Of a stretch of DNA of 64,000 nt, positions 1-64,000 are shown in pieces (position 1 is the stretch's first letter; the number at the start of each line of letters is the position of its first letter). The stretch is taken from NCBI RefSeq assembly GCF_038502225.1, contig NC_091341.1:4870139-4934138 (forward strand), given 5' to 3'. The translations under genes were made by a program, and so were the position numbers. The stretch is from Cherax quadricarinatus. Lineage: Eukaryota > Arthropoda > Malacostraca > Decapoda > Parastacidae. The notes under the pieces are model-generated. The model was given only the letters and a program-made list of their open reading frames with translations, was not told the DNA's origin and made no database searches.

Positions 1-789
1 CTATGAAAAATGAGGTGAATCATAGAATTGATGAGGGAAAAAGAGTGAGTGGTGCACTTAAGAGTCTGTGGAGACAAAGAACTTTGTCCTTGGAGGCAAA
101 GAGGGGAATGTATGAGAGTATAGTTTTACCAACGCTCTTATATGGGTGTGAAGCGTGGGTGATGAATGTTGCAGCGAGGAGAAGGCTGGAGGCAGTGGAG
201 ATGTCATGTCTGAGGGCAATGTGTGGTGTGAATATAATGCAGAGAATTCGTAGTTTGGAAGTTAGGAGGAGGTGCGGGATTACCAAAACTGTTGTCCAGA
301 GGGCTGAGGAAGGGCTGTTGAGGTGGTTCGGACATGTAGAGAGAATGGAGCGAAACAGAATGACTTCAAGAGTGTATCAGTCTGTAGTGGAAGGAAGGCG
401 GGGTAGGGGTCGGCCTAGGAAGGGTTGGAGGGAGGGGGTAAAGGAGGTTTTGTGTGCGAGGGGCTTGGACTTCCAGCAGGCATGCGTGAGCGTGTTTGAT
501 AGGAGTGAATGGAGACAAATGGTTTTTAATACTTGACGTGCTGTTGGAGTGTGAGCAAAGTAACATTTATGAAGGGGCTCAGGGAAACCGGCAGGCCGGA
601 CTTGAGTCCTGGAGATGGGAAGTACAGTGCCTGCACTCTGAAGGAGGGGTGTTAATGTTGCAGTTTAAAAACTGTAGTGTAAAGCACACTTCTGGCAAGA
701 CAGTGATATAGTGAATGATGGTGAAAGTTTTTCTTTTTCGGGCCACCCTGCCTTGGTGGGAATCGGCCAGTGTGATAATAAAAAAAAAT
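1..789 (+). mobile_element. RTE-like LINE, 3' fragment with complete 3' UTR
   Basis: This is the 3' end of a non-LTR retrotransposon cut by the window edge. It consists of the C-terminal coding part (3-536) and a roughly 250-bp 3' UTR ending in an A-rich tail at 781-789, followed by a TA microsatellite. The last 60 bases hold a small hairpin (CCACC, 7-nt loop, GGTGG near 743-759) that recurs at the ends of the other copies near 2.2, 11.2, 15.8 and 40.6 kb. The 3' UTR is about 97% identical by eye to the copy at 15737-15996, so the family was active relatively recently. Confidence 0.85.
3..536 (+). CDS. RTE-like LINE ORF, C-terminal region (partial)
   Basis: The open frame of 177 residues has no stop until its natural end. 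It is the region downstream of the reverse transcriptase palm in an RTE-type LINE. Recognisable blocks are LPTLLYGCEAW (residues 43-53), the LRWFGHVERM block (106-115) and the basic GRRGRGRPRKGW stretch (131-142). Such blocks are shared by the C-termini of many animal RTE LINE proteins. The same protein region is encoded on the minus strand at 2497-2916 and, decayed, at 10640-10951 and near 27.1-27.4 kb. The 5' part lies outside the window, so the true start is not visible. The clade assignment rests on the RT of the second copy. Confidence 0.8.
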   Translation: MKNEVNHRIDEGKRVSGALKSLWRQRTLSLEAKRGMYESIVLPTLLYGCEAWVMNVAARRRLEAVEMSCLRAMCGVNIMQRIRSLEVRRRCGITKTVVQRAEEGLLRWFGHVERMERNRMTSRVYQSVVEGRRGRGRPRKGWREGVKEVLCARGLDFQQACVSVFDRSEWRQMVFNT

Positions 790-808
790 ATATGTATGTA
801 TATTTATG

Positions 809-904
<96 letters not shown>
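790..904. repeat. (TA)n microsatellite
   Basis: An almost pure TA dinucleotide run lies between the A-rich tail of the RTE LINE and the first MITE. The open frames here are Tyr-Ile repeats and are not genes. Confidence 0.95.
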
Positions 905-906
<2 letters not shown>

Positions 907-1123
907 TGCCTTATTATAACAAGCGCAGTTTAATTTAGCATATTCCAACTAAACATATTTTAGATAAATTTACAATTTAATAAGAGACACAGTGAAATAC
1001 ATTTTTTTTTCGTTGCGGTATTATTGCATGCACAAACTTTCGCTTGCCTTATTCTGCAAAAAGAGCGTTGCTATATAAGCCAAAATCGCAAGGTTTACCT
1101 ATTTGCCACGACATATAGGACAC
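905..1123 (+). mobile_element. TGTCGTGCCGAATA MITE, internally deleted copy
   Basis: This is a shortened copy of the element that is complete at 1726-2112. The left end keeps only CGTGCC, which is fused directly to the internal TTATTATAACAAG region. The right half runs to a degenerate terminal repeat (ATTTGCCACGACA, 1111-1123). It lies next to a TA run like the other copies. Confidence 0.75.
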
Positions 1124-1189
1124 ACAAAAAAATTCAGCCAAGTGCTCCAACTCTCTCAGGAAAGCTACATCATAACACAATATACAAGG

Positions 1190-1385
1190 AACAAGAACCT
1201 CTTACACATACCACGACTCAACCTGTCTAGGAACTCTATGTAAATAAAGGGTCCTTAAATTTGGAACTCCTTTCCAGAAAATGCTTAAAATCCTAATCTA
1301 TTACATACTTCAAAAAGAAGTTAAAAAGCACCTCCTTCATCTGGCTTAAATTATGCAACTCCAAATCCCCTGACTTACAAAATTC
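1190..1385 (+). pseudogene. LINE C-terminal remnant (low confidence)
   Basis: In shifting frames the stretch resembles the last part of a LINE polyprotein of the WN-S-LP...FKKKLKS type: AACTCCTTTCCAGAAAA is followed by TACTTCAAAAAGAAGTTAAAAAGC. The reading frame is broken and no RT core is present. It could be chance similarity. Confidence 0.35.
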
Positions 1386-1404
1386 AATATTTTATCGAAT
1401 TTAT

Positions 1405-1565
1405 GAAGCCTGGTCTGAGACCGGGTCGTGGGGCCGATGATCTTAAACATATTAATAGATAATCCTTTGATTTGTTCATGTGAGTATACCGCGAGGCCTG
1501 GCCATGGACCGGGCCGCGGGGGCGCTGACCCCCGAAGCATCCTCCAGGTGTATACGTCAGTAGAG
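1405..1565 (-). repeat. GC-rich interspersed repeat fragment
   Basis: A short GC-rich island (GACCGGGCCGCGGGGGCG near 1508-1525) sits in AT-rich surroundings. The complementary strand resembles a GC-rich repeat I associate with decapod genomes. No further copy is seen in this window and its class is unknown. Confidence 0.4.
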
Positions 1566-1623
1566 AACCAACGGGTTTAGACACTTGTTCGATACTTGGA
1601 TATCCGAGTGTTGCACAAGTGTC

Positions 1624-1625
<2 letters not shown>

Positions 1626-1699
<74 letters not shown>

Positions 1700-1725
1700 G
1701 TATATATATATGTATATATATATAA
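1626..1725. repeat. (TA)n microsatellite
   Basis: TA repeat with a few TATG interruptions, immediately left of the complete MITE. Confidence 0.95.
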
Positions 1726-2108
1726 TGTCGTGCCGAATATGTAAAACTGGTCATTTAGCAAGAACTCATTTAAAAGTAAGTCCTTTCTAAAATTTTCTCT
1801 TATACGTTTAAAGATATATTTTTTTCATTAATGTTAATATAAATTTTAATTTTGCTCCAAAAGAATCTTAGAAAACTTACCTAACCTTATTATAACAAGA
1901 ACAATTTATTTTAGCCTAACCCAACTAAATATATTTTAGATTTGTTTACAATAATTTAATACTAAATAAACACAGTGAAATATATTTTGTTCGTTATGTT
2001 CAGGATGATTTTGGCGAAATTATTGCATACACAAATTTTCATTTGTCTTATATGGCACGATGAGCCTTGCTATTTAAGCCAAGATCGCAAGTTCTGCCTA
2101 TTCGGCAC

Positions 2109-2112
<4 letters not shown>
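1726..2112 (+). mobile_element. MITE with 14-bp terminal inverted repeats, full length (387 bp)
   Basis: The element starts with TGTCGTGCCGAATA (1726-1739) and ends with the exact reverse complement TATTCGGCACGACA (2099-2112). It is bounded on both sides by TA dinucleotides that belong to long TA runs. It encodes no protein. Perfect terminal inverted repeats, short length, many copies and TA at the boundaries fit a Tc1/mariner-type non-autonomous element. A mobilising transposase is not visible in the window. Related copies lie at 905, 4765, 8471, 8871, 12286 and 61773. Confidence 0.85.

Positions 2113-2167
<55 letters not shown>
2113..2167. repeat. (TA)n microsatellite
   Basis: TA run between the MITE and the 3' end of the minus-strand RTE LINE. 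Confidence 0.95.
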
Positions 2168-2173
<6 letters not shown>

Positions 2174-2496
2174 ACTCGGCCGTCTCCCACCGAGATGGGG
2201 TGACCCAAAAAAGAAAGAAAATCCCCAAAAAGAAAATACTTTCATCATCATTCAACACTTTCACCACACTCACACATCACTGTTTTTGCAGAGGTGCTCA
2301 GAATACAACAGTTTAGAAGCATACACATATAAAGATACACAACATATCCCTCCAAACTGCCAATATCCCAAACTCCTCCTTTAAAGTGCAGGCATTGTAC
2401 TTCCCATTTCCAGGACTCAAGTCCGACTATATGAAAATAACCGGTTTCCCTGAACCCCTTCACTAAACATTACCCTGCTCACACTCCAACAGATTG

Positions 2497-2916
2497 TCAG
2501 GTCCCAAGTACCATTCGTCTCCATTCACTCCTATCTAACACGCTCACGCACGCTTGCTGGAAGTCCAAGCCCCTCGCCCACAAAACCTCCTCTACCCCCT
2601 CTCTCCAACCCTTTCGAGGACGACCCCTACCCCGCCTTCCTTCCCCTAAAGATTTATATGCTTTCCATGTCATTCTACTTTGATCCATTCTCTCTAAATG
2701 ACCAAACCACCTCAACAACCCCTCTTCTGTCCTATGACTAATACTTTTAACTCCACACCTTTTCCTAATCTCCACACTTCGAATTTTCTGCATAATATTT
2801 ACACACATTGCCCTTAAACAGGACATCTCCACTGCCTCCAACCGTCTCCTCGCTGCTGCATTTACCACCCAAGCTTCACACCCATATAAGAGTGTTGGTA
2901 CTACTATTCTTTCATA
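2497..2916 (-). pseudogene. RTE-like LINE ORF, C-terminal part downstream of the SINE insertion
   Basis: This is the 3' part of the LINE coding region after the SINE insertion. It carries the same LLRWFGHLERM and GRRGRGRPRKGW blocks as the copy at 3-536 and ends at the equivalent stop codon. Before the insertion it was continuous with the coding region at 3212-3450. Confidence 0.8.
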
Positions 2917-2929
2917 GATTCCCTTCTTT

Positions 2930-3198
2930 ACTCAAGAAATCGTAATGACACGATTGCAAACAAATCATACCCCCGGCCGGGATTGAACCCGCGGTCATAG
3001 TCTCAAAACTCCAGCCCGTCGCGTTAGCCACTAGACCAGCTAGCCACAATAAGATTCATCCAACTAGGTAACTTTCCTATGGTGTAGAAATATACCTAGT
3101 TGGATGAATCTTATTGTGGCTAGCTGGTCTAGTGGCTAACGCGACGGGCTGGAGTTTTGAGACTCTATGACCGCGGGTTCAATCCCGGCCGGGGGTAT
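2930..3198. mobile_element. Palindromic (foldback) tRNA-derived SINE, family A
   Basis: Two arms, 2963-3070 and 3093-3202, are reverse complements of each other and differ only by a 2-bp indel. They are separated by a 22-bp spacer. Each arm contains a tRNA-like unit with an A box (TGGTCTAGTGG) and a B box (GGTTCAATCCC), so pol III signals point both ways. The left end carries the extra segment CGAAATCG/AAATCGTAATGACACG seen at the ends of the other family members (17577-17893, 39477-39898, 30748-30818). The insertion split the RTE coding region. Confidence 0.85.
3125..3186 (+). promoter_or_regulatory. Internal pol III promoter (A box and B box) of the right SINE arm
   Basis: A box TGGTCTAGTGG is at 3125-3135 and B box GGTTCAATCCC at 3176-3186. 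The 40-bp spacing fits a tRNA-type type 2 promoter. The mirror-image boxes sit in the left arm on the minus strand. The cloverleaf itself is degenerate, so this is not a functional tRNA gene. Confidence 0.75.
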
Positions 3199-3211
3199 GA
3201 TTCCCTTCTTT

Positions 3212-3450
3212 GCCTCCATAGATAACGTTTTTTGACTCCACATATACCTCAACGCACCACTCGCCTTTTTTCCCTCATCAATTCTATGATTAACCTCATC
3301 CTTCATAAATCCATCCGCCGACACGTCAACTCCCAAGTATCTGAAAACATTCACTTCTTCCATACTCCTCCTCCCCAATTTGATATCCAATTTTTCTTTA
3401 TCTAAATCATTTGATACCCTCATCACCTTACTCTTTTCCATGTTCACTTT
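3212..3450 (-). pseudogene. RTE-like LINE ORF, segment between the in-frame stop and the SINE
   Basis: This continues the RT frame of 3451-4512 after a single in-frame TAG. It encodes the MEKSKVMRV and RYLGVDVSADG blocks of the RT thumb region and DEVNHRIDEGKKASGAL, which matches the first residues of the copy at position 3. The frame is then cut by the SINE. Confidence 0.8.
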
Positions 3451-4512
3451 CTACTTTCTACCTTTACACACATTCCCAAACTCATCCACTAACCTTTGCA
3501 ATTTTTCTTTAGAATCTCCCATAAGCACAGTATCATCAGCAAAATGTAGCTGTGTCAATTCCCATTTTGAATTTGATTCCCCAAAATTTAATCCCACCCC
3601 TCTCCCGAACACCCTAGCATTTACTTCCTTTACAACCCCATGTATAAATATATTAAACAACCATGGTGACATTACACATCCCTGTCTAAGACCTACTTTT
3701 ACCGGGAAGTAGTCTCCCTCTCTTCTACACACCCTAACCTGAGCCTCACTATCCTCATAAAAATTCTTTACAGCATTTAATAACTTACCACCTATTCCAT
3801 ATACTTGCAACATCTGCCACATTGCTCCTCTATCCACTCTATCATATGCCTTTTCTAAATCCATAAATGCAATAAAAGCTTCCCTACCTTTATCTAAATA
3901 CTGTTCACATATATGCTTCAATGTAAACACTTGATCTACACATCCCTTACCCACTCTGAAACCTCCCTGCTCATCCACAATCCTACATTCTGTCTTACCT
4001 CTAATTCTTTCAATTATAACCCTACCGTATACTTTTCCTGGTATACTCAGTAAACTTATTCCTTTATAATTTTTACAATCTCTTTTGTCCCCCTTCCCTT
4101 TATACAAAGGGACTATACATGCTCTCCGCCAATCCCTAGGTACCTTCCCCTCTTTCATACATTTATTAAACAAAAATACCAACCACTCCAACACTATATC
4201 CCCCCCTGCTTTTAACATTTCTGTCATGATCCCATCAGTTCCAGCTGCTTTACCCCCTTTCATTCTACGTAATGCCTCACGTACCTCCCCCACACTTACA
4301 TTCTGCTCTTCTTCACTCCTAAAAGATGGTATACCTCCCTGGCCAGTGCATGAAATTACCGCCTCCCTTTTTTCCTCAACATTTAAAAGTTCCTCAAAAT
4401 ATTCTCGCCATCTACCTAATACCTCCCTCTCCCCATCTACTAACTCCCCTACTCTGCTTTTAACTGACAAATCCATACTTTCCCTAGGCTTTCTTAACTT
4501 GTTTAACTCCAA
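3451..4512 (-). pseudogene. Reverse transcriptase core of the RTE-like LINE
   Basis: 353 residues of the RT of a non-LTR retrotransposon, which copies element RNA into DNA at a nicked target. Visible RT blocks in order are KAAGTDGI (about 90), the VPLYKGKGD and NYKGISLLS region (about 130-155), motif A FMDLEKAYDRV (about 215-225), LRQGCVMSPWLFNIF (about 275-290) and the catalytic FADD (residues 324-327, 3532-3543). Key aspartates are intact. A TAG codon ends the frame before the thumb is complete. The upstream endonuclease would lie in or beyond the N gap. A few codons upstream (4503-4660) read in another frame, so a frameshift is also present. Confidence 0.85.
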
Positions 4513-4664
4513 ATTTTTTTCTTATTTTCATTAAAATTTCTTGACAGTGCCTCTCCCACTCTATCATCTGCTCTCCTTTTGCACTCTCTCACCACTCTCT
4601 TCACCTTTCTTTTACTCTCCATATACTCTGCTCTTCTTATAACACTTCTGCTTTGTAAAAACCT

Positions 4665-4764
4665 NNNNNNNNNNNNNNNNNNNNNNNNNNNNNNNNNNNN
4701 NNNNNNNNNNNNNNNNNNNNNNNNNNNNNNNNNNNNNNNNNNNNNNNNNNNNNNNNNNNNNNNN
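4665..4764. other. Assembly gap (100 N)
   Basis: Exactly 100 N bases, the conventional placeholder for a gap of unknown size. The 5' half of the RTE LINE and most of a minus-strand MITE are missing here. Confidence 0.99.
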
Positions 4765-4803
4765 GTTCTTGCAATTTGACCAGTTTTACATATTCGGCAC
4801 GAC

Positions 4804-4804
<1 letters not shown>
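4765..4804 (-). mobile_element. MITE terminal fragment next to the gap
   Basis: Only the end of the TGTCGTGCCGAATA MITE is present. Its terminal repeat TATTCGGCACGACA lies at 4791-4804. The rest is lost in the gap. Confidence 0.85.

Positions 4805-4860
<56 letters not shown>
4805..4860. repeat. (TA)n microsatellite
   Basis: Pure TA run between the MITE end and the LINE fragment. Confidence 0.95.
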
Positions 4861-4863
<3 letters not shown>

Positions 4864-5869
4864 TTGACGGAGCAATGATCTGGGATAATCTAACGGGCTC
4901 AGAAACCAGACCTGCTCCCCCCCAACAACTACAAACAATCGCACTGGGATGGTCCAATAGTGGAAAATATAGCCTCAACGATGCTTCACAGTGTATCAGG
5001 GAAGGATAGAGCCCGCCTGCTGGCAGTGAGAGCCCCTCATGCTGGGGACTTTCTGTTGGCTGTTCCCAACTCCAGCCTTGGCACACGCCTCGACCCACAG
5101 ACCATCCGCATCGGTGTTGCCCTTCGACTTGCCGCCCCTATTCTCGCCGAACACAGGTGTATTTGTGGCAGTGAAGCAGCAGACCGATTCGGGTACCATG
5201 GTCTTGTGTGCCGTAAATCCGAGGGAAAGATTGCAAGACATGAGGAGGTTAATAACATTATCAAGAGGAGCCTCACAACAGCTGGATGCCCAGCAGTAAG
5301 GGAGCCACCCCAACTATGCAGATCTGATGGCAGCCAGAAGCGTCCAGATGGTATCACCCTTCAAGCCTGGACAGATGGGAAGCAGGTGGTGTGGGACTAT
5401 ACATGTGCATCTACCTTGGCTGATACCTATCTCCAATACACCAGGGAGGAAGGAGGGGCAGCTGCCAGCTTTAGGGGGTCCCAAAAGTCTAGAAAATATG
5501 GAGAACTTGCCCATCATTATATGTTTGTTCCCATAGGCTCAGAGACCCTTGGCTCATGGGGAAAGAGTGCATCTAATTTCCTTAAGGAGCTGGGAAAAAG
5601 ACTCATCAGGGTAACTAGGGATCCCAGGGCAGCTAGTTTTCTGTTCCAGCGGCTCAGCGCGGCTGTTCAAAGGGGTAATGCATGCTGCATTTTGGGCACA
5701 CGCCCCAGCTCTGAGGAGCTGGATGAGATTTTCGCCTTATAATCGGTGATACACACGTAACAACATGTACCTTATATGCCACCTTTATATCAACAATGTA
5801 TCTCTTAAATCTTCTGTGCCATATTATGTAATAAAATATTCCTATTGGTAAAAAAAAATAGTTTAAAAG
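4861..5869 (+). mobile_element. LINE with R2-like endonuclease region, copy 1 (5'-truncated)
   Basis: This is the 3' third of a non-LTR retrotransposon whose longer copies lie at 5870-8283 and 32705-35450. It begins abruptly after the TA run inside the coding region. It contains the zinc motif and nuclease-like domain, then a 3' UTR with AATAAAA near 5831. A run of eight C (about 4917-4924) breaks the upstream frame. Confidence 0.8.
4960..5742 (+). CDS. C-terminal zinc-finger and restriction-like endonuclease region of a LINE polyprotein
   Basis: Open frame of 260 residues. Residues 65-94 carry a compact CCHC arrangement (C67, C69, H80, C84) followed by R93-H94. Next comes an RPD triad at 128-130 and a WDYT block with D146. 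In R2, R4 and related site-selective LINEs a CCHC motif followed by (K/R)PD...D/E marks a PD-(D/E)XK endonuclease that nicks the target. That this protein has the same fold is inference from the motif order. The C-terminal block SFLFQRLSAAVQRGN is shared with the copies ending at 8192 and 35422. The first residues are after a frameshift, so no true start exists here. It is the best-preserved copy of this domain in the window. Confidence 0.7.
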   Translation: MENIASTMLHSVSGKDRARLLAVRAPHAGDFLLAVPNSSLGTRLDPQTIRIGVALRLAAPILAEHRCICGSEAADRFGYHGLVCRKSEGKIARHEEVNNIIKRSLTTAGCPAVREPPQLCRSDGSQKRPDGITLQAWTDGKQVVWDYTCASTLADTYLQYTREEGGAAASFRGSQKSRKYGELAHHYMFVPIGSETLGSWGKSASNFLKELGKRLIRVTRDPRAASFLFQRLSAAVQRGNACCILGTRPSSEELDEIFAL

Positions 5870-5899
5870 ATGGGGTGGTAGGGGAAGTGGAATATTCAA

Positions 5900-6544
5900 A
5901 TGGCTTCAGGAAGAAATCCAAATATTCTTCCTAGGGCGAAAAACACCCGCCAGGCAAATGCCAACAACAGGACACCCGACGCCTCAAAAATCAGAACCCA
6001 AATTAGCAAAAAAATAGAAGAGGGTAACACTATTGGGGCTCTGAGGCTTATAACCAGTGAGGATACCATCGCTCCCAAGGACGTAAGCACGGCGCAAGGT
6101 CTGAAGGACAAACATCCACCCAAGGCTCCCAGTACCAACACTGACCTCCCTGACATTGCAGCAGGCGAAGAGCATCTAACCTTACAGGATGCTGATGTGT
6201 ATAAAGCTGCTGTGCCATTTCCACAGGGCTCAGCAGGTTTCACCGGTTTAAGGCCTCAACACTTAAAACAAATACTCAATCCAGCACTTGGTGAGGTTTC
6301 AGAGAGGCTGCTGTCTGAACTCACCAAATTTTCCAACCTGTGCCTGGCTGGCAGTGTCCCAGAGGCCATCAGACCCCTTTTCTTTGGTGCCTCATTGTGT
6401 GCCCTCCGGAAAAAGGATGGCGGAATCAGGCCCATTGCAGTGGGTAACACCCTTCGGCGCCTAGTCGCCAAGGCTGCAGTAAGAAGGATGAGTCAAGAGG
6501 CTGCTGCAGTGCTGAAACCAACTCAGCTCGGTTTCGGCGTTTAA
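5900..6544 (+). pseudogene. LINE polyprotein, region before and at the start of the RT (copy 2)
   Basis: 214 residues. The tail KKDGGIRPIAVGNTLRRL (about 171-188) is the RT finger block in which a nucleotide-binding region begins. The middle GSAGFTGLRPQHLK (about 109-122) corresponds to the SPGPDG-type block of other LINE RTs. A TAA in place of the next codons truncates the frame. The text then continues in frame-shifted form with KLDFANAFNS, which holds the motif A aspartate (about 6610-6655). Confidence 0.75.
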
Positions 6545-6720
6545 CAGGGCTGTGAAGCAGCTGCCCACGCAGCACGAGTATATATCAAAAACATGTCCGA
6601 TGAAAAAGCCTTGGTCAAATTGGACTTTGCCAACGCTTTCAACTCAGAAGGGATGCTGCTCTCCAAGCAGTTTATAGAAACTTCCCTTCCCTTTATCCCT
6701 TCATAGAATAGTGTTATAGT

Positions 6721-6996
6721 GTGACTTCCAAACTATTGTTTGGGGACCATGAAATTGACTCATGTGAGGGAGTGCAACAGGGGGACCCTCTCGCCCCCTT
6801 TCTATTTTGTTTGGTCATCAAGGAAGTCACAGAAGCACTCTCCAGCGAGCTCAGTATCTGGTTCCTGGACGACGGTACCCTAGCTGGCACAACAGAATCT
6901 CTCCTAGAGGACATCAGTAAAATTAAAGACATGGGAGAAAGCCTGGGCCTTTCTTTAAACCCCACCAAATGTGAAATAGTTTCCACCAATCAATAG
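6721..6996 (+). pseudogene. RT catalytic core fragment (copy 2)
   Basis: 91 residues with GVQQGDPLAPFLFCL (motif B region) and the catalytic block WFLDDGT in place of the common F/YADD. LDDG keeps both metal-binding aspartates. The thumb-like LGLSLNPTKCEIV follows. A TAG ends the fragment. Confidence 0.8.
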
Positions 6997-7152
6997 ATGA
7001 TCCAGAATATTAGCGCCATTTTACCAGGAGCACGAGCCATTGATCCAGCCAACAGCACTCTCCTTGGTGCTCCTCTTGGGTCCAGTGCCATCGATCTGAT
7101 CCTAGAAAAAAAGTCTCAGACCTCCGGACGATGGAAAGCATAATGAAAGACA

Positions 7153-7659
7153 TTGACACACACACACTATGCCTTCTACCTACTCACCAGGTGCCTGTCA
7201 ATCCCAAAACCTACCTACTTTCTGAGATGCTCCCCAGCCTTCAGCAGTCCTAAACTCAAGGAATATGACTCTCTCCTTAAGACTATGCTAGAGTGTGTAT
7301 TGAATCTTTCCTTAGAAGATGGACAGTGGTTGCAAGCCTCACTTCCGGTCAGGCTTGGAGGGCTAGGAGTACGCAGATCCTCCCAGATTGCTCTACCAGC
7401 TTTCCTATCCTCTTCCATAGCATCAAACGAGTTGATAAGACAAATTCTTCCTGATACCCTCAGCGACTCAGCAGGAATAGAAGACCCTAGCTATGCCGGT
7501 GCCATCACTGAATGGGAGACTCTTGCTGCTCCAGCACCAAACCCTAGTGCAGCACTGGCTCACAGTCAATCTGGGAGGGCCCGATCACTGAAAAGGTGCT
7601 TGCCAACATGCTTAGGGCTGCAACATCAGATAGGGAGATTGCCAGTCTCCAGGCTGTGA
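7153..7659 (+). pseudogene. RT thumb and linker region (copy 2)
   Basis: 168 residues corresponding to the region after the RT palm. The block LPVRLGGLGVRRSSQIALPAF is repeated in copy 3 near 33.55-33.61 kb, which confirms the shared ancestry. The start is not genuine because the upstream text is frameshifted. Confidence 0.7.
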
Positions 7660-8192
7660 GCGCACCTCGCTCCAGGGACTTCCTGCAAACAGTTTATTTG
7701 CGGTGAAGCGCAAACAGACCAATACGGTCTACATGGTCTTAACTGTTCCAAAACCAAGGGCTGGCATGCAATGAGGTCATCGACATCATCAGGAGAACCC
7801 TTGCTACAGCTGGATGCCCAGCCGAGAGGGAGCCCTGATCACTAGCAGCCAACAATACCCACAACTCAGCAAACCACTCCGACGGGATCACCATCTATCC
7901 TTGGAAGAATGGCAAGCTCTTAGCATAGGACTATACCTGTGTGTTCACACTGGCTGACACCTATATTCATCACAGTGTGGGGCGACAGGGAGGAGTACAA
8001 GAATTTGTCCAAGTGGGAAAAAATGCCACACGTTTCCTTAAAGAATTGGGTTCCAGACTCATCGACACCACCAGGGACCCAAGGGCAGCCGCTTTCATGT
8101 TCCAGCGCCTCAGCGTAGCCATCCAGAGGGGAAATGCTTGCTGCATTACTTGGCTCGCATCCAGCCTCGGAGGAGCTGGAGGAAATTCATGA
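7660..8192 (+). pseudogene. Damaged zinc and endonuclease region (copy 2)
   Basis: Compared with copy 1, roughly 80 bases between the FLLAVP-like block and the zinc motif are deleted. The RPDG triad reads HSDG and the W before DYT is a TAG. The terminal block (7941-8192) remains open and carries MFQRLSVAIQRGN. The domain is dead in this copy. Confidence 0.75.
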
Positions 8193-8283
8193 TCTTTGAT
8201 ACGTTGTGCAATTGTATTCATGTTTGTTTTTTCTGTAAATGTATTCTATTTATTAATAAATGTTCACGTAGAATATAAAATAT

Positions 8284-8402
8284 ATAGGGGGTGGTAGGAG
8301 AAGAAAATATTCAAACAGCTCCATGGAGAACCTTGAGTTTTCCCTGAGGTACGTTTATTGTCTTCTCTGAGGATGAGGGTCCCCATTCCAGCTATAGAGG
8401 TG
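8284..8402 (+). repeat. Sequence following the LINE 3' end, shared with the start of copy 2
   Basis: The first 60 bases resemble 5873-5945, which lies right after copy 1. It may be part of the LINE (5' end of a further copy) or the target. The remainder (about 8345-8400) has no other match seen in the window. Confidence 0.45.
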
Positions 8403-8405
8403 GTA

Positions 8406-8470
<65 letters not shown>
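8403..8470. repeat. (TA)n microsatellite
   Basis: Pure TA run before a minus-strand MITE. Confidence 0.95.
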
Positions 8471-8476
<6 letters not shown>

Positions 8477-8798
8477 CAATATAGGTAAAACTTGCGATTT
8501 TGGCTTAAATAGCAACGCTCTTCTCGTCGTATAAGGCAAGCGAAAATCATTCTGAACCTTACGAAAAAAATACATTTCATTGTATTTGCTTATTATTAAA
8601 TTGATGTAATCTTATCTGCAATATATTTAGTTGGATTAGGCTAAATAAAATTGCGCTTTTTATAATAAGGTTAGGTAAGCTTTTTTAGGTCCTTTTGGTA
8701 CAAAATCATTAATTTTTACATTATCATAAATGATAAAATATATTTTAACGTATAAGAGAAAATTTTAGAAAGAACTTAATTTTAAATGAGTTTTTGAC

Positions 8799-8800
<2 letters not shown>
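8471..8800 (-). mobile_element. MITE, minus orientation, both ends degenerate
   Basis: The interior matches the full-length element (for example TTGGCTTAAATAGCAACGCT near 8499). The left terminal repeat is altered and the right terminal repeat is missing. It is bounded by TA runs on both sides. Confidence 0.8.

Positions 8801-8870
<70 letters not shown>
8801..8870. repeat. (TA)n microsatellite
   Basis: Pure TA run between two MITE copies. Confidence 0.95.
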
Positions 8871-8874
<4 letters not shown>

Positions 8875-9259
8875 GTGCCGAATAGGCAGAACTTGCAATC
8901 TTGGCTTAAATAGCAACGCTCATCTTGCCATATAGGACAAGTGAAAATTTGTGTATGCAGTAATTTCGCCAAAATCATTCTGAAACTAACGAAAAAAATA
9001 TATTTCACTGTGTTTGTTTAGTATTAAATTATTGTAAACAAATCTAAAATATATTTAGTTGGGTTAGGCTAAAATAAATTGCGCTTGTTATAATAAGGTT
9101 AGGTAAGTTTTCTAAGTTCCTTTCGGTGCAAAATTATAAATTTTTACATCAACATTAATGAAAAATATATATCTTTAAACGTATAAGAGAAAATTTTAGA
9201 AAGCACTTAATTTTAAATGAGTTCTTGCTAATTGACCAGTTTTACGTATTCGGCACGAC

Positions 9260-9260
<1 letters not shown>
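8871..9260 (-). mobile_element. MITE, full length (390 bp), minus orientation
   Basis: Terminal repeats TGTCGTGCCGAATA (8871-8884) and TATTCGGCACGACA (9247-9260) are perfect and identical to those of the copy at 1726-2112. It is bounded by TA runs on both sides. It has no coding capacity. Confidence 0.88.
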
Positions 9261-9331
<71 letters not shown>

Positions 9332-9340
9332 ATATATATG
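9261..9340. repeat. (TA)n microsatellite
   Basis: TA run right of the full-length MITE, with one register slip. Confidence 0.95.
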
Positions 9341-9397
9341 TGCATGCAATAAGATCATAGTAAACGGGTTGTTTTTGTTGTTGTTGTTGTTGTTGTA

Positions 9398-9760
9398 GTA
9401 GATTCGCCGGTATAATCGTCCGGCCCGGGCCTTTTCCAAGAGGTGGCCCAGCCTTTGCCCCCCTGTCGTGGGAGTTTCTCAGACTAATGTCTGCCATGGG
9501 AGGAGGTACAAGTATCTCCTCATCTTCTGGGACTAGTTGTCCCCAGGCCTAGCCCCATTCCCCGCCTACACGGGGCTCGGAAGGAGGAGGTAGGCACCTT
9601 GGAGTGCCTCAAACCCCGCCCACACTGGGCTCGAAGGGTGTGACAGCTGCATAGCAGCAGACGATGTCAGGAGGTGCAAAAGCAGCAAGCACTACAGGAT
9701 CCTTTTGGAGCCACACCCCGGCTTTGGGCAAACGCCCGAGCGCTGGGGAAACTCAAGAAT
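9398..9760 (+). repeat. GC-rich interspersed repeat, copy 1
   Basis: Starts ATTCGCCGGTA and contains CCATGGGAGGAGGTACAA, CCCCAGGCCTAGCC and ACACGGGGCTCG. The same blocks in the same order occur at 16082-16345. A GTT/GTA trinucleotide run precedes it (9371-9399). No open frame of note, class unknown. Confidence 0.7.
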
Positions 9761-10019
9761 GACTCTTGTTGTGTGTGTTGCTACTACTACTACACTTGTC
9801 CTTGCACACTCTCAGTACACAATTGATATCACAATATGCAGTACAACCACTGAAAAAAAAAAGTTAACTTTCAAGCGTATTCATGATTTCTTACATTATC
9901 AGGTAACTAAAAAATTGAAGATCAGCATTTGCATGAAGGGGCAGGAGTACTAAAGACTGACAAAAAACATGCATAGTTAATTTGAATTAAATAAAATAGG
10001 ATACAATAAAATATAAGTT
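9761..10019. other. Unassigned AT-rich stretch
   Basis: I see nothing recognisable here apart from a short ACT run (9781-9793) and A-tracts. Confidence 0.5.
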
Positions 10020-11260
10020 ATATGGCAATAAGTCTATTGAATATACCGGAAAATTGTATAGCAATCAGTGAAAGGATTAAGGGTATAGCAGAAAGTAGGT
10101 CTGCAGAGGAACAAGAAGGTTCTAGGAAGGGTAAGAAATGTGTGAACCGAATACAGTGCACCATGTATATGAGCAACACTTAAAAAATGTAAGGAACTTT
10201 TGTTGCATTTATGGATTTAGAACAGGCATATAAAGAGTAGACAGCGAAGCAACGTGGCAAGTCTTCCAAATGTTTGGAACAGGTGGCTAAAATTTTTATA
10301 CTTAAGGTTGGAAAAGAAATGAAAGATGGGGTGTTGGGAGCGATGTAGGGAGTGGGAGGGAAGAGTCAGTTGCTTTTTGCTGATGACACGGTTCTTTTGG
10401 AAGATTTTGAAGAGAAACTGCAAAGGTCAGTGGATGAATCTAGAGGGGAATGTCTAACAAGGAAATAAAAATATAAGCACACAAAGAGCAATGTAATGAG
10501 ATGAAATTAAAACCTAAGAAACGAAAGATTGGATGGAGAATGGAAGAGGTAAATGCATTCAGATATTTTGTAGTGGACTTGTCGGCATATGGACTGAAGA
10601 GGGGAAAAAGATGAGATGTACATCGAAAGCTAATGGAAAATGTACCAAATCAAAGTGGTACCAAACCTGTTAAATGGCTGTAAGACGCAGATTTTAAATG
10701 TTATAACGAGAAGGCTTGAGATGTGTTTGAGGACAATGTGTGGAGTGAATATTATGCAGAGAATTCAACGCTTGGAAATTAGAAAAGGAAGTGAGGTTAC
10801 CAAACGTATTCTTCATTGGACATTTAGAGAGAAAAAGAGAAAAGTGGGACGACAACGTGGGTGTCTAAATTTAGCGTGGATGGATGGAAGGAGGGGTAGA
10901 GGTTCGTCTCAGGAAAGGTTGGAAGGCAGGGGTAAAAGAGGTTTTAAGTGATATGAGCTTAGGCACCTAGCAGGCTTGTATCAACGTGTTAGTATTGAAG
11001 GCAAGTAGTTTTTATGCTGTTTGGAGTATGAGTAACGTAATTTTTATGAAGGGATTCACTTAAATTGGTAAGCCGGATTCGAGTTCTGAATGACGGTAGT
11101 GGTGCCTTCTGAGGAAGTGAAGGGGAAATTACAGTTTTGGAGATCATCTGAAATGTGATGTCAGTACGGTTCTGGCAATCCAGTGATTGAACGAATAGCA
11201 GCGAAAGCTTTCTCTTGTGTTTCGGGTCACCCTACCTAGGTGGGAGACGGCTGGAGTGTT
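10020..11260 (+). pseudogene. Decayed RTE-like LINE
   Basis: Broken frames follow the order of the minus-strand RTE copy: GISLLNIP and ISERIKG (about 10029-10085), MDLEQAYK (about 10210), FADDTVLLED (about 10377-10410), the C-terminal MCGVNIMQRI block (10736-10765) and RRGRGSSQERL (10890-10925). The 3' UTR follows with the terminal hairpin (GTCACCCTACCTAGGTGGGA, 11225-11244). Many stops and indels make it an old copy. Confidence 0.8.
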
Positions 11261-11311
11261 CATATATTTACATCACATGTATGTGCGACCTAGCGTGTGT
11301 GTGTGTACTAG

Positions 11312-11455
11312 CCTAATTGTGGTTGCAGGGGTCGATTCACAGCTCCTGACCCCGCCTCTTCACTGGTCGCTACTAGGTCCACTCTCTCCGTGCTCCATGA
11401 GCTTTATCATACCTCTTCTTAAAGCTATGTGTGTATCCTGCCTCCACTACAGTGT
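11312..11455 (-). mobile_element. CR1-like LINE family 2, 3' end fragment
   Basis: Matches the 3' end of the elements at 28916-29796 and 45738-46879, including CCCCGCCTCTTCACTGGTCG and GCCTCCACTAC. Only about 140 bp is present. It starts next to a GT run as the other copies do. Confidence 0.75.
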
Positions 11456-11599
11456 GAGTGTGTATGTGTGTTATTGTTGTTGCATGCAGTGAGAGGAGAG
11501 ATACATATAAGGAAGCACAAAGTTTCTAGAATGACACAGGAGTACACACTAACCTCACTCAGCAAGATGAGACCTTCCCAAGCAATCCTGATCCAACCC

Positions 11600-12006
11600 A
11601 TCAAGACAAGTACATACAACAAGACCAAACACAAGCAGATACTCCAACGAGAAAAACAATTATATACAATAGGACTAAACACGAACATATACAAGAGGAC
11701 CAAGCACAAGTATATACAAAAGAACAAAGAACAAGTATATATAAAAGGACAAAAACCAAGTATTTAAAAGAGGATCAAGAACAAGTAACCACAAATATAT
11801 ACAAGAGGACCAAGCACAAGTATGTACAAGAGGACCAAGCACAAGTATGTACAAGAGGACCAAGCACAAGTACGTACAAGAGGACCAAGCACAAGTATGT
11901 ACAAGAGGACCAAGCACAAGTACGTACAAGAGGACCAAGCACATGTACAAGAGGACCAAGCACAAGTATGTACAAGAGGACCAAGCACAAGTATGTACAA
12001 GAAGAA
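11600..12006. repeat. 25-bp minisatellite
   Basis: Unit AAGAGGACCAAGCACAAGTA plus five bases. It is clean at about 11800-12000 (8-9 units) and increasingly decayed towards 11600. Open frames on both strands here are repeat artefacts. Confidence 0.9.
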
Positions 12007-12117
12007 GAAACATTCATCAAGATTGGCAGGTCAAACTTCGGTCCCAAAAGCATTCTACTAATGCTTTCTTTATTGCGTTAGTTCCGTGCACGACCGCCCT
12101 TACCTGGCTGGCTTCCC

Positions 12118-12283
12118 CAGCCCCACTCTCACAGCCCCACTCTCACAGCCCCACTCTCACAGCCCCACTCTCACAGCCCCACTCTCACAGCCCCACTCTC
12201 ACAGCCCCACTCTCACAGCCCCCACTCTCACAGCCCCCACTCTCACAGCCTCCACTCTCACAGCCCCACTCTCACAGCCCCCA
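12118..12283. repeat. 14-bp minisatellite
   Basis: About 11 copies of CAGCCCCACTCTCA with occasional extra C. Not coding. Confidence 0.92.
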
Positions 12284-12285
12284 AA

Positions 12286-12487
12286 GAACCTTAGGAAACT
12301 TACTTAACCTTATTATACCAAGCTCAATTTAATTTAGCGTAATCCAACTAAATATATTTTAGATAAGTTTACAATAATTTAATAAAAAAAAATAATGAAA
12401 TATATTTTTCTCGTCAGGTTCAGAATGATTTTTGCGAAATTACTGCATACACAAATTTTCGCTTGCCTTATTCGGCAAGAAGAGCGT
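12286..12487 (+). mobile_element. MITE, 5'-truncated and 3'-truncated copy
   Basis: Interior of the TGTCGTGCCGAATA element from AAGAACCTTAG to the TATTCGGCAAGAAGAGCG region. It then passes into a GT run (12488-12507). Both terminal repeats are missing. Confidence 0.75.
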
Positions 12488-12499
12488 CTGTGTGTGTGT

Positions 12500-12835
12500 G
12501 TGTGTGTACATACACACTGTATACTACTCTCAGAAAAATTAGATAAAAAAACAAATTCCGAAATCATGAAAAGTTCAGTAAAACATCTTTAGGGAGGAAA
12601 GAAATTTACAGGTGAATTAAAAGGGAAAAAAGTCACCTTATGGACTAACATTTTCCTATTAAAAACAAGCGTGAAGAAAGAGTTAAGAACAGCTGAACGT
12701 GACTTTGAGAGTTAACTTACTACTATATCGAAGCCATATCCCAGAAAATTGTTTCAAATGTACAGGACAGAAAAAGAAATAGGTAAGAGAAGTAGGCCTA
12801 CACGTAACTAGTTTTGGACATCTTACTGGTAATGG
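12500..12835. other. Unassigned stretch
   Basis: AT-rich DNA with a short GT run at its left end. No recognisable gene or repeat. Confidence 0.5.
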
Positions 12836-12839
12836 GCAG

Positions 12840-13060
12840 GAAATGTGCTCTGATTTTTAAGCATTTCCTGTCGTTAAATGAGACACTTGCGCAACATATG
12901 GGCATCTTTATTCTGGAAATTTTTTACCACTGGCTTCTTCGGTCCAACGCAGAAAAAGGTGGAGGGTGAGGAGGAATTTGAGGTAATCAGTCCCTAAGCC
13001 TGGAGTCGATGTGTTCAACCCATCACTGATGCACTGAACATATGACGACACATTTCCTGT
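12840..13060 (-). mobile_element. Penelope-like element terminus, decayed (hammerhead-like motif degenerate)
   Basis: On the minus strand the order is a CTGATGA-like core mutated to CCGAAGA, an AAGCCAGTGG arm, a mutated GAAA...TTTCC, then AATAAAGATGCCC and TTGCGCAAGTGTC. This parallels the intact arrangement at 24288-24324 and its flank. Several core bases are changed, so activity is not expected. Confidence 0.5.
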
Positions 13061-13194
13061 CGTTCGTCCCACAACAGAACACAAATATCCCCGCAATTAT
13101 TAATTACAGTCGGCCAGAAACAAAAATTTTATCAACGTGACAGTTACTAGAGACGTGCAACACAATATTTACTCAAGCCCCAACGAAATGTTTT

Positions 13195-13330
13195 GAAGGG
13201 AACTTAGTGCAAGGTAACTAACTTGTTCAAGGAAACTTAGTACAAGGAAATTAACTTGTTCAAGAGAGCTTAGTACAAGGAAATTAATTTGTTCAAGAGA
13301 ACTTAGTACAAGGTAACTAACTTGTTCAAT
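13195..13330. repeat. 34-bp tandem repeat, 4 copies
   Basis: Unit contains ACTTAGTACAAGG(T/A)AA and TTAACTTGTTCAAG. The last copy runs into the LINE remnant. Confidence 0.85.
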
Positions 13331-13845
13331 GTATACCTCCAAACTGGCATCATGTTGGAGACGTGGAAGATACCTCCTACTGTAATTCCTATCACTGACT
13401 CGGGAAATATTATGGCATCAAATTACTGCTCATTAAGCCTGACCTCAACGGTAGAAAAATTATTAAACTCAATTATAGATGATATAATGAGAGCCAACCT
13501 TAATGAGTACAATTTAATTATTGAGGTTCTAAACAGATTCACAGGGGCTTTCTACCCTGAGATATTCACTGAACTCTTTCAGTAATGCATTTCAGCAGTT
13601 CATTCAGGTATAGAACACAGTGTTATTTAGTTGAATTTCAGTAAGACTTTTGATAGGGTTCCACATAAAAGAATGTTAAAGGAAGTGGCAGCACATGGTA
13701 TTGGAGGAAAATTTTTTCATGGACTAAGATATGGCTAATAAAATGCAAAGAGTTAACTTGAATAAGTTGAAAACAGACTTGGGGCCAGACACAAGTGACA
13801 TTCCATATGGATCAGTTTAACACCATTTGTTAATAATATTTACTA
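13322..13845 (+). pseudogene. Decayed CR1-like LINE RT fragment (family 1)
   Basis: The blocks FNVYLQTGIM, PTVIPITDSGN, SNYCSLSLTSTVEKLLNSII and, frameshifted, NFSKTFDRVPHKRM align in order with the RT of the CR1 element at 18669-20060. The catalytic FADD is not reached. Stops and indels show an old copy. Confidence 0.75.
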
Positions 13846-14127
13846 CAGGTACATATACAAGGTATACAGTCCTAGCTGACATTAATGATATACTATATAG
13901 AAAGCCCCTTGTTATGCAGAGCATTTCGGGCAAATTAGGTCAGTTTTGTCCCAGGATGCGACCCACACCAGTCGACTAACACCCAAGTACCCATTTTACT
14001 TATGGGACAACATAGACAACCTGCTTAAGGAAACACGTCCAATGCTTCCACCTCTTCGCCTGGAATCGAACCCGGACCATCACCGTGTGAAGCGAGAGGT
14101 TTCGCCACCAGGCCAGAAGGCACCGTA
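13843..14127 (-). mobile_element. tRNA-derived SINE, minus strand
   Basis: On the minus strand an A box TGGCCTGGTGG (14105-14115) and a B box GGTTCGATTCC (14062-14072) stand 32 bases apart. A body of about 190 bp follows (GTCGACTGGTGTGGGTCGCA and GCTAGGACTGTATACC). The tRNA-like head and unrelated body make a SINE rather than a tRNA gene. It differs from the palindromic SINEs, being a single unit. Confidence 0.8.
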
Positions 14128-14129
14128 TT

Positions 14130-15635
14130 AACAGTTATGGCATAAAACGACATTTGCCCCATTTTCGGTGGCAATCATCCACACTGTATCAGTGACTCAT
14201 AACAATAATAAATCTGAAAATAAACACTGGGCTACCAACAGTTCCAGGTTCATCTCCCATGACTGTTGAGCTGGTTTCTTTTTTATGGAAAATTTTTACT
14301 GTGTAAACGGAATAGCCAGGAGACGGTTTCGGTCATATCACCAAACGTTCCACGGAGTATATCGCCATTAGACTAAAAACCTGCATTAGAAGAAATTTTC
14401 CTATTTGTCCTGACAAACAAAATACCCCAACTACGTCAGCAGTGTGCTTCTTCTGGGGTGAGGGATGAAGGGAAGGTAACCGGGAGGAAGTGTGGGGAAG
14501 GAGGGAAGTTAACAGGGAGGGGAAGGAGGGAAGCAAAACTGGGAGGCGGATATTCCTAGTGTAGTTAGCTCACAACTTCCCTCCTTAACACCACATTATA
14601 CTCAGAAAATTACCGAGATGCACTTATCAAGTTAGCGTCTTGCTGTGGCTGAGGCGGGGAGGCGGGTCATCAGCAATATTGCTCCCTGGCTGCAATGTTG
14701 AACAGGTAAACAATACTCTCGCCACACACACATTCTCCCAGATATCCAAGATATCGAGAATATATTCAAACATAGCACATGACTGCAATATTGAATCGCT
14801 TACAGTACAATATTTCCAGCAAGCACAAAAAATTGGGCTCCCTTGACGTTCATGGCAATGAACATGTAGGTAGACTCGGCAGCTCGTTCTGGAGTTCATG
14901 ACTTACCACTTTCCCAGAGGTAGATCCTATTCTGGGACTGTTTGTACTCTCACCGAGAGTACAGATGGTGTCAGCGTTGGCTGCTTAGTGACCAACAGGC
15001 TGTTTGCCACCAGACAGCAATTAAAGTCTCTGGTTATCTTCACCTCATGCAGAGACGTTTGGCACCTTCCGCTGATGACTTCCTGGACGTACTATCACTT
15101 TATTAAGGGTCTGAAGCCGACCAGAAGAGGCGTTATTCAGTTATTACACGTAATAAAATTAGCAATTTTAAACTCATACCTTAAAGTGAAATCAAATTCT
15201 TCTTTTAATAAAGCCCACTAACCGGGAAAATTTTAAGTCTCTCAATAATTGCATTGAATCCAAGGATTCCATATTTTGTTAACAATTTTCGTATAAATTT
15301 ACATGTATTCAGTCTATACTTATAAGGTGTCTTCATTCTGATCAGTGATAATATTTTGAAGCTGATACGACAAGGCACTTCTTCTCTAATAAAAATCAAT
15401 ATTACTATTCAATGAAACTATCAAATTGACACATATAAAGTTCAATGACAACATTAACTTTGCGTTCTAGAAAATACACAAACGTTGAAAATTTGAAGCC
15501 GATCAGAAGAGGCGTTCTCCAGTTATCACAAGTACTCCAAAGATTCTGAGTTTAAAATAAATAGTGTAATGGCAAACTTGGCAGCACGAGACTAAAATAT
15601 CTTAACCACTAAATAACGAAGCTATTGTAAAGAAG
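14130..15635. other. Unassigned stretch with three copies of a short GAAGCCGA motif
   Basis: No gene recognised. A GGAAGG-rich tract lies at 14460-14540. The motif TTTGAAGCCGATCAGAAGAG or a close variant occurs near 15110, 15355 and 15492, each followed by a TTATCAC-like end. Related copies lie near 16870 and 39.9-41.2 kb. Confidence 0.5.
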
Positions 15636-15720
15636 TTCGTGACTCTATAAAGCCCACTACATGGGCGAAACGTTGTCAATGAAGGATCACATTATACTGC
15701 TTAAGTGTTTATATTTCCAA
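15636..15720 (+). mobile_element. Penelope-like terminus fragment with degenerate hammerhead-like core
   Basis: AAGCCCACTACATGGGCGAA forms a 4-bp stem (GCCC/GGGC) and is followed by ACGT. The upstream CTGATGA is degenerate (CTCTATA). This is the same arrangement as at 24288-24324. Confidence 0.5.
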
Positions 15721-15736
15721 TATATATTTATTTTAT

Positions 15737-15995
15737 TTTTTTTTTTATTATCACACCGGCCGATTCCCACCAAGGCAGGGTGGCCCGAAAAAGAAAAACT
15801 TTCACCATCATTCACTCCATCACTGTCTTGCCAGAAGGGTGCTTTACACTACAGTTTTTAAACTGCAACATTAACACCCCTCCTTCAGAGTGCAGGCACT
15901 GTACTTCCCATCTCCAGGACTCAAGTCCGGCCTGCCGGTTTCCCTGAATCCCTTCATAAATGTTACTTTGCTCACACTCCAACAGCACGTCAAGT

Positions 15996-15996
<1 letters not shown>
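15737..15996 (-). mobile_element. RTE-like LINE, 3' UTR only
   Basis: This copy contains the complete 3' UTR of the RTE family and begins at the base where the coding region ends (TTGACGTGCTG in the copy at 534). It is about 97% identical by eye to 534-789. It ends in an A/T-rich tail on one side and abuts a TA run on the other. Confidence 0.85.

Positions 15997-16082
<86 letters not shown>
15997..16082. repeat. (TA)n microsatellite
   Basis: Pure TA run between the RTE 3' UTR copy and the GC-rich repeat. Confidence 0.95.
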
Positions 16083-16085
<3 letters not shown>

Positions 16086-16345
16086 GCCGGTACTCTTCCG
16101 GCCCGGGTCTTGTCCCAGTAGTGGTGACCCGGCCTTGGCTCCCTATCTGGGGAATATCTCTAGACCTAAGTCCCCCATGGGAGGAGGTACAATACCCCCT
16201 CATCTTTGAGACCAACTGTCCCCAGGCCTAGCCACAGTCCCCGCCCTCACGGGGCTCGTAGGGAGAAGCTAGGCCTCTGGTCTGCCATCTGCCTCGTCCC
16301 AAAGGGGCTCGTGGGGATGGCAGTCTTATGAGCTGCAGGTGATAG
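16082..16345 (+). repeat. GC-rich interspersed repeat, copy 2
   Basis: Same ordered blocks as 9398-9760 (ATTCGCCGGTA, CCATGGGAGGAGGTACAA, CCCCAGGCCTAGCC, CACGGGGCTCG). It is shorter at the 3' side. Just downstream a CACCTGTTCATGCCTTGCTA-like unit repeats about three times (16345-16405). Confidence 0.7.
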
Positions 16346-16405
16346 CAAGTTCATGCCTTATCACCTGTTCATGCCTTGCTATCACCTGTTTATGCCTTGC
16401 TATCA

Positions 16406-17249
16406 CCGTAGGAATCCTGAAGATTCCTAAGGTATTTACCTTTTGGGGTCTTAAGAGTCTTGAAAGAATCTTAATAGGAAATGCTGAATGTCCACTCGGA
16501 AGAGTCGTGAAGACCCTCCTTTTCAATACGTAAAAAATGCTTAGGAGCTATAATGTAAGGAATGTGCAGTGTGTGATGGCCTAAATGAACAAAATATATT
16601 TAACCTGATTAAACGGTAATAAAAATTTTATATTATTTTACAAATAAAATAGTCAGATGAGCATCTACGAGGACCTACATATTTTAATTTAATTTTCTGC
16701 TGTCGTCGACTTACGAGGCAACTTTTTTAAACGTTGTAAACTAAGCCGCTGAGGATCTGAACCCATTCCAGGATGCTAGGAATGGTTAGTACAACTTTTG
16801 TCATAGGACACCGACACATACCAATTGTTGAAAGAACCTTGGCCTAGTTACCGTACACCTGCGTTGAAAATCTGAAGCCAATTGGATGAGGTGTTCTCGT
16901 GTTATGAGCGAAATGAAAGAAAAAAATTCTGGCAACCACTTAAAAGGTCCCTCTTTGAAGATACATAATAACCAGATGTATATCAGTAGCTGATTGATCC
17001 GAGAAACATATCCCCGTATTTCACAAGCCCAATCTCCTCTACCTCAATAAATGCAAATAGAATTGTAGGTGACGGTCATATAAATGCAATGCAACAAAAT
17101 ACGAAAGTATGTATACATGTGTGTATGTTTGTATGAATTTCTGTACATATGAGCACTTTTACATTAATACATGTGTGTATCTGAGCGCGTATAAATGCAT
17201 AGGTACATTTGTGCATTCACATTCACAGATGCGTGTGCAGATGCTTAAA
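16406..17249. other. Unassigned stretch
   Basis: No recognisable gene. One GAAGCCAATTGGATGAGG motif (near 16870) belongs to the dispersed short motif family also found at 15.1-15.5 and 39.9-41.2 kb. Confidence 0.5.
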
Positions 17250-17334
17250 CACACACACACACAAACACGCAGGCGCGCACACACACACACACAAACACGC
17301 AGGCACACACACACAAACACGCAGGCACACACAC

Positions 17335-17396
<62 letters not shown>
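17250..17396. repeat. (CA)n microsatellite with CACGCAGG interruptions
   Basis: CA repeat, pure at 17345-17394. Frames on both strands are artefacts. Confidence 0.95.
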
Positions 17397-17398
<2 letters not shown>

Positions 17399-17490
17399 CC
17401 GAGTCGTCTAGACAGCGTCCCGAGAATCTAGCTAAACTCTTGACGCCTTAGACAACTACGGCACTACGCCACGTTAAATAGCGGCGTAGT
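17397..17490 (-). mobile_element. tRNA-like SINE head, family C (fragment)
   Basis: On the minus strand GTGGCGTAGTGCC resembles an A box region, followed by GTCTAAGGCGTCAAGAG and TTTAGCTAG. A related unit lies at 36575-36660. The B box is cut off by the CA run. Confidence 0.5.
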
Positions 17491-17576
17491 TTTGCGACTT
17501 ACAATAAAATTTCAAATTTGCATCTACTTGTACTAAACTCATGGGATATCATCCTTCCTATAGAATATATCGTTAC

Positions 17577-17893
17577 TCACGAAATCGTAATGACACGATT
17601 GCAAACAAACCGTACCACGGGCGGGGATAAAACACGCGATCAGAGAGTCTCATGTTAACAGCTTTGAGGGGACTTGAGCTAGAGTTCGTCACGGCCACGC
17701 TAGCTGGAGATTCGTCTGTAAAAACTTGCATTTGTGGTCACAGTGGTGCCTATGCTGACCTTCCTATGGTGTAGAAATATACCTAGTTGGACGAATCTTA
17801 TTGTGGCTAGCTGGTCCAGTGGCTAACGCGACGGCCTGGAGTTTTGAGACTCTCTGACCGCGGGTTCTATCCCCGCCCGTGGCATGGTTTGAA
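17577..17893. mobile_element. Palindromic tRNA-derived SINE, family A, copy with divergent left arm
   Basis: The left end TCACGAAATCGTAATGACAC matches the right end of 39477-39898 in reverse. The right arm (17770-17893) has A box TGGTCCAGTGG and a B box variant GGTTCTATCCC. The left arm is partly rearranged, and the central part includes GGCCACGCTAGC and CACAGTGGTGCC, shared with 39477-39898. Confidence 0.75.
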
Positions 17894-17959
17894 TATATCG
17901 TCATTATTTTGAAGCATATCTGGAGAACATTCTTCATAAAAATAAATATCACTATTTAT

Positions 17960-18488
17960 TAATAACAAAAATAGGCACAATACCGTGACTGGAACGATAC
18001 ACAAAGTCACACTAACCAGATCAGATCAGATCGGACTCACAGGTAAGGACCCACGAGGGGCGAGGGGCAAGTGGGGACAGTGCGAAGAATAGACGGTGAG
18101 AGGAATGTCTTGAGTCGAAGAGAGAAGAGTCAGGACTAGACCCAACTGCTAAGCCTGAATAACAATGACGATAGACGATGTAGAGACAACAGGAACTCTG
18201 CGGTGCTGACTGCAACTTGCTGGATGGAAGATTGCTGCTTCTTGATGGTGATTGGTGGCTGCAGGCGACAAGGGAGGAGCTCAACGTTGATTGGTCATTT
18301 CATAATGGCTTGGTGGTTATTTGGAATTGTGGCGTTTTTGAAGTAATTGTCCGTGGTGAGTGCTGTTCCATTTTTAAGACGTTTAAATCGTTGGAGAGGA
18401 ATTATCATGAGACGAGTTAACAAGTGTCGATGTCGAGGGTCTTCGATGCATTGTTCAGCATGCTTTATAAGTTGTGAAAGTTCAGTTT
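17960..18488. other. Unassigned stretch
   Basis: Contains CACAATACCGTGACTG (also near 25.89 kb and, reversed, near 31.04 kb, next to CGAAACGT hairpins) and a short AGATC run at 18017-18033. No gene recognised. Confidence 0.5.
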
Positions 18489-18668
18489 TAGAACATAAGA
18501 ACATAAGAACGAAGGAACACTGCAGAAGGCCTACTGGCCCATGCGAGGGAACAGGTCCAAGTCTCCTACCGGCTTAAGCCAATGCACCCAACCTAGACAG
18601 GTCAGGTCACACTGACTTAAGGGAGGAACACGGCAACCGACCTGTCAGCACAAGCTATCAGGTCTAAC

Positions 18669-20125
18669 TCACACCCACCCACATCTACTCATGTATTTAT
18701 CCAACCTATTTTTAAAGCTACACAACGTTCTGGCCTCTATAACGGTACTTGGGAGTTTGTTCCACTCATCCACAACTCTATTACCAAACCAGTACTTTCC
18801 TATATCCTTCCTGAATCTGAATTTTTCCAACTTAAAACCATTGCTGCGAGTCCTGTCTAGGCTAGATATTTTCAGCACACTATTTACATCCCCTTTATTT
18901 ATTCCTGTCTTCCACTTATACACCTCAATCATATCCCCCCTAATTCTACGTCTTTCTAGAGAGTGCAGTTTCAGGGCCCTCAGTCTATCCTCATAGGGAA
19001 GGTTTCTGATACATGGGATCATCTTTGTCATCCTCCTTTGTACATTTTCCAGAGAATTTATATCCATTCTGTAATACGGTGACCAAAACTGTGCAGCATA
19101 ATCTAAATGAGGCCTAACCAAGGATGTATAGAGTTGAAGAACAACCTGAGGACTCCTATTATTTATGCTTCTTGATATGAAGCCAAGGATTCTATTAGCT
19201 TTATTGCGAACACTTATGCACTGTTGTCTTGGTTTCAGATTACTGCTAACCAGAACTCCTAAATCTTTTTCGCAATCCGTAATATTAAGATCTACATTAT
19301 TTAGTTTATATGTGGCATGGTTATTGTCCTGTCCAACATTTAGAACTTTGCATTTGTCTATATTAAACTGCATCTGCCACTTCTCCGACCACTGCATCAG
19401 TCTATTCAAATCTTCCTGGAGTGCTCGAATGTCCTCGTCAGAATGAATTCGACGGCCTATTTTGGTGTCATCGGCAAACTTGCCGATGTCGCTCTTTATG
19501 CCCTCATCTATGTCGTTTATGTAGATTGTGAACAGCAGGGGGCCCAACACTGACCCCTGTGGAACACCGCTTGTGACGCTACCCCACTCTGATTTCTCCC
19601 CATTTATGCAAACTCTCTGCTGCCTATTTGTCAACCATGCCTCTATCCAGGAAAAAATTTCTCCTCCTATTCCATGTGCTTTAATTTTCCTCAATAGTCT
19701 CTGATGTGGGACCCTGTCAAAAGCCTTACTGAAGTCCATATACACAATATCATATTCATTACCATGATCTACCTCCTCAAATACCTTAGTGAAAAAAGTT
19801 AATAAATTCGTAAGGCAGGAATGCCCCTTTGTAAAACCATGCTGAGATTCGTTGATTAATTTATGCTTTTCAAGGTGGCTACGAACTGCCTCGGCAATTA
19901 TTGATTCCATAAATTTTCCCACTATGGAGGTTAGGCTTATTGGTCTATAGTTCGAAGCTAAGGACCTGTCACCTGTTTTGAAAATAGGTATCACATTTGC
20001 CATTTTCCACTTATCTGGCACCATGCCAGTTTGTAGTGATATGTTGAAAAGATTAGCCAAAGGTGTGCTAAGCTCCTCTTTACATTCCTTTAGAACCCTG
20101 GGGATTTGTTAGGTTTTAATTTATC
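18669..20125 (-). pseudogene. CR1-like ORF2, reverse transcriptase and C-terminal part
   Basis: 463 open residues from 20060; homologous text begins in the same frame a little upstream (RVLKECKEELSTPLANLF). Blocks are SNYRPISLTSIVGKFMESII, motif A YMDFSKAFDRVP (D109), motif B SGVPQGSVLGPLLFTIYIND, catalytic FADD (195-198, 19467-19478), then LGVLVSSNLK and the C-terminal YAAQFWSPYY and VVDEWNKLP regions. GVPQGSVLGPLLF is the CR1/jockey-type motif B. All RT catalytic aspartates are intact. The protein would copy element RNA at the nicked target. Only the upstream junction is damaged, by a deletion removing the PDG-type block and shifting frame. Confidence 0.9.
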
Positions 20126-21592
20126 TATTTGCCTAAGGACCATGTCCCTTGTGACCCTAATAGTGCACAGTTTATTATCGTCCTGTTCTACATAATTTAT
20201 CATTACTGGAATATCGCTGGTATCCTCCTGTGTAAAAACTGAGAGGAAGTATGTGTTAAAAATTCTACACATTTCCTTATCACTGTCAGTGAGCTGACCC
20301 GAGGAACTTTTGAGTGGGCCTATCTTGTCCCTGATCTTACTTCTGTATACCTGAAAGAATCCTTTTGGGTTAGTCTTCGATTCTCTTGCAACTTTAACCT
20401 CATAATCTCTTTTTGCTTTTCTAATTCCCTTTTTTATTTCTCTCTTTAACTGAATATATCGATTTCTTAATTGCCCCTCTCCTCTTTTGATTTGCCTATA
20501 TATGCCTCTCTTTTGACCAATCAGATATTTTAATCTATTGTTCATCCATTTAGGATCATTTTTGTTTGATCTGATTTCCCTATTTGGAACATAATTTGAC
20601 TGAGCAGCTAGAACTATGCCCTGGAAAGCATCATATCGGCAACCATCACCACCTACCTGACCCTTAATCAGGTCATTCCAGTTCAGCCCACCTAAGTAAT
20701 TTTTCAGTCCTATGAAATCAGCCAAGCGAAAGTCAGGGACGGAGACTTGATTGCCATTATTAGGGGAATTCCATGATATATTAAAACTGAGTGATTTGTG
20801 ATCACTCTCCCCAAGTTCATCATTAACCTCAAGATTATTAATTAGTGTTTCCCTACTGGCAAGAACCAAGTCAAGGAGGTTATTTCCCCTAGTTGGCTCT
20901 GTCACAAACTGTTTTAAAAAACAATCCTGGATCGTATCAAGAAAGTCACCCGACTCTAAATTTCCTGTCAAATTGCTCCAGTCAATCTGTCTATAGTTGA
21001 AATCTCCCATTAGCACAACATTTTCGTATGTAGATGCCTTACGAATTTCGTCCCATAGAAGTTTACTGCACTCCCTATCAAGATTTGGGGCCCTGTAAAT
21101 CACACCCAAAATTAGTTTTTCTCGGCCCTCGAGAAGCTGTAACCAAACAGATTCAGTGGCTGACGCTTCTAATTTAATATCTTGTCTAACACAACAATTT
21201 AAATTGTCTCTGACATACATCGCTACTCCACCACCTTTCCTGTTGACCCTGTCAGTGTGGAATAATTTATAGCCTTGTATGTGACATTCAGAGGGCATCT
21301 CTCTATCTTTCAGATTGAGCCAGGTCTCTGTTATAGCAATAATATCTATGTTTCCTGCACTTGCAATTAATCTTAGCTCATCTATCTTATTTCTAACACT
21401 CCTGCTATTAGTATAGTAAACCTTAAGGGAGCTAGTCCCTTGCTGCCCTCTGCTGTCCCCCTTTGTTTGCTGACCTGTTCTATTGTCTTTATTTATAACT
21501 TCATGCTGAATGCCTTTTATACATTTACTGTTTCCAACCCTAGTGTTGCAACCTGCTTGTTTCCCACACACACCCATACCTCTATCTTCCAT
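20090..21592 (-). CDS. CR1-like ORF2, AP endonuclease domain and linker
   Basis: 500 residues. An apurinic-endonuclease-like (exonuclease III family) domain nicks the target to prime reverse transcription. Its signature residues are YYTNSRSVRNK (59-69), E89 in TETW, GDFN (196-199) and SDH (263-265), all intact. A basic linker follows (about 370-410, RQIKRGEGQLRNRYIQLKRE). The frame ends at SPGF because sequence after KPNKSPG is deleted; intact relatives continue with a PDG-type block into the RT. The start codon at 21592 overlaps the ORF1 stop. Without the deletion this would join 18669-20125. Confidence 0.9.
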   Translation of the reverse strand: MEDRGMGVCGKQAGCNTRVGNSKCIKGIQHEVINKDNRTGQQTKGDSRGQQGTSSLKVYYTNSRSVRNKIDELRLIASAGNIDIIAITETWLNLKDREMPSECHIQGYKLFHTDRVNRKGGGVAMYVRDNLNCCVRQDIKLEASATESVWLQLLEGREKLILGVIYRAPNLDRECSKLLWDEIRKASTYENVVLMGDFNYRQIDWSNLTGNLESGDFLDTIQDCFLKQFVTEPTRGNNLLDLVLASRETLINNLEVNDELGESDHKSLSFNISWNSPNNGNQVSVPDFRLADFIGLKNYLGGLNWNDLIKGQVGGDGCRYDAFQGIVLAAQSNYVPNREIRSNKNDPKWMNNRLKYLIGQKRGIYRQIKRGEGQLRNRYIQLKREIKKGIRKAKRDYEVKVARESKTNPKGFFQVYRSKIRDKIGPLKSSSGQLTDSDKEMCRIFNTYFLSVFTQEDTSDIPVMINYVEQDDNKLCTIRVTRDMVLRQIDKLKPNKSPGF

Positions 21593-21594
21593 CA
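21590..21594 (-). promoter_or_regulatory. UGAUG stop-start overlap between ORF1 and ORF2
   Basis: The ORF1 stop TGA (21594-21592) and ORF2 start ATG (21592-21590) share the A. Overlaps of this kind (UAAUG in the silkworm LINE SART1) support termination-coupled reinitiation. That ORF2 is translated this way here is inference. Confidence 0.75.
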
Positions 21595-22518
21595 GTTTAA
21601 AATCATAGGCATTTCACCAATGGCCTTCTCAATCGAGTCTGCAAGTGCTACCACCCCTGCCCCAGAGAGATGTACCCCATCCCTTGCATACATATCATGT
21701 TTGCCATAAAAGTTGTTCCAGTTGTCAATGAATGGGATTGCAAGTTCCTTGCAGTATCTGTCTAGCCAGCAATTTACACCAATTGCCCTAGACAACCATT
21801 CATTTCCTACTCCCCTTCTAGGCAAGATGCTACATATGATTGGGATCCCTCCCTTAGACTTAATGAAATCTATAGCTGACCTGTACTTATCTAGCAGCTC
21901 TTCTCTCCTACCCTTCCCAATATCATTTCCACCAGCACTGAGACAGATAATGGGCTTGTTCCCATTACCTGACATGATATTATCCAGCCTGTTGACAATG
22001 TCCCCAACACCAGCTCCAGGGAAGCACACTCTATCTCTCATCTTCTTATTCCTATTACAAAAAGCACGGTCAATATATCTTACCTGAGAGTCACCAACCA
22101 CAAGAATGCGCTTACCTTCATTAGCAGGGGCAGTAGTACCCTTACCTTCACTGGCCACTGAAGTACATTCATCCTGGAGAACAGAGAAGCGATTTCCTAC
22201 CTTCAGATCTTCACTCTTAATTTTCCTTACTCTGATGCGCCTCCCATTACTGTGAACAACTCGCCACTTGTAGCAGGTGCTGGGCTGCACCTCACTGCTG
22301 GTAGCCATTGCTACCTGCCCAACTACAGCCTCCTCACAGCGAGAGACAGACTGCACCTCACTGCTAGAAGTCTCATTCCCCACAACTCCAGCCACCTCAC
22401 ACTCTCTCCCAGACCCATTGAGGTGGACCTTCAGCCTCCTAATCTCCTCCTGGAGAAGCAAGACCTCCTCCTTCAACTCTCCAACCTCAGTTTTTAAAAC
22501 ACTGCAGAAGCAAGCCAT
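21592..22518 (-). CDS. CR1-like ORF1: coiled coil plus SGNH/GDSL esterase domain
   Basis: 308 residues, intact from ATG to stop. Residues 6-34 form a short leucine-rich coiled coil (heptads through KTEVGELKEEVLLLQEEIRRL). A low-complexity linker follows. Residues 136-300 read as an SGNH hydrolase: block I VVGDSQVRYID with Ser144, block II glycine in FPGAGV (168-170), block III SAGGNDIG with Asn198, block V ARDGVHLSGAG with Asp280 and His283. ORF1 proteins with an esterase domain are known in CR1-type LINEs; they bind element RNA, and the esterase role is unsettled. The catalytic set is complete. ORF2 follows with a 1-base overlap. Confidence 0.9.
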   Translation of the reverse strand: MACFCSVLKTEVGELKEEVLLLQEEIRRLKVHLNGSGRECEVAGVVGNETSSSEVQSVSRCEEAVVGQVAMATSSEVQPSTCYKWRVVHSNGRRIRVRKIKSEDLKVGNRFSVLQDECTSVASEGKGTTAPANEGKRILVVGDSQVRYIDRAFCNRNKKMRDRVCFPGAGVGDIVNRLDNIMSGNGNKPIICLSAGGNDIGKGRREELLDKYRSAIDFIKSKGGIPIICSILPRRGVGNEWLSRAIGVNCWLDRYCKELAIPFIDNWNNFYGKHDMYARDGVHLSGAGVVALADSIEKAIGEMPMILN

Positions 22519-22561
22519 GCTTTGTAACCGTCCACGCTAATCCCCAAAGCAGCTCAGGGTC

Positions 22562-22705
22562 TGTGACCTCACGTGACGACTGACCACTGACCACTCCACG
22601 ACTGACCACTGACCACTGACGACTGACCACTGACCACTCCCACGACTGACCACTGACCACTCCAACTGACCACTGACCACTGACGACTGACCACTGACCA
22701 CTGCA
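22562..22705. repeat. GACCACT-based minisatellite
   Basis: Seven-base unit (ACTGACC) in higher-order blocks separated by GACGACTG or CTCCACGACTG. It lies just upstream of the CR1 ORF1 on the minus strand and may be its 5' UTR. Confidence 0.85.
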
Positions 22706-22717
22706 CGGTCGGAATGT

Positions 22718-23506
22718 TCAACATACTTGACTGTTTTTTGGATGAGGTGATTTGAGTTCAGCTGGCTCCATGTCTTGAGGATAATTTGCTGTGGTACAGA
22801 AAGATATTCCACCCCAAGCAATATACTTGTCGGTATCTTCATCTGGTACAGTATCGAATCTTGGGTCTTGGGATGGTATTGTTGGTGCTGGTGAAGGTAC
22901 ATTTTCATCTTCAATGGACGAATGAGAGGATGTTTCTGGTGGAAAGGCTTCTGATTGGTCGGTTTCTTTGAGGAGTGGAGGCGATGGAGACTTCTCATTG
23001 GACGTTGTTGGAGTGACGTCACTAGTTGTTGATGGTGTTGGAGCTGCTGGCGTAGAGGTGTTGATTAGGTCCTTGGTGAATTTTAGTATTTCTTCCGAAG
23101 GTGGAGATGCTGGGAATATGAATGAAGGCATATTATTTAGTGCAAATAACTCGTTGATGGTAGAGTTAAAAGATCCAGGTACAGCCATATTCTGCATGTG
23201 AGCGTATAGTAGACAGTAGTGGATCTTGGTTACGTCACATGTTGGAGGAGTGATGATGGTGGAGGCAGGCTGAGTAGATGCTTGAAGTAATTTTGTAGTG
23301 TTAGCTTGTATCTTTGCAATTGCTGTATACGTTGGAGTGTTGCTAGTAGGTTTTTTCTTTGCTGCATCTTGTGTTTTCTTCACAATATCTTTTCTTGTAG
23401 GACATTTTGCTGCCAGTGTATGATGGTCGTTACTCTTACAGTTTAAGCAGAGGTAAGAATGTTGTCGTTGGAAGGTCAGGTCCCTCTCAAATCCAGCGAT
23501 TCTCAC
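22718..23506 (-). CDS. LINE ORF1-like protein with zinc knuckle (partial)
   Basis: 262 open residues. Near the N-terminus CLNCKSNDHHTLAAKCP (residues 19-35) gives a C-x2-C-x4/5-H-x-C zinc-knuckle-like arrangement followed by basic TRKDIVKK. The rest is rich in Pro, Ser and Thr (about 130-230) and looks disordered. Gag-like ORF1 proteins with knuckles of this type occur in I/Nimb and jockey LINEs, where they bind element RNA. Upstream zinc knuckles are missing, so this is the C-terminal half. Its own ORF2 does not follow; the GACCACT minisatellite and the CR1 element do. Confidence 0.7.
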   Translation of the reverse strand: MRIAGFERDLTFQRQHSYLCLNCKSNDHHTLAAKCPTRKDIVKKTQDAAKKKPTSNTPTYTAIAKIQANTTKLLQASTQPASTIITPPTCDVTKIHYCLLYAHMQNMAVPGSFNSTINELFALNNMPSFIFPASPPSEEILKFTKDLINTSTPAAPTPSTTSDVTPTTSNEKSPSPPLLKETDQSEAFPPETSSHSSIEDENVPSPAPTIPSQDPRFDTVPDEDTDKYIAWGGISFCTTANYPQDMEPAELKSPHPKNSQVC

Positions 23507-23570
23507 TAGTAGAAGTTGACAAAGTTGATTTGAGAGGGACCTGACCTTCCAACGACAACATTCTTACCTC
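23450..23570. repeat. Perfect 44-bp inverted repeat
   Basis: Arm 1 (23450-23493) and arm 2 (23527-23570) are exact reverse complements with a 33-bp spacer. Arm 1 encodes the GFERDLTFQRQH start of the zinc-knuckle ORF. Confidence 0.9.
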
Positions 23571-23573
23571 TAC

Positions 23574-23870
23574 TAGTGGCCTACATCTCACCTCCTGGCG
23601 GTATATAGGCTCCATCCTGTCACTTCAACTCCATATTGTTTCAGACTATGGAACAATACTCTTCTCCAGACTGAGGGACTGACCACCTCAAAACGTCAAG
23701 GGTGATGGACTGATTACATCGTCTTCAAGTATCTTCTGCTTCTATCAACTTTTCTGTACTCGAATGAAGAAGTCTATTGTGTAGGCGAAACGTTTCGAAA
23801 TAAAGATACCTAACTGTTGCAAATGTGTCTTACCTAACAACCTGTCGGTATTTATACAATTTTAATGTTC
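23574..23870 (+). mobile_element. Penelope-like element terminus (degenerate hammerhead core)
   Basis: A stem-like AGTCTATTGTGTAGGC is followed by GAA, ACGT and TTCG (about 23773-23799). Downstream come AATAAAGATACC, GTTGCAAATGTGTC and TGTCGGTATTTATA, the same tail order as beside the pair at 24.3 kb. The CTGATGA core is altered (CGAATGA). Confidence 0.55.
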
Positions 23871-24104
23871 ATACTGAACGATTCCTGGTGTGTTTATTAT
23901 TTTACTACATCAACAAGTTGGCCTCAACGCATACGAAACTGAATGGGTACTGTCGGCCATTAAACAATGAAGCCCTTTAGAAGAGGTAAACAGAAATAGG
24001 TGAACATGTAAACTGGTCAATTCATGCACGCAGCTCTGTAGCAACAAAAAGGGAATTGGATCTGTGCTTAAATTCCCTGAATTAAGCCTAAATGTCTTCC
24101 AGTC

Positions 24105-24165
24105 CCCATCCTCACAGGAGCTGTATAATCCCTACGGGCTTAGCGCTCCTCAGGATATTAAAAGA
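24105..24165 (+). mobile_element. 3' tail of an I/Nimb-like LINE (fragment)
   Basis: CCCTACGGGCTTAGCGCTCC followed by an A-rich end. The same core occurs reversed near 24.93 kb and near 62.09 kb, the latter at the end of an RNase H-bearing LINE, which suggests the identity. Confidence 0.5.
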
Positions 24166-24214
24166 AAAAATAATTAAAGCAACAGGATTAACAATTCAAG
24201 GCCGCTATTGTTTA

Positions 24215-24325
24215 TGTACATTAATGGTACATAGAACCGACAAGTTGATAAATTAGACGGATGTGCAACACTTGGATATCTTCACTGAGGAAACGTTTCG
24301 CCACACAGTGGCTTCATCAGTCCTA
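24215..24325 (-). mobile_element. Penelope-like element terminus, minus strand
   Basis: On the minus strand a hammerhead-like motif (24324-24288) is followed by GAAGATATCC, AAGTGTTGCACATCCGTC and AATTTATCAACTTGTCGG. Hammerhead motifs in the terminal repeats of Penelope-like elements are established. No RT or GIY-YIG coding part is present here. Confidence 0.6.
24288..24324 (-). ncRNA. Hammerhead-ribozyme-like motif, all core bases present
   Basis: Reading 24324 to 24288 on the minus strand: stem I AGGA, core CTGATGA, a single A, stem II GCC with loop ACTGTGT and GGC, core GAA, palindromic stem III ACGT, T at the cleavage position, then TCCT closing stem I. All conserved core bases of a type I hammerhead are present. 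Stem III has no loop of its own, which in known cases works as a dimer through the self-complementary ACGT. The extra A before stem II and the 4-bp stem I make in vitro activity uncertain. Confidence 0.65.
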
Positions 24326-24380
24326 AGCAAAGAATGGTGAAGATCGGAAGGATTGCCTCAATCTCCTGATCTCCATCATC

Positions 24381-24417
24381 AGGACTGATGAAGTCACTGC
24401 CTGGTGACACGTTTCCT
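24381..24417 (+). ncRNA. Hammerhead-ribozyme-like motif, inverted partner with one core change
   Basis: Same architecture on the plus strand: AGGA (24381-24384), CTGATGA (24385-24391), stem II GTC/GGT with loop, then GAC in place of GAA (24406-24408), ACGT (24409-24412), T, TCCT (24414-24417). The C at 24408 replaces an invariant core A, so this copy is probably inactive. It faces the minus-strand copy across 56 bp. Confidence 0.55.
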
Positions 24418-24469
24418 GAGGAAAGATACACAAGTATCGCACACATATTGTTTGTTCACTGTGCAAGGT

Positions 24470-24920
24470 GAATCCCTGCATGAAGGCTCCTGGTAATTGT
24501 TTCATCGATTTCTTACCCTTCCCAGTCTGCAGTAAGATGATATTTTATGTGAAGTTTATATTTGTGATGTAAATACACTTTCTGATAGTTCCAATAATAT
24601 TTTCTACGGTGTCAAGTATTCATTTCCATATTTATTTTTGTTTTCTGAGTTCTGAATAATTTTTGTAACATGTTCAAATGCTATATAAAAATTATTATGC
24701 TTACATTCTTGTTGAATAATGAAGCTTAAATATGAATTTAATTCTATCATTTTTAACTATTAAGTTTTTCGAAAATTATTTTACCGTTAACCGGCAAGGA
24801 GGACATTTTCGGTCCCTTCAAAAATAAAAAAGTCAAGGAGTAAACATGCCCTAAAAAAAAGGTTCTACTTTAAGTCTACATGAGCAGATTTTGTTTTTCT
24901 TTGCCGATTTTGAAGCTTGT
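24470..24920. other. Unassigned AT-rich stretch
   Basis: No gene or repeat recognised. Confidence 0.5.
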
Positions 24921-24925
24921 CCAAG

Positions 24926-24985
24926 TATTATAATCAAAAAGAAGCGCTAAACTACAAGGGCTATACAGCGCTGCAGCTTGTCCAA
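24926..24985 (-). mobile_element. 3' tail of an I/Nimb-like LINE (fragment)
   Basis: AAAAAGAAGCGCTAAACTAC and GGGCTATACAGCGCTGCAG. On the minus strand it reads as the GGGTTTAGCGC tail of the LINE type seen at 61985-63860. Confidence 0.45.
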
Positions 24986-25280
24986 TAAATGGTGCTCCGT
25001 GTCACTTTCTTAACGTTTTCTGTTTGTTCTATCAAATAATATTTTCTTTATTTTAAATTAGGCTAGACTGGGTTCACCCTATAAGAGAGTATGTTGAAAC
25101 TGTGAGAAAATTACGAAAACCGGTTGAGATACGTCCCTTAACGAAGTGGTCAATAAAAAAACAGGAACGTTGAATTCTGGATGAGTGAATAGGCTGACTC
25201 ATCACGTGAAAAGTGATGAACTGATGAATGAAATGAATATATTTTTTAATTTACACGGGTCTAATAGCAGATAACCAAAA

Positions 25281-25282
<2 letters not shown>

Positions 25283-25324
<42 letters not shown>

Positions 25325-25368
25325 CACATTACTAATACTACTCAGTAATAATAATAATAATAATAATC
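25283..25368. repeat. (AAT)n microsatellite
   Basis: Two AAT runs (25283-25324 and 25345-25367) split by a short unique piece. Confidence 0.95.
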
Positions 25369-25369
25369 C

Positions 25370-25556
25370 CTTTAGCCTTCTAAATCAATAGAACATGAGA
25401 TAGGCCGTGTAGTAACAACTTCGTTGATCAAAGAAAGAGGAGTCAACCTGGAACTTGCTCTTTCCCCTCTCAAATGTAATTTCACGGCTGGGAGCCACTC
25501 AAAGATGTGAGTGACAGCACTCTTCCTGGCACTAAATCCTGGCCCACTAGGGAGGT

Positions 25557-25610
<54 letters not shown>

Positions 25611-26945
25611 ATGGCTATGTTTGTGAGCTTCTGTTACTATGTTTAGCAGTTACCAGAGTAGAGCTTTGCTCGGGCTCTCCCGTTATGGATAATTGTTACA
25701 ACTTGCACTGGTAACGGGAGCATCCATCTACATGGATGTAGACGGGATAATGTAGACAGCTATGTGTATGGAGCGACAATGTGGAAAACGAGATTTAATT
25801 AAGACAACGTTTCGCTCAGGATAAAATTCAAAGCTCTGTCTCAAGGAAGTTAAATCTCACCTGCCTATTTAAAAAAAAAAAAAAAGGCACAATACCGTGA
25901 CTGAAACAAAACACAAATAACCCGGTCCAAGTCGGACCGAAACGTCGTCGTGAGCTCCTCTCTTCTATGTGCGGATTATGTGTATGTTGTGTCCTCACCT
26001 GCCTCACTGCTTGGGAACCAGGTTATGTGGTCACCTACCTGACACCATCTCTAAATAAAAAAAACCCAGCTCTTACTTTGCACTCTCGTCACGTTATTGC
26101 TTCTCGCATCTCACTTTTACTTCTATATATACTGTCATGACCCTTGTATGTTAGAAGTGATCGAGGTCTCAAGACCGGAAGGTATTTTTAATAATTACGT
26201 CCTAGTGCTTGTTCACGTGTCATTTTGACCTTGTCGGAATCAGTTACTAAGGTTTGTTATAGCTTTTAAAGCTGTACTTTCAGCTTTACTCTCTCACAGT
26301 GAAAGCTCTTTCTGCAAATTGTGTCATTACCATCGCCCAGCTTCTTTTGCTATCATTTCCAATTAAGTAGAAGCGCATTTCCCTCTATCCACTTAATTCA
26401 AAATATGAAAAAAAATAAGTGTTAAGTTGTTGTGTCTGTAGCATAGTCCAAGAAATATTTCTTCTCTGTTTAGAGGTTTATTTGTCAGGAAATAACAGCG
26501 TCTCCTGACACGGGTTTAATCACACGACCCGACACAGATTGAGCTTCGCTGGCGTACCTAAAGTTAGATTTTACAACTCATTAACAAAATGAGACTAAAT
26601 CAAGTGGTATTACGGTTTATTTAGTAGTATCTTATCAGACTTGAAATATTCATATTTTTCTCAGTGGGAGAAAAATTTATGCAATCAGTACTTTATATTC
26701 ATTGTTAATTCAGTGATCCACTTTATATATGAAGTTGTAGTGTGTCATGTATCATGTTACTGCAGCGTTTTTTTATGTAATAGTCATCAAATAATTATTT
26801 TGAATATCTCTGTCCATATATTTAAAAGATATCTTCAGGGTAAGCGGTATTACATCCAGTATCTCATGACTGTTTCCTTCAAGGGGAAGCCTTCATGCCC
26901 ATGAACAGAATTATAACTAGTTTCATCCCATGGGTCAAACTTTAA
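25370..26945. other. Unassigned stretch with a GT microsatellite and two CGAAACGT hairpins
   Basis: GT run at 25557-25608. AACGTTTCGCTC (about 25806-25817, minus-type) and GGTCCAAGTCGGACCGAAAC (from 25922, plus; 5-bp stem GGTCC/GGACC) resemble the stem II and core of the hammerhead-like family without a clear CTGATGA. A run of about 15 A lies near 25.87 kb. No gene recognised. Confidence 0.5.
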
Positions 26946-26959
26946 ATAAAATCTCGATT

Positions 26960-27600
26960 TTTCTCCGGTCGAGTGCAGGCACTTTAATTTCACCTGCAGG
27001 ACTCAAGTCCGGCTAACCGGATTCCCTAAATCCATTCATATACGTTAAATGACTCTCACTCCAACAGTACATCAAATCATAAAAACTACTTGTCTCCACT
27101 CCACTCCAACACGGTCACACAAGCATGTTGGATGTTGAGGCCTCTAGCACTCAAAATCCCCTATCACCCTCCCTCCAACCTTTCCTAAGACAACCCCTAC
27201 CTCTCCGTCCCTCCTCTCCAGATTTATAAACCCTTCAGATCATCCTATTTTGCTGTATCTTCACCAAATGTCTTAACCGCCTCAACAACCCCTCGTCCTC
27301 TTCCTACTGGTAAACCCACACTTCCTAATCTCCATTCTCCGAATTCTTTCCACAATTTTCACAAGAGACATTTTCCTCAAACATGACATCTCCACTGCCT
27401 CTAGCCGCCTCCACGCACTGTTAAAATTCATGCTTCACACCCTGGTACATTTTCCTTTTTTTTTCTGGCCTCCACGGATGCCTCGCTGCATCACTCACTT
27501 TTTCCTTCGTCAATTCTATGGTCACCTCATCTCTCGTAAAACAATTCACATACAAGTCCACACTCCCTCCAATTATAAATCCAAATAGACTAAGCAGAAA
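26960..27600 (-). pseudogene. Decayed RTE-like LINE, C-terminal region and partial 3' UTR
   Basis: On the minus strand it aligns with the C-terminal RTE blocks (the reverse of CATGACATCTCCACTGCCTC, CCTCAACAACCCCTC and CCCTCCCTCCAACC) and with the 3' UTR start (CAGGACTCAAGTCCGGC). Many stops. The terminal hairpin is absent, so the 3' end is truncated. Confidence 0.75.
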
Positions 27601-27705
27601 ACTCTATACGCATTATTTTTACACTCCGTTGCTGAGGGTCCACACATTTGTACCTATACATGGATCCCATGTGAACATGTATATGAATATACATACATTT
27701 ACCTT

Positions 27706-27726
27706 ATATATATATATATATATATA
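27706..27726. repeat. Short (TA)n run
   Basis: TA run adjacent to the foldback SINE B. Confidence 0.9.
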
Positions 27727-28140
27727 ATCACAAACGCTAATCTCTGGTCGAAGGAGACTCGAGCCTACGAACATTGGGACAAGGTACGCAGTGTTCTAAC
27801 CACCGTACCACACTGGACCAATACCTTGGCATACAGCCAACGCTAGACGTTTTGATCCAAGGCAGCCAGCATTCAGGCAGGTGGTGTTAGGTATTTCATC
27901 TCATCCCCTGAATGCATCGACCGACGGGAGATTTTTACAATGTTTAGAATCCGTAGAACAGGTGAAATATCTCAGGTCGAAGGAGACTTGAATCAAAACG
28001 TCTTGCGTTGGCTGGATGCCAAGGCATTGTCCAGTGTGGTACGGTGGTTACAGCACTACGTACCCAAGGTTTGTAGGTTCGAGTCTCCTTCGACCAGAGA
28101 TTAGTGTTTGTGAATATTTCGCCTGTTCTGCGAATTCTAA
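27727..28140. mobile_element. Palindromic tRNA-derived SINE, family B
   Basis: Arms about 27727-27862 and 27988-28118 are reverse complements with moderate divergence. The plus arm has A box TGGTACGGTGG (28038-28048) and B box GGTTCGAGTCT (28076-28086); the left arm has the same on the minus strand. The inner ends also pair (ACGTTTTGATCCAAGG against its reverse). Different tRNA-like sequence from family A but the same inverted-dimer architecture. Confidence 0.75.
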
Positions 28141-28154
28141 ACACACACACACAC

Positions 28155-28201
<47 letters not shown>

Positions 28202-28205
28202 CAAA
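28141..28205. repeat. (CA)n/(GT)n microsatellite with ATAT centre
   Basis: CA run, TATATG, then GT run: itself a palindromic microsatellite. Confidence 0.95.
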
Positions 28206-28360
28206 ATAGCGTGAGAAATCCTACTAGACTGTATAAATATAACACATTGATTATATATTAATTAATTAATGGATAAAAGAGATACGAACGTGGATCATTC
28301 TCTCTGCTAGCAGCAGCTCAGTGATAGCTGAAGTACATACATAAAATCATTAGGTTTTTC

Positions 28361-28391
28361 CAAACTTAATCGGAAAAACCGATTAAGTTTG
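28361..28391. other. Perfect 13-bp hairpin with 5-nt loop
   Basis: CAAACTTAATCGG, AAAAA, CCGATTAAGTTTG. No oligo-U run directly follows and no gene is adjacent, so its role is unknown. Confidence 0.7.
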
Positions 28392-28800
28392 CATAAACTA
28401 GTGTAGAGTGCATGTACTGTACATAAAAAAAAATATAAAAAATTGCAAGTAAGCACCCTCATCCCATCTATTACACTCAATATGGAAGAACAAAATAAAT
28501 AAGAGTAAATCAGAATTCCCACATGTTTGGAACTGGGTGCTTCCTAACATTTGTTAAAAAAATATAACAGCAGCATACACAGGCACACTAAAACTACAAT
28601 GTCATAATGGTAATCATGAATAGTTCAACACCTGCGAAGGAGAAATTAGTAGAACCACAAGGAAATTTTAGTCGGAGATATGCAGAAAGAGGCCCAAGGC
28701 CGGGCTCCGGGAGCAGGAAAACTCTAGCTCACCTAATGTTTACTGTGCTGGAATTAATATTGCTACGAGCAACGAGATTTAGCAACGTAAATGTTAATGG
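28392..28800. other. Unassigned stretch
   Basis: Only a GC-rich block (AAGGCCGGGCTCCGGGAG, near 28699) stands out and may be a repeat fragment. No gene recognised. Confidence 0.5.
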
Positions 28801-28801
28801 A

Positions 28802-28804
<3 letters not shown>

Positions 28805-28897
<93 letters not shown>

Positions 28898-28915
28898 TGT
28901 ATGTGTGTGTGTGTA
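28805..28915. repeat. (GT)n microsatellite
   Basis: GT run directly bordering the 3' end of the CR1-like LINE on its right. Confidence 0.95.
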
Positions 28916-29792
28916 CTCACCTAGTTGTACTCACCTAGTTGAGGTTGCGGGGGTCTAGTCCGAGCTCCTGGCCCCGCCTCTTCACTGATCGCTACTAGGT
29001 CACTCTCCCTGCGCCGTGAGCTTTATCATACCTCTGCTTAAAGCTATGTATGGATCCTGCCTCCACTACATCGCTTCCCAAACTATTCCACTTACTGACT
29101 ACTCTGTGGCTGAAGAAATACTTCCTAACATCCCTGTGATTCATCTGTGTCTTCAGCTTCCAACTGTGTCCCCTTGTTACTGTGTCCAATCTCTGGAACA
29201 TCCTGTCTTTGTCCACCTTGTCAATTCCTCTCAGTATTTTGTATGTCGTTATCATGTCCCCCCTATCTCTCCTGTCCTCCAGTGTCGTCAGGTTGATTTC
29301 CCTTAACCTCTCCTCGTAGGACATACCTCTTAGCTCTGGGACTAGTCTTGTTGCAAACCTTTGCACTTTCTCTAGTTTCTTCACGTGCTTGGCTAGGTGT
29401 GGGTTCCAAACTGGTGCCGCATACTCCAATATGGGCCTAACATACACGGTGTACAGGGTCCTGAATGATTCCTTATTAAGATGTCGGAATGCTGTTCTGA
29501 GGTTTGCTAGGCGCCCATATGCTGCAGCAGTTATTTGGTTGATGTGCGCTTCAGGAGATGTGCCTGGTGTTATACTCACCCCAAGATCTTTTTCCTTGAG
29601 TGAGGTTTGTAGTCTCTGACCCCCTAGACTGTACTCCGTCTGCGGCCTTCTTTGCCCTTCCCCAATCTTCATGACTTTGCACTTGGTGGGATTGAACTCC
29701 AGGAGCCAATTGCTGGACCAGGTCTGCAGCCTGTCCAGATCCCTTTGTAGTTCTGCCTGGTCTTCGATCGAGTGAATTCTTCTCATCAACTT

Positions 29793-29796
<4 letters not shown>
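28916..29796 (-). mobile_element. CR1-like LINE family 2, 5'-truncated
   Basis: On the minus strand it runs from 29796 (inside the RT, directly after the FADD position) through the thumb and C-terminal region to a 3' end with repeated CTAGGTGAGTAC (28915-28938). GT/CA microsatellites abut both ends. The coding part is 28995-29796. Confidence 0.85.
28995..29796 (-). pseudogene. CR1-like LINE family 2 ORF2, C-terminal region
   Basis: About 267 residues, open throughout. It carries LKLMRRIHSIEDQ-type text after the RT core, FNPTKCKVMKIG (thumb), LEYAAPVWNPHLAKH, LEDRRDRGDMITTYKIL and VVSKWNSLGSDVV, the usual C-terminal blocks of CR1/jockey-type ORF2. The catalytic FADD is just lost at the truncation, so this copy cannot be active. 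The copy at 45738-46879 overlaps it at roughly 96% identity by eye. Confidence 0.85.

Positions 29797-29832
<36 letters not shown>
29797..29832. repeat. (GT)n microsatellite
   Basis: GT run at the truncated 5' end of the CR1-like LINE. The in-frame Thr-His codons it creates are not part of the protein. Confidence 0.95.
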
Positions 29833-30745
29833 ACTTGGGAGGTATAAGATGTGTAATGTATAGCAGTAACCAGGATGCTAAAATATTTCTAGGAGCACTT
29901 ACTGGAAATTTATGAAAAGTAGGATAATGTAAAAACATTAATGAAATGAAACTAATGAAACAGAATTAATGAAGGTGTAGAAAAATTTGGGAGGAATAAC
30001 AAACGAGAGAAAATATTAAAGAAGTAATTCACGAACACATAACGAATAGGAAAAAAGAAAAAAAAACTGAAAAAATATACTCAGAGGAAGATTTGGATAC
30101 TTTCTACAAGTCGTCGTAGTAAACACAGTTACCACTGAAACGGACAATAACTGTGAAATATTTAAGCATTATGCCAAGAAAATCACCAAATTATGGAATA
30201 TGAAGTAAATATCCACACATTAGAAAGTTCTCGAATGCAGCTACTGTCTCCCCGAGACGGCCAAATCATCAATATAGACCAGAAAATGTTACGACCTACG
30301 TTGCCCATAATACCACTTGAAAAGAAAGCAACGCAAAAATCAATATGCATCAACGAAACCTATACATGGTAAACAAAGTATTTTTAAAGGATAAAGAGAA
30401 AAAGATTTAAGGAAAGCACAGGACAAATAATTAAGGACAACAGGAGGTACAGAGATAAATGTTAGTGGAACACAAGGGACGATTTTCTCAATACCAGGAT
30501 CTAACATACGAGATGATGCTGTACAAGAGGAACTAAAACCTCAATTATACCTAAACATCTCAAATGGTAAACCCCCCTCCCTTTTTTTTGGCAAACACTT
30601 AGGGTTTAAAAAAATATATAAAAAAATTACAAAATATACAGGTAGGCTCCATTTAAAACAATGTTTGGATTGATTGCATAAACACGTGCAAAAAATATAT
30701 ATTATGGGCAGTGAGAAATGGATGCAAAAATATAATATACATAAG
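29833..30745. other. Unassigned AT-rich stretch
   Basis: A-rich plus strand with many short A runs. No gene or known repeat recognised. Confidence 0.5.
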
Positions 30746-30747
30746 AT

Positions 30748-30818
30748 GTGACGCAATGACGCTATTGCAAACAAACCACATCACGGGTGGGGTTCAAACC
30801 CCACCCGTGGTATGGTTT
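30748..30818. mobile_element. Palindromic SINE family A, outer parts only
   Basis: GCAATGACGCTATTGCAAAC then CGGGTGGGGTTCAAACCCCA, a hairpin formed by the B-box ends of the two arms. The tRNA-like middles are missing, leaving a minimal foldback. Confidence 0.65.
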
Positions 30819-30964
30819 ATATGTGATAAAGTAAATAGAAATGATAAATACTATGTACGAGACTCATTGTGTTGTGCACAACTGCTGAAATCATCCAATA
30901 ATGCAACACAAGTAACTGGCATAAAAGTAGTGAGCAAGAATCTGGTAATTTTCCATGCACATTA

Positions 30965-31060
30965 ACACAAATAACCCGCACATAGGAGAAAGGAGCTTAC
31001 GACGACGTTTCGGTCCGTCTAGGAGCATTTACAAAGTCACGGTATTTGGCTTTTTTGTCT
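30965..31060 (-). mobile_element. CGAAACGT-type terminus fragment
   Basis: CGACGACGTTTCGGTCCGTC (31004-31023), on the minus strand GGACCGAAACGTCGTCG, identical to the block near 25.93 kb. AAAGTCACGGTA follows (31034-31045) as in the other copy. Confidence 0.5.
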
Positions 31061-31410
31061 TCATGCATATTTACCACCGTCAATAACGACAGAGGGATCC
31101 AGAGAACAGACAAGTGCAGTTTATTTTCTTCGTTCTCATCTTCAAGCTCTAACACATATGATTGTTTTAATATTTTCTTTCCTTAAAAATTCTGTACGCT
31201 TTTATGTATGTTTTATTACTGTTTATTCTTTCTAGTAAACTATTTATATGGACTAGATACGGTATCGAGGCGAAGCACTAATACTTGGGGTACCCCATTA
31301 GTCATACTTCAACATGAAAATGATGCTCGTTATTACAAAGTATATACACAGATGTATCTCCCTCCCCCCGTTCTCTCTCTCTTCCTCTCTCTCACATACT
31401 TTTTAGGGTT
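31061..31410. other. Unassigned stretch
   Basis: CT-rich tract near 31371-31391. No gene recognised. Confidence 0.5.
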
Positions 31411-32148
31411 AATGTAGGGGTTTTAAAACAGGGTGCCGTTGCACCCTGGTGTGCCACTGATAGTGCCCAGGGGTTCGGCATTATTATTAATAATTTTGTC
31501 CTAGCTTCATCGTCTTAATTATATCACAAATTTTTGACTAGTATTTGTTGTACAGTTAACTAATACAAAAGAGTTATAATATTTTTCGAATATATATCGA
31601 GGGAAAACTATACTATAACAATTAATATGTCAATAATATTAAGCCAAAAGGCATTATGACTGGAAAGTAAATTTATATAATAGTCACCGTCTGTATTTGG
31701 GTTACAATCGTATGGTAATTCTCATGCAGATTTCTTAAACGTGTGAGTCAGGATTTGTGCTCACGAACATAAAAACAGCAAAAGGGAAAGGTTACAATCG
31801 GTCGATGAAGAAATGAAGGAATGTCTACACAGTATTCCAAATGATATCAAAAGGATCTGCCAATTACATCAAACAAAAATATCTAACTTAAAAAGTTGCA
31901 GAGCTAGTTACTGTTTTTCTGTTTATTTTATTGTGACTTACAGTGCCTGAGTAATTCTTACACTGACAAGCTTGTATATTTATTACTTCGTATGTTTTAT
32001 GTGTTTGCATGTTTATATTATTAATTATTAAGACTAAGTACTCTTTGGAAGCTGTACCAATAGAAAATTGGCTAGGAGAGCCACAGAGTAAAATATGTGA
32101 CTTGAGGATGGTGCCATCACTGAAAAAAAAAAAGGTTGAAAACCACTG
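31411..32148 (+). mobile_element. hAT-like DNA transposon remnant
   Basis: The left end TAGGGGTTTTAAAACAGGGT and right end GGTTGAAAACCACTG (32133-32147) are imperfect inverted repeats of the CAGTGGTTTTCAACC type. Between them lies a transposase C-terminal remnant (31793-31945). No clean 8-bp target duplication is visible, so the boundaries are approximate. Confidence 0.6.
31793..31945 (+). pseudogene. hAT (ZBED/SCAND3-like) transposase C-terminal remnant
   Basis: About 50 codons reading VDEEMKECLHSIPNDIKRIC followed by QLHQTKIS. This matches the conserved C-terminal end of hAT-type transposases of the ZBED5/SCAND3 group, where short helices with I-P-DI are followed by QxQ/HQ. The upstream RNase H-like catalytic part is missing or unrecognisable. 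Confidence 0.6.
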
Positions 32149-32704
32149 GGAAACCACTGAGATTTTCACTTTATCAGGTGTTTGATTATATTTCAGTGAC
32201 ACTAATAGCATACCTCATCCTCACACGTCACAGTTTTCCAAGAAATGGTTGGAGTTTATATATGTTTCCAGGAAAGCCAAGGGTTCTCAGGGGAGGTCAA
32301 AGGGTTACCAAGTGCCACGAATTTCCAGTAGAGTCAAGAGTTTTCAGAGGGGCCAAGGGTTTCCACTGGATGAAGCGTTTTCAGGGTAAGGAGAGAGACT
32401 AGGAAAGCCATCAATATGATTGTATTTCTTTGATGTAGGTCTGATCCAGAGAAAGGGAAGAGGAAGGGACATTTGCATTGTCCCCTCGGCGGACGTACAT
32501 CCTCGCCCGATATTATTTCTTAGCTTGAACCAGTTGTATGCTTGGGCACTGGTACGTCGTCGGTCCTGGCTCCAGGCATCCTCTTGCCTTCCACATCATT
32601 CAGATATTTGTTATTAAATACTCTTACATATTGCGGTTCGTAAACACCTTGGCTGGTCTGATTGTTGACAAAATTAAACCATTTTCTCTGGTGTATCGGT
32701 TTTT
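32149..32704. other. Unassigned stretch with a degenerate tandem repeat
   Basis: GGGTT-TC(A/C)-AGG-like units (AGCCAAGGGTTCTCAGGGG and variants) repeat loosely at 32262-32385. No gene recognised. Confidence 0.45.
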
Positions 32705-33837
32705 GTCCTGTAAAAGAAAGGAGTAATTAGGCCCATTGCCGCCTCGTTTCCAAAGCTCCTGTCCGAAGTATTTGAACAGTGACGGCCATGATGCTTCAAC
32801 CAAACCAGCTTGGCTCTGAGGTCTTTCAAGGCAGCGAAGCAGCGGTTCATGTGGCAAGGGTATATATTAATAACCTATCTGAGGACAATACAGTAGGAAA
32901 GCTAGACTTCAAGAACGCACTGAATCTCATGAAAAGAGATGTGGTGTCAACAGCCGTACAGAAACATTGCCTTAGCGTATTTGAGCTGGACACAGCAGAG
33001 AATCAATGCTCGTGTTTGGGGAACAAGGAATCACTTCTTGGAGGGCGTTTAGCAAGGATATCCTCTCTCCCCATTTCTCTTTAGCATTGAAGTTAGGGAA
33101 ATCACTGTCAGAATGGCAAATGAACTAAACATCCGGTTCCTGGATGATGGCACACTGACAGGCACAAATGAGTCCTAGCAGAGCTTGCTTAGGTGATGAT
33201 ACTGGGACAGGCCATGGGACTCATCCTCAATCCACCCATATGTAAAATGATCTCAGCCAGTCGGCAAGTAATGGATGCAGTGAGAGCTATACTGCTAGGT
33301 GTGTCAACCATTGCCCCCACCAACAGCATCCCGCTTGGAGCACCTCTTGGACTCAGTTCTCGAGAACTAGACAATTGAAGGAGAATGGAACAATGATTAA
33401 GCATTCTAGATCCCATAATGTCTTGTACCTTCTAATAAATTACTTGAATCTGCCCAGGCTTACATTTCCTAAAATGTGCAACCTCGTACGACAACCCATA
33501 ATTTCATGAGGGCGATATTCACAAAGACGGACAGTAGGACCAGTTACACTTCCAATCAGACTAGGAGGCATTTGTGTCCGCAAGACATCACAGATTGCAC
33601 TCCCTGCTTTCCTGTCTTCATGTGTTGCATCCAGTGAACTTGTAGCAGCGATTCTTCCTGAGCACCTTAGTGACAATGTAGGGGTCGTGCCCAAAAGTTC
33701 ACTGATGGAGCCTGGCTCTGGGATAATCTAATAGAGTCCACAATCAGGCCTGCTCCCTTCAACAACTACAGTTACACTGGGATGTCCCAGTAGTGGACAA
33801 CAAGGCTAGAGCTCGCCTCCTGGCTGTGAGAGCTCAT

Positions 33838-34724
33838 TGTGAGGAAAAAGTTCAACAGATAGGAGTAGCGAGCGAGTATATGGTAACGATAGTTTGACTG
33901 CCGGCTGCTTGTTAAGGTAGTGTCAGTCTCACTCCCGCTATCCCCTCCCCCCCTTTCTCCCCACCCCGAAAGGTGACGTGTGGGGCTCCGGCCAAACAGT
34001 AATCACTTGACTCACAGCTCCCAGCACAACTGTAAGTAAAAGCCTCTGCTCCTATTCTAGTGGATATTGGTTGAAAGCTTAGTCCTTTCAGTTTTAAGCT
34101 CCACATAAGACTTTTCGATAATCACCACCTTTTTTAAGTATCTTGCACTTATCATGGAGAGTGATTTATTAAGCAGTGGGTAACCTGTCTCTCTTTCCAG
34201 CTTGGAATGACAGATCGGGTCACCTGCCAACCAACGAGAAGTGTTGAAGGAGACGGACTGAAACAGCCCATGAGACATTCATAATCTACCTACCTGATTA
34301 ATTGTACAGGACACTACCCCTCATCTTTGCAGTGGTAAAGAACCTGAGTTCCTGTCATCTGGACTGACTATTCAAGGCTATAGACTCTGTGAAGAACTAG
34401 TCGTTGGGTTGTCACCAACACCTGTGACCCCCCTCCCCATCATCAGTAACGGCTACAATTTCTACAAGACGGTGTCAACCTCCACCTGACACCCCAGTAT
34501 AACTGTATCTTAGCGTTGAATTCAAATGTCATTTGTCCATTTCATTTTTCATTTTTCTTTCAAGTAGGATACACCTTCATATTTCAATGTTTTATCTTTG
34601 CATTATTAAATAATAGTGTTTATCTTTGTGAATTATTTCTTTTTCTATTCATTAATTTTCCTGAGGAGGAGCCAGCCTTGGTAATACTGTCTGAAGTTAT
34701 TACAGGGCTAAGTAAGCCTTCACA
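33838..34724. mobile_element. Solo LTR of a retrotransposon, 887 bp
   Basis: Starts TGTGAGG, ends CTTCACA (TGTGA/TCACA inverted ends with TG...CA). It is flanked by CTCAT at 33833-33837 and 34725-34729, a 5-bp target duplication. Removing it restores the LINE text GTGAGAGCTCATCATGCGAG, comparable to copy 1 near 5028-5045. The interior has no long open frame. 5-bp duplications are typical of Gypsy and BEL/Pao elements; the superfamily cannot be told from an LTR alone. Confidence 0.85.
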
Positions 34725-34792
34725 CTCATCATGCGAGGATTTTTTGTTGACTATCCCCAACTCCTTCCTTGGCACACGTCTCGACCAGCCTA

Positions 34793-34853
34793 CTATCCAC
34801 ACTGGTGTTGCTACTATCCACACTGGTGTTGCTACTATCCACACTGGTGTTGC
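34793..34853. repeat. 21-bp tandem triplication inside the LINE
   Basis: CTACTATCCACACTGGTGTTG is repeated almost exactly three times, an in-frame expansion of one segment of the LINE (copy 1 has one). Confidence 0.9.
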
Positions 34854-35450
34854 CTTGCCGCTCTGGCCCTTTCTGCGGCAATGCTTCGGCAGACCGATTC
34901 CGGTACCATGTTCTTGTTTGCTGTAGATAAAAGGGAAAAAACTGCAAGAAATGAAGTTAACAAAGTAAAGAGGAGCCTTCAACAGCCGGATGGCGAGCAT
35001 TAAGGAAGACACCCCAACTCTGCTGATCCAATGACAACCAAAAGCATCCAGATGGAATTAATTACCTTGTAAGCAAGGACAGGCGGCAAACAGGTGGTGT
35101 GGGACTACAGTTGTGCTTTCACAATGACTAATACCTATCTCCATTACAGAGGAAAAACGGGCATTTGTCAGCTTCGGGGAATCCCAAAAATTTAGAAAAT
35201 ATTGTGAATTTGCTTATCATATATTTGTATTCACAGGCTCAGAGAGACTTGGCCTATGGGGAAAGCGCATCCCAGTTCGTTAAGGAGCTAGACAAAAGAC
35301 TCAAGAGAACGAAGGATCCCAGGGCGGTTAGTTTTCTATTCCAGCGACTCAGTGCTGCAGTACAGAGGGATAATGCTTGTTACATCCATGGTATGCGCCC
35401 CAGCTCTGAGGAACTGGATTAGATATTTATAGCGTAATTTGTAACAAATA

Positions 35451-36179
35451 CTTCAGCATCTTTGTATCATCAATGTATCTAATAATTAAGATATATATTA
35501 CAGTTTACATTTCTGAAGAACTGCTTGTGGTCAGGACAACGTTTTCAACCTTATCCATTAAATTTACATTTGTTCACATAATACATCAAATTTTACCATG
35601 TATATAACAATACATAATCCTTTGTTTCAAGTGATTTTACATATACCATCTCTTCAGAACAGTTTTTTTTATCCCAGTCGAGTGTTCTATGTATGAATAT
35701 ATACATAGAGTGACCACGAAGTTGCTGGAGGCCAGCGGATGCTTAACCTCTACACGGGAAAATCATCAGAGAAAAACCCATATCAGGAGATTCGTCAGAC
35801 ATTCCTGACGAACAAAACATCATTAACCAGCAACCATCCAGGGAGGTACAACGTTTCTGACATACAAGGCAGAATGGTGGTTCTTAATTCAGCATTCTTT
35901 TCTCTTCAATTTAGGTGGTCTGACCATAGATAAAGTGCCCTTCACCTGCCTCAAGGTGGAACTCCCTGAAGAAGAACGTTTAAAAAGCCAGTCTTTTCCA
36001 CTTAGCGTACGGGGAAAAAAATACTCCACATAAGCACCACTACAGCAAACAAGCAATTTTAGACTACTATCTGTAGCAGATTGTATCAGGTGTACACCAC
36101 CTGATGCAATCTAGCATTGCTACAGCAGGGTACGCCAGCGAGAAATGCCGGTGTACACTCGCGAGAAATGCTGTCTAAA
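35451..36179. other. Unassigned stretch
   Basis: No gene recognised. Contains short inverted pieces (TGTAGCAG...CTGCTGTAG-like, about 36060-36195). Confidence 0.45.
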
Positions 36180-36335
36180 ACACAGCTACAGCAGCTTCAG
36201 TACGTTACACCAGGCTGGACAACACTGGTGAGAGCTGCTACGTAAAACACAGCTTCAGTACGTTGCACCAGGCTGGACAGCACTGGTGAGCACTGCCACA
36301 TAAAACACGGCCACATAAAACACTGGTGAGTGGTG
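36180..36335. repeat. About 60-bp degenerate tandem repeat
   Basis: Two and a half units with CAGCTTCAGTACGTTGCACC and GGCTGGACAGCACTGGTGAG. Confidence 0.8.
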
Positions 36336-36574
36336 CTGCGGGATGGATAAGTAAATCTCCGTGTCGGCAGCGAAACTTTGATACTTAATACCTCAAAGTT
36401 GCTCACTTTATAATTAATCTTTACTAATTTTATGTGTCTGGTCTTATACGGGCTGAAGAGGAGGGAGTACCTTGATAATGAAGGGCTCTTGATTCTTGAA
36501 CCCATCCTGCCTCTCAATACCAGTTTGTGTAATCAATGCATCCACGGAAACAGATGGTTTTAAGCAAACAACAA

Positions 36575-36660
36575 ACTGCTACTGACCGAGATTCGAACTC
36601 ATGTAATTTAGACAGTCTCCCTGAAAGCTAGCTAGACTTTCGACGCCCCAGACCAATACA
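36575..36660 (-). mobile_element. tRNA-like SINE head, family C
   Basis: On the minus strand TTGGTCTGGGGCGTCGAAAG and GTCTAGCTAG, then a B box GTTCGAATCTC. Related to 17397-17490. The acceptor stem is not intact, so this is SINE debris rather than a tRNA gene. Confidence 0.55.
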
Positions 36661-36910
36661 ACAATGCCACAAGATGTTAGGTGGCCAGTGAGAACACTAG
36701 AGATGTTTCCTCTAATGCTGGCCTCATTCGGGGAGTGGTAAGTTCAGAGACTTAATTCATTCTCCTCCTATGGCATCAAGAGTTTAGAAAGTTTCCCGGG
36801 AGATTTCTTCATCTACTCGGGCTCGAATCTTGACCAGTCACAATATGTTCTTTGCTTATAACCATTTGTTTCTGTAGATACAATGATTTGTGTACTGCTC
36901 CTAAGATTGT
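36661..36910. other. Unassigned stretch
   Basis: No gene or repeat recognised. Confidence 0.5.
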
Positions 36911-36912
36911 AA

Positions 36913-36941
36913 ATCCAAATGGGAGTATCTCCCATTTGGAT
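36913..36941. other. 13-bp perfect hairpin, 3-nt loop
   Basis: ATCCAAATGGGAG, TAT, CTCCCATTTGGAT, at the edge of the Tc1 remnant. It may result from a short inverted duplication. Confidence 0.6.
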
Positions 36942-36944
36942 ACC

Positions 36945-37410
36945 AATCTCCCATTTCATCAAATTCTCACCCGGTCATCTGCATGTCACAGCAGAAATCG
37001 CCATTCGTCAGACCAGGCAAAGATTTTCCAATCTTCAACAGTCTAGTTAAGATGAGCCTGTGCTCACTGTAGCCGACAGAAGTGGAACCCAGTGTGGTCT
37101 TCTGCTGCTTTCACCCATCCACTTCAAGCTTCAACTTGCTGTGCAGTCAAAATGCTCTTCTGGTCTTCAGTTGTGTAACACTTGAGTTACTATCGCCTTT
37201 CTGTCAGCTTGTACCAGTCTGGCCATTCTCTGACCTCTCAGTAACAAGGCGTTTTCGCGCACAGAAATGTCGCTCAGTGGATGGTTTGTGTTTTTCACAG
37301 CATTCTATGTTATCCCTAGAGACTGTTTATGAAAATCCCAGATCATTAACTTCTCAAACCTCCCCGTCGGACACCAACAATAATACCACGGTCAAAGTTT
37401 CTCAGTAAAA
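36945..37410 (-). pseudogene. Tc1-like transposase remnant
   Basis: On the minus strand in shifting frames: NFDRGIIVGVRRGGL (start of the DNA-binding helix-turn-helix region, near 37400), then TVEDWKIFAWSDE (near 37030), which includes the first catalytic aspartate (SDE) of the DDE triad, then ADDRVRI. Many stops. The part between is compressed by deletions relative to Tc1 proteins of about 340 residues. The second half is absent. Confidence 0.7.
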
Positions 37411-37685
37411 ATATCCAGGTCTTATACATGTGTCTTATCCATCAAAGTGTCTAGTATTATGCCTTTGAGCTAATGATACTTGTCTGACACAGCAACACCA
37501 TGGACTCTTGCTACAGCGAATATCATCTTCATCTCTATTGGCAAACATAAATATTGTACACATAAACCTTATCGACTTTACGTACTTCTAAATGTGAGCC
37601 CCGCCTACATCTAACCACGTCTTCAACTGCTGCATCTCGCCGCTTCTTCCACTGACTTAAATATAAAACTATCCTTTCTCATGCC
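37411..37685. other. Unassigned stretch
   Basis: No gene recognised. Confidence 0.5.
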
Positions 37686-37689
37686 TCTG

Positions 37690-37770
37690 TATTAGTGTGC
37701 TAAAGCCCACTGTACGGGAGAAACGTCTCAAAAAATACTCAGGTGTTGCACATGCGTCTATACAGTCTAT
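37690..37770 (+). mobile_element. Penelope-like terminus fragment with hammerhead-like stem
   Basis: AAGCCCACTGTACGGGAGAA then ACGTCTC, with GTTGCACATGCGTCTATAC downstream. The CTGATGA core is degenerate (GTGCTAA). Confidence 0.5.
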
Positions 37771-38344
37771 ACATGACTTTGGGAATAAGAAGTAATCAAT
37801 CTGATCCAGTGAAAAGGAGAACACAGGATTCCTTTTATTCAGATGCCTTCAACAGTACAGAAACACCTCCCTGGAATGGTACTAGAGTGTAAAGCAACCG
37901 TGAAGTGAGATTATGACAACCTTAAAGCCACCAGGAAAGGGGGTAACTGAGAGGGGAGGAAGAGGAAAAAGGGAAGAATATGAGGGGAAATGTAGGAATG
38001 AGAGGGGCAGAAAGGGGGGAGTAAGAGAAGGGAAGAAGAGAGGGGGGGACTAATCATTGTCGGGTGGGTCTCTATAACTCATTACGCGTTTTTTTCTTTC
38101 TTGTACCTCTCTTCCCCTCATTTATTTAGCCTTCCTTCCACTCACCCAGTTTCTTCTTTTCCCTAGGCCCATCCCTTACATTTCATTATCCAGTCCCTTT
38201 CTCTCTCGCTCGCGCTCTCTCCCATCATTCCTCACTTTCCCCTCCGCACCATTTCTCTCCCCTTCCTCCCCATCACCAGTGTTTCCCGTCTCCTCCCGTC
38301 CCCTCACAGATACACCCGTGTGTTTTATAGCCAAACTTAGTTCT
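37771..38344. other. Unassigned stretch with purine-rich tract
   Basis: GGGGA/AGAGG-rich at 37935-38050, pyrimidine-rich after 38090. No gene recognised. Confidence 0.45.
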
Positions 38345-38690
38345 AACTGCAAGACTTGCTGAGGGAGAGTGCGTGAGGGAGTGTGAGGGAGGGTGAGGGA
38401 GTGTGAGGGAGAGCTTGTGAGGGAGTGTGTGTGAGGGAGTGTGTTTGAGGGAGTGTGTGTGTGTGTGTGTGTGAGGGAGTGTGTGTGTGAGTGTGTGTGT
38501 GAGGGAGTGTGTGTGAGGGAGAGTGTGTGAGGGAGGGTGAGGGAGAGTGAGGGTGTGTGTGTGAGGGAGAGTGGAAGAGGAGAGTGGGAGTGTGTGAGAA
38601 AGCATGTGAGTGTGACTGGGAGCGAGGAAGTGAGATAGCGCGTGAGAAAGTGAGGGAGCGTATGAGGGTGTGAGAAACTGTGTGACAAAG
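38345..38690. repeat. GTGAGGGA minisatellite with GT runs
   Basis: Variable GTGAGGGAG and GTGTGTGAGGGAG units. Frames on the minus strand are Ser-His-Thr-Leu repeats and not genes. Confidence 0.9.
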
Positions 38691-39125
38691 AGAAAGGAGA
38701 CGGAAAGTGCTGGAAAATAAGAGGAAGAGAGAATGTCAAAGTGCGAGGAGGAAACAGAGGAGGAAGAGAAGGTGGAAGGCAGGCTTGTAGACAGTGAAAG
38801 AAGAAGCGTGAAATCGGATGATAATGGGTAACAGATGTATAATTCCTCTCATTGCCTCTTGTTATATGCTATTATACCGAAGAATATAATTGTTACATAA
38901 AAGGGCACAGATGCAACTGATGTCCTTTTATCTAATATTTTGTAGATAATTCTATCATTATTACTAAGAATATAATTGCAGAGACAGAACGGAAATAAAA
39001 TTAGTTCATTACTGAATTCAAAGGCCAAATTACCTGTATTTTGGTGGGGAGGGGATACGAGAAAGGTATCCCTGTATCGTCCTACCCCTGCCCCGTCTAC
39101 CTCAACCACGCTTGAGGCATAACTA
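38691..39125. other. Unassigned stretch
   Basis: Purine-rich at the left, otherwise no feature recognised. Confidence 0.5.
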
Positions 39126-39129
39126 TTGA

Positions 39130-39370
39130 ACCTCTAAACCCTCAAGAGGTCGAGTAGTTGCAGCTACGCTCCCTCAAGAGACCTACGAGTTGTAGCTCAA
39201 CCCTGTCAGGGGACTCAAGAGTTTAAGTTCAACTCTATCAATAGGTGCAGGCGCTTAGCTCCTTGAAGAGGCCCGAGGACGCGTGTCAACATGCTCAGGA
39301 AATGTAACACATTGAACTTAAAATCCTCCAAAGGTCAAGTAGATGTAACTCAACACCTTTTACAGGGTCA
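39130..39370. repeat. Degenerate tandem repeat, about 35-40 bp
   Basis: CTCAAGAGGTCGAGTAGTTG and diverged relatives (CTCAAGAGACCTACGAGTTG, CTCAAGAGTTTAAGTTCAAC) recur with irregular spacing. Confidence 0.6.
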
Positions 39371-39476
39371 AAATCTGTATGAATCTGAACTTTTCTCTGA
39401 GAAACATACGTCAGCAGCATTAAAATCATTCGATCAGTAGGAACTGAAAAATTGTCTCAGATATTAAAATTTTAAT

Positions 39477-39898
39477 AACCTCACGGGCGGGGTTAGAACC
39501 CGCCCATGAGGTTATTTATTTAACTCAAAACTCCAGACCGTCGCGTTAGCCACTGGGCCAGCTACCTTCAATAAGATTCATCCAACAAGGTATATACACC
39601 ATAGGAAGGTTAGCATAGGCACCACTGTGACCCCCAAATGCAAGTTTTTACAGAAGAATTTCCAGCTAGTGTGGCCGTGACGAACTCTAGCTCAACGGCC
39701 ACGCTAGCATTTGTGTTCACAGTGGTGCCTTTGTTAACCTTCCTATGGTGTAGAAATATACCTAGTTGGATTAATCTTATTGAAGCTAGGTGGCCCATCG
39801 GCTAACGCGACGGTCTGGAGTTTTGAGAGACTGATCGTGGGTTCTAACCCAGCCCGTGGTATGGTTTGTCTGCAATCATGTCATTACGATTTCGTGAA
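39477..39898. mobile_element. Palindromic tRNA-derived SINE, family A, longest copy
   Basis: The whole element folds on itself: the outer GGTATGG/B-box ends, the tRNA-like arms (minus arm near 39525-39590, plus arm 39743-39870), and a central palindrome (CACCACTGTG near 39619 against CACAGTGGTG near 39718, and GGCCGTGACG/ACGGCC). The right end TGTCATTACGATTTCGTGA (39879-39897) matches the left ends of the other copies; the left terminus is shorter. A box TGGCCCATCGG and B box GGTTCTAACCC are degenerate. Confidence 0.75.
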
Positions 39899-39899
39899 T

Positions 39900-41620
39900 C
39901 ATGGAATCTAGAGTTTGAAGCCGAGATCAAGAGGTCTTGTTCAGCTATTTAAGGAAACAAATATCTAATTTTGTTTAATAAAACTTATATTGAAGCCTAC
40001 AAATCCCAAAAATATTGAGAATATTCCCATGAAAAATAATGCACCAGCGCTGAACGAACCTGGTCAGTAGGGACATTCCCAACTTACTGAAAGTACAAAA
40101 TATCTTCAGTTTTTATGGTAAAAGTGGCAAATTAATACAATCACACTCCAGCAAGTTTGAAGCCAATCGAAAGAGGCTTCATCACGTTACTGCATGTCAA
40201 CTGCTGCTACAAACTGGAACCCACAATGCTCTTTCACAACCCAACTCTAAATGGTAAAAGTTTGAAGCCGATCACAAGAGGCGTTCTTATTTTATCACAC
40301 GGAAAGGTCGTAAGGCGAAAATAAAATAAACGTAAACCTTGTTTTAAAGAACCACCTCCAGCATGAGCCAAACACAAGTGTAATGACCCTTGTGCAACTA
40401 TTGATACTGGGCGCCAAGGAGACCGGTTTCCAAGGGGCCTACTAGATGTATCACGGAAACCAATAGGTGAACCAGTTATTCTCCTATAAGAGGACACGTA
40501 GAATTATAAAACACATTTTTAATTCAAGTGGCTAGTACCCTTTCTCCTGCATATATTACTAAAGGTAAAAAGGAAAGATTTATAAGCTTTTCTTGTTTTA
40601 CGAGACACCTGCCTAGGTGGGAGACGGACGGCACGTTGCAAAAAAAAATTCAACATCTGTGTTGCAGAGTTTTGTTAAAAATTAATGTAATTTTCACAAC
40701 TAAAGGGAAATGCATATAAAAATTATAGTGTTGGTTAGAAAAACTTTATTTTTTTTAATTTTCGACTTTAATAATCCAATTTTTTAGTTGTCCAGAAGAA
40801 CAAGACTGATAACCCAGGAATTGAATTGATGAAATTAGCAAACTGGCGGCTACAAAGTCCACTAAAAATTAAATCATCCTTTAAGTAACACACTAAAGTA
40901 GAATGGCTAAAACCAGCCACAAAATGTATTCTCCAGTCATCATATGGAATCCAACTCTTGCAAGATTTATTTACCTTAACATACTGACAAATATACATCT
41001 ACACTGCCCAAGATCAATCAAACTTTCCTCTACGTAAGGTTGACGAGCGACATAGGTTCAAAATTGATTATAAAGACATTCTTCAGTCAATAAAATCAAT
41101 TTCACAGTTTAATTAACTTGACAAGTTGAGAATTATGCGGCCTAAGAGCATTGCAAAGCTTTCCTTGGCAAAACACACAGCTGCTCAAAGTTGAAATTGA
41201 CCTGAAGAGGCATTGTCTAATTATCACAATCCCAAACGACCCCAGGATTTTTTAACCATTTTAGTAAATGTGCTGCTACATAGTTTAAATTTATCTATAG
41301 TTAATTTACACTGTTTAAGATTACTGAAGTACTCAACATTCGTCAACATTACTGATATCTGATTTGTAGTTAACACTGTTCAATATTTCTCAGATATTCA
41401 ACATATATTCTTTCTGAATCACTCTATGATCAAGAATCTCACTCTTAATTTACACAAAGGTGTGGAAGAGTGCAGATAGGTTCATGAGAATGTGTACACC
41501 TGTGTGGGTTCCTGACAGAGTTCGGTGTGAGATGTGTGTGGTGTTGTATACTGTATGAATGTACATTTTACAGTGAGAGGAGCTGATTATGTGGGTTGTA
41601 TGACTATGTGCTAATGTGTA
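39900..41620. other. Unassigned stretch with dispersed short motif copies
   Basis: TTTGAAGCCGATCACAAGAG (about 40262) and variants near 39910, 40154, 41050 and 41187 are each followed by an A/T-rich TTATCAC-like end. Otherwise AT-rich DNA without recognisable genes. Confidence 0.5.
40598..40640 (+). mobile_element. RTE-like 3' terminal hairpin remnant
   Basis: ACACCTGCCTAGGTGGGAGA followed by CGG and an A run (40639-40648). This is the terminal hairpin of the RTE family without the rest. Confidence 0.5.
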
Positions 41621-42182
<562 letters not shown>

Positions 42183-42412
42183 ACCCACATGTTTACCAAG
42201 ACTTGTGAATCTTTGCATGGCTTTCAAATTAAAACTCAGTGATAACAGAACAAAAGAAATCCTATTCATAGTTATTACAGTTTTCAAGGAGGTGGTGAGA
42301 AAGATTAACACATGGATACTCGTCTATACACACAAAATAATTGATACATACAATCATACAGCCATATAATTAGAAAAATCCTTTACTTAACAGATTCATA
42401 GCTTAAATTCAT
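42183..42412. other. Unassigned stretch
   Basis: No feature recognised. Confidence 0.5.
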
Positions 42413-42414
42413 AG

Positions 42415-43110
42415 CACCATGATGGTAATGCCGGAGTAGAAGTAAGTATGAATGGGATAGTGTTGGTACCCAGAGAAGATGTTGATATACTTGGGGTGAA
42501 ATTTGACTCCAAACTGACCATGAAGAGCCACGTTGTAAATCTTGCAAACAAGGCAGCTTACAGCACTCCGACGTATCTCGCATTTGCTCGACAGTAGGGG
42601 TTGCAAGTTTCTGTATGAGGCACAAGTACGTCCACACATTGAGTATGCTCCACTTTCTTGGTTTGCCTGCCCCCCCCCTCCCTCATCTATGACTGCTCGA
42701 CAGAGTAAAGAACAGAGCAAGACGTCTCATCTGTCGCCTGGACCCATCCTGGATAGATCTATCATTTCAGCAGAACCTTCAACACAGGAGGGATGTGGGT
42801 GGCCTTACTGTTATGTACAAGGCCAATATTGTCAAAGTATCACACTTGGATCCACTTCGAGGACAGCGTGAAGCAAGCTTCTATACCAAAAAACGGGCAG
42901 AAAACAGCAACTTCACTCTGGCTGTACCATTTTCCAGAACATCACTCCATCTGAGATCATATATACCCAGGATGACTCGAGTTTGAAACACATTCGTACA
43001 GCATTGTGATGTCAACGAGATAAAGTCAGTTGATCAAATGAAAATGCTAGCCCACAGAGGGCTCCAACTTCATCCTGTTCCCTACTTGTATGTTTCATAG
43101 CAATAAAAAA
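42415..43110 (+). pseudogene. LINE ORF2 C-terminal region (CR1/jockey-type), broken
   Basis: Across three frames: VEILGVKFDSKLTMKSHV-like text (42480-42535), FLYEAQVRPHIEYAPLSW (about 42608-42662), DPSW-DLSFQQNLQHRRDVGG (about 42742-42805), LTVMYKANIVKVSHLDPLR (42805-42861), LAVPFSRTSLHLRSY and MKMLAHRGLQ. These are the usual blocks after the RT palm in jockey-superfamily LINEs. The catalytic core is missing. A C9 run near 42671 is one frameshift point. Confidence 0.7.
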
Positions 43111-43960
43111 GCTTTCAAATGATATGTGGGTAACAGCTCTTAGCTTGTCAATAATGTTAGGAACCCTTAACTTGTCAATAGCTTGTCAATAAAGTTAGGG
43201 ATCTTTATCCTAACCTTGTCAAACCCTGTGTAAAAAAAAAAAAAAAAGTCCAAAGACTTCAATGACTAGCCTCTCTTCGGTCGTCGAGCTGGGTACGAGC
43301 TTGGTCTCGTCTAGCTGATCTACGATCGTGGCTTTCAGGGGCCACAGTTTTGTGTCCCCTCCAGTAATTCCACCCACCTGGATAGTTTCTACCGTAGACC
43401 AGCTAGACATGACCAAGTTTCGATCCAACAAGGTCTTTGGTGGTGGTGAAAACCGCTGACTTCGAGCAAGTGGGGAAAGGAGTCCACTTGAGGTGACAAG
43501 CGGACTTATGGAGACAGTGATCCGAGGAAGGCACCGTTGACCTTAAGTGGGGAAGGAAAGACATCCAAGAGCGAATGGATGGATTCCTGGACACATGAAC
43601 CTAGGAAAGGCGAGGGGATGTGTACCTTAAAGACGAACCACTGACCTCCACGTGACAAGGTCTGGAAACTCAGTGGTCGCAAATATTTTTATCGTTAATT
43701 TAGTAATTTCTTAATCTGAATTAATGTTATGTAATATAAGTACATATTTAGTGCGAGGGCGGTTAAGTGGACCGCAGGTTCAGTATAGAAAATAATAATC
43801 ATGACCTGCAGACCAGGAATCAGAAAATCAAACATTCACACAGATACAAACACACACACAAACGCGCACACCTTAATAACAGGCTTAGTGTCAATGACAT
43901 GTACCTTGGCAGCCCTGTACAAACACTCACAAAGAAGGCATACTTATAAGCAGGCATACA
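43111..43960. other. Unassigned stretch
   Basis: A 15-A run (43233-43247) precedes a GC-richer block to about 43670 without recognised domains. A possible retrotransposed or LTR piece, but I cannot name it. Confidence 0.45.
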
Positions 43961-43973
43961 CAAGCTGGTGCAT

Positions 43974-43998
43974 ACACACACACACACACACAATAATC

Positions 43999-44031
<33 letters not shown>

Positions 44032-44032
44032 T
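43974..44032. repeat. (CA)n and (AAT)n microsatellites
   Basis: CA run at 43974-43991 then AAT run at 44002-44030. Confidence 0.95.
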
Positions 44033-44295
44033 ACACACGAAAAGTGTGTCTCACAGCGAATGTATGTTTTGAATTTACTTTAATCCTAATTTTAGAGATC
44101 AAAATTTTGTAACTAGTTGTGAACAGGTTACAGTGTTATTAACTCTGGTGTAGCAGACTTTATACACAACACAACGATGGTGGTGAAAAAAACACATAAC
44201 AGCAGAGAGGAACTTTCACTTGTGAAACAAACTTCTTCAGTCAACAGTTCCCTTCTAAAATTGTGTCTTTTTTATTCCGTACTATGTGCCATGTA

Positions 44296-44964
44296 CAACA
44301 TAGTGCACCACAACATTCAGAGTGCAATATATCTCTGAAACATAGTGCACCACAACATTCAGAGTGCAATATATCTCTGCAACATAGTGCACCACAACAT
44401 TCAGAGTGCAATATATCTCTACAACATAGTGCACCACAACATTCAGAGTGCAATATATCTCTGCAACATAGTGCACCACAACATTCAGAGTGCAATATAT
44501 CTCTGCAACATAGTGCACCACAACATTCAGTGTGCAATATATCTGTACAACATAGTGCACCACAACATTCAGAGTGCAATATATCTCTGAAACATAGTGC
44601 ACCACAACATTCAGAGTGCAATATATCTCTACAACATAGTGCACCACAACATTCAGAGTGCAATATATCTCTGAAACATAGTGCACCACAACATTCAGAG
44701 TGCAATATATCTCTGCAACATAGTGCACCACAACATTCAGAGTGCAATATATCTCTGCAACATAGTGCACCACAACATTCAGAGTGCAATATATCTCTGC
44801 AACATAGTGCACCACAACATTCAGAGTGCAATATATCTCTGCAACATAGTGCACCACAACATTCAGAGTGCAATATATCTCTGCAACATAGTGCACCACA
44901 ACATTCAGAGTGCAATATATCTCTGCAACATAGTGCACCACAACATTCAGAGTGCAATATATGT
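44296..44964. repeat. 42-bp minisatellite, about 16 copies
   Basis: Unit CATAGTGCACCACAACATTC plus 22 further bases ending in ATATCTCTGCAA. Copies differ by one to three bases. Because 42 is a multiple of 3, several frames on both strands stay open over 200 codons. No start context, domain or codon bias suggests expression. Confidence 0.95.
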
Positions 44965-45007
44965 TAACATTGATACATCATAGTACATAACAGTATGGGA
45001 GACATTA

Positions 45008-45275
45008 ACACAGTCGTAGTGACCAGGTTGTGGCAACGCACAGTCGTATTGACCAGGTTGTGGCAGCGCACAGTCGTATTGACCAGGTTGTGGCAACACA
45101 CAGTCGCATTGGCCAGGTTGTGGCAACACAGTCGCACTGGCCAGGTTGTGGCAACACACAGTCGTATTGACCAGGTTGTGGCAACACACAGTCGCATTGG
45201 CCAGGTTGTGGCAACACAGTCGTACTGGCCAGGTTGTAGCAACACACAGTCGTACTGGCCAGGTTGTGGCAGCCA
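45008..45275. repeat. 28-30 bp minisatellite, about 9 copies
   Basis: Unit CAGTCGTATTGACCAGGTTG plus TGGCAACACA, with 2-bp length variants. Confidence 0.93.
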
Positions 45276-45737
45276 CCACCAAAAATTCTTATTGCCAAGA
45301 GATCGAGTCATCCAAGTTGACAGTTTTCAGTTTCCTACCCGAGAGTTTTCGTGTTGTGTCTATGATGGTAAATTCTTTTATATCATTACTGAAGAAGTGA
45401 GAGAAGTGTATATGTGAAAACTGACTTATTTAATAATAATTCTAATAAAATTAAATGTTCATTAAAATGATTTATAAGAAGATCTTTCTTGTCTTAACTA
45501 CAAGTCTCTCAGGTTAGTCACTTTTTCACATATTTACATTTTTTTTACAAAGGATTTCAATAAAATAGTGCAACCCTCCTTCCATTTTCTTAAGAAAATT
45601 GAAATTATATAATCAAGAATTTTCTTAATTCTTTTACAAAACTTATATAGCATTGTTAAATTTAAACAATCGTGTGAGAGTGCAGATATGCTCATGAGAA
45701 CGTGTACACATGTGTGTGTTCGTAGCATGGTGTTTGG
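45276..45737. other. Unassigned stretch
   Basis: AT-rich. GAACGTGTACACATGTGTG (45699-45717) is similar to 41489-41507, a small dispersed repeat. No gene recognised. Confidence 0.5.
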
Positions 45738-46879
45738 AGGTACTCACCTAGTTGTAATCACCTAGTTGAGGTTGCGGGGGTCGAGTCCGTGCTCCTGGCC
45801 CCGCCTCTTCACTGGCCGCTACTAGGTCACTCTCCCTGAACCGTGAGTTTTATCATACCTCTGCTTATAGCTATGTATGGATCCTGCCTCCACTACATCG
45901 CTTCCCAAACTATTCCACTTACTGACTACTCTGTGGCTGAAGAAATACTTTCTAACATCCTTGTGATTCATCTGTGTCTTCAACTTCCAACTGTGTCCCC
46001 TTGTTACTGTGTCCAATCTCTGTCTTTGTCCACCTTGTTAATTCCTCTCAGTATTTTGTATGTCGTTATCATGTCCCCCCTCTCTCTTCTGTCCTCCAGT
46101 GTCGTCAGGTTGATTTCCCTTAACCTCTCCTCGTAGCATATACCTCTTAGCTCTGGGACTAGTCTTGTTGCAAACCTTTGCATTTTCTCTAGTTTCTTTA
46201 CGTGCTTGGCTGGGTGTGGGTTCCAAACTGGTGCCGCATACTCCAATATGGGCCTAACGTACACGGTGTACAGGGTCCTGAACGATTCCTTATTAAGATG
46301 TCGGAATGCTGTTCTGAGGTTTGCTAGGCGCCCATATGCTGCAACCGTTATTTGGTTGATGTGCGCTTCAGGAGATGTGCCTGGTGTTATACTCACCCAA
46401 AGATCTTTTTCCTTGAGTGAGGTTTGTAGTCTCTGGCCCCCTAGACTGTACTCCGTCTGCAGTCTTCTTTGCCCTTCCCCAATCTTCATGACTTTGCACT
46501 TTGTGGGATTGAACTCCAGGAGCCAATTGCTGGACCAGGTCTGCAGCCTGTCCAGATCCCTTTGTAGTTCTGCCTGGTCTTCGATCGAGTGAATTCTTCT
46601 CATCAACTTCACGTCATCTGCAAACAGGTACACCTCAGAGTCTATTCCTTCCGTCATGTCGTTCACATATACCAGAAACAGCGCTGGTTCTAGGACTAAC
46701 CCCTGTGGGACCCCGCTGGTCACAGGTGCCCACTCTGACACCTTGCCACGTACCATGACTCGCTGCTGTCTTCCTGACAAGTATTCCCTGATCCATTGTA
46801 GTGCCTTCCCTGTTATCCCTGCTTCGTCCTCAAGTTTTTGCACTAATCTCTTGTGTGGAACTGTGTCAAACGCCTTCTT
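45738..46879 (-). mobile_element. CR1-like LINE family 2, longer 5'-truncated copy
   Basis: Minus-strand element from the KAFDTVPHKRLV block (46879) to the same 3' end as the copy at 28916 (CTAGGTGATTAC/CTAGGTGAGTAC at 45742-45765). It abuts a GT/CA run at its truncated end. Confidence 0.87.
46004..46879 (-). pseudogene. CR1-like LINE family 2 RT and C-terminal region
   Basis: Roughly 290 residues open after the CA run: KKAFDTVPHKRLVQKL (motif A region), TSGVPQGLVLEPALFLVYVNDM (motif B; S and G of the usual SVLGP changed to L and E), LFADDVKLM (FADD intact, about 46614-46625), thumb KCKVMKIG and C-terminal LEYAAPVWNPHPAKH. A small deletion near 46022 shifts the frame before the last 70 residues (45822-46016). 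The Ser-to-Leu and Gly-to-Glu changes in motif B suggest loss of function. Confidence 0.85.
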
Positions 46880-47108
46880 GTGTGTGTGTGCGCACTGTGT
46901 TTGTATTGAGTGTGTGTGTGTGTATTGTGTGTTTGTATTGTGCGTGTATTGTGTGTTTATATTGTGTATGCATTGTGTGTTTGTATGTATGCGTAGTGTT
47001 TGTATTGTGTGTACAGTGTGTGTGTGCATTGTGTGTGTGCATTGTGTGCATGTGTGCATTGTGTGCATGTGTGCATTGTGTGTGTTTGTGCGTGTGTGTA
47101 TTGTGTGT

Positions 47109-47158
<50 letters not shown>

Positions 47159-47163
47159 TAGTG

Positions 47164-47218
<55 letters not shown>

Positions 47219-47360
47219 TAGTGTGTGTGCAGTGGGTGTGTGTGTATTGTATGTGTTTGTGCGTGTGTTTGTATTGTGTGTTTTTATTGTGTGTGTGTGC
47301 ATTGTGTGCGTGTGTATTGTGTGTGTTTGTGCGTATGTGTGTTTGTATTGTGTGTTTGTG
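46880..47360. repeat. GT-rich compound microsatellite
   Basis: GT runs mixed with GTATTGTGTGTTT and GTGCATTGTGTG units. The cysteine-rich open frames here are artefacts. Confidence 0.93.
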
Positions 47361-47454
47361 CGCGTGCGCGGTAAAATTTAAAAGTAATCAGAAGAAATTC
47401 TTTCATTATTATGTAAGCTCATGAAATACACAAAGAATAGTAGTTGTATGGTAC

Positions 47455-47772
47455 AGCTGTCAGTCTGGCTGACTCTGCTGTCAGCCTGGCTGACTCGTCT
47501 CTCAGCCTGGCTGACTCTGCTGTCAGCCTGACTGACTCGGCTGTCAGCCTGACTGACTCGGCTCTCAGCCTGACTGACTCGGCTCTCAGCCTGACTGACT
47601 CTGCTGTCAGCCTGACTGACTCGGCTGTCAGCCTGACTGACTCGGCTGTCAGCCTGCCTGACTCGGCTGTCAGCCTGACTGACTCGGCTGTCAGCCTGAC
47701 TGACTCGGCTGTCAGCCTGCCTGACTCAGCTGTCAGCCTGCCTGACTCAGCTGTCAGCCTGCCTGACTCTCC
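47455..47772. repeat. 21-bp minisatellite, about 15 copies
   Basis: Unit GACTCGGCTGTCAGCCTGAC plus T. The 21-bp period keeps one frame open (AVSLTDS). Confidence 0.95.
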
Positions 47773-48195
47773 TGCACTGAAGCTTAACTTCAGTCAGTGT
47801 CTCGTTTTTACTTTAATTTCATTGTCTTCTGAGATACATATTCCATTTGTTACTCTGATTAGACTTAAAATAATTGAAATTATCAGATCTGATAATTTAC
47901 TGAATCATAATTTTTGTAATTATTAATATATTGATGATGAAGTTCTGAACCTTGAGAGGTTATACACTAGTGGTTACTTGGAGACAATTAGGCTTGATCC
48001 GAGGAAAAGGAAGTTATCCCTAATTCCTTGGAACAAGAGCCCCTTACCCCCCTACGAATATTTTTAAAAGATTCTGAGCCATATACAGAAATACAGTCTG
48101 GCCCAAGTAATAATAATCTTCAGAGTTGAACTACATGTTAATATGTGAGGTTTTAGGTGCCATAACAAGAACACACAATATCATTACTGTTATAG
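47773..48195. other. Unassigned stretch
   Basis: No feature recognised. Confidence 0.5.
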
Positions 48196-48199
48196 GTGT

Positions 48200-48363
48200 T
48201 AAGTAAAAATAGACAAGTGCAACTAATGTGACATTTTATTGTGGCAACGTTTCGGTCTCCAGGAGCTTTGTCATGCCGTTAACAAAGCTTGACAAAGCTC
48301 CTGGAGAACTAAACAATGCCACAACAAAATTTCGCATTAGTTGCCATTGAGTCCTTTTACTTA
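48200..48363. mobile_element. Head-to-head pair of CGTTTCGG-type termini (palindrome)
   Basis: Left arm 48200-48273 and right arm 48290-48363 are 74-bp reverse complements at about 80% identity with a 16-bp spacer. Each ends inward with TCTCCAGGAGCTTTGTCA. The left arm keeps AACGTTTCGG; in the right arm it is mutated. Confidence 0.7.
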
Positions 48364-48397
48364 ACATAATTTTTGTAATTCTACTATTAATTCATTG

Positions 48398-48540
48398 TTG
48401 TGGGGTGTAAGGGTGAACTACAGCTGTAAGTGTATTGTGGCATACATTGTTGTAGGTGTAAGGGTGAACTACAGCTAAAATTGCATTGTAGCATACATTA
48501 TTGTGGGTTGTAAGGGTGAACTACAGCTGGAAGTGTGTGC
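48398..48540. repeat. About 53-bp tandem repeat, nearly 3 copies
   Basis: Unit with GTAAGGGTGAACTACAGCTG and TGTATTGTGGCATACATTGT. Confidence 0.85.
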
Positions 48541-48785
48541 GCTTAGCGACAAGGACCATGAACACCTTTTTACACAAATCAGTATGTTCTAATTTTACAC
48601 TGACTTATAATGAAAGTTCACTGCGTAATCCACATTAGACTTTAAGAGGCTGAAAATGTGCAGTATAAAACTGACGTTATTTAGCCTGGCATCTAAGTTT
48701 ATACAGTGAGAGTAAATAACATACTTATAATTTGAGCAGCAGCTTCTCAGCACCATTTACGACACGGTTTCTGAATCTAGTTTAT

Positions 48786-48988
48786 CCATGTTAGGTAAAA
48801 GGACACATGTGCAACTAAGTAGACGTATTATTGCTTTGTTAAATCTATACAAACTAAAGGACACGGAGGCTATATACTATATGTAACAAAATAATGTGAA
48901 AAAGCATAAGCAGTAACTCCACTGGTCCACGCAATGAGTGGTGGTGGTGGTGGTGGTGGTGGTGGTGGTAGTGGTAGTAGTAGTAGTG

Positions 48989-49019
<31 letters not shown>

Positions 49020-49230
49020 GGGTAACTCTTGGTTGCAATGTGATGGAGTCTAATGTTCTTAGGAGAACTCGAGCTAATATTTCAGAGATGATGAAGCTGC
49101 CTTTTTTCTGTTTAACAGTGTCTAAAATGACGATTAAAGACGAAAATGACTTGAGTTATCTTTAATCACTGATGTATTAGGAGTAGTTAGGCTTAAAAAT
49201 AACTCCACCGTTACATAGTAACCAAGAGTT

Positions 49231-49261
<31 letters not shown>

Positions 49262-49302
49262 AACTACTACCACCACCACCACCATTTGTCCTTTTACTAA
49301 AT
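48786..49302. repeat. Imperfect palindrome with (GGT)n(AGT)n arms
   Basis: TTAGGTAAAAGGACACATGT at the left and the reverse TTTGTCCTTTTACTAAAT at the right enclose GGT/AGT runs (48938-49018), GGTAACTCTTGGTT, about 160 bp of other sequence, then AACCAAGAGTT and ACT/ACC runs (49225-49284). The outer ends resemble the tails of the Penelope-like termini. Confidence 0.6.
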
Positions 49303-50925
49303 CACTAAAATCTATTTGGAATCTTTTACTTGTTAGATTCACGAGGCTGAATGGCACATGTACGTGTAGACAAATAAATAACAACCTTTAATAAACTGAG
49401 AAAAACTTGTTAAAGTTATAAAGATCAATTTTAAACGGACTTGTAATTAAGTGTTCAGACTCAGAAAAGTACATATTGAATAATTAACAGTAACATCGGG
49501 TCTCAGTGATATTAAGCTGTCTTGTTATGAGTACGAATCAAGACAATACAGAGTACAATTTACAAGAAACTTTTCAGGGGAAGCTTTTCACGTTACAAGG
49601 GTTCTATCAGTCAGTGTTTGCACTCCTTGACAATGTATGAAAATGTGTTCTACACTCGCACTCATTTAGCATATTATCATCATATAATAATAGGAAAACT
49701 GGAATTAAACTATCATTTGAGGGGGACGTTGAGAGCTGTGAACCCCAAACACAGCATTTCCTCAGAGAGGAACTTAACTCTTCAAATGTAGCAACACCAT
49801 GAAGCACTGACCATATATGATATTAGAACACAAGTATTTAAATATCATTATATACAAGCAGATGTAATTACTGGGGAGGACACACAGAAATCTGCGCCCA
49901 GTAAATACATCCGCCCGGGCAGGCTAGAAACATCGTCCAGCCAGAAGAGAAGAACTCTTCTACCTAAACCACCATGGGGAGGCCACTTGTTATTTATTTT
50001 ATTTGTCTATTTAAATACCATAGATTTTTATATTCCTATTTGACTTTTTCTGTATTTTCATTCATGTAAAAGCGTTATCTCTGTGTGTTTCTACCTATAA
50101 CTTCTTTATCTATAAATTCCTGGTGTTACTGTGTTAAGCAATGTGATCTTCGCATCACAGGTGTTATGTATAAGCGTAACATTTATATCTCTGATTTTGT
50201 TATGCATAACAGGATTATCTTTGTATTACTACAAATTAAACAATGATACTTGCCTTTCTAATTTTACTAGGTATTGTACTGTGATCTTTGCTGCTCTGGT
50301 GTTACTATGTATAAGCGTAACGTTAATTTTTCTGGTATTACTGCATATAACCCAGTGATCTTTGTATCTCTGATAGTACTAGCAAAGGTTTTCTGATAGT
50401 CTAGGTAAATGCATCTCTCCAGCCATTTATTTATTCAAGAGTTTCTCCTAAAATAACTTTACAGATTATAAATACAGGATTTTGTATCCAAAAATTCAAA
50501 TTCTTTACTTGCTATTGTGTTAAATCCACTTTTTTCTAGCGACTTTAACAATTATGTAACTAAACTTATTAGTCTAAACTACCTGCATTGACACACTTTT
50601 TTTTAAACTCTGGGATACTTTGTACCATCTCACATTTGCCTGGATATGTATCCTCTTGTAGTATGCTTAGTGTATGTGTCTTCCCTTCACTACACAATAG
50701 TTTGCCTCCTCTCTCTCAGCATCCTCACCTCCAGCTTCCTACATCAGTCCCTTGCCAGGATCTTGTGTCCAGAAATTCATCCGTCTGTCTACTGGATGTG
50801 TCTTGCCTTCCCCACTTTCCGGAGGTCCCAGGCGAACTTGCTGGATTGGAATTATATTTTTTCTAACTACGGTCGAGACTTTCCTGGTGGAGGAATTATA
50901 AGAGGAGAGAGAATTCTGTGTCTTG
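49303..50925. other. Unassigned AT-rich stretch
   Basis: A loose repeat (ATGTATAAGCGTAAC at 50167-50181 and 50309-50323) is visible. No gene recognised. Confidence 0.5.
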
Positions 50926-50992
50926 AAATTACACCCACCAAGACAGACATGAACGTACACCAAGACAGACATGAACGTACACCAAGACACCC
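50926..50992. repeat. 22-bp tandem repeat, about 3 copies
   Basis: ACACCAAGACAGACATGAAC plus GT, two exact copies and flanking partial ones. Confidence 0.85.
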
Positions 50993-51215
50993 AGACATAA
51001 TTTTTTAATGAAAATTTTAGACCTACTTAAGTCACAGTATCTTTATATTTCTTCGGTTATGTACCAGAAAAACGTCATGTCTAAACGTTGTATTGTCTAA
51101 ATGACTGCCTGATTATTAATCTAATTGTCCACCTCCATAAAAAATGTAATATACTTAATTTCTTTTGTTATTCGTCTTTTGTGAGTGCAAATCACGCACA
51201 GATCCATAAATGCGC

Positions 51216-51219
<4 letters not shown>

Positions 51220-51267
<48 letters not shown>
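51220..51267. repeat. (CA)n microsatellite
   Basis: Pure CA run. Confidence 0.95.
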
Positions 51268-51269
<2 letters not shown>

Positions 51270-52055
51270 TCGGTGATGAAAACACCAGCTAGCTACTCGG
51301 GAGACGCGATCACCTTGGAAAAAGAAGTTTGGAGGTCGCAGCTACAACCTGGCCAAAACGACTCTGTTGTTCATGTCTCTGACACTATATTGTGATCAAC
51401 TGTGATGTAGTGATACTACCAATTATCGCAAAATGAATTAGTCCACGATATATTTCAGTACGCAGTAAAACTTGAGGGAAAGGAGGTTTTTGAGAGATAC
51501 AGAGAACATTCAGAGGAAATGTCTCATGAAAGTGATAAATTATTCGCAGAATTTCATTCTCGGGAGAAGTAGTAACGAGATCAACAAGTGTTGCACCACA
51601 AGATAACATGAAGGAGGTGAATATGAAGGGAAAGAGTGTCAAGGGATTCGTATGAATGAAATAGGTATGAAGGAAGTGGGTACGATGGAATTTAGTATGA
51701 AGGTAGCGAGTATGAAGGTGAGTAAAAACAGAGAAACATGAATGTGAATTTGAGGAATGTGAATATGAAATAAATGAGTATAAACAAGGAAAATATTTAG
51801 AACTGAGAGTTCGAAAGATGTAAATATACAGGAAGAATGAAGGAAATGAATGAATGAATGAATCAATCAATCAATAAGTAGGGTAACAATGGTAAACTTA
51901 AAATGAATGAAGATTCAAATGAATGACGAAGTTGGAATAAAGTACAGAAATACTTAATGATTTAAATCTGAGAGAGAACAGGATGATTGCTGAAGTGTTC
52001 TGGAAGAGAACAGAATGATTGTTGGAGTGTTTTGTTCTATGAGACAGAATAGGAT
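51268..52055. other. Unassigned stretch with a loose GTATGAAGG repeat
   Basis: AGTATGAAGGTAG-type units recur at 51608-51720. GAATGAATGAATGAAT and AATCAATCAATC at 51845-51871. No gene. Confidence 0.5.
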
Positions 52056-52059
52056 GGCT

Positions 52060-55000
52060 GTTGTAGTGCTCTTCGAGACCACAGGAAGTATGTTGGAGCG
52101 CTCTAAAAGAGTATAGGATGGGTGCTAGAGTGCTCGAGGAGAGTACAGGATGGGCGCTGGCGTGCTCTAATACAGTGAAGGATGGGTGCTGGATGAATGT
52201 TGGAATGCTCAGAAAGAGTAAAGGAGGGGTGCTAGAATGCTCTAATAGAAGATAGAATGAGTGTTGGAGTGCTCTGCTAGAGTACTGGTTGGACGTTGAA
52301 GTGCCCTCGAAGAGTACAGGAAGGGTGTTGGAGTGCTCTAGGAGAGTACAGGATTGATGATGGAATGCTCTGGGAAAGTAGAGGATCGATGTTCTAGTGC
52401 TCTCGGAGAGTACAGGATTGGTGTTGGACTGCTCTGGAAGAGTATAGGATGGGTGTTGGACTGTTCTGGGAGAGTATAGGATGGGTATTGGACTGTTCTG
52501 GGACAGTACAGAATGGGTATTGGACTGTTCTGGGAGTACACGATGGGTGTTGGACTGTTCTGAGAGAGTACAGGATGGGTGTTGGACTGCTCTGGGAGAG
52601 TACAGGATGGGTGTTGAACTGTTTTGGGAGAGTAAAGGATGTGTGTTGGACTGTTCTGGGAGAGTACAGGATGGGTGTTGGACTGTTCTGGAAGAGTACA
52701 GGACGGGTATTGGACTGCTCTGGGAGAGTACAGGATGGGTGTTGGACTGTTCTGGGAGAGTACAGGATGGGTGTTGGACTGTTCTGGGAGAGTACAGGAT
52801 GGGTGTTGGATTGTTCTGCGAGTACAGGATGGGCACTGGACTGTTCTGGGAGAGTACAGGATGGGTGTTGGACTGTTCTGGGAGAGTACAGGATGGGTGT
52901 TGGACTGTTCAGGAAGAGTACAGGATTGGTATTGGACTATTCTGGGAGAGTACAGGATGGGTGTTGGACTGTTCTGGCAGAGCACAGGATGGGCATGGGA
53001 CTGTTCTTGGAGACTACAAAATCGGTATTGGACTGTTCTGGGAGAGTACAGGTTTGGTATGGGACTGTACTGGGAGAGTACAAGTTGGGTATGGGACTGT
53101 TTTGGGAGAGTACAGGATGGGTATGGGACTGTTCTGGGAGAGTACGGGATGGGTATGGGACTGTTCTGGGAGAGTACAGGATGGGTATTGGACTGTTCTG
53201 GGAGAGTAAAGGATGGGTATTGGACTGTTCTGGGAGAGTACAGGATGGGTATTGGACTGTTCTGGGAGAGTACAGGATGGGTATTGGACTCTTCTGGGAG
53301 AGTACAGGATGGGCGTTGGACAGTTCTGAGAGAGTACAGGATGGGTGTTGGACGGGTCTGGGAGTACAGGATGGGCATTGGACTGTTCTGGGAGAGTACA
53401 GGATGAGTTTTGCACTACTCTGGGAGAGTACAGGATTGGTATTGGACTATTCTGCGAGAGTACAGGATAGGGAGAGTACAGGTTTGGTATTTGACTATTC
53501 TGGGAGAGTACAGGATGGGTATTGGACTGTTCTGGGAGAGTACAGGATGGGTGTTGAACTGTTCTGAGAGAGTACAGGAACGGTGTTGGACTGTTCTGGG
53601 AGAGTACAGGATGGGCATGGGACTGTTCTGGGAGAGTACAGAATGGGTACCGGACTGTTCTGGGAGAGTAAAAGATGGGTATTGGACTGTTTTGGGAACG
53701 TACAGGATGGGTATTGGACTGTTCTGGGAGCGTACAGGATGGGTGTTGGACTGTTCTGGGAGAGTACAGGATGGGCATGGGACTGTTCTGGGAGAGTATA
53801 GGATGGGTGTTGGAATGTTCTGAGAGAGTACAGAATGGGTGTTGCATTATTCTCTGAGAGTACAGGATGGGTATTGGACTAATCTGCGAGAGTACAGGAT
53901 GGGTATGGGACTGTTCTGGAAGAGTACAGGATGGGTGTTGGACTGTTCTGGGAGAGTACAGAATGGGTGTTGGACTGTTCTGGGAAAGTACAGGTTGGGT
54001 ATGGGACTGTTCTGAGAGAGTACAGGCTGGGTATGGGACTGTTCTGGGAGAGTACAGGAAGGGTATGGGACTGTTCTGGGAGAGTACAGGATGGGTATGG
54101 GACTGTTCTGGGAGAATACAGGATGGGTGTTGGACTGTTCTGGGAGAGTACAGGATGGGTATTGGACTGTTCTGGGAGAGTACAGGATGGGTATTGGACT
54201 GTTCTGGGAGAGTACAGGATAGGTGTTGGACGGTTCTGGGAGTACAGGATGGGCATTGGACTGTTCTGGGAGAGTACAGGATGGGTTTTTCATTACTCTG
54301 GGAGAGTACAGGATTGGTATTGGACAATTCTGGGAGAGTACAGGATAGGCTTTGCACTATTCTGGGAGAGTACAGGTTTGGTATTTGACTATTCTGGGAG
54401 AGTACAGGATGGGTGTTGGACTGTTCTGGGATAGTACACGATGGGTATTGGACTGTTCTGGGAGAGTAAAGGATGGGTGTTGGACTGTTCTGAGAGAGTA
54501 CAGGAAGGGTGTTGGACTGTTCTGGGAGAGTACAGGATGGGCATGGGACTGTTAATGGAGAGTACAGGATGGGTATAGGACTGTTGTGGGAGAATACAGG
54601 ATGGGTGTTGGACTGTTCTGGGAGAGTACAGGATGGGTATTGGACTTTTCTGGGAGAGTAAAGGATGGGTATTGGACTGCTCTGGGAGAGTACAGGATGG
54701 GTATTGGACTGTTCTGGGAGAGTACAGGATGGGTATTGGACTCTTCTGGGAGAGTACAGGATGGGCGTTGGACAGTTCTGAGAGAGTACAGGATGGGTGT
54801 TGGACGGTTCTGGGAGTACAGGATGGGCATTGGACTGTTCTGGGAGTACAGGATGGGCATTGGACTGTTCTGGGAGAGTACAGGATGGGATTTGCACTAC
54901 TGTGGGAGAGTACAGGATTGGTATTGGACTATTCTGCGAGAGTACAGAATAGGGAGAGTACAGGTTTGGTATTTCACTATTCTGGGAGAGTACAGGATGG

Positions 55001-58000
55001 GTATTGGACTGTTCTGGGAGAGTACAGGATGGGTGTTGGACTGTTCTGAGAGAGTACAGGAAGGGTGTTGGACTGTTCTGGGAGAGTAAAGGATGGGTAT
55101 TGGACTGTTTTGGGAACGTACAGGATGGGTATTGGACTGTTCTGGGAGCGTACAGGATGGGTGTTGGACTGTTCTGGGAGAGTACAGGATGGGCATGGGA
55201 CTGTTCTGGGAGAGTACAGGATGGGTGTTGGACTGTTCTGAGAGAGTACAGAATGGGTGTTGCATTATTCTCTGAGAGTACAGGATGAGTATTGGACTAA
55301 TCTGCGAGAGTACAGGATGGGTATGGGACTGTTCTGGGAGAGTACAGGATGGGTGTTGGACTGTTCTGGGAGAGTACAGAATGGGTGTTGGACTGTTCTG
55401 GGAGAGTACAGAATGGGTGTTGGACTGTTCTGGGAGAGTACAGGTTGGGTATGGGACTGTTCTGAGAGAGTACAGGTTGGGTATGGGACTGTTCTGAGAG
55501 AGTACAGGTTGGGTATGGGACTGTTCTGAGAGAGTACAGGTTAGGTATGGGACTGTTCTGAGAGAGTACAGGAAGGGTATGGGACTGTTCTGGGAGAGTA
55601 CAGGATGCGTATGGGACTGTTCTGGGAGAATACAGGATGGGTGTTGGACTGTTCTGGGAGAGTACAGGATGGGTATTGGACTGTTCTGGGAGAGTACAGG
55701 ATGGGTAATGGACTCTTCTGGGAGAGTACAGGATGGGTATTGGACTGTTCTGGGAGAGTACAGGATGGGTATTGGACTCTTCTGGGAGAGTACAGGATAG
55801 GCTTTGCACTATTCTGGGAGAGTACAGGTTTGGTATTTGACTATTCTGGGAGAGTACAGGATGGGTGTTGGACTGTTCTGGGATAGTACAGGATGGGTAT
55901 TGGACTGTTCTGGGAGAGTAAAGGATGGGCATGGGACTGTTAAGGGAGAGTACTTGATGGGTACCGGACTGTTCTGGGAGAGTAAAGAATGGGTATTGGA
56001 CTGTTTTGGGAGCGTACAGGATGGGTACTGGACTGTTCTGGGAGCGTACAGGATGGGTGTTGGACTGTTCTGGGAGATTACAGGACGGGTATTGGACTGC
56101 TCTTTGAGAGTACAGGATGGGTGTTGGACTGTTCTGGAAGAGTACAGGATGGGTGTTGGACTGTTCTTGGAGAGTACAGGATGGGTGTTGGACTGTTCTG
56201 GGAGAGTACAGAATGGGTGTTGGATTGTTCCGGGAGAATACAGGATGGGTATTGGACTGTTCTGGGAGAGTACAGAATGGGTGTTGAACTGTTCTGAGAG
56301 AGTACAGGATGGGTGTTGGACTGTTCTGGTAGAGTACAGGATGGGTACTGGCCTGTTCTGGGAGAGTACAGGATGGGTGTTGGACTGTTCTGGGAGAGTA
56401 CAGGATTGGCATGGGACTGTCCTGGGAGAGTACAGGATTGGTTTTGGACTGTTCCTGGAGAGTACAGAATGGGTGTTGGACTGTTCTAGGAGAGTACAGG
56501 ATGGGTGTTGGACTGTTCTGGGAGAGTACAGGATGGGTATTGGACTGTTCTGGTAAAGTACAGGATGTGTATTGGACTGTTTTGGGAGAGTACAGGAAAA
56601 GTATTGGACTGTACTGGGAGAGTATAGGATTGGTGTAGGACTGTTCTGAGAGAGTACATGATGGGTTTTGGACTGCACTAGGAGAGTACAGGACGGGTAT
56701 TGGACTGCTCTGGGAGAGTACAGGATGGGTGTTGGAATGTTCTGGGAGAGTACAGGATCGGTGTTGGACTGTTCTGGGAGAGTACAGGATGGGTGTTGGA
56801 CTGTTCTGGGAGAGTACAGGATGGGTATTGGACTGTTCTGGTAGAGTACAGGATGGGTATTGGACTGGTCTGGGAGAGTCAAGGATGGGGCTTGGACTGT
56901 TCTGTGAGAGTAAAGGATGGGTGTTGGACTGTTCTGAGAGAGTACAGGATTGGTGTTGGACTGTTCTGGGAGAGTACAGGACGGGTATAGGACTGTTCTG
57001 GGAGAGTACAGGATGGGTATTGGACTGTTCTGGGAGAGTACAGGATGGGTGTTTGGCTTTTCTGGGAGAGTACAGGATGGGCATGGGACTGTTCTGGAAG
57101 AGTAAAGGATGCGTATTGGACTGTTCTGGGAGAGTACAGGATGGGTATTGGACTGTTCTGGGAGAGTACAGGATGGGTGTTGGACTGTTCTGGGAGAGTA
57201 CAGGATTGGTGTTGGACTGTTCTGGGAGAGTACAGGATGGGTATTGGACTGTTCAGGGAGAGTACAGGATGGGTATTGGACTTTTCTGGGAGAGTACAGG
57301 ACGGGCTTTGGACTGCACTAGGAGAGTACAGGAAGGGTATTGGACTGCTCTGGGAGAGTACGGGATGGGTGTTGGACTGTTCTGGGAGAGTACAGGATGG
57401 GTGTTGGACTGTTCTGGGAGAGTACAGGATGGGTGTTGGATGGTTCCGGGAGAGTACAGGACGGGTATTGGACTTCTCTGGGAGAGTACAGGATGGGTGC
57501 TGGACTGTTCTGGGAGAGTACAGGATGGGTGTTGGATGGTTCCGGGAGAGTACAGGATGGGTATTGGACTGTTCTGGGAGAGTACAGGATGGGTGTTGAA
57601 CTGTTCTGAGTACAGGATGGGTGTTGGACTGTTCAGGGAGTGTACAGGATGGGTATTGGACTGTTCTGGGAGAGTACAGGATGGGTGTTGGACTGTTCTG
57701 GGAGAGTACAGGATGGGTGTTAAACTGTTCTAGGAGAGTACAGGATGGGCATGGGCCTGTTCTGGGAGAGTACAGGATGGGCATGGGACTATTCTTGTAG
57801 AGTACAGGATTAGTGTTTGACTGTTCAGGGAGAGTACAGGATTGGTATTGGACTGTTCCTGGAGAGTACAGAATGGGTATTGGACTATTCTGGGGGAGTA
57901 CAGGATGGGTGTTGGACTGTTCTGGTAGAGTACACGATGGGTGTTGGACTGTTCTGGGAGAGTACAAGATGGGTGTTGGACTATCGTGGGAGAGTACAGG

Positions 58001-61000
58001 ATGGGTTTTGGCGTGCACTAGGAGAGTACAGGATGGGTGTTGGACTGTTCTGGAGAGTACAGCACGGGTATTGGACTGCTCTGGGAGAGTACAGGATGGG
58101 TGTTGGACTGTTCTGGAAGAGTACAGGATGGGTTTTGGACTGCACTAGGAGAGTACAGGATGGGTTTTGGACTGCACTAGGAGAGTACAGGATGGATATT
58201 GGACAGCTCTGGGAGAGTACAGGATGGCCGTTGGACTGTTCTGGGAGAGTACAGGATGGGTGTTGAACTGTTCTGGGAGAGTACAGGATTCGTATTGGAC
58301 TGTTCCTGGAGAGTACAGAATGGGTATTGGACTGTTCTGGGAGAGTACAGGATGGGTGTTGGACTGTTCTGGGAGAGTACAGGATGGGTGTTGGACTGTT
58401 CTGGGAGAGTACAGGATGGGTTTTGGACTGCACTAGGAGAGTAGAGGACGGGTATTGGACTGCTGTGGGAGAGTACAGAATGGATGTTGGACTGTTCTGG
58501 AAGAGTACAGGATGGGTTTTGGACTGCACTAGGAGAGTACAGGACGGCTATTGGACTGCTCTGGGAGAGTACTGGATGGGTGTTGGACTGTTCTGCGATA
58601 GTACAGGATGGGTATTGGACTGTTCTGGGAGAGTACAGGATGGGTGTTGGACTGTTCTGGGAGAGTACAGGATGGGTGTTGGACTGTTCTGGGAGAGTAC
58701 AGGATGGGTGTTGGACTGTTCTGGGAGAGTACAGGATGGGTGTTGGACTGTTCTGGGAGAGTACAGGATGGGTGTTGGACTGTTCTGGGAGAGTACAGGA
58801 TGGGTGTTGGACTGTTTTAAGAGAGTACAGGATGGGTGTTGGACTGTTCTAAGAGAGTACAGGATGGGTGTTGGACTGTTCTGGTAGAGTACAGGATGGG
58901 TATTGGACTGATCTGGGAGAGTACAGGAAAGGTATTGGACTGTTCTGGGAGAGTCTGGGAGAGTACAGGATTGGTAATGGACTGTTCTCGGAGAGCACAG
59001 CATGGGCATTGGACTGTTCTGGGAGAGTACAGGAAGGGTGTTGGACTGTTCTGGGAGAGTATAGGATTGGTGTAGGACTGTTCTGGGAGAGTACATGATG
59101 GGTTTTGGACTGCTCTGGGAGAGTACAGGATGGGTGTTGGACTGTTCTGGAAGAGTACAGGATGGGTCTTGGAATGCACTAAGAGAGTACAGGACTGGTA
59201 TTGGACTGCTCTTGTAGAGTACAGGATCGGTGTTGGACTGTTCTGGGAGAGTACAGGATGGGTGTTGAACTGTTGTGGGAGAGTACAGGATGGGTGTTGG
59301 AGAGTATAGGATGGGTATTGGACTGTTCTGGGAGAGTACAGGATGGGTGTTGGACTGTTCTTGGAGAGTACAGGATGGGTATTGGACTGTTCTGGGAGAG
59401 TACAGGATGGGTGTTGGACTGCTCTGGGAGAGTACAGGATGGGTGTTGGACTGTTCTGGGAGAGTACAGGATGTGTGTTGGACTGTTCTTGGAGAGTACA
59501 GGATGGGTGTTGGACTGTTATGGAAGAGTACAGGATGGGTTTTGTACTGCACTAGGAGAGTGCAGGACTGATATTGGACTGCTCTGGGAGAGTACAGGAT
59601 GGGTATTGGACTGTTCTGGGAGAGTACAGGATGGGTGTTGGGCTGTTCTGAGAGAGTACAGGATGGGTGTTGGACTGCTCTGGGAGAGTACAGGATTGGT
59701 ATTGGACTGTTCTGGGAGAGTAAAGGATGGGTATTGGACTGTTCTGGGAGAGTACAGGATGGGTGTTGGACTGCATTAAGAGAGTACAGGACGGGTATTG
59801 GACTGCTCTGGGAGAGTACAGGATGAGTGTTGGACTGTTCTGGAAGAGTACAGGATGGGTGTTGGACTGCATTAAGAGAGTACAGGAAGGGTATTGGACT
59901 GCTCTGGGAGAGTACAGGATGGGCATTGGACTGCTCTAGGAGAGTACAGGATGGGTGATGGACTATGCTGGGAGCGTACAGAATGGGTATTGGACTATTC
60001 TGGGAGAGTACAGGATGGGAGTTGGACTATTCTGGGAGAGTACAGGATGGGTGTTGGACTATTCTTGGAGAGTACAGGATTGGTGTTGGACTGTTCTGGG
60101 AGAATACAGGATGGGTGTTGGACTGTTCTGGGAGAATACAGGATGGGTGTTGGACTTTTCTGGAGGAGTACATGATGGGTTTTGGACTGCACTAGGAGAG
60201 TACAGGACTGGTATTGGACTGCTCTGGGAGAGTACAGGATGGGTATTGGACTGTTCTGGGAGAATACAGGATGGGTGTTGGACTGTTCTGGGAGAGTACA
60301 GAATGGGTATTGGACTGTTCTGGGAGAGTACAGGATGGGTATTGGACTGTTCTGGGAGAGTACAGGATGGGTGTTGGACTGTTCTGGGAGAGTACAGGAT
60401 GGGCATGGGACTGTTCTGGGAGAGTACAGGATTGGTATTGGACTGTTCTGGGAGAGTACAGCATGGGTATTGGACTGCTCTGGGAGAGTACAGGATGGGT
60501 GTTGGACTGTACTGGAAGAGTACAGGATGGGTTTTGGACTGCACTAGGAGAGTACAGGATGGATATTGGACAGCTCTGGGAGAATACAGGATGGCCGTTG
60601 GACTGTTCTGGGAGAGTACAGGATGGGTGTTGGACTGTTCTGGGAGAGTAGAGGATGGGTGTTGGACTGTTCTGGGAGAGTAGAGGATGGGTGTTGGACT
60701 GTTCTGCGATAGTACAGGATGGGTATTGGACTGTTCTGGGAGAGTACAGGATGGGTGTTGGACTGTTCTGGGAGAGTACAGGATGGGTGTTGGACTGCAC
60801 TAGGAGAGTACAGGACGGGTATTGGAATGCTCTGGGAGAGTACAGGATGGGTGTTGGACTGTTCTGGGAGAGTACAGGATGGGTGTTGGACTGTTCTGAG
60901 AGAGTACAGGATGGGTATTGGACTGTTCTGGGAGAGTACAAGATGGGTGTTGGACTGTTCTGGGAGAGTACAAGATGGGTGTTGGACTGTTCTGGGAGAG

Positions 61001-61770
61001 TACAGGATGGGTGTTGGACTGTTCTGGCAGAGTACAGGATGGGTGTTGGACTGTTCTGAGAGAGTACAGGATGGGTTTTACACTATTCTGGGAGAGTACA
61101 GGATTGGTATTGGACTGTTCTGGGAGAGTAAAGGATGGGTATTGGACTGTTCTGGGAGAGTACAGGATGGGTATTGGACTGTTCTGGGAGAGTAAAGGAT
61201 GGGTATTGGACTGTTCTGGGAGAGTAAAGGATGGGTATTGGACTGTTCTGGGAGAGTACAGGATTGGTATTGGACTGTTCTGGGAGAGTAAAGGATGGGT
61301 ATTGGACTGTTCTGGGAGAGTAAAGGATGGGTATTGGACTGTTCTGGGAGAGTACAGGATGGGTATTGGACTGTTCTGGGAGAGTACAGGATGGGTATTG
61401 GATTGTTCTGAGAGAGTACAGGATGGGTGTTGGACTGTTCTGGGAGAGTACAGGATGTGTATTGGATTGTTCTGAGAGAGTACAGGATGGGTATTGGACT
61501 GTTCTGGGAGAGTACAGGATGGGTATTGGATTGTTCTGGGAGAGTACAGGATGGGTATTGGACTGTTCTGGGAGAGTACAGGATGGGTATTGGATTGTTC
61601 TGAGAGAGTACAGGATGGGTGTTGGACTGTTCTGGGAGAGTACAGGATGGGTATTGGATTGTTCTGGGAGAGTACAGGATGGGTATTGGACTGTTCTGGG
61701 AGAGTACAGGATGGGTATTGGATTGTTCTGAGAGAGTACAGGATGGGTGTTGGTGTGCTGTAGAAGAGTA
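52060..61770. repeat. 32-bp satellite array, about 300 copies (9.7 kb)
   Basis: Unit GGGAGAGTACAGGATGGGTG followed by TTGGACTGTTCT. Main variable sites are GTGTT/GTATT/GCATG in the middle and GTTCTGGG/GCACTAGG/GTTCTGAG at the end. The left edge (52060-52440) is diverged, and the blocks at 58600-58830 and 61090-61740 are nearly uniform. Three units give 96 bp, so frames of up to 627 codons stay open on both strands; none has a domain or start context, and I do not call a gene. Higher-order copies are present (see findings). Confidence 0.97.
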
Positions 61771-61772
61771 CA

Positions 61773-61967
61773 GGTAAAACTGGTCAATTAGAAATTACTC
61801 TTTTAAAGCCGTTTCTTAAATTTTTTCTTATACATTAAAAGATATATTTTTTCACTTACGTTAAAATAAAATTTAATTATTTTTTACCAGAAGAACCTTG
61901 CCTTATTCGGCAAGAAGTGCGTTGCTTTTTTATCCAAAATAGCAACTTTTTCTTATTCGGTACGACA
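61773..61967 (+). mobile_element. MITE, 5'-truncated and internally deleted, at the satellite edge
   Basis: Starts at GGTAAAACTGGTCAATTA, which directly continues the last satellite unit. The right terminal repeat is TATTCGGTACGACA (61954-61967, one mismatch). About half the interior is missing. Confidence 0.8.
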
Positions 61968-61984
61968 TATAAATATATTAATGC

Positions 61985-63860
61985 AACCACAAACAAGTGG
62001 CATTTTTAGCAATAATAAACTGCTGCTAGCCGGAAATTGATCCCATATTTCATTCATGGACAATTCTGCTATATATATATTATAATGAAAGTTTAGTGCT
62101 AAACCCACGAAGGACCCACAGTTGCAGGGTTGGGTGTGCTTACTATTTATTATGCTTGATCTGAGAATAGCTATTGTGAGGAGTGCTGAAGGCAGTACAA
62201 TCCAAGGTTGTGTAATAAATTTGTTACTGTCAAATATCATAGTGGGTGTGTGTGTCGCAGGTGGGGCCGTCAGCGAGGAGGGAAGATAAAGTAAGGGTGT
62301 TAGAGCAGTGACGACATCGAAGATAAATTCTGGTGCTCGCTGGTAAACAGGACAGGCCAATAGAATGCTGACTCACTGAAATTGCAACCTGACAATTCTC
62401 ACAGAGTGGAACTGGACGCCTTTCCATGAGGTACCCATGTGTGAGACCTGTGTGCACAAAGCGAAGACGGGATAGCGTCGTCTCCCAACCACGACCTCGA
62501 TTATAAGATGACCAGGATCCTAAACACGGGTTGAAAGAATGTAATTTGTTATGAATCAACTCAGACGAGCGTTATTGCCAACGGTTGCGCACCTGGCTAG
62601 AGATTACAGCAAAATAGTCTGAGAATGGAATACCTCTATATGAAACCTGAGGTCATGCACCGTTGACCTCGCAGCAGCGTCCACCTGCTCGTTGCCCTGA
62701 ACATCAACATAACTGGGGACCCAGAAGAAAATTATTTCATTGTTTTTGCTTGAAATACGGCGAAACCAAAGTTGTATACGAAGAACTAGGGAATGAGGAA
62801 TTTTTTTTTTTTTTTGATAACTGGCAAATCACTAAAGGAGTCTGAGATTACCACAAATGTTAAGGGAGGTCAGGATGCAATACGTATAATTGCTATGAGA
62901 ACTGCATACAGCTCAGCTGTGAAAATGCTTGCCGAGTCTAATAAATGACCTCGCATAACACTCCGGGAACACTGCTACAAGCCGGACACCCTAAGAGGAT
63001 TTAGAACCTTCAGTGTAAACTGAAATGGCGTAAGAATGAGACAAAAAGTGGTCGAGAAAAAGGGAACAACTTTAGATATCCGAACTTTCGCGCACGGCAG
63101 TGGGAAAGAACAGGCTTGAAATGTCGGAACCTTCCAAGGAGAAAGAGAAAAGTTAGATGCAAGATGAACATATAAAGAGAGCAACTGAAGTGAAACCAAG
63201 AGCGAGTGAAGACGCAGAGAAAAGTAATAGAGTAAACAGGGGCGGCGAACAAATAATAGACCTCTACTAACGTCCGTTACTATCCTGTATGTAGAAGTAT
63301 CGTGAGAGTCAAGAGAGGGAACAAAATATCTAAGGCAATGGTCATCACACCGATCGTTCAAGGATGAAACATTCGCCTCTGCATATATGCTCTCAACAAG
63401 GGAAGAACGAAAACACCTAAACATAAACGTAATTCCTGACGATGGATGGGATCAAGTTGAAGAAGAGTTGCGGTAGAGGGCACAGAATATGTGTGTTTAC
63501 CACAGTTTAGTTTCGATAAAATTAGGGCTGAATGAAGTCGGAGGAGAGCTCAACGATCTACCCCTTCCGCACACGAAAGATGAGCTAGGGTTTCAAGGAG
63601 GTTCAGCCGGTTATGACAAATTACTTTCAGGGAGGTTATGTGAGGTTTCCAGGACAGCCAGCATCAAACAGAAGACCGAGAAATCTGACTGTATCACGTT
63701 CATGGACAGGGGAACCATATAGGTTTAGCGGATTATTAAACAACAGAACGTCTAGTAAAAGTAACCTGGTGCGTTTCACTAGAAAATTTAAACCCACGAG
63801 TAGTGGCTCAGTGAGAAACACGGTCAACAGCATCCCGGAGAGAGGATGCTACTAGGTAGC
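61985..63860 (-). mobile_element. I/Nimb-like LINE with RNase H domain, 5'-truncated
   Basis: Minus-strand order: RT thumb text (63855-63640), post-RT linker (63430-63000), RNase H (about 63000-62660), C-terminal region with cysteine/histidine block (62560-62280), 3' UTR and tail with the reverse of TTTAGTGCTAAACCCACGAA near 62092. An RNase H domain after the RT is characteristic of I-group LINEs (I, Nimb, R1, LOA). Confidence 0.75.
62230..63855 (-). pseudogene. LINE polyprotein: RT thumb, RNase H and C-terminal zinc-like region
   Basis: Broken frames on the minus strand. NPLNLYGSPV and VRFLGLLFDAG (about 63745-63650) mark the RT thumb, SLVESIYAEANVSSLNDR (about 63410-63357) the linker. SAELYAVLIAI, with the catalytic Glu region of RNase H, is near 62920-62880, and FWVPSYVDVQGNEQVDAAAR (62734-62675) is the helix containing the last catalytic Asp. 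HTGLTHGYLMERRPVPLCEN with C, C, H and C (62470-62340) is the terminal Cys/His block. RNase H would remove the RNA template after reverse transcription. Numerous stops make it inactive. Confidence 0.75.
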
Positions 63861-64000
63861 AGTTAGCGCCTGCACAAGCTATAGCAAGTCATCACAAAGT
63901 GATGACCAAGTATTAGATGGGAGAACAGAGGCCAGATGAAAGTAGAGAGTGATGAAAGCAAAATATTAATTTCACAAGACTACAAAATGTACACGAGTTA
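63861..64000. other. Unassigned right edge
   Basis: No recognisable feature in the last 140 bases; the expected RT palm of the LINE does not continue here. Confidence 0.5.

Follow-up and report, generated by a model that had tools for sequence, protein, structure and literature searches.

A 231-bp insert with two inverted hammerhead motifs in a crayfish genome, read as paired pLTR remnants of a Penelope-like element

We analysed a 64-kb stretch of DNA, hereafter the window, in which a 231-bp insert (24215-24445) carries a TATTGTTT repeat on either flank. The two copies of this target-site duplication lie at 24206..24213 on the left and at 24446..24453 on the right; their ninth base is A on the left and G on the right, and the duplication has a match score of 8 (p=0.012 versus mismatched flanks of other copies). 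The insert is made up of two pLTR arms. The first, on the minus strand (24215..24352), was recognized by blastn of the arm consensus with 90% identity; its outer end (24215) corresponds to arm position 157 and its inner end to arm position 17, and it alone bears a tail of ~31 nt (24215..24245, minus strand, arm positions about 127-157, the inner limit being approximate). The second arm, on the plus strand (24353..24445), is placed head to head with the first and has no tail. It was recognized by blastn at 24381-24443, with the inner part and the last bases placed by eye, and stops near arm position 112, ~14 nt before the usual short site. The insert therefore shows the one-sided tail (about 30-40 bp) and the target duplication by which remnants of Penelope-like elements (PLEs) are known. 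A tblastn search of the window with the protein of a near-intact relative (L127, see below) returned nothing, and because no RT/GIY-YIG ORF was found in this way, the insert was filed as a pLTR remnant and not as a PLE copy apparently able to move on its own.

The hammerhead motifs are found within these arms. The sequence-only reading had described an inverted pair of hammerhead-like motifs with a palindromic stem III at 24288-24417, one intact and one dead, and had tied them to PLEs. Our analysis bore out the layout with its letters and coordinates. The minus copy (24324-24288) reads AGGACTGATGAAGCCACTGTGTGGCGAAACGTTTCCT and is a minimal type I hammerhead with an intact core and a predicted cut after the T at 24292. 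It has the core, stems I and II, a self-complementary stem III and an H17 that is not G, as minimal dimeric PLE hammerheads do, and it was the sole match when both strands of the 64 kb were scanned with a descriptor of a minimal hammerhead that requires the palindrome. The plus copy (24381..24417) is a relic, which differs from the minus copy at 5/37 positions and has lost the GAA of the core (GAA to GAC at 24406-24408, the changed base being 24408); this damage resembles the normal decay that an old insert undergoes. Some details of the earlier description had to be amended. Stem II was present but has 5 bp (GCCAC/GTGGC, with a UGU loop) instead of 3 bp, and an unpaired extra A follows the CTGATGA core. 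The motifs did form an inverted pair across 56 bp, but most of this spacer is formed by the arms' inner ends, and the inverted repeat extends beyond the motifs (63-nt arms, 81%).

Covariance models gave two answers. The public models of Rfam release 15 were negative, with 0 matches across the window at the gathering threshold. At E<=10 they returned five weak lines for 24200-24500, no hammerhead among them covering the minus motif (a type II hammerhead of 12.6 bits lay off it), and at E<=1 L158 and L127 were likewise without a hammerhead match. The covariance check suggested in the sequence-only reading thus failed with the public models, but it succeeded with a model built from the family itself. 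This model was positive for both copies, with 65.3 bits for the minus one (24330-24282; E=3.3e-15) and 35.2 bits for the plus one (24375-24423; E=6.5e-7), the E-values being rough and the 24 relatives in the model (alignment A2, zero window letters) having themselves been gathered by homology to the window repeat. At E<=1 this model matched eight window sites, of which the minus copy ranked first. Folded as single sequences, the two motifs did not stand out (z -1.47 and -1.98). In viral contigs, pattern scans gave 68 matches, none with a stem II of at least 3 pairs plus a stem I of at least 2, and two further scans were empty; blastn against phages found just two 27-nt matches (E=0.3), and a literature search for the motif letters gave titles on unrelated subjects only.

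Further diverged relatives of the inverted repeat are present in the window. One of them, a diverged pLTR arm from a related subfamily, stands apart at 23749..23849 on the plus strand and contains a hammerhead relic (23754-23804, plus, E=5e-11). Another head-to-head pair, made up of hammerhead relics from a different subfamily (GGC..GCC stem I), sits at 48236-48327; its members abut with a 6-nt overlap and no spacer (48284-48236, minus, E=6e-9; 48279-48327, plus, E=5e-4). An L127-type pLTR relic with a hammerhead relic (15634-15684, plus, E=2.8e-6) occupies 15634-15736 with 84% identity over 98 nt. The remaining matches of the family model are at 12952-12908 on the minus strand (E=0.055) and 37687-37737 on the plus strand (E=0.41). 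Apart from these, a broken LINE-type element with RT, exo/endonuclease and an upstream GDSL lipase-like ORF was seen on the minus strand at 18669-22518. A region of ~10 kb (~51900-61800) is strongly G-skewed (skew near 0.57), contains long repetitive frames that overlap one another, and is probably a minisatellite.

The 3.95-Gb assembly was searched for such arms, and a 157-nt arm consensus was built from 20 loci; loci are labelled L and contigs C. The best 40 of 2474 candidates were scored in the first genome search and the best 40 of 4016 in a later one, so that 48 loci were examined (20 plus 30 further ones, minus the duplicates L128, L131 and L139, plus the window). Among these best-scoring candidates a full arm was found in 45/48 loci, a number raised by arm queries that favour full-length arms; the arm-end count leaves out L081, L086 and L093, in which the long arm ends before 150. 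In the same set, 29/45 full arms had a head-to-head partner within 500 nt and 16/45 had none. In these best-scoring pairs the long arm ended at 155-157 in 28/29, and the short arm at 123-131 in 17/29 and outside this range in 12/29. For example, the partner arm ends at 149 in L096, and both ends are near the tail site in L157. Flanking repeats with p<0.05 were seen in 14/29 of these pairs, the window copy included; an earlier, stricter duplication rule gave 6/27 pairs versus 1/702 mismatched flanks. At L081 (1041-1251) both arms stop at the short site, and the flanking DNA is itself palindromic, unlike that of other pairs.

Copies associated with GIY-YIG were looked for as well, and the best 150 of 14,992 candidates were scored. 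Among these best 150, all 27 neighbouring pairs within 8 kb were head to head. Outer ends were read in 21 of the 27 (left out were C1112, C5:33637161, C77, C44:24088336, C7:23973892 and C6:23735332), and 20/21 of these pairs from the best 150 of 14,992 combined a short end at 111-116 with a tail end at 142-144, each of which could be on either side; the remaining pair ended at 125 and 144, and the same site was used twice in 0/21. Flanking repeats of 9-12 bp accompanied 14/21 of these pairs (again from the best 150 of 14,992), versus 0/420 mismatched flank pairs, while a repeat of at least 9 bp was absent in 7/21, L127 included.

L127 provides the link to PLEs. It is a near-intact element with a pLTR (3421-3755), an ORF with RVT_1 and GIY-YIG, and a direct pLTR (6010-6344), accompanied by an inverted 5'-truncated copy that is 99.8% identical over 2528 bp and breaks off 32 nt before the tail end. 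Arm positions 61-157 (97 nt) align with both L127 pLTRs at ~67% identity, and the L127 pLTR hammerhead has the same layout as the window family. The window arms thus share homology with a pLTR whose element encodes RT and GIY-YIG, as expected of a PLE remnant, and the tie to PLEs in the earlier reading was upheld. A complete RT/GIY-YIG ORF on a pLTR of the window's own (A) subtype was not found in the loci read; for that reason the PLE link of the window family rests on the homology and on a similar-looking ORF start, since the 378-nt units described below run into a short stretch resembling, by eye, the start of the L127 ORF. Three proposals were dropped on the way. An ATG at arm position 110 was considered as ORF start, but L127, whose first ATG is downstream of the tail, and the 378-nt units place the start downstream of the tail. 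L109 was taken to prove that its ORF and the hammerhead belong together, and turned out to be a junction of truncated pieces. L127 had appeared to be hammerhead-less in a search that demanded G8, and a relaxed search found its U3-A8 form.

This relaxed hammerhead-like search gave 85 matches, of which 13 failed the stem criteria. The order common to the subfamilies is stem I, core, A, stem II, GAA, ACGT, H and stem I. Alignment A1 (33 sequences) lists one of each kind with the failed ones included, and omits the unrelated L114, the second of a pair of identical rows from L081, and the window relic 12908-12952. In A1, 85.8% of cells pair, and the covariation was 0.408 versus 0.182+/-0.018 in shuffled alignments and <=0.136 in slid registers, though relatedness of the sequences inflates such scores, and one of the five covariation measures (both-sided pair changes) was not clearly above the shuffles (8 vs 6.2; 64/500 as high). 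Alignment A2, from which the covariance model was made, further omits four window rows and L081, two of L086, L090 and L084:490; here 89.2% of cells pair and the covariation was 0.497 versus 0.224+/-0.022 shuffled, a score that is raised by the omission of these five extra, mostly decayed rows. Single pairs of A2 changed on both sides. The stem I pair of columns 10 and 42 was A-U in 12/24 and C-G in 11/24, and the core pair C3-G8 was C-G in 12/24, U-A in 11/24 and U-G in 1/24. U3-A8 replaces C3-G8 in L127 (3638-3688) and related pLTRs, that is, in several subfamilies and one near-intact element. Comparison of the aligned copies therefore establishes that the putative hammerhead fold covaries across subfamilies, the exchange of C3-G8 for U3-A8 included. 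The core of 42 aligned L127-type ends read TTGAAAA in 23, TTGAGAA in 18 and ATGAAAA in 1, and position 7, where it almost solely varies, is the free position of CUGANGA. In the available part of PMC11167929, cleavage by a PLE hammerhead was abolished by a single change of C3 or G8 and partly restored by the double change. A literature search for a U3-A8 core found nothing. The exchange is a naturally occurring compensation within the hammerhead core and is open to assay. The invariance of ACG in A1 is forced, because the relaxed search pattern demands GAAACG; ACG was for this reason counted again in copies aligned by homology alone, where ACGT was present in 39/42 GIY-YIG-associated pLTR ends and in 94/112 A-type arms, with no other palindrome among the commonest non-ACGT variants listed.

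Outside the window the family also forms perfect 378-nt tandems (the best 40 of 259 candidates for such units were scored). Head-to-head inverted arrays of them were observed at L158, 158-4229 (C2377:30850-35150), and at C14:40719689-40728451. The array at C2377 has four hammerheads on the minus side opposite seven on the plus side, six of the latter being identical and one changed. Its units show 100% identity apart from the outermost ones of the plus arm, in which all four differences are located. The minus arm comprises 4 units and 1 nt and the plus arm 6.78 units, with a 5-nt central overlap; inner and outer ends are all away from the hammerhead cut, and ACAAGATGAAA is seen by eye on both flanks. 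A circular or multimeric RNA copied from both target strands would give such an array, and DNA amplification could also have produced it. Tandem hammerhead units, the mark of non-LTR retrozymes, were absent at the window locus, where the copy is an inverted pair.

Taken by its sequence, the insert at 24215-24445 is thus a pair of 5'-truncated head-to-head pLTRs of one PLE, and not a separate ribozyme device. We consider it very likely that the whole is explained by one old PLE-derived insertion, with its paired truncated pLTRs left as a by-product of reverse transcription primed from two strands. The repeat family, the pLTR homology, the flanking duplications, the two fixed outer ends and the covariation are established by the comparisons above; the order of priming, the number of RNAs and the joining we infer. 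The GIY-YIG endonuclease would make a staggered cut of ~9-12 nt, and the 3' ends of both target strands would prime reverse transcription of the element RNA, with one start at the tail site and a second, ~31 nt upstream, at a short site. Both cDNAs would run toward each other and join at their truncated 5' ends, giving a head-to-head insert with its 3' ends outward and duplications made by fill-in. Priming from two strands at a staggered cut would thereby account for head-to-head arms, outward 3' ends and filled-in duplications, as were observed. The minimal type I hammerhead once present in each pLTR would, by its design, have been able to cleave only as a dimer through the self-complementary ACGT stem III, and the motif pair in the window would be a by-product of the insertion. 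As far as the accessible text of PMC11167929 goes, a PLE protein cuts and extends both strands, and two RT start sites on the RNA bound the tail; no in vitro difference in start site was seen between the strands, which counts against this explanation. So do the lack of a PLE ORF match in the window and of a complete same-subtype ORF in the loci read, the short arm of the window, which ends before the usual short site, the 12/29 short arms outside 123-131, L157, with both ends near the tail site, the unpaired 16/45 full arms within 500 nt among the best-scoring candidates, and the 7/21 GIY-YIG pairs, including L127, that are without a flanking repeat of at least 9 bp.

PLE insertion may be obligately two-template, with a protein dimer and two RNAs paired via the ACGT stem III, one per strand and site, and with the hammerhead serving mainly for pairing; we hold this for a rather unlikely extension. 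A hammerhead kept mainly for RNA pairing and not for cleavage would fit because, in the part of PMC11167929 at hand, hammerhead mutants left in vitro insertion unaffected. The in vivo activity and role of PLE hammerheads were called "still a mystery" in the section of PMC7761336 consulted.

Among other explanations, a snap-back is the one that survives best, though it is improbable. One cDNA or antisense RNA would fold back and prime itself, the second arm being copied from the first, and self-priming was indeed proposed for head-to-head Penelope copies in the portion of PMC3846280 available. The head-to-head order, the 99.8% identity of the L127 arms over 2528 bp and the 5-nt overlap of the L158 arms at the centre are what it leads one to expect. 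However, a simple snap-back predicts equal outer ends, whereas 20/21 GIY-YIG pairs (from the best 150 of 14,992) combine a short and a tail end, and in the one left over the ends are at 125 and 144; duplications at the outer ends in 14/21 of the same pairs do not agree with it either. Far less probable are two independent insertions of single pLTRs that face each other by chance. Single arms do exist, as the 16/45 unpaired ones among the best-scoring candidates illustrate, but a single duplication encloses both arms, and independent events would mix orientations, while all 27 GIY-YIG pairs (best 150 of 14,992) share one.

The sequence-only reading had gone further: from the 56-bp spacer within the pair and the differing fate of its two members it proposed a one-sided self-cleaving transcript. 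This was not supported, for the head-to-head order is a recurrent insertion form, an arm-on-arm fold is predicted, and no TATAWA was found on either strand of the 231-nt unit, whereas in one of the family's 378-nt units a TATATAA lies upstream of the hammerhead, at a distance of 127 nt. The arm-on-arm fold of the minus transcript is predicted at -108.2 kcal/mol, versus -75.5 with hammerhead stems I and II enforced, and the pairs of these stems have a probability of 0.0 in its ensemble. The plus transcript is predicted to fold likewise (-106.8 kcal/mol). RNA of the window unit should bury the ribozyme by such folding, which makes a one-sided self-cleaving transcript unlikely. That the pair was retained as a regulatory device or as a transcript of that kind is hence very doubtful: the minus core is intact and has the top score among the eight window matches, but the unit lacks TATAWA, the other arm is predicted to sequester the motif, and the arrangement recurs as an insertion form at numerous loci. 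Most likely the locus is inert, and the window pair probably makes no active ribozyme now. A DNA transposon with terminal inverted repeats (a MITE or fold-back element) would likewise be a short palindromic unit with target duplications, but is hardly credible, as the outer ends are unequal by ~31 nt and the inner ends variable, the same pLTR design flanks an RT/GIY-YIG ORF, and compensatory changes track the hammerhead fold.

With the reading as a single PLE-derived insertion, the locus is a relic, and the part worth following is the two-site, head-to-head rule of the 21 pairs (from the best 150 of 14,992). In this family, neighbouring copies lie head to head with one end per fixed site and the duplications outside, and the rule bears on PLE integration and on the retention of the hammerhead. 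If it holds genome-wide, it would turn the two-site, two-strand behaviour of a lizard PLE in vitro into a testable insertion model and would argue against a simple snap-back.

Minimal dimeric type I hammerheads of PLEs have reportedly been described by Cervera and de la Pena (2014) and by Lunse, Weinberg and Breaker (2017). These hammerheads, inverted pLTRs and the one-sided tail are all already published for PLEs, and the locus adds one more case. The crayfish hammerheads are similar in their type I layout, near-absent helix III, presumed cleavage as dimers and location in the pLTR; possible points of difference are the extra A that follows the core in every subfamily encountered and the U3-A8 of some. 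In Pen2a_Av of Adineta vaga, as presented in the accessible part of PMC3846280, an inverted pLTR lies beside direct pLTRs and one inverted pLTR has a 31-bp tail; target duplications are about 8-10 bp, head to head is the commonest order, and the tail is called optional. The inverted pLTR, the one-sided tail, the short duplications and the head-to-head order are therefore common to Pen2a_Av and the crayfish family. However, the crayfish copies are mostly reduced to a pLTR pair and have hammerheads, a word with 0 occurrences in the text of PMC3846280 at hand, and in contrast to the optional tail of that account, the two-end asymmetry is found in all but one unclear case of the 21 GIY-YIG pairs (from the best 150 of 14,992).

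PAc, the Poseidon PLE of Anolis, is alike in having a hammerhead in the pLTR and a tail between two RT start sites, going by the part of PMC11167929 available. Both strands were cut and extended there with no strand difference in vitro, whereas the arms of the crayfish pairs use different sites; moreover, the PAc ORF starts inside the hammerhead, whereas the first ATG of L127 is downstream of the tail. The metazoan non-LTR retrozymes, as described in the consulted part of PMC7229834, resemble the perfect 378-nt tandems in being short tandem units with type I hammerheads. The crayfish 378-nt units differ in being PLE pLTRs that include a TATA box and a stretch like an ORF start, and in their head-to-head arrangement at C2377.
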